Assembly (NCBI GenBank): GCA_032622095.1 | Contig: CP136061.1 | Span: forward strand, 20,710,991 to 20,774,990 | DNA: 64,000 nt | Source of the DNA: Siphonodentalium dalli | Lineage: Eukaryota; Mollusca; Scaphopoda; Gadilida; Siphonodentaliidae | Direction of reading: 5' to 3' | Part shown: positions 1 to 64,000 of the stretch, piece by piece | How the letters are laid out: each line of letters starts with the position of its first letter | How positions within the stretch are numbered: the stretch's first letter is position 1 | Notes under the pieces: generated by a model | Database searches by the model: none | What the model saw: only the letters and a program-made list of their open reading frames with translations | What the model was told of the DNA's origin: nothing | Position numbers and translations under genes: made by a program

Positions 1-148
1 AAAAATAATAACAACTGATGAAAAATTGTTAGGCCAATGCATTCTCTTATATATGCGAGGCGACCTATGGTTGACTCGCATATATAAGAGAATGCATTGG
101 CACAGGGTATATGGGTTGATACAAAAATCGGACCTGGCACTGAAAGGG
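1..148. mobile_element. TTAA MITE (CCCTTTCAGTGCCAGG family), right part
   Basis: Hairpin module (about 33-105), then CCTGGCACTGAAAGGG ending before TTAA at 149-152. The left end is outside the window. Confidence 0.8.
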
Positions 149-152
149 TTAA

Positions 153-721
153 ACAATATTCATTTTCAGTCATTAAATTAATTGTTCATAATCAACAGAC
201 AATGTTATAGGGACCCACGGCACTCACAATGGGTAAATGTGCAAAAACATAAGTCTGTAAAAACATCACAAAGAAGTACATGGAGAAATAAATAAACTTT
301 TATCTTTTATTCATTAATGATAGTTCTCCAATAACGAAATTTTGCGTGTTAAAACCATTGTTATGTAAACTAAACTGTTACAGTGATTTGTCAACAAACA
401 TCGCTAATCGTGTAGTAAGTTCAAATCTTTTTGTCTGAATATGATTTTCAGGTTGTTTTTCAATGATTTGACCTTTTCCAATGTTTACCGTCAAGTTTTT
501 ATTAAACTTTGTTATCTTATTGGACTAATTGGACTTTTATTGGTAATTTCACTGTAACAGTAATGATTACATAACAATAGTTTTGATAAGATAATTTTTT
601 TTATGCAAATTGTCGTCTTGTTAATGGAGAGTTATTAATGATGAAAATAAGAACAAAATCAATCTATTTTTGCATGTATTTGTAGTTTTACAGACTTTTA
701 TCAAATTTATGTTATATTGGA
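153..721. other. Gene-free AT-rich intronic/intergenic DNA
   Basis: I see no exon, repeat unit or structured element here. Confidence 0.5.
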
Positions 722-1259
722 TTAACACTTTGCCGGAACCCTATAGTGTAACATTCCAGGGTGCCAACTTTATATTATGTATTAAATATGTAGATAGCAC
801 CATATAACCACCCACAAACTCCAAAACCAGGCATGTATCAGCTTGGATCACATAAAAGCATGGCATAAACGCTCTACGAGATAAATTTTGACAAATACAA
901 TCTTACATGTGTGATCGTGCTAATTAAAAATTGATGTCTAATATTTAAATACATGAATTAACTCGTTATTCTTGAGTGCAGAATGTTAAGGGCTTTTGTG
1001 GATCTTATCATAAAATGCCAATTCAGATGGCACAACGGAGTTATGGGCCAATGCGTTAGTATAACCATACTTTCTGCCCAAATTAGTTTGCTTTATTACA
1101 GAGATGCAGTGGCACCACCCACCCCACATACATGTATATCTTTTGAGCTTCCTAAGATGGTTGAAATCATGATTACATCAAAGTACGAGATAACTCGTAG
1201 TGGCACCCTGGAATATAGTGTAGTACAAGATAACCTGTAGCCGGCACTCAACGCGTTAA
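722..1259. mobile_element. TTAA-flanked MITE, different family
   Basis: TTAA at 722-725 and 1,256-1,259. Ends CACTTTGCCGG... and reverse CGCGTTGAGTGCCGG..., both followed by TTCCAGGGTGCCA inside. No hairpin module. Confidence 0.6.
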
Positions 1260-1284
1260 CCCACTTCGACGGCATCGAGTCCCT

Positions 1285-1635
1285 TTAACCCTTTCAGTGC
1301 CAGGGGCCGAACTCATCGGCCCTAATTTACGGTCTGTTACGTTTTTTTTTTTTATTTTTTTTTTTTTTAGATATTTTGGGTTGAATTTTTTTTGGGTATG
1401 CTATAGCGAATTTAAAACAAACTGGATAAAACCTTAGTGTTAAAGAATATAAGAAAAAGTTATTAAAATTGTAAAATATTGTAAAAAATAATAACAAATG
1501 ATGAAAAATTGTTAGGCCAATGCATTCTCTTATATATGCGAGGCGACCTATGGTCGACTCGCATATATAAGAGAATGCATTGGCACAGGGTATATGGGTT
1601 GATACCAAAATCGGACCTGGCACTGAAAGGCTTAA
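1285..1635. mobile_element. TTAA MITE (CAGTGCCAGG family)
   Basis: TTAA at both ends, termini CCCTTTCAGTGCCAGG / CCTGGCACTGAAAGG, one hairpin module at about 1,515-1,586. CCC-starting termini and TTAA target are piggyBac-like. Confidence 0.8.
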
Positions 1636-2501
1636 ATCTTTTTATCATTTCATTTCTTACCTCTTCCTCTCCGACTTTGGAAGTAACACTACCTGTAAGA
1701 GAATAATAAATCTGTCAAACTCCAACCTAAATTGATAGACACCTATTTCCGCCTTCTATTAAACGACAAAATGTTTTTTTTTTAATAAATCTATGGACCT
1801 TATATATCAATAATTAAATATTATAACAAAATTCAACTCCACAGACAGAAATCATATGGCCATCCATATAATGTTTTACAAAAATTGAGACTATAATGTT
1901 CATCAAGCTATAGTGAGGGATAAACTTTTAGCATAAACTGAGTTTTATTCTTTTGGGTCTTAAATAAAAACTTTGTTTGAAAGCTTTAGAAAATTAGTGA
2001 ATGATTAATTAACATCTGAAAACTTTGGAAAATTAGTGACTTCTTTAATAAAATTATTATAGAGTTCCAGCTTGTGGGAAAATAAAATTAATTTATTGAA
2101 ATGGTGATCGATGAACATTTCCTAAGCTTCACCAGCAGATACATGGTTTATCCATCCACCTGTACAATGGTTTATCAAGTGCTGTATGAAGATACAAATT
2201 TTCTTCTGCAATTGAAAGATTTTTATAATAGAGATCAATTTGTACAGATGAAAATATGTTATGTATGTATATGTGTATATTGGAAATAAATTATCCTATC
2301 CTAATGATTATTATATAATTCTGCATGTTAGGATGAAAGGAAGATTAGCACTATGTTAATAAGCTAAAAATGAAATCATTGAATTGTAATTAACGCTTTA
2401 CAATTTGGATGTAGCTTCTCTAGCTTTATATTCTCTGAAAAAAATCCCAGTTTAATGAAATATAGGTTATGAATCCTAAAAACGATTCAAATAATTTAAT
2501 C
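1636..2501. other. Gene-free AT-rich DNA
   Basis: Only short chance frames; nothing recognised. Confidence 0.5.
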
Positions 2502-2759
2502 TTAACCCTTTCATGATGGGAGCTGCGCTTGTACAGCATTAAAGATTTATGTGCCAGTGAATTCTCTTATATATGCAAGTCTCCCATAAGGAGCCTCACA
2601 TACATAAGAGAATGCACTAGCTTACAAGGTCAAGGTAAATATTGTTAGGCCATTGCATTCTCTTATGCAATGCTCCCTATGGGAGACTCACATATATAAG
2701 AATGCATTGGCACAGAGTTTTCACAAAATTTCAGGAAGCTCCAGTCATGGAAGGGTTAA
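2502..2759. mobile_element. TTAA MITE (CATGATGGGAGCTGC family)
   Basis: TTAA at 2,502 and 2,756; termini CCCTTTCATGATGGGAG / CCAGTCATGGAAGGG; two hairpin modules of the CTCCC/GGGAG type. Confidence 0.78.
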
Positions 2760-2789
2760 ATATGAACAATAGATATAAATGATTAAGAA

Positions 2790-2892
2790 CAGTGTTCACG
2801 CTGGACCGAAAAAAACTTTAGCCAAAAGTTTAGCCAAATGAAAATTTTATTAGCCAAATGAAAAAAACTTTAGCCAAATGTTTTTTGGCCAA

Positions 2893-2924
<32 letters not shown>

Positions 2925-3972
2925 AACCCGGGATTGTCCTTCTTAATGTCATTATTTTTTTGTTTTATATCAATATCTTTTTTTAAATCATTAAATATTT
3001 ATCCTTGCGAAAATATCAAAGTGACATCTGGAAACTAATAATTTAATATTGTTATGCCATTATCAAATTACAATCTGTCATAAAAGCATGCATATTATTT
3101 TGTCCGTATCGGTATTGACGACAAATAGCAACAAAATATCTGTCGTGATTCACATTTGGCTGATTAAGCTATTGTCTTACACTTGGTGCTCATAAACCTC
3201 GACCGACATAAATACAATGTCATCATAAACATGCATTGTGTGGGAGTCCCGTGAGTGACCAGACAGACAATGGGGGATTAGGGGATTAAATGTAAAATAA
3301 TAACCTTTTGCTGTTTCGTGCAGAATGACGTAATTTTTCTCCAGATTAAAACAGCCTGTTACGAACAAATTGCTTATATACCAGCGTCAATGTACACTTT
3401 ACAAAATATTGCTTTCTTCACATTGTCATGATTCAAGTTCAACCACGGTCGGTTTAATGTCCATGCGTCTTTGAATGTCCGTCTTGTGAAAACTAAAGAT
3501 GATTGCATATCACTGTGTGATCGCTTGGTTGATAGAGTTGTCGATCGGGTTTCCCTTTGTACTGTCCGCGATCGGGTTTCCCTTTGTACAGTCGGCAATA
3601 TATTCCCACTTTCGATATTTTCGGACTAGATCGTTCACATCACAGAATTGAAAACACACTTGCCAAAATTTATGTTAGATTTAGAAATAAAAATATGTTT
3701 ACTGTACACTAAATGTGAGAGCTTAATTACCTTTTGCTGTTACGGAACGATATTTCATAAGTACGAAACTAATGAAATACTTTCGTCTAACTTTGTCTTG
3801 AATGTCGATCTATTGAGCGCTTTTATGAATTAGCTTTCTGACTCCATGCTTTCAGTCTCCATTTGGGGTAAAAAAAAGCTTAGCCAAAAGTTTAGCCAAA
3901 TGAAATTTTTATTAGCCAAATTCGAAAAAGATTAGCCATTGGCTAATTTGGCTACCGACAGCGTGAACACTG
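2790..3972. mobile_element. Non-autonomous hAT element
   Basis: 1,183 bp with termini CAGTGTTCACGCTG / CAGCGTGAACACTG and a perfect 8-bp duplication ATTAAGAA (2,782-2,789; 3,973-3,980), diagnostic of hAT. Subterminal 'tagccaaa' words recur at both ends. A run of 31 G lies at 2,893-2,923. No transposase frame. Confidence 0.85.
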
Positions 3973-4576
3973 ATTAAGAATGATGTGGCAAGAAGAGATA
4001 AGCCCACCTCCTGGTACTAATGATGTGGCAAGCAGAGATAAGCTCACCTCCTGGTACTGGAACTGGAACTGGAACTGTCCGCGATCGGGTTTCCCTTTGT
4101 ACAGTCGGCAATATATTCCCACTTTCGATATTTTCGGACTAGATCGTTCACATCACAGAATTGAAAACACACTTGCCAAAATTTATGTTAGATTTAGAAA
4201 TAAAAATATGTTTACTGTACACTAAATGTGAGAGCTTAATTACCTTTTGCTGTTACGGAACGATATTTCATAAGTACGAAACTAATGAAATACTTTCGTC
4301 TAACTTTGTCTTGAATGTCGATCTATTGAGCGCTTTTATGAATTAGCTTTCTGACTCCATGCTTTCAGTCTCCATTTGGGGTAAAAAAAAGCTTAGCCAA
4401 AAGTTTAGCCAAATGAAATTTTTATTAGCCAAATTCGAAAAAGATTAGCCATTGGCTAATTTGGCTACCGACAGCGTGAACACTGATTAAGAATGATGTG
4501 GCAAGAAGAGATAAGCCCACCTCCTGGTACTAATGATGTGGCAAGCAGAGATAAGCTCACCTCCTGGTACTGGAAC
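3565..4576. repeat. 513-bp tandem duplication spanning hAT right end
   Basis: Sequence from GTCCGCGATCGGG (3,565) to the GGAACT repeat near 4,077 recurs at 4,078-4,576 with near identity, shift 513 bp. It copies the right half of the hAT element plus its downstream flank (including a 42-bp direct repeat TGATGTGGCAAG...), so it happened after insertion. Apparent identical open frames in both copies are just this duplication. Confidence 0.92.
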
Positions 4577-4711
4577 ATGTTAAAAGGATCCTATGAAAGA
4601 CACCATTCAGATATGGGTAGCTAGACTGTTAGTATATACTAGCAACATTGGAACATGCGATTCTTTTATGGCAACAGTTTTTAAGTGAAAGACGTAGATA
4701 TTGCAGCGAGG

Positions 4712-4952
4712 TTAACCCTTTGAGTGCCAGGGGCCGATATTATCGGCCCTAAACCTACACAATAAGTCTGTTAAAGAATATAATAAAATATATTAAAATT
4801 GTAAAAAATTGTAAAAAAACAAAAATTGTTAAGCCAATGCATTCTCTTATATATGCGAGGCGACCTATGGTCGACTCGCATATATAAGAGAATGCATTGG
4901 CACAGGGTATATGGGTTGATACAAAAATCGGACCTGGCACTCAAAGGGTTAA
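4712..4952. mobile_element. TTAA MITE (CAGTGCCAGG family)
   Basis: TTAA at both ends, termini CCCTTTGAGTGCCAGG / CCTGGCACTCAAAGGG, hairpin at about 4,833-4,903. The terminal change is matched in both ends. Confidence 0.82.
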
Positions 4953-5820
4953 TTAAGAAGCATATGCTGCAGGATTTAAGATGCTTAAAAAATTTAAGCA
5001 AAAAATTGAGTTTTGAACCTTAAAAAACCCCTTCAACTATCACAATCCAATAATTATTTCTCGTAACATTTTATACCCTTAATATTTCATAGGCATCACT
5101 CAATTTAAACTTAAAAATCCCATAACTTTTCCATGCTAAGTCCTACTCATACTGTTATTGGTTATTATTACCACTTTACAAGGTGTTCACTAGAGTATTA
5201 ACAGAGTTTTACTGGTACCATGAAATCTTATAATGCCTTGCAGTGGCTACCCGAGGCATTGAGCTGATAATAAAAGTGGCAGGTCGATTATGAAATTTTT
5301 GCTCAACAACAGCCCACAGCCTGCCACATTAATGATGACATCACAGACGTAATAACTGAAATTATCTCTCCAAAAGGTATGTCTGGAATCTCACACTTCA
5401 ATTTTTCATTTGTAAACCACAATTAATTGTCATGATTCAGATGGACAATTTGACAAATGTTTCAATAACAAATGGATTGCATTATAGACATGATATATTT
5501 TGGGTCATGGTACAGCAATGGTAATAATAAACATGAGTTTCTCAGGCATTACGGTACTGTTAGCGGCCCTTCTGCCTCGGGTCTTTGTTTCGGGCTGCTA
5601 ATAGGATGTCGGGCTGCTTATAAACCATAATACCCTCCAAAGTCATGTTATTGTTTTATCTGTCTCATGGTAAAGACAAAACACTTATATTAAGGGTGAT
5701 TTTTTTCCAAAACTTTTCCATAGTCATAGTGAGGTTAATAAATGATGCCATTTCCGGGACTTTTACAAGCAAGATGATAGTTTTTTTAATGTTTACAAAA
5801 GCATCGCTAGGGCATGGCAA
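4953..5820. other. Gene-free DNA
   Basis: No exon-like patch with splice sites in the phase required after AK9 exon 20 was found; a 'cgggctgct' double word at 5,590-5,620 is the only oddity. Confidence 0.45.
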
Positions 5821-5824
5821 AATA

Positions 5825-6030
5825 AGCCTGTGGTAATTCCAAAAAGGGTCATATCTCTGATAAAAATTGGCAGGCAAAACCCGAATTTGAACTTGACCTG
5901 TATTTTGTGCTATTAAACCCACATACCAAATTTCAGTCCATTCAGTTGAGACAATAGAAAGTTATTATCCCGAAATAAAAAAAGAACAGATGATACCAAT
6001 TAGCGGACAGGCAGACCAATAAAATTGGCG
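5825..6030. repeat. Mollusc-type dispersed repeat
   Basis: 'aaaaagggtcatatctctgataaaa', 'gaacttgacctgtattttgt' (as separate words), followed by a wordy decayed tail with 'ggacaggcagacc'. A related copy lies at 55,500-55,790. Non-coding. Confidence 0.6.
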
Positions 6031-6307
6031 TATAAGAACTACCCAGGATTCAATTCTACCATACATGTACATGTATATGGTAGTGTCCCTCAGAAAAAAA
6101 CGTAGGCATGCCACATATCAACAACAGAAATCATGAATAATTCATTTCTAACATACTTCTAAGAAACATTCCTAGGTTTCTTTTTTCTGGCTACACATTA
6201 TAGGATATCTATGTCTATACAAATCTATAGTCTCAAGAGGCCATCATATATCCATCCCGTAATAGCACGTGTAAACTATATAAAGGCTACTCTAGCCATT
6301 GTATTAA

Positions 6308-6656
6308 TTAACCCTTTACCCAACAGAAGGGCCCTGTGCCAATGCAATCTCTTATATATGCGAGTCGACCATAGGTCGCCTCGCATATATAAGAGAATGC
6401 ATTGGCTTAACACATTAAAAATTATATTTTTTAGGCCAATGCATTCTCTTATATATGCGAGGCGACCTATGGTCGACTCGCATATATAAGAGAATGCATT
6501 GGCACAGGGCATAACTGTAACTATCACAATGTGGTCAAGGAGCCGGTTCCAATGATATCCATATTTGTATGGTTCTATTGAGACAGACCGAAGATATTTT
6601 AGGCTGTTGAAGCTTTATTTGGCCAGTTTTGGCCGTTTTGTTGGGTAAAGGGTTAA
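6308..6656. mobile_element. TTAA MITE (ACCCAACAGAA family)
   Basis: TTAA both ends; CCCTTTACCCAACAGAA / TTTTGTTGGGTAAAGGG; two hairpin modules. Confidence 0.85.
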
Positions 6657-7164
6657 GACATTTGAAATAGTAACTGTTGCTGAGAGCACAGATAAACACT
6701 TAGATTATTGTCAGATATTTTTTTTTAAATTGGGGGAAAAAAGAAGGATTTTATTCTCTTATTTTTTATCTTCAAAATTTGCACGGAAAAGTTTCTACGA
6801 ACTTGTGAATACAATTAACACCTACAAGATTACTAAATTGATAGCCTTGGAGTTATCATGCTCATGTCAGAAAATTGGAACCCTGAACACAATTTAGGAG
6901 GCACAACCTATGAAATACAATTCAGGCAGCACTGGTTTTCAAACTCATCCAAGATATTAATGAGTAGAAGGCAGTTCAAAGGCAAAAGTGGATAATGTTT
7001 GTTGAAGTTTATCAAACCAGATGTTGAGTTTGTTACACAATTCAAGAAATGTCGTAACAATCTAAAAAAAATTATCATGGCCTACAGGCTAACAGATATA
7101 GCAAAGGTGAATGCGGAGCTATAAGCTGGAATCTACATGCTACAGATGGTCATTAAAATTCAAC

Positions 7165-7245
7165 CTTCGGTATCATTTGAAGGGTCAACTGGGTCGGCTG
7201 TGACCTCCGATTTGACATCGGTTTTATCATCGTCATCATCATCAT
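7165..7245 (-). CDS. AK9: AK9 exon 20: acidic spacer exon (last seen)
   Basis: 81 bp, phase 1-1; acceptor GTGATTTTCAG|ATGA, donor GTTGAA (weak). Encodes DDDDDDDKTDVKSEVTADPV DPSNDTE. It ends phase 1, so at least one further exon must follow; I found no convincing one between 7,164 and 1, so the next lies outside the window. Confidence 0.66.
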
Positions 7246-10200
7246 CTGAAAATCACACATACACAGTCAGGTGAAATCTCATCAATAGCATAAATAATCA
7301 AAAGATATTACTCATTATGCTATATGGCATAACGAGAATTCGGGAGGTCACACAAGATCACGTTTGTGGTGGCTTTGGTGATCGGAAATGATTTTCAGAA
7401 TAAATTACAATGAAAATTATCGTCAAAAATTGACAGTATCTTGTAATAGTTGGCATGCAGATACATAGGTTGGCCTGTACTTGTTCAAGAATTAGTATAA
7501 TGTTTTATTCATGAAAATTGAAAAGTTATAATATCATGCCAATCAAATGTGAAAGAAGATGTTTATTTACATTTGTGATGACGCGTGCTGGGGAATTTCA
7601 GTTCAAACCAGGCATCACCATATATGAAATTGGAGCCGGAGAAAATCGAAATCTAATAGATCTGAGCTTTGAAGGGTGGGTTCCTTGGCTCAAATCAAAT
7701 ATATTTTACCCAAGAAGCTGAAGAACTAGTAATTTAGGGGAAATTAGATAGGGCATCTTTTTTTTAAAAGCCAAAAGTCACAAAATCACAACATAGTAAC
7801 ACATAATAAATGTAAAACTCTATAGAAGCTGAATTAAAGGTGAAAGGTCAAACACAAGACATATTAACACATAATTAATGTAAAACGCTATGGGAGCTGA
7901 ATAAAAGGTCCAGGACTCAAAATATGGTGCTTGACATTTGCAGAATGAGGTCCACAGAGAGCGAATTTAGTGACGCTACCCGACACAGTGGGCTAGCATC
8001 ACTAAATTCACCCTCTGGGGACCTCATTCTTTATTATCAAATTATCTATTAAGTTTATTTAGAAAGTTTCTTTTTTAGTTTAGTTTTTCTATATCTCCAA
8101 ACTGGCAGACACAATGCATAATCAAGGTGCCCAATGGGTGCACATCACCATCTGGGAACTTAACTCTGTGTCTAGGTCTCCCATAGCAGATGAGGCCATG
8201 CATTTTACAGCCCCTAGAAAATTTATTTGGTGATCGATGCTAGCCCACTGTGCTGGGTATCGTCACTAAATTCCCCCTTTGGGGACCTCATTCTTCAAAC
8301 TTCCAGCACCATATTTTGAGGTCCGTAAAGGTCAAAATCACAACATAGTAACATAATATAATTATAAAACTCTATAGAGCGTGAATAATTAAATCACAAC
8401 ATAGTAACATAATATAATTATAAAACTCTATAGAGCGTGAATAATTAAATCACAACAAAGTAACATAATATAATTATAAAACTCTAGAGCGTGAATAATT
8501 AAAATCACAACATAGTAACATAATATAATTATAAAACTCTATAGAGCGTGAATAATTAAATCACAACAAAGTAACATAATATAATTATAAAACTATAGAG
8601 CGTGAATAATTAAAAGTTAGATAGCTGAAAAACAAATGGTATGATTGATTCAGCTAAAACTCAACATTAAAAGTTATATGAAAACTAAAATGCTAACTCA
8701 GTCATGTATACCTGTGCTAACTTAACAGCTAATAGTATGGTACAAAATAGGGTGTGATTGTGTTGAAAAAAAATTAACTCTTTTGATGCCACACGGCACC
8801 ACAACAGGAAGTCCCTGTGCCATATGATATTAGAATTAGCTGGAAATTTTTCACAATTATGCCTGTTTAGTGTCAACCGGATATTTTGCAATAATGCATG
8901 TTTGGCATCAAAAGAGTTATTTAGGCTTAGAATAATATTATGTATGTTTGACTAAGAGTGACCCTAGAGTGATTTGTTCTAATTGATATTTCTCAGAGAA
9001 ATTTCACCAAATTAACCCTTTGGCGAGTAGAATGACGTATAATTATGTCGTCTATCGGTTGAGGAGTAGAACGACATATATGTCGTTTCAGGAAGTGTTA
9101 TTTTATGTAGACATAACTTCAATAAATCATATGATTTATAAATGATTTGTATAGGACTTATTTTGATTAACATAATGTCCCGAATGTATAAGTGCAAATG
9201 ATTACTAGTATGATAACATAAGTTTAAAAAAAATGCACATAAATTAAAACAAATTATTGGACACTTTTGACCCAGACTTGTTAATAATTATTGCTATGAC
9301 GTTGACGTTAAATTTACTCATGACGTCATGTATATGATAGTAAAGATACTCTCCAAAGGGTTAAATACATAGATGTTTGTTTATTTAGTCAGGGGTTTGT
9401 TTCTTTAGTCTGGGATTAACGTCATTTCAGCTGCCAGGCACCATATCCCAATGAGTAGATGTTAAGAAGAGTTGAAATAATTTAGTACTAATTTAAGAAA
9501 ATAATTTATCAGGTAGGTAAAGCCACATGGCATCGGAATAGGTTGATAAATATCTGAAATACTTGTCCCAGAAAAGTAAAATTTTGAACATGATAATCGG
9601 TCTACGAGCCATTGCAGCCCCATTTGTATTCAATGAAATTCTGAAAACGGAATAATGTGTGACTGTCTGAAAGAAACAAAACACATTTTTTCAGCACTAT
9701 ATCGACAAGTTTGTTTGGGAAAACTTCCGCTTATGTTTTGAGATATCAATTACCAAATTGTGTATACATAATTTTGGGGTTTGAACGAGTCATGTCTGTT
9801 TATCCCTTTCAGTGCCAGGTCCGATTTTTGTATCAACCCATATACCCTGTGCCAATGCATTCTCTTATATATGCGAGTCGACCATAGGTCGCCTCGCATA
9901 TATAAGAGAATGCATTGGCCTAACAATTTTTCATCATTTGTTATTATTTATTACAATTTTTTACAATTTTAATAATTTTTTCTTATATTCTTTAACAGAC
10001 TTATTTTGTAGGTTTAGTGCCAGGGAATCTTACGTTTTTCATGGGCATCAAAATTATTACTATGAATACTTGGTGATTGTTTTGAGTTATAACATACCCC
10101 TAAGGTTTTATCCAGTTTGTTTTTAAATTCGCTATAGCACGCTTAAGCATACCCAAAAACAATTCAACCCAAAAAAAAATAATCAATTTTACAGACCGTA

Positions 10201-13200
10201 AATTAGGGCCGATGAGATCAGCCCCTGGCACTGAAAGGGTTAACAAGCCTCCCACAGTTCAAAAATTCAAGGCCATTCGGGGCTAATTCACAACAATTTT
10301 CAAGGGAATAATGTAGCAATATTCAAAGTTAATCTTAGCTTTCAATGCCCATGGAAACTCTGGTTACACACCAACAGTTATAATAATCACATTTAATTTA
10401 ATATTCAGTAGTTGACTAGATGAATAATGATATTTTGCATTTAAATTGCATCTCAAAACACTTTCTATTTTTCTATTTAAGATACAATAATTTTTTTCGT
10501 CCCGACAAACTAACCCAGCTAAAATTTTCAAATGTCATTACTTATGGTATTTTAATTCATGATTTGCTAGTTTTCACATTTCCTTTTTGCGTATAGTTGC
10601 GAAATTTCATGGAACAAGACAAAACAACTTCATGTCTCAAAACTAAATCTTATTTGAACCTCATGAAGCATTATAAATCATTGTGGTTGATGGCAACATA
10701 GTGTGACACTGACGGCTCGGATTATATATTCAACCGAGTCGCAGAGTATTTCATGATTTTGTTGTTAATTTAAGCGTTATGCAATGTTAGCAGGGTAGGA
10801 AAAATATTGGTATTATGGCAAAGATTACTACTGTCAAGATTAGTTAAACCTTTCACGGATGATTCAATATCTTGGTCAAGTTGCTCCGTTTGTTCGGGTT
10901 CAACTTTGTCCAGTTCAGCTGAATCTGGGCCAATATTTTCCAACTCCTCAGGTTTGGGGAGTTCAGAGTCATTTTTGTTCTCTTCATCTATGAATACCAG
11001 ATGTAAATGAGATAAATTTGTCTGCTGATATTGTTTAGCAGAGAAACACTAAATCCTCTAGTATACCAAACTAAGTAATATACATGAAAAACAAATTTTG
11101 TGACTATCTTTTTTATAGTGAAAATGTTGAAAAGTGCAATAACAAATAACTGAAAAGCTATTCGGTACGGTAAATAAATCATATCTCAGAATGAGTGAAT
11201 GCATATCGATAATGCTGACAGATAGGAGAAGGGGGGATGGGGGGGATTTGGCAGCAATTAAATACTCATGCAAATATTTAGAGCAAAGAATACTGACAAG
11301 TAGACAGGAGGGATGGGAATCATATCAGAATTACTAATTGTCCCTAACCCTTTCAATACTAAATGGATTCTCCCACTCAGTTATAAAAGTTACACATTGG
11401 GATGGTCCACTATTAATTTGGAGGGATCATAATGATATATGAGCAGACGACAGCCAGACAAAATGATAACACAAGTGTAGAACAATTTATAATCATTGGT
11501 GGGAAATGTTTAGATAATAAGTTCAACAAACAACCTCGTTTGTTGAACTTATTATGTGAACATTCCTAATAAGGGAACTACAGTAGTGCTCTAATAATCG
11601 ACTCCTTAACCACAGCAGAATTATGGGTAATTTTTCAGGATTTAGTCGGAAATATGGCTTGTTGCCATTCATCGGAAAGCTCTCGGGGAGCAATTTTACC
11701 TTGAATTGACCATTTTCAAGGTCAAGGTCAGGTCGGGGTCACGATTTGACCCGTCCAATACACTCCCCGGACAAAAGTATCCCTAGGTATCAAATTTCGT
11801 CAAAATCCTGTCGAAAGGCGCGATTTTGACCTTGAATTGACCATTTTGAAGGTCAAGGTCAGGTTGGGGTCACGATTTGACCCGTCCAAAACACGCCCCG
11901 GACAAAAGTACATCAAGGTATCAAATTTCGTCAAAATCCATCTGGCAGTTTTCCCGGCCATTGCTAACAGACATGCAGACAAACAGACAGTCCCAAAATA
12001 TATATTAGAATTTCGTCGAAATCCATCTGGCAGTTTTCCCGGCCATTGCTAACAGACAGACAAACAGGCATGCAGGTCCCAAAATATATATTAGATAACT
12101 GAATGGAAAAACCTATTTTGTATAGAAAGGGTTAACAATGATACAACCAAAACTGTAGAAAAAAGATACGGTGTGATGTAAGTCAACAAAAATAAACTTC
12201 ATGCTTTTATTGCCAACAATGCAAAAATCGCAGTTGAAATGCTGCTCAGACCACCGTCTTCAAGATCTTTAAATGTTGGGAGAATTGAATAATAACAAGC
12301 AGGTAAAAGGGATATGGGTCAAGGACAAATAATTAGGCAGCACATAACTACTAACAAATAATAATCTACATTAAACATCACAATATCACACTATCAAGAG
12401 CTTAAAATCTGAAGTTCAAGTCAGAAGAAATATTTTACCACATGAAAATTAGATATTTAATGAATTGATATCTTTCTATATAAAAGCTATATGGAAAATA
12501 CATCTACAGGATATCTAGTAAAAAAAAGACCTTCAGTTGTATCTTTGGGCTCGGTAGCCTCGGGGACTTCCTCTGTTGTAACGTCAGGTTTAGTCTCACC
12601 ATCAGCTTTTGATTCATCTATAAAGTGTGCAAGAATGAAATCTTAAAATTATATACTTACAAATAACAATGGGATATGTTTTCAAATGCCTGTATTGTAG
12701 AGTGAACTTTCATTCCTTAATTTAATGAGAACAACTTTTAAAATTGTGCCTAGAAACTGTAAATTAATGTAACATTTAGCCTCCGTTTTTGGCAATTACA
12801 AACATAAATTTTATCTGAAATAGAGTTGAATAACTTATGTCTGTGAATTTGGTATCATACAATCAAAATGTTGGTGGATTTATGGTGCTATCAAAAGTTT
12901 TTGAAGTAAAAATGTATAGATGTGTATTTTCTAAATTCGAGTGTGTTGGCATTTTAGAAAACCTATCCTTTGTTTGGATAGCAATTCATTGCTGTCTGAG
13001 GTGATATCTTTGGAGAAACAGAGAAAATTGGTTTTATGATTCAGCCCTCATAATTAGCTATGGCAATCAGCAATGCCGGAGCCATTTGCTGAAGCAAACT
13101 GGGCCAAGACGAAGGGTTGTGAAGCAGATTGCCGATGCCAAACAATGTGAATTAAGACAGCTGGTGATTATCCAATGGTTCAAATATTATATATAAAAAA

Positions 13201-15027
13201 CCCACAAACATTTTTACCTCAAAATATTTGTAAAACAGCCTCAGCTTTCAGACTGGATTGTATAGATTATATTAATCAACAATCATTGGCTCTGAGCAGT
13301 CCTCAACTTATAGGTCAAGCTATATGTTTGCTCTGTTAGGTCTTGAGCAGGTTTCAATGCTTAATTTATTACTGTCAATTAAACTTCTTCCGAAAACTGT
13401 GAAATCAAAAGAGAAAAAACCAACATGGGCGAAGGCATGAATTAGGTAATCTCTTATAAATTGGTATTCTGTGGATATAAAGCATTAAATTATACAATGA
13501 TTATGATGCATGCACAAGAACATCCAAACAACTGAAACATGAAATCATCATACAAGCCTTGAAATAGTCTGACATTTGCAAAATGAGGTCCCCAGAGGGT
13601 GAATTTAATGATTCTATCCCACATGGTGGGCTAGCATAACCAAATTCATTCTGCTGAGGTCTCAACTGCTATGGAAGACCCAGGGTCAGATTGAAATTCC
13701 CAAGTTGAAGTTAGTGATTATATATTCACCCTTTAGTCACCTCGGTCATACATTTTATCTTCTGCAAATTATGGGATATAGAAACTGAACAAAAGAAAAA
13801 AGTAACTAAAAACAATGTTAAATTGAGACTATAGATACTTTCCAGAAGATGAGACATAATCAGAATTAATTTAGTGATGCTAGCGGGATAGCGTCACTAA
13901 ATTCACCCTCTGGGGACCTCATTCTGCAAATGACAGACACAATATTTCAAGGCTTGACTGAAACATTAAATCATCATATAATCAACAATAAGAGAAAAAC
14001 ATAAACAGCACTGGAATATATGTAAACTAGCACTGGAATATATGTAAACAGCACTGGAATATATGTAAACTAGCACTGGAATATATGTAAACTAGCACTG
14101 GAATATATGTAAACTAGCACTGGAATATATGTAAACTAGCACTGGAATATATGTAAACTAGCAAAAAACTACATCAAATCAAACAAGGATAGCTTGACTT
14201 TATAAAATCTTATACCCAACAGCATAAATTTTCATAAACAATAATAGTACGAGTTTGTTTCGTGCTTTGGTTTTGGTCTGTTTTTGAATGTTTTTTTCCA
14301 TTGACATGCATGAATCATATGATTACATGGGTATGCCAAATTAAAATCTGAAAAACTGATGGTCAACTTACTATCTTGAACAAGGTATACCATTGTGCAC
14401 ATTGAGGTAATACAATTTCCTGAATTCACACTGGGAAAACATACGACATCCAAACCAAAAGCTTTGGATCATGTCTATAAGAAACCCGGAAACATTGTCC
14501 AAAAGAAAACTGATTTAATCCACAGTTCTTTGGTTCTTCCAGGTTTCTTGTAGAGACGGTCCAGGTTTATATAGGTACCGTTCACCCAGTTTGGAATTGA
14601 TTAAAAAATATGTGTTGTGGTTCTAGTATGTCTTATATAGTTTTGTGCCAAAATTTAGCAAGATGCAATTAACATGCACATATTTTCCATCACCAATGTT
14701 AAACAGAAACATAAACAATAAAGACATTAAAGCAAGAAAGAAAGAGAAAAAGAGACAAGGTCAGGCAAATTTTCAATTTCAATGTAAATAGATTTGAAAA
14801 ATATATCCCTATGGAATAACACTTCATATGGAATAATTTATGGTTGTTGTGACTAAGTTATTTAGGGCCTAATGTATAAGGCGAACATATTACAAAATAA
14901 ATTACTGGTCAATCACTTGAATTAAAAGAAGCTAAAGCTTCCAGTGAAAATAATTTCATAACTGGGGAACAGCTATTCTAGTATTTGAATTGGTTTCTGT
15001 GACAATATCTATATCTATATTTGCGAA

Positions 15028-15062
<35 letters not shown>

Positions 15063-15172
15063 GTTCTATAGAAATTCACAGGGGACCATCTAGATGATGC
15101 CAAATGGGTCTACTAGGAGTAACTTTTTACGAGAAAGATAATGGTCGGGGTTAGAATATCTATATTTGCGAA

Positions 15173-15203
<31 letters not shown>

Positions 15204-18200
15204 GTTCTATAGAAATTCACAGGGGACCATCTAGATGATGCCAAATGGGTCTACTAGGAGTAACTTTTTACGAGAAAGATAATGGTCGGGGTTAGAATTT
15301 TCTAAAGTGACGCCGTTGTTGCCAGGGGCAGAAAAGGGGGAGGGGCAGAAAAAAAAATTGTCGCCGATTGCCACCAAACTTATATATAATCATCCCCATA
15401 ATATGATGAATCTAATGGCGTGGTTTAAATATGGCAAAAGTCGCGCCGTTCGCATCAGGGGTGCCCGGAAGGGGGGAGGGCAGATTTTGTTTTCTGTCGC
15501 GATTGCCACGAAACTTACATATTATCATCCCCATGATATGAAGAATCCAACGGTGAGGTTTAAATATGTCAAAAGTGGCGTCGTTTGAGTCAGGGATGAA
15601 CGGAATGGGAGAGGGGCACCAAAATTGATAAAAACTAATTTTAGCGCCGATTTCCACCAAATTTATATATATTCGTCTTCATGATACAAGGAATCTAATT
15701 GTGCGATTTAACAACGCCAAATTGTTGTTTTTGGATGAGAGATTGGCAGGGGGTGGGCACTAAATTTGTTAATAAGTCGCCGATTGCCACCACACTTATA
15801 CAAAATCATCCCCATGGTATGAGGAGTCTAATGGTGTGGCTTTTATCTGTCAAATGTGGCCTCATTCGAGTCAGGGTTGTATTGAAAGGGACAGGGGCAC
15901 CAAAATTGATGCACAATTTTTTTAGCGCCAATTTCCACCAAATTGATATACGTTCTTATCCATGATACGAGGAATCTAATGGTGATTTAAAGACGCCATA
16001 TTGGTGCTCTTTTGGTGAGAGATGGAGAGGAGAGGGATTGGCACCAAATTTGATAAAAAAAATTGTTTAGTCGCCGATTATCACCAAACTTATAAACAAT
16101 CATCTCCATGATATCAGGAGTGTAATCGTGTGGTTTAAGGATGTCACAAATGGGGCCATTCGAGTCAGTGGTATAAAGAGATGAGAGGGACACACAAAAT
16201 TATATCTATATGTATAGTGCCGATTTCCAGCAGATTGATACATATTCTTCTCCGTGATACGAGGAATATTATCGTGTGGTTTAGACACGGGTGAGAGATG
16301 TGGGGACCTTAAATTTGATACGAATTTGTATACTCGCCTATTTTCACCAATTTCATATATATGCATCTCTAATCTCTAATGAGTCTTAGTGTGTGCAGCT
16401 TGAGTCCGAAATAGGGACGGGAGGGTCACCAAAACTGATACAAAATATTTTTAGTGCCAATTACCATCAAATTTAGACACGTTCTTCTCAAATGATACAA
16501 GAAATAAAATCGTGCTGTCTGTCTTTTTGTATGTCTGTGTGCGTTCTATATATAAATTCACACGGTATAATCGAGATGGCACCAAGGCTTTCTAAGAGGG
16601 GTACATTTTTACATGGAAGATAATGGTGCGGGTTAAAATTTTCTAAAATGACACTGTTGGTGGGAGGGGAAATTTAAAAAATATGGTGAAATAGTTTTGT
16701 CGCTAATTTCCACCAAACGAATACATAATCACCTTCGCAATATGGCGTTGTTCGAGTCAGCGTTGCATCAACAATTGATTTAATAAACCAAATTCCACCA
16801 AATTCATACACGTTTTTCTCTAATGATATACCATGAATTAAATCACACTTGGTGTCGTTTGCGTCACGGATGGCGAGCGGATATGCACTATCATTGATAA
16901 GATTGCTATTTGCCTATATCCACATATAAGTTATATACAGTCACCAGGGCATCTCCATATCATTTTAAGTAGTTGGGCGTTCACATTTCACAATCCCGAC
17001 ATATGGTGACCCACATAAGTCACTTGAACAGTTATATCTTCTTAACAGTCATATTTATATGTGAATGGCAATTAAGGCATTCACACAATGAGCTAGCAAA
17101 AAGAGATAACTAGAAGAAGCATTAAACGTATATTTATCATTCTATTGAAGAGATAGATATATTCGTGCAAACTGAGAGACCTCGAACCGTAAGAGGATTG
17201 CATATATATAATAACAAAATTTAGTCTGTTCCATTCAATACAGTTTCCACAAAAAGTTACAATTTGTCAAGAGATATGGAAGGCCTGTTCAAAAATAGTG
17301 GTCACAGTGTGCAGTCAAATATAGTTTCTTCTGATATACAAGAAAATGCAGTTAGTAGCACAAGACTTTTCAGGATCCTACCAATACTGACATCTGACAA
17401 GGGTTTTAGAACAGACTCATCGACTGACATAAACAACTCAAAATCTCGCTCTGTGCCTGGCACATGTAGCTGAGAATATTTAGCCAATATATAGCACCAT
17501 GAACAGAGGAGCACCTGGAAATTTCTTTGAAACATCTGTATCTTCGTGGAGATATAATAGCCAGGTGTCCTCGAGATCTTAGTCCAACCCACTAGATTGA
17601 TTGATACATCTCAATATGTAAAACCCAATTATCATCTTTTATCGAACTAATGTGTTTATGATGTTCATGTATCATATTATAACGTCTAATGTATACGCAG
17701 TTGTAAATAAATAAATACTTCATTATTGGTGGAATGGATTAATCGCGATAAACAGAATGACAATTGACAAGGTGAGCCACTACTTATATTCCATGACTGT
17801 AATAATCATGTTTTGTGATGCTATTTGAATATACAATTTATGAGAAAACCTATAACACTTTAAGCAAGAGCATTCTCTATTCCCAACAAATATCCACAGC
17901 ATACATTAACCTGGGCAACGCCGGGTAACCCTGCTAGTCTTCAATATATTTGCAGAACAAGCAATAAATGAATCAACTATATCTAGCTCATCAATGTTTC
18001 CATCAACTCTTTTAGTGCCAGGCTCTCCAGGTTTTAACCATAAGACAGTAAAGGCGGAATAAAGGCAGAATAAATAGAAATATTGTGTGGCTAGCAAATT
18101 TTCAATTGATACCAAAATTGCATTGAACAAAATGTTGATGTAAAACATGTTTTGGAAAATTTTATATTAGAATTGACAGTGTTTAGAATTATTTTTTGGT

Positions 18201-21200
18201 AATTAAACAATTCTGATAACTAAAGCATCTTTTGAAGAAATGTTGTTGTTGAAATCGGATGATACGAGGACCTATGAATTGGATTGTGTACCTTTAACTA
18301 TAAGGTCAATATAGTTGGCACCAGTACTAAAAGAGTTAATGAAATTAAAAAGAAATGATGCAGGTCAACAATTTTTCATCTGATTATATAAGGCAACAAA
18401 AATCAGAAACAGAACGGTGAAACAGTAAATAACTACAACAGTGGTGCAATATTGATGAAACGTAACCGCCACCAGCATTATTACCTCTCTGTAGGTCACT
18501 AGTACTCCCATTATCATCATCATCATGAGACAACCGGTCCTCATCTTCTGTAATGTGCCATAGTGTTTGTCATAGATTACATTATGTTCAATATATCTTC
18601 TGTAATGTGCCATAGTGTTTGTCATAAATTACATTATGTTCTAAATATCTTCTGTAATGTGCCATAGTGTTCATCATAGATTACATTATGTTCAATATAT
18701 CTTCTGCAATGTGCCATAGTGTTTGTCATAGATTACATTATGTTCAATATATCTTCTGTAATGTGCCATAGTGTTCATCATAGATTACATTATGTTCTAC
18801 ATATCTTCTGTAAAGTGTCATAGCGTTTCTCATAGATTACATTATGTTCTACATATCTTCTGTAATGTGTCATAGCGTTTCTCATAGATTACATTATGTT
18901 CTAAATATCTTCTGTAATGTGCCATAGTGTTTGTCATAGATTACATTATGTTCAATATATCTTCTGTAATGTGCCATAGTGTTTGTCATAGATTACATTA
19001 TGTTCTAAATATCTTCTGTAATGTGCCATAGTGTTCATCATAGATTACATTATGTTCAATATATCTTCTGCAATGTGCCATAGTGTTTGTCATAGATTAC
19101 ATTATGTTCAATATATCTTCTGTAATGTGCCATAGTGTTCATCATAGATTACATTATGTTCTACATATCTTCTGTAAAGTGTCATAGCGTTTCTCATAGA
19201 TTACATTATGTTCTACATATCTTCTGTAATGTGTCATAGCGTTTCTCATAGATTACATTATGTTCTAAATATCTTCTGTAATGTGCCATAGTGTTCATCA
19301 TAGATTACATTATGTTCAATATATCTTCTGTAATGTGCCATAGTGTTTGTCATAGATTACATTATGTTCAATATATCTTCTGTAATGTGCCATAGTGTTC
19401 ATCATAGATTACATTATGTTCTACATATCTTCTGTAAAGTGTCATAGCGTTTCTCATAGATTACATTATGTTCTACATATTTAATGACCATAAAATGATG
19501 GCACAAGTGTAATGGCATGAGTAGCAAAAGAGGCAATAGATTTAGGTCATGGCTCAGTTAACGGTGCCGTAAATATAGCTGTTGATCCTAAATTTACGCT
19601 GTGACATCATTCTGGTTATTTCAAAGTAATTTGATGAAGTATCCACAACCTTGAAGTCAAATAACTGTACACTGAGTGAGTTTTCTGTTTGTCTATATAA
19701 TTAGAATTTGAAACAGTATGTGCATGAATTTGGTAGCCTACATAATATGTGACCCGCCATATCAAATCCAGTCGTAAGTCGGGATTTTTTTTACCCTGTG
19801 CCAATGCATTCTCTTATATATGCGAGTCGACCATAGGTCGCCTCGCATATATAAGAGAATACATTGGCCTAACAATTTTTTACAATTTTAATAATTTTTT
19901 CTTGTATTCTTTAACAATTTTATAATTTCACCCATACAGAGCCCCAGACAAACATGAGCAGACAACACTCTTCTATATGCTTCTATATATGTGTGGGGCT
20001 CCCTGCAGGGTAATGGATGTTTTTTATTTTATGTCCTAAAAATTTTAAGAAACATTTATTTTTAAAAAATGATAAAAAATTGTTAGGCCAATGCATTCTC
20101 TTATATATGCGAGGCGACCTATGGTCGACTCGCATATATAAGAGAATGCATTGGCACAGGGTAAAAACTTACGACTGTTGCTCATGCTATTCTCTGACTT
20201 TCAGCTGAACTAAATTTGATATGTGTGGCTGTTTGTATCACTTAGTCTACTTATAACATTTGGGGAAACATGAATTATAAACCCGTGAATATGTACCCCA
20301 CACATGTAGAGTATTCGTTTCTATAGGCAATAATTATAGGAAGTCCCCATCGTCAAAATTGCATACATCATGAGTATTGAGTATGGTGATGTCATGACAT
20401 AAATTTATTATCTGTGGCTATATTTACGGTAATGCAAATCCTTCCACAATCGTAACAGTGTCATAAATTGTCAGTCAATAACACATACATGTGTAGTTCT
20501 GTGCTTATTACACACCACGACCGGCATCTCATATAGGATATTGTTCAACTCCATATTATATTCCAATCTTATCATGTTTTGAGATTCTATTAATTTAAAG
20601 TTAATATTAAACTGGAAAATGACACATCTAAGTAGACAATTTATCATACTAAACAGAAATTAGTGGAAAAGAAACTTCTAGGATAAAGTACCTAAGTGAT
20701 TCGGATTTAAGCTATGTAGACTCACAAAACTTGGATAAATTATCATATTTGAAGCAGTTGACACATATAACACAGCATTTATTGCAGAATTATAAAGGGA
20801 AAAGAACCCTATCTAAACGATATTGACTGTAAGCTGATAGTCTGTTCAAGCCTTGAAATAGGGTGTCTGTCATTTGCAGAATGAGGTTCCCAGAGGGTGA
20901 ATTTAGTGATGCTACCCCGCATAGCGGGCTAGCATCACAAAATTCACCCTCTGGGGACCTCATTCTGCTTACAACTCAGCAGAATAAGGTCCCCAGAGGG
21001 TGAATTTGGTGATGCTAGCCTGCTATGCGGGGTAGCATCACTAAATTCTCCCTCTGGGGACCTCATTCTGCAAATGACAGGCACACTATTTCAAGGCTTG
21101 AGTCTGTTCCACGATAGCAAACACAAAGCTGGGATACTAGTGGATTATCACACATACATTTACATGAGACAGAATTTATCTATCCTGCGCTATAGAAATT

Positions 21201-24200
21201 AAGGGCGGAACAGTGACAACAAACATTGAACATCTAAAAGACAGTATTTTTTAAAGAACTTAATAGAATTGAACAACATTTCGGGGCTTTAAATAATTTA
21301 AGGAAATAAATTGTAGACTAGCCTTGTTGTGACTCATAGGATTAGAATGAGACTGAGAGAGCTGTATGGTGAAAATCATTTAACCCTTTACCCAACAGAA
21401 GGGCCCTGTGCCAATGCATTCTCTTATATATGCGAGTCGACCATAGGTCGTCTCACATATATAAGAGAATGCATTGGCTTAACACATTAAAAATTATAAA
21501 ATTGTTAAAGAATGTAAGAAAAAATGGTAAAAAGTGTTAAAAAACGATTTTTTTTAGGCCAATGCATTCTCTTATATATGCGAGGCGACCTATGGTCGAC
21601 TCGCATATATAAGAGAATGCATTGGCACAGGGCATAACTGTAACTATCACAATGTGGTCAAGGAGCCGGTTCCAATGATATCCATATTTGTATGGTTCTA
21701 TTGAGACAGACCGAAGATATTTTAGGCTGTTGAAGCTTTATTTGGCCGGTTTTGGCCGGTTTGTTGGGTAAAGGGTTAAACCACATAAAATAAGTGAATG
21801 GGACTCATTACCTTCGAGTATTTCTCCTGCTTCTATTCTCCGCTTTCGCTCATCTTCTTCTATCTTTTTCACAGCCTCAGCTGCCAACCTCTTGTCTTCT
21901 TCTTCAAGCCTCCTGAAGGCATTTCATAAGTTTGACACTGTAATCTGGGCCAACATATGTCTATAATCACACACCCTCCACATTCACACAATCAGAGCCC
22001 GTAAAAATCAGTACAAATCACCATACGGTTTACATGAATGTTTCCGAGGTTTATCAAGCATTAACTGTAGCGTCCACTGCATAAAAAGGGATTAACCACC
22101 AACGTCATATCAAGCCGATCATGTGCATGTGCTTGCTGCGTATTGTTATTAGGAGACTATTGGAATATATGAACAACATGTTACTTATAATTGTTTTTGT
22201 AGTTTTGAAAAGGTTGTTCATGTTATTAATGTTCTAATACAATGTACTGGTTTATGATTATAAGGAATGACATACAAATCGATTGGGCTCATTTGTTTTG
22301 CCTGGCAGTTTAACCCTTTACCCAACAGAAGGGCCCTGTGCCAATGCATTCTCTTATATATGCGAGTCGACCATAGGTCGCCTCGCATATATAAGAGAAT
22401 GCATTGGCTTAACACATTACAAATTATAAAATTGTTAAAGAATGTAAGAAAAAATGGTAAAAAGTGTTAAAAAAAGATTTTTTTAGGCCAATGCATTCTC
22501 TTATATATGCGAGGCGACCTATGGTCGACTCGCATATATAAGAGAATGCATTGGCACAGGGCATAACTGTAACTATCACAATGTGGTCAAGGAGTCGGTT
22601 CCAATGATATCCATATGTGTATGATTCTATTGAGACAGACCCAAGATATTTTAGGCTGCTGAAGCTTTATTTGGCCGGTTTTGGCCGTTTTGTTGGGTAA
22701 AGGGTTAAATAAACAAAGTTTTCTATTCAGGATTCACACACTTTGTTTAATTACTCAGCCAGTCAAAATCAAATGACCCCAATCGATCTTCCAGTCATTC
22801 CTTATATATTTACACTCATGCACAAGCCTTGAAATAGTGTGTCTGTCATTTGCAGAATGAGGTCCCCAGAGGGTGAATTTAGTGATGCTACCCCCACATA
22901 GCGGGCTAGCATCACCAAATTCACCCTCTGGGAACCTCATTCTGCTGAGGTGTAAGCAGAATGAGGTCCCCAGAGGGTGAATTTGGTGATGCTAGCCTGC
23001 TATGCGGGGTAGCATCACTAAATTCACCCTCTGGGGACCTCATTCTGCAAATGACAGACACACTATTTCAAGGCTTGCTCATACATACATTCATGCTGTG
23101 GATCGAACATAAATTAATTGCTGATCGATATAAATTGTAATGATTTCATTTAATTTTCTTACAGCTTCTCGGCTTCCATTGACTTCCTGTCGGATTCTTC
23201 CATCTCGAGCCTTGTTTTCATTTTCTCATCGACTTCCTCCTTGTTAGCATTGTACCAGCGCTTGAGTAGATAGGTGCTGTTCTCATCCGTTTCCTTGAGA
23301 AATATAACCTCGTCTGGCAGCAGGTTCTTCTCAATACAGGCATTCCACTGATCCCTGGTACACGGGAAGTTATCCAAGATCCAACCACCATTTCTGTTGA
23401 TTTAAATATATTTCATTATCCCTCAAGAAAACAATAAACAAATACATATAGAATGATTCTAGGGTAGCAATACACAAGTTAATGGGTTTGTAGGAGGGCT
23501 GAAAAATAGGTTTTTAAGCATATAAGCGCTATAACTGTCAGTTTGGCCTTTGTTATTCATGGGTGTATTGTTTTGATTATTTAATTATTTTATAAAGGTA
23601 CCATAGTATACAAAATGGGATGATGTTTGAATATAAAGTATGTGTTTGGTACCCGGTGTGGGCCAGCTCTGAATGGTACTCCACCGGAAAAAGAGCCTGA
23701 TTTCTCTCCCTTGAAAACAGTCTTCTGCACTTCCAAGACAAAAATTCAAACACGATATGATAACTTTTCTTTAATATATCTTACATATATCTTAAGCTTC
23801 TATCAGCTCATAAGGTGATTATAGACTGACAATCACTCTGTCATGGTTACCTATGGTGCCGAAAACAGACAGTTTTAGCCAAAAAATGGTTAAAATGGGG
23901 ATTTTGCATTGTCAGTCCAAGGGAGACTTGTGATGTGACAATTACGTCAAAATACAGACATATAAGTGCTCCAACCATTTCTGTATCTTGTAACCAAGCA
24001 TTCATGTGCTGTTTGTCAATGACCATGGCGTAGCAGAAGGTTGTAGTAGAGTACCCCATCAAAATGGTGAAAATGGCCAGAAATCATGTATTGCTACCTC
24101 AGGGCCCTGCGATTCATCAAATCGAATCGAATTTTGATTCTCAATTCAGTCTTCCGAATCCATTCATTTTTTTATTTTGAGTCGTCACTGTTTCAGTTCG

Positions 24201-27200
24201 ATTCACAGCATATGAACTCCACTATATTCTCATCGATTTATCCTCTACAAAAGCGTCAAAGCATAAAAATAAAGGACCATAATTATGATAAAAGAATTTC
24301 ATCATAGATTAATAGAATCATCTGCGACATTGCCACATCAAAGTACATGTACAACCTTTTAAATTGACATCAAACACAGTCATAGACTCGAAATCCATTG
24401 CGATGACCTATCAACTTACACAGGGCCAACTGTCTTATTCGCTCTTAGTTCTTTCTCAGACTGCTGGATCGCTTCCTCCAAAATATCGATGTACACGTCA
24501 GGAGATAAATTAATTGTCTGCTTCTCAGCTTCCTTCACGGCAGCCTCCACAAGAGCAATGACTTCCGGATGTGTCTCATCAACAATGACCTCTGCAGGCT
24601 TTGAGTCATCAGCCACTGAGGGTGCAGCCGCATTAGAATTGTCATCGATGGCATTTTCTGCTGTTTCACCATCTATAAAGGAAGAATATATATGTCAGCA
24701 TTAGGCAGATGTTAAAGACAACCGCGCCACCCAAATCAGGCTTATGTTAAACACAACCGTGACACCCAAATCAGGCTTATGTTAAATGCAACCGCGCCAC
24801 CCAAATCAGGCTGATGTTAAACACAACCGCGCCACCCAAATCAGGCTGATGTTAAACACAACCCCACCACCCAAATCAGGCTGATGTTAAACATAACCCC
24901 ACCACCCAAATCAGGCTTATGTTAAATGCAACCGCGCCACCCTAATCAGGCTGATGTTAAACGCAACCGCGCCACCCAAATCAGGCTTATGTTAAATGCA
25001 ACTGCGCCACCCAAATCAGGCTGATGTTAAACACAACCGCGCCACCCAAATCAGGCTGATGTTAAATGCAACCGCGCCACCCAAATCAGGCTGATATTAA
25101 ACACAACCATGCCACCCAAATCAGGCTGATGTTAAATGCAACCATGCCACCCAAATCAGGCTGATCTTAAATGCAACTGTGCCACCCAAATCAGGCTGAT
25201 CTTAAACACAACCGTGCCACCCAAATCAGGCTGGTAATAAACACAACTGCGCCACCCTAATCAGACTGTTAAATGCAACCATGCCACCCAAATCAGGCTG
25301 ATATTAAACACAACCATGCCACCCAAATCAGGCTGATGTTAAATGCAACCATGCCACCCAAATCAGGCTGATGTTAAATGCAACCATGCCTCCCAAATCC
25401 GGCTGATGTTAAATGCAACCATGCCACCCAAATCAGGCTGATGTTAAATGCACACACCAACGAAACATTCCACCTCTGGATCGGCTAGCTCTGAGTTTAG
25501 TTCAGTTCCTAAAAATCACACTATAAAGTATCATTCACATATATTTTACTGAGTTTGTAGACACATTTCATCATGACGCTCATGTATGAATCAGAAATTT
25601 GAATCAGAAAATGGGTATGTTCGATTGCAGCTCAGTGCAAGTTTGTATAAAAATATACCGCAATTATTTAGTACTGATTATAAGTTTTTCCGACATATAA
25701 AACGTGAATAACAAGGTTGCATGCATGGGTACACAGAACAATGGTCGCACGCACGGGTACACAGAACAATGGTCGCACGCACAGGTACACAGAACAATGG
25801 TCGCACGCTCGGGTACACAGAACAATGGTCGCACGCACGGGTACACAGAACAATGGCTGCACGCACAGGTACACAGAACAATGGTCGCAGGCCTGAGAAA
25901 CAGGAAATTATTTTGCGTGGCCTAACCAGACTTTAACCTGTTGAACTACTAATTCTAATCAACTTACCAGATTTTTCAGCATTTTCATCGGCATTCTCTT
26001 CAACCTCTGTTGGCTTTTCTTCACTATCTCCTTTATCTGCTGTTGTTTCATCACCATCTGTAGTTGTCTCCTCCTTACTTTTATCAGCCTCTGCCTTAGC
26101 TTTAGCTAAAATGCGAAGACAACTTGCTGATATACAGAACTGTGGAGAAACTGTTAAGTCAAGATCAACTGAAGCAAAGCAATCTGTTTTACACGCACAG
26201 TTGATCATTTTTGATGGCATCTACTCTTTAACCCTTTCATGGCAGGAGCTGCACTGGTGCAGCTTTAAAGACCCTGTGCCACTGTATTAATCTCTTTATT
26301 CCCAAATGTTAGGCCAATGTATTCTCTTATATATGCAAGGCTCCCTATGGGAGACTCGCATATATAAGAGAATGCATTGTCACAGGGTTTTCGAAAAATT
26401 TCAGGAAGCTCCATGCAGTCAAAGAAGGGTTAAAACTTTTAAAGTTGAGTCAAGACACGATCTGTGAAGTAAGATTGTAAATATTGTAATCTCAATTATC
26501 AAAGAAGATTGTCTTGACTGAATGCTTTAATTTTCATTGACCTAAAGTGTAGATACAACTCATAGAACTAATTGTCATCAATTAACGGTCACTTTTTAAG
26601 ATATTCTAGCATTATTTGAGATATCCTGGGCTTGTCAGCTTAGCCTCAGTGACACTGTCGGATACCTGTTTAGGTTCGGACATTCCAAGATGGCGGCGCC
26701 AACTAAATCAGATAAACGGTAAGTGTATATATTGTCTCCCAGCAGCAATCAACGACATCTTTCGGTGATACACCTTGAAACAGTTATGTAGGAATTTGTA
26801 TGCCCAACACATACGTAATATGCCTTTTGCATAACATGCATGTGAATTGTTGTATTTGGCGTGTCAAGTCGTCATAATTTTTCGAAATTTTATCGAGGCG
26901 GCGAAATGTTCGCTTTTTCGTATTTTTATGGCCCTGGGCTCATGCATCCGCAAATTTATGTATTGTTGTGGATAGATTAGGTCACCACACATCTTCGGAA
27001 TGCAAAACCGGCGATATTTTTATTGTCTAACTCCGAAAAACGACCTTTGAAAATTTCAAAATGTTCAGGTTCGGATTCGCAACATTCGCGATGATTTTGT
27101 TCAGGTTCAGACACAATTTTCGTTCAGGTTTGGACAAATATGGTTCAGGTTCGGACAATTTTAGTTCAGGTTCGGACGCATCAAAACCTGACCTATAAAT

Positions 27201-30200
27201 GACATGCCGAGGTGCAGTCTCGATCTTATTGTGCGTGTTATTAACGAACATGCACTGTTAATTTGTTATTTCTAAATATGGCAGCTGAAATTTCCAAATA
27301 TAGGTGGTAAATTCTCCGAATTAATGGGATAAAAGCCACAGTTGAATATTCTCGAGCAATGTCTAACCAGCTAGTGGGAATTATTACATTTTACATATGA
27401 GCAACAGTGGTATTATACTTATCTTCTGAAATATCGGGGATACATGGATATTTAATACCTGGTTCTCGATTTTGAACCCCGAGGCGGAGCCAAGAGGTTT
27501 CAAAAAGAGACATCCAGGTATTAAATCTCCTAGTATCCCACGATGTTGGCCGAGCTAACGATTTTGTCCCACATCAATAGCTACCATGTGGTGTGCTTTT
27601 TATAGGTTTTTATAGATAAATTCACACCAATCAGCACCAATAAGAATAATTCAGTAGCAGACCTATCGATCCTGTTTTAGGTGACGTCAATTAAGCTCAG
27701 CGCGCTAGAACAATGTCACGATTGGTGAAACTGCTAGTTCAAGGGTAATTCATAACCACGATGTTTCACGTACTTTTATACGCCCACTGTCAAGAGTTAT
27801 ACGGGACATGGTGCATGACTTAAACGTGACGTTGTTGTCAGTCAGATTGTTAGTTACAACCGGGTGTGGGGATAAGCGCTGTTTGTAAAATGTTTCCCTA
27901 TGAAATAGCTGTAATTTTAAATGACATACGATGCGCTCTCTTTCGTCAGCACCTTGGCATGGATAATAATTTTCAAACGCTATCTCACTGTAGATACTTC
28001 TGTTTAAAAAAGGGTACACAATTATTGACGCGTGTATTATCAATGAAACTACGCGAAATTCCGCGGAAGACTGAAAATAGTTTATTACTGCGATAAGTTC
28101 TAAAGAAAAACAAATGATCCCGTTTTATTACGTATTCATATTTGTTAATTGGGTTTATGTGTGTAATATTTAACCATTGGGTAGGCACTATTCTCTTAAG
28201 CACATGAAGGAAATTTTCCACCAACATTTTGAGATGCTTAATTTGCCAACGGAACAGCTGATGTTGCTTGCATAAGTTTCGCTACTTCGGCGTCTAAATT
28301 CTTGTTTCGATAAATAAATACTTGTAGTTTTGCAGAATTGCTTACCATAAGCATAACATAAAGAGAACACATATGGTTTCTCGAATAATATATTCCTGAA
28401 ATATCGCCGCTCGTGAAGATTCGCATATTGCAGGTATTATTTGGCAAACCATATATAGGTATTCTCTATGTTCGCATAGTGCTGAATAGAACGCAACATG
28501 TTCGGGCTCTAATTAATAGTCCGGCATAATAGTCGTGTGACAAATGGTTAACTTGTAACTGGATTCAACATTTAGAAATGAGGCAAAACACATAAGGCTT
28601 ATATTGAAAAGAATATGTTTCGTGTGAATACCCAAATATATCATCCAATTATTGATACAAAATATATATTGTCTATCTATCAGCAAGTATTTATGGGCAA
28701 ATTGTGGGAACAGCTATATAATCACATTCATCGTATAAGCAGTCTAACAAAATATAATTACTGTTCGTGGCTCGTTTCTGCGCTTTATGTCTGGGAATAT
28801 ATTGTCAATAGAGACTGGGGGATCGCCTCGGGGGATACGAGTCTCTACCGGGGCATACCACACAGTATCCTCCTCAAAAAGCCGTGTAACTTATGTTATG
28901 GACAGCTATCTGCTCATCGGCGACCTTCGTGGCATCGTATGTGGATGTGGAGGGGAATCACGTTATCGCATAGATCTCACGCGCATAAAATAAGAAAGTC
29001 CGCCCAAATTATTCACGAGTGGGCTAAAACCATGCCTCGTGTTCCCCATTTATCGTTTATTTTACGAATGGAAGAAAATCAAATGCACAAAAACGCAATA
29101 AGAACGCGACTGTACCTCGGTGTGTCATTTTTATGCGAAGTTTTTGATGCGTCCGAACCTGAACCAAATTTGTCCGAACCTGAACGAAAATTGTGTCTGA
29201 ACCTGAACAAAATCATCGCGAATGTCGCAAATCCGAACCTGAACATTTTGAAATTTTCAAAGGTCGTTTTTCGGAGTTAGACAATAAAAATATCGCCGGT
29301 TTTGCATTTCGAGGATGTGTGGTGACCTAATCTACCCACAACAATACATAAATTTGCGGATGCATGAGCCCAAGGCCAGAAAAATACGAAAAAGCGACAT
29401 TTCGCCGCCTCGATAAAATTTCGAAAAATTATGACGAATTGACACGCCAAATACAACAATTCACATGCCTGTTATGCAAAAGGCGTGTTACGTATGTGTT
29501 GGGCATACAAATTCCTACATAACTGTTTCAAGGTGTATCACCGAAAGATGTCGTTGATTGCTGCTTGGAGACAATATATACACTTACCGTTTATCTGATT
29601 TAGTTGGCGCCGCCATCTTGGAATGTCCGAACCTAAACGGGTATCCGACAGTGAGTGAGTCAGGCGCCAATTTTCAAGTGTGTAGATCTGGGCAATATAC
29701 ATATATTATGTATCTTATATTATAGTGTATTTATCAAAATATGAACAATAATAATGAAATAATTGCTCCATGGGGCCAATTTATACAGTGATAAGGATGT
29801 GGCCCTACTCAATTTCGCAAACATTATCGACCGGTGGAGTTATCCATTTCAAGTTGCCAAAATCTTTTTCATTCTTAACAATTAATAAGGTGTTACATGT
29901 AGTTTAATTAATTTGATCATATTTTCCTAGATCAATTATTAATAGTGGCCTTAAATTCAGTTTGATAAACATTTTGATGTTGTTGTCATCCTGAAACGTG
30001 ACATCACTTAGTCTTTGTATGGTGAATTCTAAGAATTATATATCTTAATCTTCGATTACTAAGTGAATTTAAAGCAATTACCAATTAAGTTTTTGTTTGT
30101 CTTACTAAGGGTTGAGCCAGCTAGAGCATGTAAATCAATAAGAGGTGCTCACTGGAGTGTGTAGCAGACTGGGGGTATATTAAACTATAAATAAATAATA

Positions 30201-33200
30201 AGAGGTGCTCACTGGGGTGTGTAGCAGACTGGGGGTATATTAAACTATAAATAAATAATAACGAGCCAGAAATGAAACATCAATCATAACAAATCAATTG
30301 ATTAATTCTGTGTGATCAATCCTGACTTCTGAACCAAGTCTCATGAATAAAATACAGCAGTTACTGTAAAACATATGCTGGTATTCCTCTAGAAATGTTA
30401 AATATGAATAATTTAATTGTATAACCAGGAGACTAGACAAGATTCAATTAGCAGAATAACAGATGGTTTACAGCATAGTGGAACATTAGCGTGTTTTAAT
30501 CAAGGACTATCATTTGTTTTTGTGTTGGAATAATATAGTCCAGTGATCACAGCAGTAGTTTATATAGCTTCATCATAATCAGAGACATGGAGTACGGTCA
30601 TATAGCTTGATCATAATCGGAGAATTGGGAGTAGTCACTTCAATTTTATAATTTTAACAGAGATATAGTGACATATTCTGATTGGGGATTTTCATACTGA
30701 CATAGGATATTATTATTAAAATTTCTGGGAGTATCCAAAGGTAGGTATAAATTGATTTACAGCATGCCATTCAGTTCGTCTGGAGGTTACCTAAAATGAA
30801 AATTCCATTAACGAAAAACAGGTTGTGCTGACAAAAAAAAGTTGCCTAGAAGTTTCGTGAAGCACTCGCGGTCACTGATTAATTAGCTGAATCATTTCTC
30901 AGTCAAGTGCACCAAAACACGATATTCAAAGAAAAAACATTGCTCATTATTAGTGGATAATAGCAGTGGAAGACTACAGTAATGCCCTAATTAATCGACT
31001 CCTTAACCACAGTAGAATTATGGGTAACTTTTCAGGATTTAGTCGGAAATATTGCTTGTTGCCATTCATCGGAAAGCTCTCGGAGCATTACTGTAGAATG
31101 ATTTAACCCATTCATGATGGCGCACCCTTACATGCTATAATGCTACAACATGCTGAAGTAATTTAAGAACATTGGGAGCTTGAATAATGCTGAACTTGAA
31201 TATGGAAAAAAGTTGTATTTTAAATCAAACTCATACCATATCATAACGAAGTACAGCTAGGTTACCTAATCATCAAACAGGGGAACGAAATAGGTTACGT
31301 AAAATTTTGAATGTGCAGGTTTGTACAGTACAGTATGAGCATTTACCTGATATATATTTATGGCACATTTCTGATTTTTTATCCTCAAATTTAAAGAGAC
31401 TGAAGGACCTCAAAGTGGGTTCATGTGTATAACTTAAACTTTATAAAAATATGTAAAACAACTACCATCAACAATTACATGTAAAATAAATTGTAACACG
31501 ACTTTGCCCAAACTGCATACAAGGCCCATCCTGATTGGTCAGTAGTCTGTATTCCCATGGATACATGAACATCGTTTTGTGATACAATTCTAGATATTCT
31601 AAATTATACCAAAAAAAATGTGATACAATCAGTGCAATGCTGCCAACGCCTCAAACCTTCAGAACGCTCATAATTCAAACCACACGTGAATTGGTTAATA
31701 TCATGCTATAGACTCATGAAAGGGACATATAATGGCTACGTACTAATACTGAATTTTATTTAAGATAGAAAAAATCTGCAAAATATTGTCAGAGAGGCAA
31801 TGAAAAGGGTTCGCCGTTCAACAGTGATGTCATGTTTGCAGCATCCTACAATCAGTTTCTTTGTGGTCAAATTCTACTATTTATGCTGATGTGCATGCAG
31901 TGTATTTATTTCTTAATTGATTTCGTTCTTATTTTCATTATTATTAACTCTCCAATAGCAAAATTTTGCATATGGAAAACATTGTTATGTAAATAATATA
32001 ATTGTCCATTTGCTTAAAATATAATTACATGTATCAATTGTATAACACATATCAACAGGTTGACAAACATATTTCGAATTGGATATCTGCTTTCAAATAT
32101 CAATCTCAGTACTACTTTTAGGGGTCGAAATTTTTCAGTTGATAGGGTGGACAACTCAAAAAAATATGTCAGTCCACAGCTCTTTGACTTAATGAAGTTT
32201 ATCTCACAGTAATCTACAAATTCAAATTCGTGAAATCACTTAACAAAATGTGTATAAAGCTTGTGTTTATCATCATGATCTAATTTGTGAAATCATTAAC
32301 AGCAAAATGTGCATAAATCACGGTGTTTTCTCATAATGATCTAAGCGTGATACACCCCTTAACATGCCTCAAATAATGGTGTCTGACATTTTCAGAAAAT
32401 CCCCGGAGGGTGAACTTATAGTGATGCTACCCTGCACCTCATTCTGCTTATGGCTCATCTTCTTTGGAAAGTATCTTTATTATCAAACTAACTAATTTTT
32501 TAGCTTAATCTTTAGAAAGTTTCTTTTTCTTCTATAGTTTAGTTTCTCTATATCCCCAAATTGGCAGACGACACAATGCATAATCATGGTGCCCAATGGG
32601 TGTACATCACCATCTTCACAATAGATCTGGGAACTTAAATCTGAATTCTAGATCTCCCATAGCAGATAAAGCCATGCAGAATGAGGTTCCCATAGGGGGA
32701 ATTTGGTGACTCTAGCACACTGTGCGGGGTAGCATAACTAAATTCACCCACTGGGGACCTAATTCTGCAAATGTCCAGCAACATATTTCCAGGCCTAACC
32801 CTTAATGAACATAGGCACCAGGTTGCAAAAATTTAACCCTTTCTATACTAAATGTACTCATTGACGAGTAGTTCCTTAAGAAATGATAAGATAAATAGTA
32901 ACTTATTATCTAAACATTTCCCACAAAAGAATATGAATCCTGGAGTTGTATTAGCTTTTTGTCTGTCTGTTGTCTGCTCTGAACATCCCTCTAGATGAAT
33001 AATAGACCAATCCAATGTATACTTATATAACTGAATAGGAGAATCCATTTAGTAAAGAAAGGGTTAAAGTGCACAGCTTTGAAACTGAGAAAAAATAATA
33101 TAAAGCGAAATAATACACGAGTGAGGCCCAACGAAAATAAACATTCTGTTTCTCAGACACCTGCCTCCCCTGCCAATATTTCCACTGCACAATTATGAAC

Positions 33201-36200
33201 TGCTTGTGAATTACGGCATTACCCTATCCAAGCAGAGACAGTCAGGCATAGATCTGTGCACTGAAAATTATTGGTTGCTTTTTGTTTTTTCACATATTTA
33301 TAAATCGCCAATGGTTTGTAATTTTATGAAAATTTAGTCAGCTCACTATTTTTCTTAACCATTCCATGGCTGGAGTTTAATGAAATTTTATGAAAACCCT
33401 GTGCCAATGCATTCTATTATATATGCGAGTCTCCCATAGGGGGTCTCGCATATATCATTTTGACCTAACAATATTTACCTTGGCCTTGTAAGCCAGTGCA
33501 TAGTCTTATATATGTGAGGCTCCCTATGGGAGACTTACATATCTAAGAGAATGCCTGGCACAGGATCTTTAATGCTGCACCAGCGCAGCTCCCATCATGA
33601 AAGGGTTAACCCAGGGAATAATCAAGCAATAATTTCTATCAGTATTTCTAGTTATACCAATGGAATTGTCCTCCATTGTAAGTTAAATAAAACATAATTA
33701 TTACTTGGAAGATTAGAGATATCAAGAATTTTTTTTATTTTATATTTTTAATTCAATAACTGTATTAAAAAATTTCAAACCATGACAACAGGAACCATGA
33801 CACAGTTTAAGGTTTAAAATTGGAAGGTCACTTCTCCCTATTTTGTTATTAGGGAGAAGTGGACTGTTTTTAGGGAGAAGTAACTATGAGTGAATTTCAA
33901 TTTACACCCCAACATCACTCTTCTATGATCCAATAAATATTATGCAACACAAGAGACCATTTATAAAACCATTGAGTAAGAACACCATTTTAATCAGTAA
34001 ATATACTTTAAATATGCTGTTGGGACATACTCGTACTGGTATATGAGAGAGGTCACTTCTCCCTGGGAAAAAATGGCACTTTTTAGGGAAAATATGTCTC
34101 CCAAGTCGCCCTCTAGGCTGGTCCCTGACGACAATACAGAAATCGCATAACTTATAAAAACATAAACCTGCCTGTTTGTTGCTTTGAATATAAAATTGTC
34201 TGAGAAACATAACACTTATTTTTTATGGTAAAGCATCTCTCTCGGCACACATCTACTCTATCTCACCCCCATTCTCTGCCTTCCATTTGATTTCCTCCTC
34301 TAAGTATAACATACAAGTTATCAGTACAGGTTTATATAAAGTTAGCTCACAGTGAAGTAGGCTTACAGTGCTCTAGTATGAGAGAAAGAGTGCCATGTGA
34401 TAGAAAGATAAGATAAGATATTAATATAAATTCTCATGTGATCCTATTGACTAAGTCTTCTCGGTCCACAAAAGCTAGGGATATCGGTTGGATTGATGCT
34501 GTTTTGGAATGAGGCCTGTCCCGTTATTATTCTATAACAGACTTTCATTGAAAAGATTGACATACTACATTTATATGTGGAGCCCGGGCATTCGCGTGAC
34601 CACCTGAATGTGATTAACCATCTGACATGTCCGTGATTAATCTGTCTTCAAAATGAAATATCATTTACCATGACAGAAAAAGGTTGTTCAATATATTGTT
34701 TACATACATTTTCTGATAGCGCAGCATATCAAAATTCTCTGGAAAACAAGGATGTATTTACTGATAAATCTCGTTGCTTTGACATTCAACAGACCTCTGA
34801 TATACGCATGTTTGATATCATCATGCTTGTGAAGGCTGCGCTCTATGTTCTTATACACAAAGGGTCCATTTGACCTCATCCGAAGACATATAAGCAAGAT
34901 AACTCCGGCCCATGGTTCTGGGAGTAAAGTCTGTTATAGAAGATTAATGAGACAGGACTCAGTTCAAAACAGCATCAACCCAATTGATATCCCGAGCCTT
35001 GTGACATTGCTACTCCCTACACTGTGTACACAGTGGGGGTGGCATCTGGGGGTCAGTACAAGTTGTTGTGATAGTCAGCAAGGAATCATTTGTGTGATCA
35101 AGACAGTACGTGAACAGTATATTAAACCATGCTCCAAAATTTGTAAAAGGATTCTTCATTCTCAGAGAAAAACTACTTTTATAATTTATCGCACATTCCA
35201 CACGTCCCTGTTTATGCTGGGCTTGGAAATTCCCCATCTGCTTGAAAACCTGGGAATTCCCCATAGACGTGACCACAAACTTTATAAATGATCCCATAAG
35301 ACATGTTTGACCAATCTGAGGTTGAATTGAAAACACGAAGTCAGCTTGCGAACTCAACACATTTCATTTCATTTGCTTGCTATAGATTTCATCACGACGA
35401 CACACATATGTGACCCGCCATATCAAATCCAGTCATAAGTCGGGATTTTTTTACCCTGTGCCAATGCATTCTCTTATATATGCGAGTCGACCATAGGTCG
35501 CCTCGCATATATAAGAGACTGCATTATGGCCTAACAATTTTTTATCATTTTTTTTAAATAAATGTTTCTTACAATTTTTAGGACATAAAATAAAAAACAT
35601 CCATTACCCTGCAGGGAGCCCCACACATATATAGAAGCATATAGACGAGTGTCGTCTGCTCATGTTTGTCTGGGGCTCTGTATGGGTGAAATTATAAAAT
35701 TGTTAAAGAATACAAGAAAAAATTATTAAAATTGTAAAAAATTGTTAGGCCAATGCATTCTCTTATATATGCGAGGCGACCTATGGTCGACTCGCATATA
35801 TAAGAGAATGCATTGGCACAGGGTAAAAAAATCCCGACTTACGACTGGATTTGATATGGCGGGTCACTAATTGCGGAATATCTTATTATATGGATGTATA
35901 TTTGGCAAAACTTAAATAGTGTTCCTGGAACTACAAAATGGTTGACTCATAGAAGATTGAAAGTCCAAAGGAGAGAAAGCATGTATACCGCAATTTGAAT
36001 TAAACTTTGGACATTAAATCCTTGAACAGAATTCTTGACTTATAGAAGATTGAATGTCCTAGTAAGCCGACCTAATTTGACTGAAGCTTTGGTCCTTTGA
36101 AAGTCAAATGTTAGTAAGAAAAAAACCTGTGTGATTGCCATCTTGTAAATAGTGAATATCTCTGGTTAATATAAAGATTAGCTTGAGATGGAAAAAGTCT

Positions 36201-39200
36201 ATTTTTTCAAATATGAATAAAAATTCCAGAGTTGATTTCCAGAAGACTGTACCTTCCTCACTATCAGGGTCAACATCCCCATCTGGGGATTCCCCTTCAG
36301 CATCAAATTCGTTTTCTGCCTCAGCCGAAGCTAAAGCCAATGCTAAACAAACAGGAACGACATTGATCACATTTAGACTAATATATGTAGTAATAATTCA
36401 CAATTACGCTAATAAATCACATTTATGCTAAATAAATAAAATACTGTGTTCTCCAGCAACTTCCCCATCACCCCACAGCCTGGCACAGGGCATGAAATGT
36501 TCGGAAATTATTACCAATTACCACAGCTAGGGAACAGGTAGAACTATTTCTTACCTGTCACCTTAAAATTTTGCCTGTACATACCGTTATATGTAGGATC
36601 ATACATGTCTATGAGTAGTGGACAAATTTAATGATTTCATATGAATATCAATAATTTTATCACATTTATCATTGCTAGTACAACCAGTATAATTATTGTA
36701 AATTTTGAAATTTTTAGATTATCCACTAAAACTGAGAAATTAATTATCTCACCCAATTAACTCTTTCTCATTTAGAATTTAGGGATATTGGTGGGCAACA
36801 GACTAGATATGGTAAATTCCAGCAAATCAATCAGGAAATGTCAAACTCAGACTAAGAAATGTCTCAAATGTCAAGTGTACATTTCTATTTTCCGAGTTCA
36901 AAACTCTCTAATTTATCCAGAGTTAAAACTTTAGATAAGTTTATGTAGAGGATGTAATGTATAAACAGCAAAGGAGGATATATTGCATGGAAGATGGTAG
37001 GATTTTATTCCATATTAATAATTATCCATACACCCAGTCGCATCCGCTAATTTCTAGAATTCTTAGAAAAAATAAAAATACAAAGCTCCTTCCCCCATTT
37101 ATCCATATATAACAGCCTGAGAACACAGGCATTTGTTTTAATTGTCTGAGATACACAACATCAATAGATATATTTATACAAACAGCATTTATAGACAAAT
37201 AACAAGTATGCACACCAATTAAATGGCTAGTTAAACACTACTTGGTATAAAATAATATGTATTCAATGGCCGGGATTCCATTGAATACATGTGTCTCACG
37301 TCAATGGGTGTGGAATAATTTTTTTTATAATATACCACTTGCAGTATAAAAACATTTACAAGACATAAAAGAATTCTAACTTAACATCATTTTCTACTTT
37401 TTTTCTGTTGAAAAATATATGAAAACGAAAAAATGGTATATAAGTTATACCAATATAAAATACCAAAGAATATTAATAAAATATTAATAAATAAATTTTT
37501 GGTGTCCCTGTAAAACATCGAAACTATATGAAATAAATGCATAGGAAATTCAATATCAAACAAAATAGCATCTTTCTAGTGGCACGTCTTGTTCCAAATA
37601 TGTTACTTCATACACTAGTAAAATATAAATTAAAAGTAAACTAAGTTTTGTAAAAATTAGCCTGGAATGCTGAATGCATCTCTAATTATTAAAATATAGT
37701 TTAATGATAATTTACCACCTCCCTAGCCACACAGCTGAGCCACATGTTAATTATTATATAGATAGTTTGATGATAATTTACCTCCTTCCATAACCACATG
37801 TTAATTATTATATAGATAGTTTAATGATAATTTACCTCCTTCCATAACCACATGTTAATTATTATATAGATAGTTTAATGATAATTTACCTCCTTCCATA
37901 ACCACATGTTAATTATTATATAGATAGTTTGATGATAATTTACCTCCTTCCATAACCACATGTTAATTATTATATAGATAGTTTAATGATAATTTACCTC
38001 CTTCCATAACCACATGTTAATTATTATATAGATAGTTTAATGATAATTTACCTCCTTCCATAACCACATGTTAATTATTATATAGATAGTTTAATGATAA
38101 TTTACCTCCTTCCATAACCACATGTTAATTATTATATAGATAGTTTGATGATAATTAACTCCTTCCATAACCACATGTTAATTATTATATAGATAGTATG
38201 ATGATAATTAACTCCTTCCCTAGCCACATGTTAATTATTATATAGATAGTTTAATGATAATTAACTCCTTCCCTAGCCACATGTTAATTATTATAAAGAC
38301 AGTATGATGATAATTAACTCCTTCCCTAGCCACATGTTAATTATTATAAAGACAGTATGATGATAATTAACTCCTTCCCTAGCCACATGTTAATTATTAT
38401 ATAGATAGTTTAATGATAATTAACTCCTTCCCTAGCCACATGTTAATTATTATAAAGACAGTATGATGATAATTAACTCCTTCCCTAGCCACATGTTAAT
38501 TATTATAAAGACAGTATGATGATAATTAACTCCTTCCCTAGCCACATGTTAATTATTATAAAGACAGTATGATGATAATTAACTCCTTCCCTAGCCACAT
38601 GTTAATTATTATATAGATAGTTTAATGATAATTTACCTCCTTCCCTAGCCACATGTTAATTATTATATAGATAGTTTAATGATAATTAACTCCTTCCCTA
38701 GCCACATGTTAATTATTATAAAGAGAGTATGATGATAATTAACTCCTTCCCTAGCCACATGTTAATTATTATATAGATAGTTTAATGATAATTAACTCCT
38801 TCCCTAGCCACATGTTAATTATTATATAGATAGTTTGATGATAATTAACTCCTTCCCTAGCCACATGTTAATTATTATATAGATAGTTTAATGATAATTA
38901 ACTCCTTCCCTAGCCACATGTTAATTATTATATAGATAGTTTGATGATAATTTACCTCCTTCCCTAGCCACATGTTAATTATTATAAAGATAGTATGATG
39001 ATAATTTACCTCCTTCCCTAGCCACATGTTAATTATAAAGATAGTTTAATGATTATTTACCTCCTTCCCTAGCCACATGTTAATTATTATATAGATAGTT
39101 TGATGATAATTGACCTCCTTCCCTAGCCACATGTTAATTATTATATAGATAGTTTGATGATAATTGACCTCCTTCCATAACCTTAGGTTAATTATTACAA

Positions 39201-42200
39201 AGAGAGTATGATGATAATTAACTCCTTCCCTAGCCACATGTTAATTATTATATAGATAGTTTAATGATAATTACCTCCTTCCCTAGCCACATGTTAATTA
39301 TTATAAAGACAGTATGATGATAATTAACTCCTTCCATAGCCACATGTTAATTATTACAAAGAGAGTATGATGATAATTAACTCCTTCCCTAGCCACATGT
39401 TAATTATTATATAGATAGTATGATGATAATTAACTCCTTCCCTAGCCACATGTTAATTATTATATAGATAGTTTGATGATAATTAACTCCTTCCCTAGCC
39501 ACATGTTAATTATTATAAAGAGAGTATGATGATAATTAACTCCTTCCCTAGCCACATGTTAATTATTATATAGATAGTTTAATGATAATTTACCTCCTTC
39601 CCTAGCCACATGTTAATTATTATATAGATAGTTTGATGATAATTAACTCCTTCCCTAGCCACATGTTAATTATTATAAAGAGAGTATGATGATAATTAAC
39701 TCCTTCCCTAGCCACATGTTAATTATTATATAGATAGTTTGATGATAATTTACCTCCTTCCCTAGCCACATGTTAATTATTATATAGATAGTTTGATGAT
39801 AATTAACTCCTTCCCTAGCCACATGTTAATTATTATAAAGAGAGTATGATGATAATTAACTCCTTCCCTAGCCACATGTTAATTATTATATAGATAGTTT
39901 AATGATAATTTACCTCCTTCCCTAGCCACATGTTAATTATTATATAGATAGTTTAATGATAATTTACCTCCTTCCCTAGCCACATGTTAATTATTACAAA
40001 GAGAGTATGATGATAATTAACTCCTTCCCTAGCCACATGTTAATTATTATAAAGACAGTATGATGATAATTAACTCCTTCCCTAGCCACATGTTAATTAT
40101 TATAAAGATAGTATGATGATAATTTACCTCCTTCCCTAGCCACATGTTAATTATAAAGATAGTTTAATGATTATTTACCTCCTTCCCTAGCCACATGTTA
40201 ATTATTATATAGATAGTTTGATGATAATTGACCTCCTTCCCTAGCCACATGTTAATTATTATATAGATAGTTTGATGATAATTGACCTCCTTCCATAACC
40301 ACATGTTAATTATTACAAAGAGAGTATGATGATAATTAACTCCTTCCCTAGCCACATGTTAATTATTATATAGATAGTTTAATGATAATTGACCTCCTTC
40401 CCTAGCCACATGTTAATTATTATATAGATAGTTTGATGATAATTGACCTCCTTCCATAACCTTAGGTTAATTATTACAAAGAGAGTATGATGATAATTAA
40501 CTCCTTCCCTAGCCACATGTTAATTATTATATAGATAGTTTAATGATAATTAACTCCTTCCCTAGCCACATGTTAATTATAAAGAGAGTATGATGATAAT
40601 TAACTCCTTCCCTAGCCACATGTTAATTATTATATAGATAGTTTAATGATAATTAACTCCTTCCCTAGCCACATGTTAATTATAAAGAGAGTATGATGAT
40701 AATTAACTCCTTCCCTAGCCACATGTTAATTATTATATAGATAGTTTAATGATAATTTACCTCCTTCCCTAGCCACATGTTAATTATTATATAGATAGTT
40801 TAATGATAATTTACCTCCTTCCCTAGCCACATGTTAATTATTATATAGATAGTATGATGATAATTAACTCCTTCCCTAGCCACATGTTAATTATTACAAA
40901 GAGAGTATGATGATAATTAACTCCTTCCCTAGCCACATGTTAATTATTATATAGATAGTTTAATGATAATTAACTCCTTCCCTAGCCACATGTTAATTAT
41001 TACAAAGAGAGTATGATGATAATTAACTCCTTCCCTAGCCACATGTTAATTATTATATAGATAGTTTAATGATAATTAACTCCTTCCCTAGCCACATGTT
41101 AATTATTATATAGATAGTTTAATGATAATTAACTCCTTCCCTAGCCACATGTTAATTATTACAAAGAGAGTATGATGATAATTAACTCCTTCCCTAGCCA
41201 CATGTTAATTATTATATAGATAGTTTAATGATAATTAACTCCTTCCCTAGCCACATGTTAATTATTATAAAGATAGTTTAATGATAATTTACCTCCTTCC
41301 CTAGCCACATGTTAATTATTATATAGATAGTTTAATGATAATTTACCTCCTTCCCTAGCCACATGTTAATTATTACAAAGAGAGTATGATGATAATTAAC
41401 TCCTTCCCTAGCCACATGTTAATTATTATATAGATAGTTTAATGATAATTAACTCCTTCCCTAGCCACATGTTAATTATTATAAAGAGAGTATGATGATA
41501 ATTAACTCCTTCCCTAGCCACATGTTAATTATTACAAAGAGAGTATGATGATAATTAACTCCTTCCCTAGCCACATGTTAATTATTATATAGATAGTTTA
41601 ATGATAATTAACTCCTTCCCTAGCCACATGTTAATTATTATAAAGAGAGTATGATGATAATTAACTCCTTCCCTAGCCACATGTTAATTATTATATAGAT
41701 AGTTTAATGATAATTACCTCCTTCCCTAGCCACATGTTAATTATTATAAAGACAGTATGATGATAATTTACCTCCTTCCCTAGCCACATGTTAATTATTA
41801 TATAGATAGTTTGATGATAATTAACTCCTTCCCTAGCCACATGTTAATTATTACAAAGAGAGTATGATGATAATTAACTCCTTCCCTAGCCACATGTTAA
41901 TTATTATATAGATAGTTTAATGATAATTAACTCCTTCCCTAGCCACATGTTAATTATTATAAAGAGAGTATGATGATAATTAACTCCTTCCCTAGCCACA
42001 TGTTAATTATTATATAGATAGTTTAATGATAATTAACTCCTTCCCTAGCCACATGTTAATTATTATATAGATAGTTTAATGATAATTAACTCCTTCCCTA
42101 GCCACATGTTAATTATTACAAAGAGAGTATGATGATAATTAACTCCTTCCCTAGCCACATGTTAATTATTATATAGATAGTTTAATGATAATTAACTCCT

Positions 42201-45200
42201 TCCCTAGCCACATGTTAATTATTATATAGATAGTTTAATGATAATTAACTCCTTCCCTAGCCACATGTTAATTATTATATAGATAGTTTAATGATAATTA
42301 ACTCCTTCCCTAGCCCTTGTTAATTATTATATAGATAGTTTAATGATAATTACTCCTTCCCTAGCCACATGTTAATTATTATATAGATAGTTTATTGATA
42401 ATTAACTCCTTCCCTAGCCACATGTTAATTATTATATAGATAAGTTTAATGATAATTAACTCCTTCCCTAGCCACATGTTAATTATTATATAGATAGTTT
42501 AATGATAATTAACTCCTTCCCTAGCCACATGTTAATTATTATATAGATAGTTTAATGATAATTTAACTCCTTCCCTAGCCACATGTTAATTATTATATAG
42601 ATAGTTTAATGATAATTAACTCCTTCCCTAGCCACATGTTAATTATTATATAGATAGTTAATGATAATTAACTCCTTCCTAGCCACATGTTAATTATTAT
42701 ATAGATAGTTTAATGATAATTAACTCCTTCCCTAGCCACATGTTAATTATTATATAGATAGTTTAATGATAATTAACTCCTTCCCTAGCCACATGTTAAT
42801 TATTATATAGATAGTTTAATGATAATTAACTCCTTCCCTAGCCACATGTTAATTATTATATAGATAGTTTAATGATAATTAACTCCTTCCCTAGCCACAT
42901 GTTAATTATTATATAGATAGTTTAATGATAATTAACTCCTTCCCTAGCCACATGTTAATTATTATATAGATAGTTTAATGATAATTAACTCCTTCCCTAG
43001 CCACATGTTAATTATTATATAGATAGTTTAATGATAATTAACTCCTTCCCTAGCCACATGTTAATTATTATATAGATAGTTTAATGATAATTAACTCCTT
43101 CCCTAGCCACATGTTAATTATTATATAGATAGTTTAATGATAATTAACTCCTTCCCTAGCCACATGTTAATTATTATATAGATAGTTTAATGATAATTAA
43201 CTCCTTCCCTAGCCACATGTTAATTATTATATAGATAGTTTAATGATAATTAACTCCTTCCCTAGCCACATGTTAATTATTATAAAGAGAGTATGATGAT
43301 AATTAACTCCTTCCCTAGCCACATGTTAATTATTACAAAGAGAGTATGATGATAATTAACTCCTTCCCTAGCCACATGTTAATTATTATATAGATAGTTT
43401 AAAGACCAGCTGAATAATACAATTAATTTAGCTCCAAACATATCTAAATATGTCTTAACTCATGCTAAATAAGGTTTATAACATGTATCCTTTCCATTTT
43501 GTTCACATTTTTACAAAAAAGTACTATTTCCAGACATTTGAATAAAACGGCTTCTTTGTTTACAATAGTCATTTTTGAATCGGGTGTTTCCGTCGCGACT
43601 CGGAAATGACGTCACCGAGGGTACACAGACGGGAGAAATTTTATGCGCCGTTTTTAAAATCACGTATTTTAAAATCGTCTTTTTTTTATTGTTTTTTATT
43701 TTTTTGAAGAATAAAACGTATTCGTCGCTGCATGGCTGCAAACTGTAGCCATAAATGTTCAAGTGGCACAAGAATGAATGCAGCCATTCAACAACAGTGG
43801 ACGGCGTTTGTCCACAACCAGAGTTTGGAATGTACTGTCACAATACAGCTGCTTGTGTTCCAAGCACTTTGAAGAAGGATCTTTCACAAATATTGTGAAA
43901 TGCAAGCTGGGACATACAAAAGTGTGATTCACATTGTCAAACAAAATGTTATCTACGTGAATACCGGTACCAATAAACACCCATGCACTCACGGTCCTTG
44001 TGGTGGGGGTGGGGGGGGGGGGGGTATCAGTATAGTCTAGTAGACCTACGGCTACGTCGTAGTACATGGATCATAGTTCATACATGAGGATTTACTTTCG
44101 GCGATGTGTAAATCGTGACTTGTTCTACTCAAGCGTGAATACATAAATCGGCACCTTGACAATACAAAATGTCAGCTATGCATGACAATATGCAAAATTA
44201 AGCATGATTTACAAGGCTACCAATCAACAATCAGTGTAATATAAGTGACTGTTCTACGTTAATTCTAGTCTAACATGACGTAAACATCGATTAGAACCTG
44301 AACTTGAAATGTAATGATTCAATGAAAATCATTAGTAAGTCTACTCACCAGATTGAATGTTTCGAATAATTAAAATCCAATACGAATCACCAATGTATTA
44401 ATCCATTTGTGAAAGCATATAAATGAAATCAGACGAAAAGGTACCGCACTGCATCCACCGTGATTCCACGTGTTACGAGCTGTGGCGATCATGTCAGTTT
44501 GTCACGAATTTTCGCCAATATTTCCACCAACAAAACATTAATTCCTTGTATTCCAATCGAATTGTTCAGAGAAATTCTTGACGGTACTTCGAATTATATA
44601 CATGGCTACGAATTTATATGACTACATCAGTCATTAAGCAGTAACCGAGCATTAACAAACTGGTATTTGAACTATAAACACAAACAAATATTATGCAGGT
44701 GATGTGACCTATACATCTGACCTTACCTCGACGTCATACACGTGCGTGTGCATATCCATACTCGACAATAATTTGTCTAAAGTTGACTATGAAACACCTA
44801 CTATCGTAGAAGATAGATCAATTATGGAATTATGTTACCTTTTAACATGCCTTCAGTCCACTGCATGTATGGGTATTATTTTTAAAATAAGAACAGCAAT
44901 CGCGAGGGACTATTTTGTTTTTGCGAACGTAGCTTGCGTAAAATATCGTTCGATTTGTGATCAAAGCGCAGTACCGTAGGCCTCGTAAGTACTACGTTCG
45001 TCATATGCACAGGAACGCCCACATTTCCACCGAGTGTGGTAGATATATAGGCCCTAGATAGTTGGTCCGTGTGGAGATTGTGCGTTACTGGTCTTGATTC
45101 ATATGAAACAATAAATTGAATAAACATAATACATACTGAAAATCATATAAATACGTACGCCTTTTGCGGTTTTTGTTTTGTTGACAGATTGTCAAAAAAT

Positions 45201-48200
45201 GTGTTTTATATGATAATCTAAAGGCCATGCATGATACTGCATTTAGACTTCAGGTCAGTATCGGTACGTAGACAGCAGTTTGGAAATTCTTGATAGTATA
45301 AAATGTTTGATGTTTCACACTTACATGTATACCTATACCATTAGTGACAAGACATTCTCAATGAGAACTTGGGTGTCTATATAAAGCCAGTTGAAAAATT
45401 TAAACATAAAGAGCATTTAATTGGAGGATTATAGGGTCTACTAGTAATGGAATATATATGTCAAGCTTTTGCGGATTTCTGCTCACTATGTTCATGACTG
45501 ACTAGATGAAATAATTACATACCAACAAATCTAATACCCAGTATCGTGAATATCAAGTTAAAACATAATTGTTTATTTAATCATGGAGCGATCTACTTGT
45601 GATATGCAGTTTCTGCATAAATGGTGAAAGGATGTGCCCCCCCCCCCCCCCACCCGCAGTTAACTGCTTGACGTACACAACATAAGTTGAAAATTATACA
45701 CCACATACAGCCATGATACAGGCTGAACTGTCTAACTGTTTGAATTTCAATTCAGTTATTGTTGAGGATTGGGAAATGTGTTGACGTTTAGACCAACGTA
45801 CAGCAGCCTATCTTTCTACTTTTGGTCCGAAAGAGGGGGAACCGGTGCAAATGCATGCGATGATTTATTGTCGGATCGTCGGTCACCGGTCTCTCGCCGA
45901 TATGTGGAGGATCATTGTCATCAGGCTCGAATGCAGCAAGATCAAAATCATCTTTACAACGTTAGCGCTGACCTGCCATCGCCATTATAGCCGCACGTTG
46001 CCAATGACGCAAAGCAGAACTGTGCATTTGTGTTCCCTCCGTGACGTCATGTCACGTGCTCCTCCAGTAGCCATGTGCGCGCAGTGCAAAATGAAAACAA
46101 ATCTTCGGCGACTGTTTCGTTCCCAAGATATAAAAAATAATTGCAGGATATTTTGACGGGATTTTTTGCGGATTTGTGTTAAGGGGACTTAGATACACAC
46201 GGGATGATATATCAATACTCAAATTAGGTTACAGTTCAGCTGGACTTTAATGATAATTAACTCCTTCCCTAGCCACATGTTAATTATTATAAAGAGAGTA
46301 TGATGATAATTAACTCCTTCCCTAGCCACATGTTAATTATTATATAGATAGTTTAATGATAATTAACTCCTTCCCTAGCCACATGTTAATTATTATATAG
46401 ATAGTTTAATGATAATTAACTCCTTCCCTAGCCACATGTTAATTATTACAAAGATAGTATGATGATAATTAACTCCTTCCCTAGCCACATGTTAATTATT
46501 ATATAGATAGTTTAATGATAATTAACTCCTTCCCTAGCCACATGTTAATTATTACAAAGATAGTATGATGATAATTAACTCCTTCCCTAGCCACATGTTA
46601 ATTATTATATAGATAGTTTAATGATAATTAACTCCTTCCCTAGCCACATGTTAATTATTATAAAGAGAGTATGATGATAATTAACTCCTTCCCTAGCCAC
46701 ATGTTAATTATTATATAGATAGTTTAATGATAATTAACTCCTTCCCTAGCCACATGTTAATTATTATATAGATAGTTTAATGATAATTAACTCCTTCCCT
46801 AGCCACATGTTAATTATTATATAGATAGTTTAATGATAATTAACTCCTTCCCTAGCCACATGTTAATTATTACAAAGATAGTATGATGATAATTAACTCC
46901 TTCCCTAGCCACATGTTAATTATTATATAGATAGTTTAATGATAATTAACTCCTTCCCTAGCCACATGTTAATTATTATAAAGAGAGTATGATGATAATT
47001 AACTCCTTCCCTAGCCACATGTTAATTATTATATAGATAGTTTAATGATAATTTACCTCCTTCCCTAGCCACATGTTAATTATTATAAAGACAGTATGAT
47101 GATAATTAACTCCTTCCCTAGCCACATGTTAATTATTACAAAGAGAGTATGATGATAATTAACTCCTTCCCTAGCCACATGTTAATTATTATATAGATAG
47201 TTTAATGATAATTAACTCCTTCCCTAGCCACATGTTAATTATTATATAGATAGTATGATGATAATTAACTCCTTCCCTAGCCACATGTTAATTATTATAT
47301 AGATAGTTTAATGATAATTACCTCCTTCCCTAGCCACATGTTAATTATTATAAAGACAGTATGATGATAATTTACCTCCTTCCCTAGCCACATGTTAATT
47401 ATTATAAAGACAGTATGATGATAATTAACTCCTTCCATAGCCACATGTTAATTATTACAAAGAGAGTATGATGATAATTAACTCCTTCCCTAGCCACATG
47501 TTAATTATTATATAGATAGTTTAATGATAATTAACTCCTTCCCTAGCCACATGTTAATTATTATATAGATAGTATGATGATAATTAACTCCTTCCCTAGC
47601 CACATGTTAATTATTATATAGATAGTTTAATGATAATTAACTCCTTCCCTAGCCACATGTTAATTATTATATAGATAGTATGATGATAATTAACTCCTTC
47701 CCTAGCCACATGTTAATTATTACAAAGAGAGTATGATGATAATTAACTCCTTCCCTAGCCACATGTTAATTATTATATAGAGGATCTCACATGAGTTTCT
47801 ATTTTATACGGAATTTATCAACCGAGTTCACTAAATTCGATTTGAGCCGAGGTTTACCGAGGCTCAAATCGAATTTAGAGGACGAGGTTGATAAATTACG
47901 TATAAAATAGGACGAGTGTGAGATACCTTTTATCACATGATCAAATAAACCCGAAGCAACGCCAAATATTCATCGAAAACAACAATCATAAACTACAGCG
48001 ATCGCAAGTTATTTGAAGAACGCCTGACGTCATCGCACGCGCTGATATTAAACGTGTCTATTACCGATAATTATGAAACTGATTTTATGGCCAAATTATG
48101 TGATAAATAGATAGTTTGATGATAATTTACCTCCTTCCCTAGCCACATGTTAATTATTATATAGAGAGTATGATGATAATTAACTCCTTCCCTAGCCACA

Positions 48201-51200
48201 TGTTAATTATTATATAGATAGTTTAATGATAATTTACCTCCTTCCCTAGCCACATGTTAATTATTATAAAGACAGTATGATGATAATTTACCTCCTTCCC
48301 TAGCCACATGTTAATTATTATAAAGACAGTATGATGATAATTTACCTCCTTCCCTAGCCACATGTTAATTATTATATAGATAGTTTAATGATAATTTACC
48401 TCCTTCCCTAGCCACATGTTAATTATTATATAGATAGTTTGATGATAATTTACCTCCTTCCCTAGCCACATGTTAATTATAAAGATAGTTTAATGATTAT
48501 TTACCTTCTTCCCTAGCCACATGTTAATTATAAAGATAGTTTAATGATTATTTACCTTCTTCCCTTGCTTGTGCCTCAGCTTCCATTTGTTCCTTTATTT
48601 TGGCCTTGACTGTAGTAATGGCTTGCTCCGTTGCCTCATCTTTGGCTTGTTGTAGCACCTTATTTTTCTCCTCTTCTATTCTCGGTTTGATTAGTTCATC
48701 CATATTCAGCACCTGAGTTAAAGATCGAAAAATAAATCCAAATTCAGCACATATAAAATCGGCAATAAATACTGTTCAAGTAACATTCAATACACATATA
48801 TCAAGTGAGTTTCTTTGCACACATTTCATTATCCTTTTTTAGCTAGATACAGCAGACTAGAGTGAAGTTGCTGTTTTAGTCAAAATTAATCGCATGAAAT
48901 ATCATTGTATTGTGTAAATTTATTGATAATGTATATATGTTAATCTTTACGCCATGATGGCTGGTGAAGTTAACTTGAGTTAAATTGAAAAATCTCAACT
49001 GAATTTTGTTTCTTTCAAATACATAAGTTAAAGCATATCCAAACCAGATAATTAAACATCATGCTCTATACTAACCTTTGATCCATATTTCTCTGAGAGC
49101 TGTTGACAGAGTGTGCTTTTACCAGACATAGGCGGTCCCAAAACAGACATTTTACAGGGTGGTCTCGGCTGTGGGGGGTAACAAATAAGGTCGCGGATTC
49201 TTCATGAACTTCTCTAAAGCTTCTGCACTTGACATGCAATAGATTTTATCCAAGAAGCTGAAATAAAAATGAGTCATAATTACAACAAGAAGCCAAGCCT
49301 GCAAATAGTGTGTCTGTCATTCGCAGAATGAGGTCCCCAGAGGGTGAATTTAGTGATGCTATCCAGCACAGCGGGCTAGCATCATCAAATTCACCCTCTA
49401 TGAACCTCATTCTGCTTAGGCCTCAACTGCTAATTGAGACTAAGGATCAGAGTGATGTTGCCCAGTTGAAGTTGATGTTCACCCATTAGTCATTTTGTTA
49501 ACCCTTTACCCAACAAAACGGCCAAAAACGCCAAAATAAAGCTTCAACGGCCTAAAATATCTTCGGTCTGTCTCAATAACACCATACAAATATGGATATC
49601 ATTGGAACCGGTTCATTGACCACATTGTGTTGGTTACAGTTATGCCCTGTGCCAATGCATTCTCTTATATATGCGAGTCGACCATAGGTCGACTCGCATA
49701 TATAAGAGAATGCATTGGCCTATGGTCGACTCGCATATATAAGAGAATGCATTTGCACAGGGCCGTTCTGTTGGGTAAAGGGTTAATGCATTTTATCTTC
49801 AGCAAATTAGGAGACATAAAAACTGATTAGAAGGGAAAATTTAATTTAATTTAATTTGAAACTATAGATACCTCCCAGTGATGAGGCCCAAGCAGAATGA
49901 GGTCCACATACGGTGAATTTGGTGATGCTAGCCCACTGTGTGAGATAGCATCACTAAATTCACCCTCTGGGGACCTCATTCTGCAAATGACAGACAAACT
50001 ATTTCCAGGCTTGCAAGAGGCACTTCAGAAGTGATGTTGCCACCTCCTAGTATGTGTCCACAAAGGAGGTGGTGTCTGTGATATATGGAAAAAGGCTAAA
50101 TAGGTAACAATGAATTATTTTCGTAATCAAAAGCTAAATGCACTAGGGTTACAATCAACCAAACGATGTTCAGAAAGCAAAATGTGAAAAGAGCTCTTTA
50201 TCCTAGCAGAGTACGACATATAATCTATCACAATTTCCATGTAGAAATATGCTTGATCCATCATATGGCGAGCATCAGTTCAGGACATAGACTCAGTCAG
50301 GTGAAGAAAAGTTGAAAAAAGAACGATACTCAGTCGCTATCTTCAACCAACTACACAATAGTTCTATTTCTGCACTGATTTTCAGACAAATCAGCAAAGC
50401 GAGGGCAAACTGTCAAAAAGGATATATTAACCATTTCATTATAAGGGAGCTGAGCTGGTGAGCATTAAAGATCCTGTGCCAGTGCAATAACCTTGTACCA
50501 ATGCATTCTCTTATATATGCGAGTCTCCCATAGGTAGCCTTGCATATATAAGATAATGCACTGGCTTGCAAGGCGAAAGTATATATTGTTTGGCCTAGGG
50601 GAGACTCGCATACATAAGAGAATGCATTAGTACATGATTTTTGCAAAATTTCAGGAAACTCCAAGCATGGAAGGGCTAAAATGAAAAATCTAATTACCTA
50701 ACAGCAAATTCTGTTTTTCCAGGAGTAATGTTGCCCTCATACAGAGACACGGGACAGTTCTTGAGCCATCGACTTCTCCTCCAGCGGAACCGTGGACCAA
50801 CCATCTGTTTTGGAGCAAGAAACCTCATCAACTCATCGGTATCCACATCCTCAGGTAATTCTTCCTCCTCCGGGTCGTACAGCCGCTTTGGTACGGCAGC
50901 TGGTCTCAGAACAAAACATCCCAAACGCTGCATCACTTGCTGTAAGTTAAAATAGCAATACCCATTACCCAAAATATTAACCCTTTTATGACAGCAGCTG
51001 TGCTGGTGCAGCAAAAAAGATCATGTGCCAGTGCATTCTCTTATAGATGCGTATCTCCCATAGGGAGCCAATGTATTCTCTTATAAATATGCAAGACTAG
51101 AGAATGCATTGGCACAGGGTTTTCATGGAAGGGCTAAAGATGTGTATCTCTTTCTTGAACTTTCTGTCGAAAAAGGGTGATAACTCCACAAAAAGCTTGG

Positions 51201-54200
51201 ACAAAATTGTGTCCATGTCTGCCCCAACAGACGGACAGACAGACAGATAGATGGGCAAGCTAATTCCAGTATACCCCCCCCCCCCATAACTCGTTGTGGG
51301 AGGTATAATAAATTATATATTTTTTAAGTCTCATTGGCACTAAATTCAGAACCTTCATAAAAGATTCAAGTCAAAAAGTATTGGATATAATTTCATTCTA
51401 AAGGTAATTAATTTTTTAAATCATGCGTTTGTTAACCCTTTACCCAACAGAACGGCCCTGTGCCAATGCATTCTCTTATATATGCGAGTCGACCATAGGT
51501 CGCCTCGCATATATAAGAGAATGCATTGGCTTAACATATTAAAAATGATAAAATTGTCAAAGAATGTAGAAAAATATTATAAAAATTGTTAAAAAAAAAA
51601 ATTTAGGCCAATGCATTCTCTTATATATGCGAGGCGACCTATGGTTGACTCGCATATATAAGAGAATGCATTGGCACAGGGCATAACTGTAACCATCACA
51701 ATGTGGTCAATGAACCGGTTCCAATGATATCCATATTTGTATGGTGTTATTGAGACATACCGAAGATATTTTAGGCTGTTGAAGCTTTATTTGGGCGTTT
51801 TTGGCCGTTTTGTTGGGTAAAGGGTAAATGAAATGGATATCTTAATAAACTTACTTTAAATAAAACAGCGACTGGTTGGTTGCTATCCAACTCCATGAGG
51901 TACTGCTGATCATGGTCTGCCATGTAATCCTGTAAATAAAGAGAGATAGGGTTAAATCAAAATTAATTAAAAAGTCAACTGCCATTCAAGGCTAAAATAC
52001 TAATTCTTCCATCAATTACATGCAAATATACCTAATATCAGAGAAATCAGTAAGTTTAAGTCAGTAAATTTTAATTTGAAGTTAAATTTGTAGGAACAAA
52101 AAAAATAGTTTCATGTTATGAAGATTTAACATAAAATATCAGGGCTCAACTAATATTGCACAATAATGAGATATTGGAGTATTTTATTGTTGTTGCTGGG
52201 GAAGGATTAACCCTACATCACTGGAGTTTGCTAAAATTTCGCCAAAAAAAAACCCTGTGCCAATGCATTTTCTTATATATGTGAGTCTCCCATAGGAAGC
52301 CTCGCATATATAAAGAGAATGCATGGGCCTAACAATATTTAACTTGAGCTTGTAAACCAGTGCATTTTCTTATATATGTGAGTCTCCCTGTGGAAGACTT
52401 TCATATATAAGAGAATGAACTGGCATGGGATCTTTATTAATGCTGCAAAAGTGCAGCTCCCACCATCAAAGGGTTAGTAGAGACTGTAAACTTATCCACC
52501 CAAACAAAGTGCAGCTCCCACCATCAAAGGGTTAGTAGAGACTGTAAACTTATCCACCCAAACAACTCAAAAGCATTAGGTGGCTTCGCACACTTCAGGT
52601 TTCACAATTCCTTCTATACCATAAGCTGTGAGTGTACTTGTAGACATTGTAGTATTTTGCCATTGATAAGTCAGTGGGTACTCACTTCTAATAACCTCAG
52701 CATGTTGCTCTTGTATCTCTGTATGCTCTCTTCCACCTGAGTCTCCATATCTTCTGGTCGACGGATGAGTCGCTCCAAAACCTCTGTCGGTAATTCCATT
52801 GTCATATCATCTTCCTGAAAGATTGAAATAAATTAAGCCAATGGAGAAAACAAATTGTCATTTAAATTTTAAATAAAGCATATGAGAAATGTAGAATATT
52901 AAAAATCTTCATCCAAACTTATCTCCTTAATTCAACTTACTAGTGCTCAAATTTCAGGTTAACTCAATAATACATATCATGATACACTTAATCAGTGCTC
53001 TCCAATGATACAATACACATCATGATACACTTAATCAGTGCTCTCCAACGATATGATACATATCATGATACACTTAATCTGCGCTTTCCAATGATATGAT
53101 ACATATAATGATACACTTAAATGGTGCTTCCCAGTGATGATACATTACATGATACCCTTAAAAGGGTACTTTCCAATGATATGATACATATCATGATACA
53201 ATTAATCGGTGCTTTCCAACGGTATGATACATTTGATACACTTAATCAGCACTTTCCAATGATATGATACATTACATGATACACTTAATCAGTGCTCTCC
53301 AACGATATGATACATATAATGATACACTTAATCTGCGTTTCCAATGATATGATACATATAATGATACACTTAAATGGTGCTTTCCAATGATATGATACAT
53401 TACATGATACCCTTAAGAGGGCACTTTCCAATGATATGATACATATCATGATACAATTAATCGGTGCGTTCCAACGATATGATACATATAATGATACACT
53501 TAATCAGCACTTTCCAATTATATGATACATTACATGATACACTTAATCAGTGCTTTCCAATGATATGATACATTACATGATACACTTAATCTGTGCAATT
53601 CAATGATATGATACATATCATGATACACTTAATCAGTGCTTTCCAATGACATGATACATACCATGATACACTTAATCTGTGCAATTCAATGATATGATAC
53701 ATACCATGATACACTTAATCAGTGCTTTCCAATGATATGATACATACCATGATACACTTAATCTGTGCAAATCAATGATATGATACATATCATGATACAC
53801 TTAATCAGTGTTTTTCAATGATATGATACATCTCACTTAATCAATGACGTATACATTTTTCACAAAAAGCTGTTGAATAAGTACCAAGATATGTTTAAAG
53901 GACAGCATTGACAAGAGAGAACAGCACACAACATATCGTGTAAAATTGTATCGCAGTAATGCATTGAATTGTTACAGCCATAACAGAAATTATAAATTCT
54001 ATTTATAGTTTGTCCTCACATCCATAACAGCCTCCTCATCTTCGTCCTCCTCCTCCTCTTCTTCGCCCTCCTCCTCTCCCTCCTTGGGAACCTATGAGAG
54101 ATATTAGCATATATATAATATAAAAACTAATTTTTATTATAGGTAGATTTGCAGTAGTAAATGAGCTTCAGACAAACTTACATGTGATGTGACAGCAGGT

Positions 54201-57200
54201 TGCTGAGCATAGTGAAATTGTCATCAATTACAGTTCACTATATAAATTGTGATGTTATCCTATAACAGAATTTTACAAGTCTGTGAAACACATTTGATTG
54301 ACATATTTCCTTGTAAATAGATGAGCAGCATACACCACCATTCTTATGTGTAGACTGTTTGCAGTAATTAATTTTGGAGGTAAAATTTCAAACTTATTAA
54401 GGATTAATTCAGTTTGAATTAAGGGCTAAATATTTACCAATCCATGTTCAGGTGTCTTGATTTCTGATATGATACAACTGATATGATTGGTGTGTTCAGC
54501 AGTTTGATTGTCGTGAAATATATCCTTAAAATGGGCATACTGTGTGAGCACTGAACAATCAGTTAAAAACATTTAAATATGTGCACAATTGATATGCCTT
54601 TAAACTAACTAGCTGTAAGCCTGTAATTACCTCTTTGGGTTTTGGGGGAGGGTCATAAACATCCTTGGTGTAGAGATCGCCAGTGATTGATATGCCTTTA
54701 ACTAATTAGCTGTAATTAACCTCCTCCGTTTTTGGGGGAGGGTGTCGTAAACATCCTTGGTGTAGAGATCGCCAGTGATTGATATGCTTTTAATTAACTA
54801 GCTGTAATTACCTCTTTGGGTTTTGGGGGCGGGTCATAAACATCCCTGGTGTAGAGATCGCCAGTGATTGATATGCCTTCAACTAACTAGCTGTATTTAC
54901 CTCTTTGGGTTTTGGGGGCGGGTCATAAACATCCTTAGCGTAGAGATCGCCAGTGATTGGATCAATCTTCAACCCTTTCCTCCGTTTCTCCAGATCTTTG
55001 TCAGGAATCTGTTTCAAAAGATAAAATAAATTTATTATGCTTTTCTGTGAAACAGCGGATAATGGCTAAAAATTTATATCAAGTGGATAGCCATCAATCT
55101 AACGTACTGAGCAAACATGATTTTATTGTTTAAGTTTAACAATCAAAGGGTAAATTTTCTAGCGCAACTCTCAGTGACGTGTTTTGACGTGGACGCCTTT
55201 TCCTCAAAAACGTGATTTGCTGTGTTGATTTAAACAGTTAATATTTGCCCTTCATTTTGCTTATCATAACGTATTACTTCACAACATATTGGTATTTCGT
55301 GCTGATAGTCTCACTGTACCTAAACCTAAATCTTCTCCAAAAGGAATGTGTGCAAATAGCTTTTATTTGTCGGTATTCATAGTTGCTATTGCATTTAACA
55401 AAGAGAAAAAGACAAATCTGGAGCATAGTCTAAGCATCTACTAGTAGGTGCATCAGGGAGGAAATTGAAAACATGAAATAGGACAAAAATCCAATTTTTA
55501 TAAAGCATCAATAATAAAAGGCCACCTGGCCACAGTGTTCCCCAAAAATCTATCACCAGGATACCAAAATAATCGTCAAATTATAAGTCAACAAGGACCA
55601 TAACTCTGGTAAAAAAAAAAGGCGGATGGAACCCCCATTCTAACTTGACCTGTATTTCCATGTGGGCAATCCACATATCAATTTTGAAAATAATCAGATA
55701 ATTAAACTAAAGTTATCATCTGGAAAACCATCTGGGACGGATGTCGGATGGAAGGATGCACGGAACTGCTGATTTCTATACTTTTTGGGGGACAAATATA
55801 AATACTATAGATTCTCTCCTTGGAATTGTAATAAATGAGTTACATAACATGTTTGTCCAAAATAATAGCATCTTTCTAATAAAATAAATAATTCAAGATA
55901 CATTAATGGCTCCATAACTCCAGTTATAGCATCTGTCTGACATCAAACTGTTCAGCTGAAAAGATGTTAAAAAAATCAAATATGACATAAAAACTACACT
56001 CTAAATTCCAAACAATGTCAATTATATATATATTGCTGTCTCTCTAAATTGACAATAAAATACACCACAAACCCTCGCATGAATGATGAAATCTGGTTTT
56101 AGCTGGAAATTGTTGACCAGAGCCAGTTGATCTTTGATTGGCATGGTATCTTCTGATAAACAAGGGAAGTCATCCAAAATGTAACCTGTTGAAAAAAGAA
56201 AAGCGAGCAATTAATAATTGGAGGTGGAAAATTTATATCCAATATACCATGTTTTATGCATCAGAAGCTTTCTTAACAACATTTAATATAATTTTCTCCA
56301 CAATTACATAGATAAAAGTGAAAAATTATTTTCCATATGTATATCACACACACACATCTCATTTCTTCTTTCATATATTATTGCTGGATTTTCATGCCCA
56401 TATTTGTTGCTGGAGTTTCCTGTAGTAATTATTCCATAGAGCTTTTATATAGAAATGGACCAATCACTAGGCCCTGTTCACAAATTCAACTATAACAAGC
56501 TAAAAAATCCACAGAAAAGATCATGACATATTCAGAATGCACATGGGGGAAGGGGGGGGGGGGATATTGAACCAACTTGAGATCTGGTAGACTTGGTTAA
56601 AACAAATAGTTGGAAGGAATGAGGTGCCATATATAAATATACTAACCATGATGTGCAACCTCTGGTGAAGCGATTTTGTCCTCGATCATCTTTATGATCA
56701 TGTTCTCAGCAACAGCTTCACCTTTGGACAAAATCTCAATACAATTTCTGCCAAGTTCTGTCTGTTGCTCCATATTCTGCATAAGCAGGTCCGATGCTGA
56801 AATATAATATACATGTATGTAAGTACATGTACAAAAATATCAGAAATGCTTCACCAGAATTAAAAGATTGAAAATTATTTAATTTTGATATGATACAATT
56901 GAAATTGGCGAATAAAACTGCAAAACAATGATGTAAACATCTGATGCGTAGTTCAATTTAAATATCATGGTTTACAGGCATATATGATTTCACTACAATT
57001 TCGCTGAACATCACCAGCATTGCATAACCTTTAATTCCTTAATTCTCCTACCATTCAGTTTAAAAACTATATGGTACGCTGGAATATTCTATGTGCCACG
57101 TGTAAAGATGTTCTGATAATATATGCAGACAACAATCAGAGAAACACCCTACAGACTCCCATTCATCAATTTCTAGGAATATTCTGATAATAAGATCAAC

Positions 57201-58952
57201 AATGAGTTGAATAAAAATAACAAGGTTATATTAACATACTGTTGATGAGCTCGCATTTCCATTCCTGCGCTATTCTCCGGGCTAATGTTGTCTTCCCAGA
57301 GCAAGTCTTTCCGAGCATCAAGAAACAAGTTGGCTTTGAATGCAGAAACCTCAACTCAGTCTGAAAATAAAATTAATTCACCAAATTTAACCCTTTAATG
57401 ACTGGAGCTTCCTGAAATTTGGCGAAAACCCTGTGACAATGCATTCTCTTATATATGCGAGTCTCCCATAGGCAGCCCCGCATATATAAGAGAATACATT
57501 GGCCTAGAAATATTTACCTTGTCCTTGTAACCCAGTGCATTCTCTTAAATATGAGGTTTGCATATATATTAACAGAATGCACTGGCACAGGATATCTAAT
57601 GTTGCACGAGTGCAGCTCCTGTCATGAAAGATTTAAATAAGGTTTTCGTTAGCCCCAAATATTTAATTTGACTACTCAAAGTTAAAACCACCTATATTTT
57701 GCAGATGGGACAAAATTGAGACAGAAATGTGAAAACCTTTCACCAGGATATTGAACTCATGATGACAGTGACATCCAGCAATTAGTAAAGTGAAAGCCTT
57801 ACCACCAGCTACGCCTGTAGATCGTGATATTATTCAGGCAGAATGGTAATTCAACTATATATATATACAAATATGCACGCCAGATGAGCACGGCATAGAC
57901 ATTGAGGACGTGAAGCAAGTCTGATTATAGTGGGTCTGTAATTTGCAGAATGAGGTCCCCAGAGGGTGAATTAAGTGACGCTATCCCGCATAGCAGGCTA
58001 GCATCACTAAAGTCACCCTCTGGGGACCTCATTCTGCTTAGGCCTCATCTTCTCTGGAAAGTTTCTTTATTATTCAATTTCTATAGAAACTTAGATTCTA
58101 TTTCTTTTTTAGTTTAGTTTCTCTAAATCCCCAAATTGGTAGATGACACATTGCATAATCGAGGTTCCCAATGGGTGTACATCACAATATTCACCATTTA
58201 GTAACTTCAATCTGAGTCTATGTCTCTCATGTAGCAGATGAGACCATGCAGAATGAGGTCCCCAGAGGTGAATGCTAGCCCACTGTGTGGGATAGTGTCA
58301 TTAAATTCACCCTCTGGGGACCTCATTCTGCAAATGGCAGGCACACTAAACTCAGGCTTGATGTCAAGTAATGATGTCAGGGACCAGCTTAGATAATTCA
58401 AATAGGAAGAGGTCACTTCTCCCTATTAGAAGATTATTACGGAGAAATGAACTTTTATCAGGGAGAAGATTGAAGTTCAATTTACTCTGTAACGTTAACG
58501 TACATCACCTTTCTGTGGTCAAAAAAGTATTATGCAATACAATAGCCCATTTATATTACATGATAGTGAGTAAGGACACTGTTATAGTCAGTAAATACAA
58601 TTCAAATATGCTGTTTTGAAATATCCAAACTTGTAAGGATCGAGAGAGAAAAACAGGGAGAAGTGGCACATTTTCAGGAGAAGATGTCTCCCAAGTTGCC
58701 CTCTAGGCCGGTCCCTGAATGATGCGAAGACAACTTTGAATCCCTGAAATCAAACATGCCACAAAAAAGGTCACTATTATATTAAAGAATAATAAGCGCA
58801 TGTAGGTAACCATGACTTACGTCATCTTCATTGTATGGATCCATAGCCAATGTTCTTTTGAGAAAGTCAACTGAGGTAGAAATGTCAGGGTTAGGAGCCT
58901 GTTCTGGTATGTCTGGTGCACTCATGTTGACTGCTTCCTCATCGGCAGAGGC
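7165..58952 (-). CDS. AK9: Adenylate kinase 9-like gene, gene span (3' part outside window)
   Basis: Gene-level entry for the exons listed below. AK9 is a large nucleoside mono-/diphosphate kinase with several adenylate-kinase-like domains joined by acidic linkers; the family is known from animals and is linked to ciliary and sperm biology. Seen here: two Walker A motifs (GKTCSGKT, exon 2; GPPMSGKS, exon 10), two 'ILD(D/N)FPC' strands matching the ILDGFPR signature of adenylate kinases, and a linker of acidic exons. Exon order, GT-AG boundaries and codon phases agree throughout, except for one extra base in exon 10. From the first in-frame Met about 890 residues are encoded, roughly half the length of vertebrate AK9 (about 1,900), so the later kinase domains must lie left of position 1. 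Introns total over 95% of the span and hold nearly all repeats of the window. Confidence 0.85.
7916..8320. mobile_element. hAT-type double-hairpin MITE, variant termini
   Basis: Termini CTCAAAATATGGTGCT / AGCACCATATTTTGAG with the same GAATGAGGTCC hairpin arms inside. Flanks only partly match, so this is an old copy. Confidence 0.65.
8337..8612. repeat. 56-bp tandem repeat, about 5 units
   Basis: Unit AATCACAACATAGTAACATA... GAGCGTGAATAATTAA, 56 bp. Diverged single copies lie at about 7,785 and 7,860, so the array grew from a dispersed sequence. Confidence 0.92.
8774..8920. mobile_element. Short TTAA-type MITE
   Basis: TTAACTCTTTTGATGCC ... GGCATCAAAAGAGTTAT; termini palindromic, right TTAA mutated. 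No hairpin module. Confidence 0.65.
9013..9364. mobile_element. TTAA MITE (GGCGAGTAG family)
   Basis: TTAACCCTTTGGCGAG... to ...CTCCAAAGGGTTAA. Contains ACGACATATATGTCGT palindrome words. No hairpin module. Confidence 0.7.
9365..9798. other. Gene-free intronic DNA
   Basis: Nothing recognised apart from AT-rich filler. Confidence 0.5.
9799..10243. mobile_element. TTAA MITE (CAGTGCCAGG family), opposite orientation
   Basis: Reverse orientation relative to 1,285-1,635; right TTAA intact, left one mutated to TTAT. Hairpin module at about 9,850-9,920. Confidence 0.8.
10850..10987 (-). CDS. AK9: AK9 exon 19: acidic spacer exon
   Basis: 138 bp, phase 1-1; acceptor TATTCATAG|ATGA, donor GTTTAA (weak). 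Encodes DEENKNDSELPKPEELENIG, PDSAELDKVEPEQTEQLDQD and IESSVK. Frame and phase agree with the neighbouring acidic exons. Confidence 0.7.
11346..12135. mobile_element. TTAA-type MITE (CTATACTAAATGG family) split by insertions
   Basis: Left end CCCTTTCAATACTAAATGG, right end TATAGAAAGGGTTAA (12,132-12,135). A 'ctacagtagtgctc' repeat plus the AGGTCA-rich duplicated repeat (11,700-12,090) sit inside. Confidence 0.6.
11700..12095. repeat. Duplicated mollusc-type repeat rich in TCAAGGTCA
   Basis: About 127-bp unit twice (GACCTTGAATTGACCATTTT, then AAGGTCAAGGTCAGG, GGGGTCACGATTTGACCCG, GTATCAAATTTCGTCAAAATCC), ending in repeated 'ttcccggccattgctaacagac'. Non-coding; apparent open frames are by-products. 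Confidence 0.8.
12531..12617 (-). CDS. AK9: AK9 exon 18: acidic spacer exon
   Basis: 87 bp, phase 1-1; acceptor CACTTTATAG|ATGA, donor GTCTTT (weak). Encodes DESKADGETKPDVTTEEVPE ATEPKDTTE. Fits the acidic linker following the second kinase-like domain of AK9. Confidence 0.7.
13030..13155. repeat. Dispersed repeat (GGCAATCAGCAATGCC)
   Basis: 'gccctcataattagctatgg' then 'caatcagcaatgccg'; shared with 62,010-62,075, where both words recur. Confidence 0.55.
13553..13956. mobile_element. hAT-type double-hairpin MITE with odd 22-bp flanks
   Basis: Same family by termini and hairpin arms, but flanked by a 22-bp direct repeat starting ACTGAAACAT (13,531-13,552; 13,957-13,978; 21 of 22 match) rather than an 8-bp one. 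Confidence 0.75.
14008..14163. repeat. 22-bp tandem repeat, about 7 units
   Basis: Unit CTAGCACTGGAATATATGTA (A)A, one unit shortened at 14,029-14,048. Confidence 0.93.
14164..15007. other. Gene-free intronic DNA
   Basis: An ACTTAC donor-like site near 14,366 lacks a matching acidic open exon; otherwise nothing. Confidence 0.45.
15013..15299. repeat. 141-bp direct duplication with TGTC microsatellite
   Basis: The 5' end of the Helitron-like element (ATTTGCGAATGTCTGTC through GGTCGGGGTTAGAA) occurs twice with a shift of 141 bp. The TGTC run is longer in the first copy. Confidence 0.9.
15300..16900. repeat. Degenerate ~150-bp tandem repeats inside Helitron-like element
   Basis: Recurring words 'gattnccaccaaa', 'catgatacgaggaatctaat', 'ggtttaaatatgtc', 'ttcgagtcaggg' and 'gggcaccaaaattgat' in constant order, spaced roughly 140-155 bp, decaying rightwards. 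It has no coding character. Confidence 0.8.
18003..18339. mobile_element. TTAA-type MITE (CTCTTTTAGTGCCAGG family)
   Basis: Left AACTCTTTTAGTGCCAGG, right CCAGTACTAAAAGAGTTAA. No hairpin module. Lies immediately right of the Helitron-like element. Confidence 0.65.
18485..18547 (-). CDS. AK9: AK9 exon 17: small acidic exon
   Basis: 63 bp, phase 1-1; acceptor GCACATTACAG, donor GAG|GTAATA. Encodes EDEDRLSHDDDDNGSTSDLQ R. Phase fits exon 16 and exon 18. The acceptor with the first exon bases (ACATTACAG|AAGAT) is repeated in each unit of the 52-bp array that begins immediately upstream in the intron. Confidence 0.68.
18548..19483. repeat. 52-bp minisatellite, 18 units with 7-unit higher-order repeat
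   Basis: Unit length 52 bp measured between successive CTTCTG starts (18,545, 18,597, 18,649...). Variant units 1-7 recur as units 8-14 and partly as 15-18, giving a 364-bp higher-order period. Each unit contains, on the minus strand, GGCACATTACAG|AAGAT, the acceptor of AK9 exon 17. Confidence 0.95.
19749..20180. mobile_element. MITE with GTGACCCGCC terminus and hairpin modules
   Basis: Starts GTGACCCGCCATATCAAATC; two hairpin modules, and between them a third inverted pair around 'gagccccagacaaacatg'. The right terminus is truncated after ACTTACGACTG. Sister of 35,410. Confidence 0.65.
20847..21100. mobile_element. hAT-type double-hairpin MITE, copy with perfect TSD
   Basis: 254 bp, termini CAAGCCTTGAAATAG / CTATTTCAAGGCTTG, 8-bp duplication AGTCTGTT (20,839-20,846 and 21,101-21,108). 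Two adjacent hairpins each with arms AGAATGAGGTCCCCAGAGGG... and a CCCGC/GCGGG turn. Defines the family for the copies below. Confidence 0.85.
21380..21779. mobile_element. TTAA MITE (ACCCAACAGAA family)
   Basis: TTAA both ends, two hairpin modules, as at 6,308. Ends 33 bp before AK9 exon 16. Confidence 0.85.
21812..21912 (-). CDS. AK9: AK9 exon 16: charged coiled coil
   Basis: 101 bp, phase 2 to 1; acceptor GCCTTCAG, donor GTAATG. Encodes RLEEEDKRLAAEAVKKIEED ERKRRIEAGEILE, a Glu/Lys/Arg-rich helix continuing the end of exon 15, as in the 'EEEARKATEEELRLEEENRR' stretch of vertebrate AK9. Confidence 0.85.
22310..22708. mobile_element. TTAA MITE (ACCCAACAGAA family)
   Basis: TTAA both ends, two hairpin modules. 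Nearly identical to the copy at 21,380. Confidence 0.85.
22823..23077. mobile_element. hAT-type double-hairpin MITE
   Basis: Same family; flanks CTCATGCA / CTCATACA (7 of 8). It lies just downstream of AK9 exon 15, in its 3' intron. Confidence 0.82.
23163..23393 (-). CDS. AK9: AK9 exon 15: ILDNFPC strand and helix of domain 2
   Basis: 231 bp, phase 2-2; acceptor AAATCAACAG, donor GTAAGA. Encodes NGGWILDNFPCTRDQWNACI, EKNLLPDEVIFLKETDENST and YLLKRWYNANKEEVDEKMKT RLEMEESDRKSMEAEKL. Equivalent to 'GGWIVDNCPIVKELWMALIKKGIIPDLVIYL' in human AK9. As in exon 4 the GFPR signature is NFPC, so the AMP-phosphate Arg is missing in the second domain as well. Confidence 0.92.
23463..24098. mobile_element. 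Possible DNA element with GGTAGCAATACA termini
   Basis: GGTAGCAATACA at left, TGTATTGCTACC at right, 636 bp apart, in AK9 intron between exons 14 and 15. No clear target duplication and no coding. Confidence 0.4.
24420..24672 (-). CDS. AK9: AK9 exon 14: return to kinase domain 2
   Basis: 253 bp, phase 1 to 2; acceptor CCTTTATAG, donor GTAAGT. Starts with an acidic piece (DGETAENAIDDNSNAAAPSV ADDSKPAEVI) and continues VDETHPEVIALVEAAVKEAE, INLSPDVYIDILEEAIQQSE and KELRANKTVGPV. Matches 'VTADHPEVVTMIEETIKMSQ...YAEILQEVL' of AK9, the NMP-binding side of the second domain. Confidence 0.88.
24707..25452. repeat. 35-bp minisatellite, about 21 units
   Basis: Unit CCACCCAAATCAGGCTGATG... of 35 bp with changes at 'aaccgcg', 'aaccatg' and 'aactgtg'. 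Begins about 35 bp upstream of exon 14 acceptor. Confidence 0.95.
25727..25890. repeat. 28-bp minisatellite, about 6 units
   Basis: Unit GGGTACACAGAACAATGGTC plus GCACGCAC, 28 bp, open in several frames on both strands (hence chance frames such as VHRTMVAR repeats). Confidence 0.95.
25968..26105 (-). CDS. AK9: AK9 exon 13: acidic spacer exon
   Basis: 138 bp, phase 1-1; acceptor GCATTTTAG, donor GTAAGT. Encodes AKAKAEADKSKEETTTDGDE, TTADKGDSEEKPTEVEENAD and ENAEKS. Disordered acidic spacer; the reading frame is clean on the minus strand and the donor is strong. A 28-bp tandem array follows about 80 bp downstream. Confidence 0.78.
26228..26433. mobile_element. TTAA MITE (CATGATGG family)
   Basis: TTAA at both ends, termini CCCTTTCATGGCAGGAGC / GAAGGG, one CTCCC-type hairpin. 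Confidence 0.78.
26653..29653. mobile_element. 3.0-kb element with ~0.5-kb terminal inverted repeats
   Basis: Ends CACTGTCGGATACC at both sides, flanked by AGTGA on left (26,648-26,652) and right (29,654-29,658). Inverted arms about 26,653-27,185 and 29,136-29,653, nearly identical, including repeated 'aggttcggac' words. A CAC-starting terminus close to CACWRTG and a 5-bp duplication are features of Transib/RAG-like transposons; CMC elements also begin CACTG but have other duplication lengths. The interior (27.2-29.1 kb) shows no transposase that I recognise; the longest open frame runs into the right arm. Confidence 0.6.
30138..30260. repeat. 60-bp direct duplication
   Basis: AAGAGGTGCTCACTGGAGTG... 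through TAAATAAATAA occurs twice in tandem. Confidence 0.9.
30977..31093. mobile_element. Tc1/mariner-like MITE
   Basis: 117 bp starting CAGTAATGCCC and ending GGAGCATTACTG, flanked by TA on both sides. A diverged, right-truncated relative lies at 11,576-11,690. Confidence 0.65.
32367..32795. mobile_element. hAT-type double-hairpin MITE, decayed
   Basis: Recognised by GGTGAA/TTCACC hairpin arms and CTCAAATAATGG... / ...CATATTTCCAGG ends. No clear flanking duplication. Confidence 0.55.
32833..33067. mobile_element. TTAA MITE (CTATACTAAATG family)
   Basis: TTAACCCTTTCTATACTAAATG ... CATTTAGTAAAGAAAGGGTTAA; no hairpin module. Relatives at 11,346 and 60,034. Confidence 0.78.
33355..33609. mobile_element. 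TTAA MITE (CATGATGG family)
   Basis: TTAA both ends; right terminus CATCATGAAAGGG; two CTCCC-type hairpins. Confidence 0.75.
33825..34136. mobile_element. Truncated relative of the CAGGGACC hAT MITE
   Basis: Shares 'ggtcacttctccct', 'tgtctcccaag' and the CTGGTCCCTGA end with 58,378-58,717; the left terminus is missing. Confidence 0.6.
34267..34299 (-). CDS. AK9: Candidate AK9 microexon (33 bp)
   Basis: Between a TTATACTTAG acceptor and a GTGAGA donor lies a 33-bp open piece, phase 1-1, encoding EEEIKWKAENG. Phase and acidic content fit its neighbours exactly. It is so short that chance is possible; transcript evidence would decide. Confidence 0.4.
34300..35409. other. AK9 intron, no clear gene
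   Basis: A 148-codon plus-strand frame (34,845-35,291) has no recognisable domain, and overlaps a similar-sized minus frame; treated as chance. Confidence 0.45.
35410..35867. mobile_element. MITE with GTGACCCGCC termini and hairpin modules
   Basis: 458 bp; GTGACCCGCCATATCAAATC at left, exact inverse at right; two A-type hairpins plus an inner 'ccctgcagggagcccc' palindrome. Flanking duplication not clear (AT/TA). Confidence 0.75.
36253..36342 (-). CDS. AK9: AK9 exon 12: acidic spacer exon
   Basis: 90 bp, phase 1-1; acceptor TTTGTTTAG, donor GTACAG. Encodes ALALASAEAENEFDAEGESP DGDVDPDSEE. Low-complexity acidic spacer within the second kinase-like domain, where human AK9 also carries a long charged insert. 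The flanking introns (12.2 kb upstream) contain the giant minisatellite. Confidence 0.75.
36343..37694. other. AK9 intron, unique AT-rich part next to giant array
   Basis: No exon or element recognised. Confidence 0.45.
37695..43402. repeat. Giant 53-bp minisatellite, main block (~108 units)
   Basis: Head-to-tail units of 53 bp (minus-strand core GGCTAGGGAAGGAG then GTAAATTATCAT or TTAATTATCAT). Period measured as 53 bp between successive TTTAATG starts. Units at the left edge mostly keep the GTAAAT form; internal ones mostly the GTTAAT form. Subtypes differ at 'atatagatag', 'ataaagacag', 'acaaagagag'. Longer duplications are visible, for example about 39.0-39.24 kb against 40.1-40.36 kb (shift 1,118 bp). 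The 42.4-43.2 kb part is nearly uniform, suggesting recent expansion. Lies in the intron between AK9 exons 11 and 12. Confidence 0.97.
43403..46246 (+). mobile_element. Kolobok-like DNA transposon inserted in the 53-bp array
   Basis: 2,844 bp bounded by TTAA on both sides (43,399-43,402 and 46,247-46,250). Because the target is a known tandem unit (gtTTAAtg), the TTAA duplication is exact. Termini are imperfect inverted repeats AGACCAGCTGAA / AGTCCAGCTGAA. TTAA duplication together with a THAP-type zinc finger is characteristic of the Kolobok superfamily. CpG-rich patches with TGACGTCA occur near both ends. Contains a long C run and G run. No intact transposase was found, so it is probably a decayed or non-autonomous copy. 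Confidence 0.65.
43733..43935 (+). pseudogene. THAP-type zinc-finger remnant in the Kolobok-like element
   Basis: An ATG at 43,733 starts MAANCSHKCSSGTRM, followed by QQQWTAFVHNQ; then in another frame SCLCSKHFEEGSF and KCKLGHTKV. The C...C, W and C-S-K-H-F spacing is the C2CH signature of THAP domains. A frame change between the W and the CSKHF part, and a short first half, mean that it is broken. No downstream transposase catalytic region was recognised. Confidence 0.55.
46247..47780. repeat. 53-bp minisatellite, second block (~29 units)
   Basis: Continuation of the same array after the Kolobok-like insertion at 43,403-46,246. Unit phase resumes exactly at TTAATGATAATTAACTCC. Mixed subtypes as in the first block. 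Confidence 0.96.
47781..48106. mobile_element. Foldback insertion in the 53-bp array
   Basis: About 325 bp interrupting the array. The flanks duplicate ATAGA (5 bp at most, judged against the intact unit). The left half (to about 47,928) is an inverted repeat with ~68-bp arms (GGATCTCACATGAG... against GGTATCTCACACTCG...) around a GGTTTACCGAGG turn. The right end reads TTATCACATAAT when reversed, weakly like the left end. Superfamily not recognised. Confidence 0.6.
48107..48555. repeat. 53-bp minisatellite, exon-proximal block (~8 units)
   Basis: Third block after a second insertion. The last two units read GGGAAGAAGGTAAATAATC on the minus strand, identical over this stretch to the end of exon 11 plus its donor, so the array runs directly into the exon. 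This is the block closest to the presumed ancestral unit. Confidence 0.95.
48556..48712 (-). CDS. AK9: AK9 exon 11: helical segment after second P-loop
   Basis: 157 bp, phase 0 to 1; acceptor TTAACTCAG, donor GAAG|GTAAATAATC. Encodes VLNMDELIKPRIEEEKNKVL, QQAKDEATEQAITTVKAKIK and EQMEAEAQAREE, matching 'GKVVDYAQLVQPRF...EATAAAIKVVKEKLL' of AK9. The last bases of this exon and its donor are the template of the adjoining 53-bp minisatellite. Confidence 0.9.
49076..49257 (-). CDS. AK9: AK9 exon 10: end of CPV module and second P-loop, with +1 frameshift
   Basis: 182 bp; acceptor ATTTCAG, donor GTTAGT. First frame: FLDKIYCMSSAEALEKFMKN PRPYLLPP. After a run of six G (plus strand 49,173-49,178) the homologous frame shifts by one to QPRPPCKMSVLGPPMSGKST and LCQQLSEKYGSK, with Walker A GPPMSGKS. 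Without correction translation stops at 49,152-49,154. Exon 9 ends phase 2 and exon 11 starts phase 0, which needs 181 bp, so one base is surplus. A homopolymer sequencing error is the simplest reading; a real null allele is the alternative. Confidence 0.88.
49294..50013. mobile_element. hAT-type double-hairpin MITE with nested TTAA MITE
   Basis: Flanks CAAGAAGC / CAAGAGGC (7 of 8). Its interior is interrupted by the TTAA element at 49,502-49,782, so this copy is older than that insertion. Confidence 0.8.
49498..49786. mobile_element. TTAA MITE (ACCCAACA family), nested
   Basis: TTAA both ends, inserted within the hAT MITE 49,294-50,013. Its hairpin at 49,675-49,705 is a perfect palindrome (GTCGACC...GGTCGAC), unlike the usual one-mismatch form. 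Confidence 0.82.
50014..50426. other. AK9 intron, nothing recognised
   Basis: AT-rich, no repeat family identified. Confidence 0.45.
50427..50679. mobile_element. TTAA MITE (CATGATGG family), decayed
   Basis: TTAACCATTTCATTATAAGGG ... GCATGGAAGGGCTAA; hairpins of CTCCC type. Ends just before AK9 exon 9 donor. Confidence 0.65.
50698..50939 (-). CDS. AK9: AK9 exon 9: linker and CPV module
   Basis: 242 bp, phase 0 to 2; acceptor TTAACTTACAG, donor GTAATTAG. Encodes QVMQRLGCFVLRPAAVPKRL, an acidic piece (YDPEEEELPEDVDTDELMRF), then PRFRWRRSRWLKNCPVSLYE and GNITPGKTEFAVR. Matches AK9 'LIAPRYRWQRSKWGRTCPVNLKDGNI'. With the start of exon 10 it forms a CPV...Y.AV...KIYC.SS..A...F..NP..YL module that resembles a YHS-type fold (my inference from the pattern). 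Confidence 0.92.
50977..51138. mobile_element. TTAA MITE (CATGATGG family), short copy
   Basis: TTAACCCTTTTATGACAGC ... TTCATGGAAGGGCTAA; broken hairpins. Confidence 0.62.
51175..51310. repeat. Mollusc-type dispersed repeat with C run
   Basis: 'gggtgataactccaca', 'gacggacagacagaca', then 'ccagtata' with a 13-C run and 'ataactcgttgtgggaggtataat'. Non-coding. Confidence 0.55.
51432..51827. mobile_element. TTAA MITE (ACCCAACAGAA family)
   Basis: Left TTAA intact, right changed to GTAA; two hairpin modules. Ends 28 bp below AK9 exon 8. Confidence 0.8.
51855..51929 (-). CDS. AK9: AK9 exon 8
   Basis: 75 bp, phase 0-0; acceptor TTTATTTACAG, donor GTAAGT. Encodes DYMADHDQQYLMELDSNQPV then AVLFK, matching 'EVMAEHNPQYLIELNGNKPAEELF' of AK9. 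Confidence 0.9.
52207..52475. mobile_element. TTAA MITE (CATGATGG family) with 60-bp tail duplication
   Basis: Left TTAACCCTACATCACTGG, right CACCATCAAAGGGTTAG; two hairpins. The right end plus flank (about 60 bp) is duplicated in tandem to 52,566. Confidence 0.68.
52686..52814 (-). CDS. AK9: AK9 exon 7
   Basis: 129 bp, phase 0-0; acceptor ATCTTTCAG, donor GTGAGTACC. Encodes EDDMTMELPTEVLERLIRRP, EDMETQVEESIQRYKSNMLR and LLE. The pattern 'L..RPED....VE..I..YK......LE' is the same as in human AK9 (LVQRPEDYLENVENIVKLYK), a helical part closing domain 1. Confidence 0.9.
52975..53860. repeat. 43-bp minisatellite, about 20 units
   Basis: Unit GATACACTTAATCAGTGCTT TCCAATGATATGATACATAT CAT, 43 bp, with several diverged types (for example 'taaatggtgc', 'taagagggcac'). 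In AK9 intron between exons 6 and 7. Confidence 0.94.
54020..54091 (-). CDS. AK9: AK9 exon 6: acidic stretch
   Basis: 72 bp, phase 0-0; acceptor CTCTCATAG, donor GTGAGG. Encodes VPKEGEEEGEEEEEEDEDEE then AVMD, matching the Glu-rich insert of AK9 between the first kinase core and the 'LVQRPEDY' helix. The Glu codons are GAG/GAA mixed, typical of a genuine coding run rather than a simple microsatellite. Confidence 0.85.
54580..54900 (-). repeat. Three extra tandem copies of the 3' half of AK9 exon 5
   Basis: Period about 89-92 bp. Exon-like parts start (low edge) at 54,631, about 54,723 and 54,812. Each repeats the codons for ITGDLYT(K/R)DVYDPPPKPKE followed by intron start. The copies at 54,631 and 54,812 keep a GTAATTAC donor; the middle one is changed to GTTAAT and has an indel. 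No good acceptor in the needed phase precedes them (the only nearby AG, before GCATATCAATC, gives the wrong phase), and read-through from exon 5 meets a TAG. They are therefore probably non-coding duplicates. Confidence 0.85.
54901..55008 (-). CDS. AK9: AK9 exon 5
   Basis: 108 bp, phase 0-0; acceptor TTTTGAAACAG, donor GTAAATAC. Encodes IPDKDLEKRRKGLKIDPITG then DLYAKDVYDPPPKPKE. It corresponds to the region after the first kinase core where human AK9 has 'GYIYSRDQWDPEV'. The 3' half of this exon with its donor is tandemly copied three times downstream (see 54,580-54,900). The parent is chosen as exon 5 because only it has the full 5' part and a clear acceptor. Confidence 0.85.
55500..55790. 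repeat. Mollusc-type dispersed repeat
   Basis: Contains AAGGACCATAACTCTGG, AACTTGACCTGTATTT, AAGTTATCATCTGG and GGACGGATGTCGGATGG, the same order as at 5,825. In AK9 intron 4. Confidence 0.6.
56073..56185 (-). CDS. AK9: AK9 exon 4: ILDDFPC strand of domain 1
   Basis: 113 bp, phase 1 to 0; acceptor TTTTTTCAACAG, donor GTTTGT. Encodes GYILDDFPCLSEDTMPIKDQ and LKPDFIIHAR. Position matches ILDGFPR of canonical adenylate kinases, but the Gly and the Arg that contacts the AMP phosphate are Asp and Cys here. Human AK9 domain 1 is also degenerate at this place, so reduced or altered NMP binding is a family trait rather than decay in this copy. Confidence 0.88.
56647..56796 (-). CDS. AK9: AK9 exon 3: NMP-lid helices of domain 1
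   Basis: 150 bp, phase 1 to 1, acceptor ATATTTCAG, donor GTTAGT. The translation includes NMEQQTELGRNCIEILSKGE and ends MIEDKIASPEVAHHG. This corresponds to the helical segment between the P-loop and the 'GYILD' strand in AK9 proteins (pattern 'G..I.DELVI.L...KL.SPEV'). Phase joins exon 2 (ACA codon split) and exon 4 (GGT codon split). Confidence 0.85.
57240..57360 (-). CDS. AK9: AK9 exon 2: first P-loop
   Basis: Begins TELRFLHSKPTCFLML and contains Walker A GKTCSGKT (about residues 52-59 from the chosen Met), followed by TLARRIAQEWKC. This matches the first kinase-like domain of AK9 ('SKPVCFVVFGKPGVGKTTLAR' style). 121 bp, phase 0 to phase 1; acceptor TTTTCAG above 57,360, donor GTATGT below 57,240. 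The Lys of GKT that binds the ATP phosphates is present, so nucleotide binding is plausible. Confidence 0.88.
57387..57636. mobile_element. TTAA MITE (CATGATGG family)
   Basis: TTAA both ends, termini CCCTTTAATGACTGGAGC / TCATGAAAGAT; two hairpins. Inserted 27 bp upstream of AK9 exon 2 acceptor. Confidence 0.72.
57916..58360. mobile_element. hAT-type double-hairpin MITE, diverged
   Basis: Same hairpin arms; flanks ACGTGAAG / ATGTCAAG (6 of 8). Lies in AK9 intron 1. Confidence 0.72.
58378..58717. mobile_element. Small hAT MITE (CAGGGACC termini)
   Basis: 340 bp, termini CAGGGACCAGC / GGCCGGTCCCTG, flanks AATGATGT / AATGATGC (7 of 8). Contains repeated 'gggagaag'/'cttctccct'. Lies in AK9 intron 1. 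Confidence 0.75.
58821..58952 (-). CDS. AK9: AK9 exon 1 (probable first coding exon)
   Basis: Forty-four codons, phase 0 at both ends. A TTTTCAG acceptor lies just above 58,952 and a GTAAGT donor at 58,815-58,820. The first in-frame Met starts MSAPDIPEQAPNPD and ends near MDPYNEDD; an acidic N-terminus directly before the first kinase domain is as in vertebrate AK9. The exon is open upstream of this Met to its acceptor, so a 5' non-coding exon is expected, and coding sequence could in principle begin earlier. The Met in this exon is the simplest start. Confidence 0.75.
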
Positions 58953-59223
58953 CTGAAAAACATTGATGATTATGAAGTCTGAAAACAATTTCAAGTTGAA
59001 TTTGGAAATTCCATATAATTTTATAAGCCACAGAAGACACAAGAATATTCACTGAACAGGAAAAATTTCATAACAAACTGCACCCACTTTATTATATGAC
59101 GTTGTTTGGTATATACATGTATATATATATAGATATCACAGATATAGTGATATAAATGAACATTTTTGGAATGAAATTTTGAGTCCATTTTGGGAAAAGC
59201 ATAGTCCTCCAAAGTAGACTTAC

Positions 59224-59300
59224 CAGGAAAGAACTTTGATGGGAACGAACACGTCGAACAGTAGTAAATGTCAAAATATAAATCATAAAAATAAGTTGGG
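59224..59300 (-). other. Possible 5' non-coding exon end of AK9
   Basis: A strong donor (CCTG|GTAAGTC) at 59,223 and below, about 270 bp upstream of exon 1. The sequence above it has no start codon continuing into exon 1. It could be the end of a 5' UTR exon; the upper boundary is a guess. No TATA or clear promoter was recognised. Confidence 0.25.
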
Positions 59301-60033
59301 CCAAAATTAATAAATTGTTTGTTTGTCCACACCCATACCCAAGAATTTTCAGGTGGGTAGGTAGGTAGGGATTTGTTTTGGATTTTTTTTTGCAAGGTGG
59401 AATGTCATACTAATGGTCCCCTCCATGGTGCAGGCCGAGGATATCAATATTAATAAATAGTCAGGGATTAATTTGATAACAAATTAAAAATTTAATAGTT
59501 GGAAAAACGCAAGAACAATAAATAATTATGCTGTTCAGTCACAGTTGCTGGAGTTTCTGACCGAAAGTGAGCTTCTCAGACAACATACCACTACTAAAAA
59601 AATATATATATATATTAAAAAAAAAAATTAAAAAAATTTTAGCGATCTGAATAAAAGAATTTCCAGTCGGGCATTAAAATCGAGTCGGTCGGGGCGAGGA
59701 CAAACAAATACCTTTTTAATTATGGCCTTGGCTTTGGTAAATATACCCCAAAAGTCGCTGTGACACTGTGAGATGCATGGTGAAAATGGGAGACTCATGA
59801 CGAATCTGGGAGAAGTAACAGGTCTGAACCTCATCTACACTGATTATTTTGTGAATCAATTTCTTCCACCCATCTTATGTTGACTTATGTAATAAAATCC
59901 CGTTGTTAGCTTTCTTGACAGTTAGCAACCAAAATCATGTGATGTGTTAATTATATACGCCTGTAGTCCTGTAGTCCAGATGCCCAATATCCAACAGACC
60001 ACCAAGGAAGCTGCAATTTTGTAAGTCAGACTT

Positions 60034-60352
60034 CAACCCTTCTATACGAGTAGGAAATATTCAGATAATAAGTTCAACATACAGTCCTCAAAATTAGCCA
60101 CAGCAATAAGTAATGCCATAACAACATTTGGAATCTAAGTATTAAATTGCCATGGGAAATTTTCCCTAATTTTGAGGGCTGCACATTGGTTGTTTGTTGA
60201 ACTTATTATCTAAACATTTCCCAGAAAAGAATATGAATCCTTCATCACTTGTAATAACGTTTTGTCATACTGTCTGCTCATTTATAATAGACCATTCCAA
60301 TGTATATTTTTATAACTGAGTGGGAGAATCCATTTAGTAAAGAAAAGGTACA
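60034..60352. mobile_element. TTAA-type MITE (CTATACTAAATGG family), decayed
   Basis: Left CCCTTCTATACGAG, right CATTTAGTAAAGAAAAGG. Inside lies an inverted pair CAGTCCTCAAAATTAG / CTAATTTTGAGGGCTG. Confidence 0.55.
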
Positions 60353-63300
60353 AAACAAATATTATTGGGAGCATGGAGTGTGGGATGGCCACAAATTTAA
60401 AAACTAACAAGAAAGTCATAACTTGCTTAAATGAAAATAGATGCCAATGAAATTAAAACCATATGCAATATTCTAATAAACTATGATTTTGTTTATATAA
60501 ACAAACATCAAAGAGTTATTTATCGATGCAGATTAAACAAAATATCACTATCTACATTCCCAGTAATATGAGTATATACCATTCATCCCAAATCAATTTA
60601 TTTTATACCATGATATCTCTAAGAAAAAAATCTTAGTAGAAACAATTTTTGCTCCCTAACTTGGCCATTGCAGAGCTAGAAATTAGCATTAATTAATTAG
60701 TAAATGAACTTCAATTATGAATTTATGAACAGCTACATGATTAAAATTTAAATGGCAATTGTTGTTGTTCGTAAAATTAAACAAACCAATATCGATGTGA
60801 GTGGTCCAACAATTTGCTATGGGTCCCTATTTGCTGAGGCCTCTTAAGTTAATCTCAGCTGTAGCTCATTTGAATACAAATGAATTAAGCCTCGTAAAAC
60901 ACTGCTATTAAAATGTTTTATTATATTTCACTTAGACAGTCCTTGAAATTGGAACTTAAATTCTTCTATGGCATTGCTTCACACTTTAAATTCTAAATTA
61001 TCTTTCTACGTTTTTTTTTACAGCATTGGCTTTTGCCATTGCAACTTTTGTGGGCGGCTTGGAGATCAATATATAAGAGACCAATAAAATGTAATTCGCT
61101 CCGAAACATGCGTATTAATAATTTGTGCTAATTTTATTGATTCAGTGTGAGGCCATAAGTATGTGTGCATGCTTCATTTGGTTAGTGGTATGATGATGCT
61201 ATTATGGAAATTGTGGCTTAAGTCCTGAAGAAGGTACTATAAATCATTGTTAATATGGAATCTTAGAGAAAATTTATTTGGTAACTTTCTTCTTTTTTAT
61301 TTCAGAAATAAATTTTGACAGATGAAATTATAAGGGACGAAGGCATCCACACCTAAGACCTCTGCGATTAATTATTGTGGCTTGGGATAATGAGATATCC
61401 ACAAAGTGACCTCGATCTTCAAATAGATTTTTTAAATAAATAATACTAAATGAATATAATGTTAATTAATTCTTTATATTTAAATTAATTAAACTTCTGA
61501 TATCTGATTCTGAACTCCCTTACACTGGTCAGGTACGTTATACTACGAACCGGCGGCTGGTTCAGCTGGGGCAAGGACCATGCAGTCCAATGGGTCGAAA
61601 TTCATCAGCGACAACTGACTTTAAATTTCTACTTCATCGAAGTAAAATTCTACAGCATTCATGATTGTTCATTGCTTCACATGTACGGTGCTTCTTCAGT
61701 GCGCGAAAACAAATATTAATTAAAAATTTAGAACAAGACGTCATGGTGCGCAAAATTGCAGTTGGCACCCAAGAAGAAAGAAAGAAGAAGACATAGATCT
61801 TCAAACTCACAAGAATGCAAAGAGGGTGTAAACTTCAAAAATATCGTTTCGAAGCTTCACATGATGTGTGACCTTCACAAATTATAATACATTTAGATAT
61901 TTGAGTTTATTGACAAATCAAGGCCAAGAGCTTGAAGAGGAAGTCCACAAACATGCCTAAAATTATGGGGACCTCTAAACTTTCGTGAGGTCTAACCCAC
62001 CTCCAGACTCGGCCGGCCCTCATAATTGGTTAGAGCAATCAGCAATGCCGAAGCCAAACAATCTGAATTAAGAATAAGAATAACTTTGTCTTCAATAAAA
62101 CTAAGACGTAAGAGGGCTAGGCTCCATAACACGAAAGTGATGAATGGAATGGATCTGTGATAGTGTCCTGCAATGGCTGCATGAATACTGTTGGACCAGT
62201 AAATTATGAGTATATAATGACAGTAAGTATGTCATGACTATGAGTCTATGTGAACATTCAGACGACCATGATTCAATCGTAATTTTAGTGGAAGGATTTC
62301 CATCGTTGGAAGTAACCGGTATTTATAGACTGCGCATGCTCAAGTCAAAATCGCAAGTAAAAAAATAATATCAAGCACTGTTTGATTTTAGATTCGAAAT
62401 CGTGGCATATCCTTGCCCTTGGATACATATGTACCTCCACTTACGACGTAATCGCAGTCGTGTGTATGTAAAAATTGTGGCTGGAAGTGGAAAGATCGCA
62501 GGGCAGTCAATCACATGCTTTACGAACAACCTACAATATCATCATGTACGACAACATCGCAATCGTGTGAACAAAGTATCCACGATCTCGTCAGGCCCAA
62601 TTCCTCCATTTACTGATTTAGCCTATTTTAGGTTTAATAATAATACCATTTTTATATTTGTAACGTCACGTAAACGTGGTCATCTATGAGTCACTATGAG
62701 TCTGACTATGAGTATGACTGTGCATCTTTGTATATGACTGTATCATCCATCCAGGGCCTTGAGGGCAAATAATCTCACTCACTCAGAGATTGAGAGTCAG
62801 TTGACAAACCGATGTCAATTATAATTTAGATCAAGTTCAATTCCAATTTCTAACTATTTTTTTTTTAATTTAAAAACACAGTCTAACTTCAGATCATGAA
62901 AACACTTTATTTCAATTCAATGAAAACAGAAACGTTGTGTCAGCGAAATATCCTGATAATGTTGGATCACATCAGTTGTAACAGTATCAATATAAATAGG
63001 TTAGTCCGTGAAAAATAATGGAAAAATGGGCAAATAATAAACCTTTTCTTCAACGCGATCCTCCATTTTTGTTTGGTTACCAAGGAAGTCACGGAAACGA
63101 CCGAGAGCTATGCAAGTCCACTCTTCGGACAAAATATTGCTGCCGTATATATAACCGGTCATATAGTCCGGCAACCAAACCGCGATTTTTGGCCAATGTG
63201 GGTTTTCGCGTATAAAGTATTTTTCTTTGCGGATTCCAGTGACCTAGGGGTACATTCTGAAGAATCCACCGGCTTACTAGCTGGCAGCGTTGAGGGATTT

Positions 63301-64000
63301 GAGAAATTGGAGTAAATACCAAGATGGCCGTCAAAATGGTATCCTTGCCAAAGGGATGTTTCTACTGGTAAATAACAAGAAATGTATAGCACCAGCACAC
63401 TGTTTATGATTCTGGATCTCAATATGTTTTTTCAGCTGAATTTGTGATGATGGTTTCAAAGATGGCTGTCAAGATGGCAGCTTGAATTCGGGAAAATATT
63501 AGTTCCCAACAAAAAAACTAGTACCGGTATGTGGACTAGCTCCTATTGGCCAAAGGGCTAAAGTCAGTCTGACATAAATAGATATACAACCGGAACCTTG
63601 GTTGGTGTTTTCTTATGTAGATGAACACGAACCAAAATAAATCATGTCACTTAACTTATACTGAAATGATATGAACAAAATGTTGATATATAACACGCGT
63701 TCTGACAAAAATTATACTAGACTTGACAGTGGGTATCATTCATTTTTGTTTAACCATGTGTTCACCCTTTGTGGTACAACTTATATGCACTAATTATTTA
63801 GTAAATCAGATGGAAAGTTGATCTTATTCAATGAGTTGTTTTTTTATGGCAGAAGCCTGTAGTACCTTACAAAATATCCCTTATAAAAACCCACTCTGGT
63901 AAAAGCCTGGTTCTACTCTAATGTGGTAAAGTAAGGTTAACAATGTTTTTACTCAGTTAAAACCCATGTAAAAAGGACACACCCTTGTAAATTCCATGTA
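60353..64000. other. Upstream flank of AK9, largely featureless
   Basis: AT-rich. Two exon-like patches: CAG|CATTGGCTTTTGCC... at 61,022-61,076 (plus; ALAFAIATFVGGLEINI then stop) and a GC-richer patch at 61,535-61,620. Around 63,300-63,480 'aagatggc(c/t)gtcaa(a/g)atgg' recurs three times. No gene could be supported. Confidence 0.4.

Follow-up and report, generated by a model that had tools for sequence, protein, structure and literature searches.

An AK9 intronic minisatellite of about 145 units that copies the end of the adjoining exon and its 5' splice site

Introduction

How does a gene fare when the boundary between one of its exons and the following intron has been repeated many times within that intron? 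This question is raised by a stretch of 64,000 nt from the scaphopod Siphonodentalium dalli (hereafter the window), in which an exon of AK9 abuts a long tandem array whose units resemble the end of that exon. The locus amounts to a natural experiment on how a 5' splice site is chosen, because an identical copy of the true donor lies 51 nt farther on and some thirty near-copies are spread over 11 kb. We examined how the array is built, where it came from, why most of its units have lost the donor, and whether comparable arrays occur elsewhere in the same gene.

The host gene and its exon 11 junction

The host gene lies on the minus strand and was identified as AK9 from its best protein matches, all of which are gastropod AK9 (Patella, 55% across the whole query; Batillaria and Lottia, 70% and 67% across 44% and 49% of it, respectively). 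Our gene model was built from tblastn searches with gastropod AK9, splice sites, and reading frame. It comprises 16 exons within the window and 16 beyond it, numbered from the first one found; one exon is modelled without its start, and the interval from 21.8 kb to -1.4 kb may hold exons that the model lacks. A Pfam scan of one reading frame of the 5' part of AK9 returned 0 families.

Read on the minus strand, exon 11 closes at 48556 with GCAAGGGAAGAAG, and the intron then begins GTAAATAATC. Exons 11 and 12 join in frame (AREE-A-LALA) across the intron that carries the array. The coordinates of these and other features are collected in Table 1.

One irregularity was encountered upstream. A C6 run in exon 10 (49173-49178) holds one C too many, and past this run the exon is out of frame relative to five relatives (Batillaria, Patella, Lottia, Owenia, and Branchiostoma). 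The extra base is either a sequencing error or a real frameshift. If it is real, AK9 may be in decay, and any selection on the features described below would be relaxed.

Table 1. Features of the AK9 locus, in window coordinates (a slash marks the exon/intron boundary)
Feature	Position	Strand	Details
AK9 exon 12	36253..36342	minus	Acceptor side of the array-bearing intron
Dispersed repeat copy	37356..37682	.	Bounds far end of array; unrelated to unit
Array, far block	37683..43402	minus	Last degenerate unit extends to about 37683
2844-bp insertion	43403..46246	.	Splits array; ends AGTCCAGCTGAA / TTCAGCTGGTCT; TTAA on both sides
Array, exon-side block	46246..48565	minus	Units mostly 53-54 bp; begins with last 10 nt of exon 11
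325-bp insertion	47782..48106	.	Within a unit; TCTAT on both sides
Native 5' splice site	48550..48558	minus	AAG/GTAAAT; exon 11 to exon 12
AK9 exon 11	48556..48712	minus	Acceptor ACTCAG; ends AGGGAAGAAG; tblastn, splice sites, frame
Exon 5 array	54621..54959	minus	Second junction-spanning array, at exon 5 donor; 89-bp unit, x3.8
Exon 17 array	-5239 to -1498		Donor at -1626; 150-bp unit, x25, 98% matches
Exon 23 array	-18371 to -18116		Donor at -18139; 122-bp unit, x2.1

Anatomy of the array

The repeated segment comprises the final 10 nt of exon 11, its donor, and 41 nt of intronic sequence. Starting at 48565, a 51-base stretch across the junction is identical at 51/51 positions to the following 51 bases, which form the first full unit. 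Ten of these bases are exonic, and within the exon the continuous match does not extend beyond AGGGAAGAAG. The preliminary description of this DNA had proposed that the 53-bp unit holds the exon 11 end together with its donor, and this identity across the junction bears that out.

The same description placed a giant minisatellite of about 145 copies at 37695..48560. The copy number stands: cutting at an anchor gave 146 segments, of which one, located within an insertion, was discarded; the other 145 units were classified between 48565 and about 37683. The array is nevertheless interrupted by two insertions and is not continuous. Tandem Repeats Finder (TRF) reported 53-bp blocks at 37738-43402 and 46246-47781, with rows of longer period up to 48565. 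Both blocks have a period of 53 with 93% matches, and their head-to-tail units fall within the roughly 10-100 bp size range of minisatellites. The larger, 2844-bp insertion (43403-46246) has short inverted ends, and its flanking TTAA is presumably a piggyBac-like target.

Long arrays can be assembled wrongly, and the extra C in exon 10 resembles a sequencing error, both of which might suggest that the copy number was inflated by an assembly artefact. We consider this very improbable. The 138 units under 60 bp comprise 29 distinct types in mixed order, and the two insertions carry target duplications. These features argue for a real array and limit the uncertainty to the exact copy number. Higher-order blocks of unit types are not in evidence, as the longest mixed block is 4 units and shuffles reach 6.

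Origin of the repeated unit

To locate other copies of the segment, all 2.23 Gb of the genome, in 9 contigs, were searched with a 23-nt pattern of exon end, donor, and intron, allowing up to 2 mismatches. Thirty-nine matches were found, and 39/39 lie inside this array; a reversed control pattern gave 4. Chance is therefore excluded as an explanation for the match to the exon. No copies of the junction segment outside the array were found in the 2.23-Gb genome that would indicate a dispersed satellite, a transposon-borne repeat, or an introner, and an origin of the unit as a satellite or transposon is rejected for this segment. Dispersed matches in the far flank were also considered as a transposon source of the array. 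This candidate was rejected when 16 other copies were aligned, because the sequence that they share begins at AGATG, outside the unit.

The direction of copying was addressed with AK9 from 18 relatives, of which the 8 unmatched by the cutting anchor carry no weight. The presence of the exon's final 10 nt inside the repeat would also be expected if the array were the older partner and the exon end had been captured from it, with an array donor becoming the donor of the exon. In keeping with such a capture, Batillaria and Owenia have no R-E at the position of the exon 11 end. Patella, however, has R-E at this position (EAAREAELEA), and the Lottia model reads EAERE there before running into an apparent retained intron, although these are two species and few residues. 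Because R-E is common to the two limpets, this end of the exon probably predates the array. The confinement of the junction segment to this one place in the genome likewise speaks against capture, which we regard as having only a slight chance of being correct.

The 51/51 match, the 39/39 genome matches at this locus, and the similar limpet exon ends make it most likely that the array grew in situ by duplication across the exon 11/intron junction, with the exon side as the source. Seeding across this junction, as first suggested, is supported by a unit that ends 10 nt inside the exon and a junction part that was found nowhere else in the genome. The evidence that exon-like units are basal is equivocal. 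The unit beside the exon has 41 intronic bases identical to those of the junction, and it may therefore be a recent re-duplication rather than a relic. The unit at the far edge has two sites (AATTATC and TAATAATTA) in common with the interior and not with the exon-side units, and two exon-like units lie deep within the array, at 40190 and 39072.

Donor states across the array

To call the array 145 copies of a 5' splice site, as the preliminary description did, overstates the case, because GTAAAT is kept in just 33/145 units. These comprise 29 units with GGTAAATTATC (GTAAATT) and four with GGTAAATAATC (GTAAATA), a count that includes the native donor as well as the degenerate unit at the far end. 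The donor-dead form GTTAAT (GTTAATTATC) occupies 101/145 units, and the remainder carry GGTCAAT (6 units), GGTAATT (3 units), or one of two singletons. GTAAAT is taken as ancestral, since it is present in the functional donor and at both edges of the array.

The arrangement of these states is as had been proposed, with a mostly GTTAAT interior and edges that keep the donor. Intact donors form a run of 7 units on the exon side, native junction included, and a run of 8 units on the far side. Both run lengths were matched in 0/200000 shuffles, a test that ignores clustering. Rotation of the array reached the summed edge run in 16/145 cases, which is little informative since rotation treats the array as a circle, where the two edge runs meet. 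From the exon to the middle, the proportions of dead units are 1/7, 12/15, 13/13, 24/25, and 15/19, and from there to the far end they are 11/19, 10/19, 14/16, and 0/7, in bins that exclude the junction, the last unit, and any unit carrying an insertion.

GTTAAT is two changes away from GTAAAT, and each of the one-step forms occurs in the array (GGTAATT in 3 units and GTTAAAT in 1). Live and dead donors both occur on three unit backbones, which needs either unit-to-unit exchange or repeated mutation. Within one unit, GTTAATTAT and ATAATTAAC are exact reverse complements of each other, and template switching at this inverted pair could produce the dead donor. A hairpin seems less likely as the cause of donor loss, given that single units fold no better than shuffles (7 sequences), and such a cause is not needed because both one-step intermediates exist.

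Defective units had originally been suggested to be favoured because they do not compete with the true donor. Selection of this kind would account for the spread of a dead form to 101/145 units, and the stop added by use of any decoy would provide a cost. In the exon 5 array (Table 1), 1/3 downstream copies is also GTTAAT. The positions of the dead units point the other way. The decoys nearest the exon are the best competitors and should be cleared first, yet 1/7 of these units are dead, as are 0/7 of those farthest away, whereas the middle is mostly dead. Moreover, the sister array of 150-bp units keeps 25/25 strong donors, although the reading frame continues open there and use of these donors may be harmless. 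Selection against decoys is thus an unlikely driver of the spread.

Tandem arrays evolving neutrally usually show one variant spreading inside while others are kept at the edges, and interior homogenisation explains the donor states better than does selection for donor-dead units. The full account that we favour, and consider likely to be correct, would begin with one short tandem duplication that included the final 10 nt of exon 11, the 5' splice site, and ~41 nt of intron. With the upstream exon and the first donor left intact, the gene could have borne this event. Slippage or unequal exchange may then have raised the copy number to about 145. Neutral turnover would have carried donor-dead and other variants through the interior, whereas edge units, exchanging less, would have kept the old donor, and the array as a whole would have been tolerated. 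Comparable duplications at three further AK9 donors, described below, speak in favour of this account.

Consequences for splicing

The intron does offer many decoy donors, as had been claimed, with GTAAAT in 33/145 units, native site included. Reading beyond the native exon 11 donor adds GK and then a stop, which means that use of a decoy would truncate AK9; a stop waits at use of any array donor. We infer that the first donor is the one used, and that the array is tolerated and without function.

Donor strength was scored with a human weight matrix, giving 4.66 for the native exon 11 donor, 3.78 for GAG/GTAAAT, and -5.91 for the dead form. The mean for 27 AK9 donors outside arrays is 2.97, and the four array-spanned donors score 3.78-5.12. 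A proposal that array-spanned donors are weak, with decoys needing enhancers, is rejected on this comparison. The same scores, with native and GAG/GTAAAT sites both above the mean, would favour a role for the decoys, in which array donors are used and yield truncated (poison) AK9 transcripts with consequences for expression. When two strong 5' splice sites are available, the intron-proximal one is often preferred, and the first decoy is identical to the native donor and sits 51 nt closer to the acceptor. Each decoy is accompanied by only 10 nt of exon, however, and would therefore be without most exonic enhancers. On balance, we think it improbable that the decoys play this role.

Relation to known systems

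Minisatellites that bear donors are a known kind. In IFI6, a short tandem repeat at an exon end reportedly consists of units carrying splice donors that are used. The AK9 units likewise copy an exon end and its donor (51/51 bases, with GTAAAT kept in 33/145). They differ from the short IFI6 repeat and its used donors in that there are about 145 units of 53 bp, most of them donor-dead. What is new here is the scale of the array and its recurrence in the gene. In the literature searched, which left most subscription papers outside, no report was found of such an array in AK9 or any mollusc.

Ordinary intronic minisatellites and variable number tandem repeats (VNTRs) resemble the AK9 array in unit size, in the spread of variants, and in the preservation of variants at the edges. 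What sets the AK9 array apart is that its unit duplicates the end and donor of the exon next to it.

Segments that contain AGGT are described in PMC4974935 as a source of introns when tandemly duplicated, with the Rogers model, ATP2A1, and a multiple duplication of 24 bp in fission yeast as examples. As in these examples, the AK9 segment carries splice signals and is tandemly duplicated, and its intact units contain AGGT. Unlike in intron gain, an existing intron appears to have grown in AK9. Two observations bear on intron gain at this site: exons 11 and 12 join in frame, and the Lottia model reads like a retained intron there.

Other tandem arrays in AK9

Tandem arrays cover 4/31 AK9 donors (exons 5, 11, 17, and 23) and 0/30 acceptors. 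The four donor arrays have units of 53, 89, 122, and 150 bp, with copy numbers ranging from 2 to about 145. At exon 5, the native GAG/GTAAAT is followed by copies with GTAATT, GTTAAT, and GTAATT. The exon 17 array retains 25/25 AAA/GTAAGT donors at spacings of 150 (20) or 149 (4), and is young. The frame from the start of exon 17 is open for 664 codons, and the 150-bp unit of this native GTAAGT array keeps frame in 20/24 steps; the array could add 50-residue blocks to the protein. At the native GTAAAT sites, read-through stops after GK, VNTAS, or VN. All three GTAAAT donors among the 31 are array-spanned (chance 4/4495, a pattern noticed post hoc).

These distributions were compared with a null in which 36 arrays were shifted rigidly, a procedure that lets arrays cover whole exons, which would not be tolerated in a functioning gene, and so is harsh on donors and acceptors. 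Acceptor cover fell below this null, with 0 seen against 7.0 expected (P 0.0012), and donor cover did not exceed it, with 4 seen against a mean of 7.2 (P for at least 4, 0.94). Four donors have an array edge within 130 nt upstream, compared with 1.28 expected (P 0.042, with a post hoc cut-off). This edge comparison alone points towards an excess of arrays at donors.

We raise, tentatively and with considerable doubt, a genome-wide rule in which arrays grow from the 3' ends of exons. Arrays spanning donors would be tolerated because the first donor and the whole exon win, and arrays spanning acceptors would not. The sister arrays at donors only make this a testable rule on which duplications are survivable and on how introns grow in repeat-rich genomes. 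If general, it would give tandem-repeat invasion of genes a direction and provide a ready experiment on choice among identical donors.

Two further arrays approach splice sites without covering them. A 19-bp unit in about 104 copies (-11990 to -10009) starts ~12 bp past an AK9 donor (exon end at -9997), which it excludes, and a 35-bp array of 21.5 copies (24703-25452) ends ~30 bp upstream of the uncovered acceptor of exon 14. Elsewhere in the genome, many near-alike myosin-head matches lie within ~1.3 Mb at C4:274219458-275508405, several with TAG inside the match.
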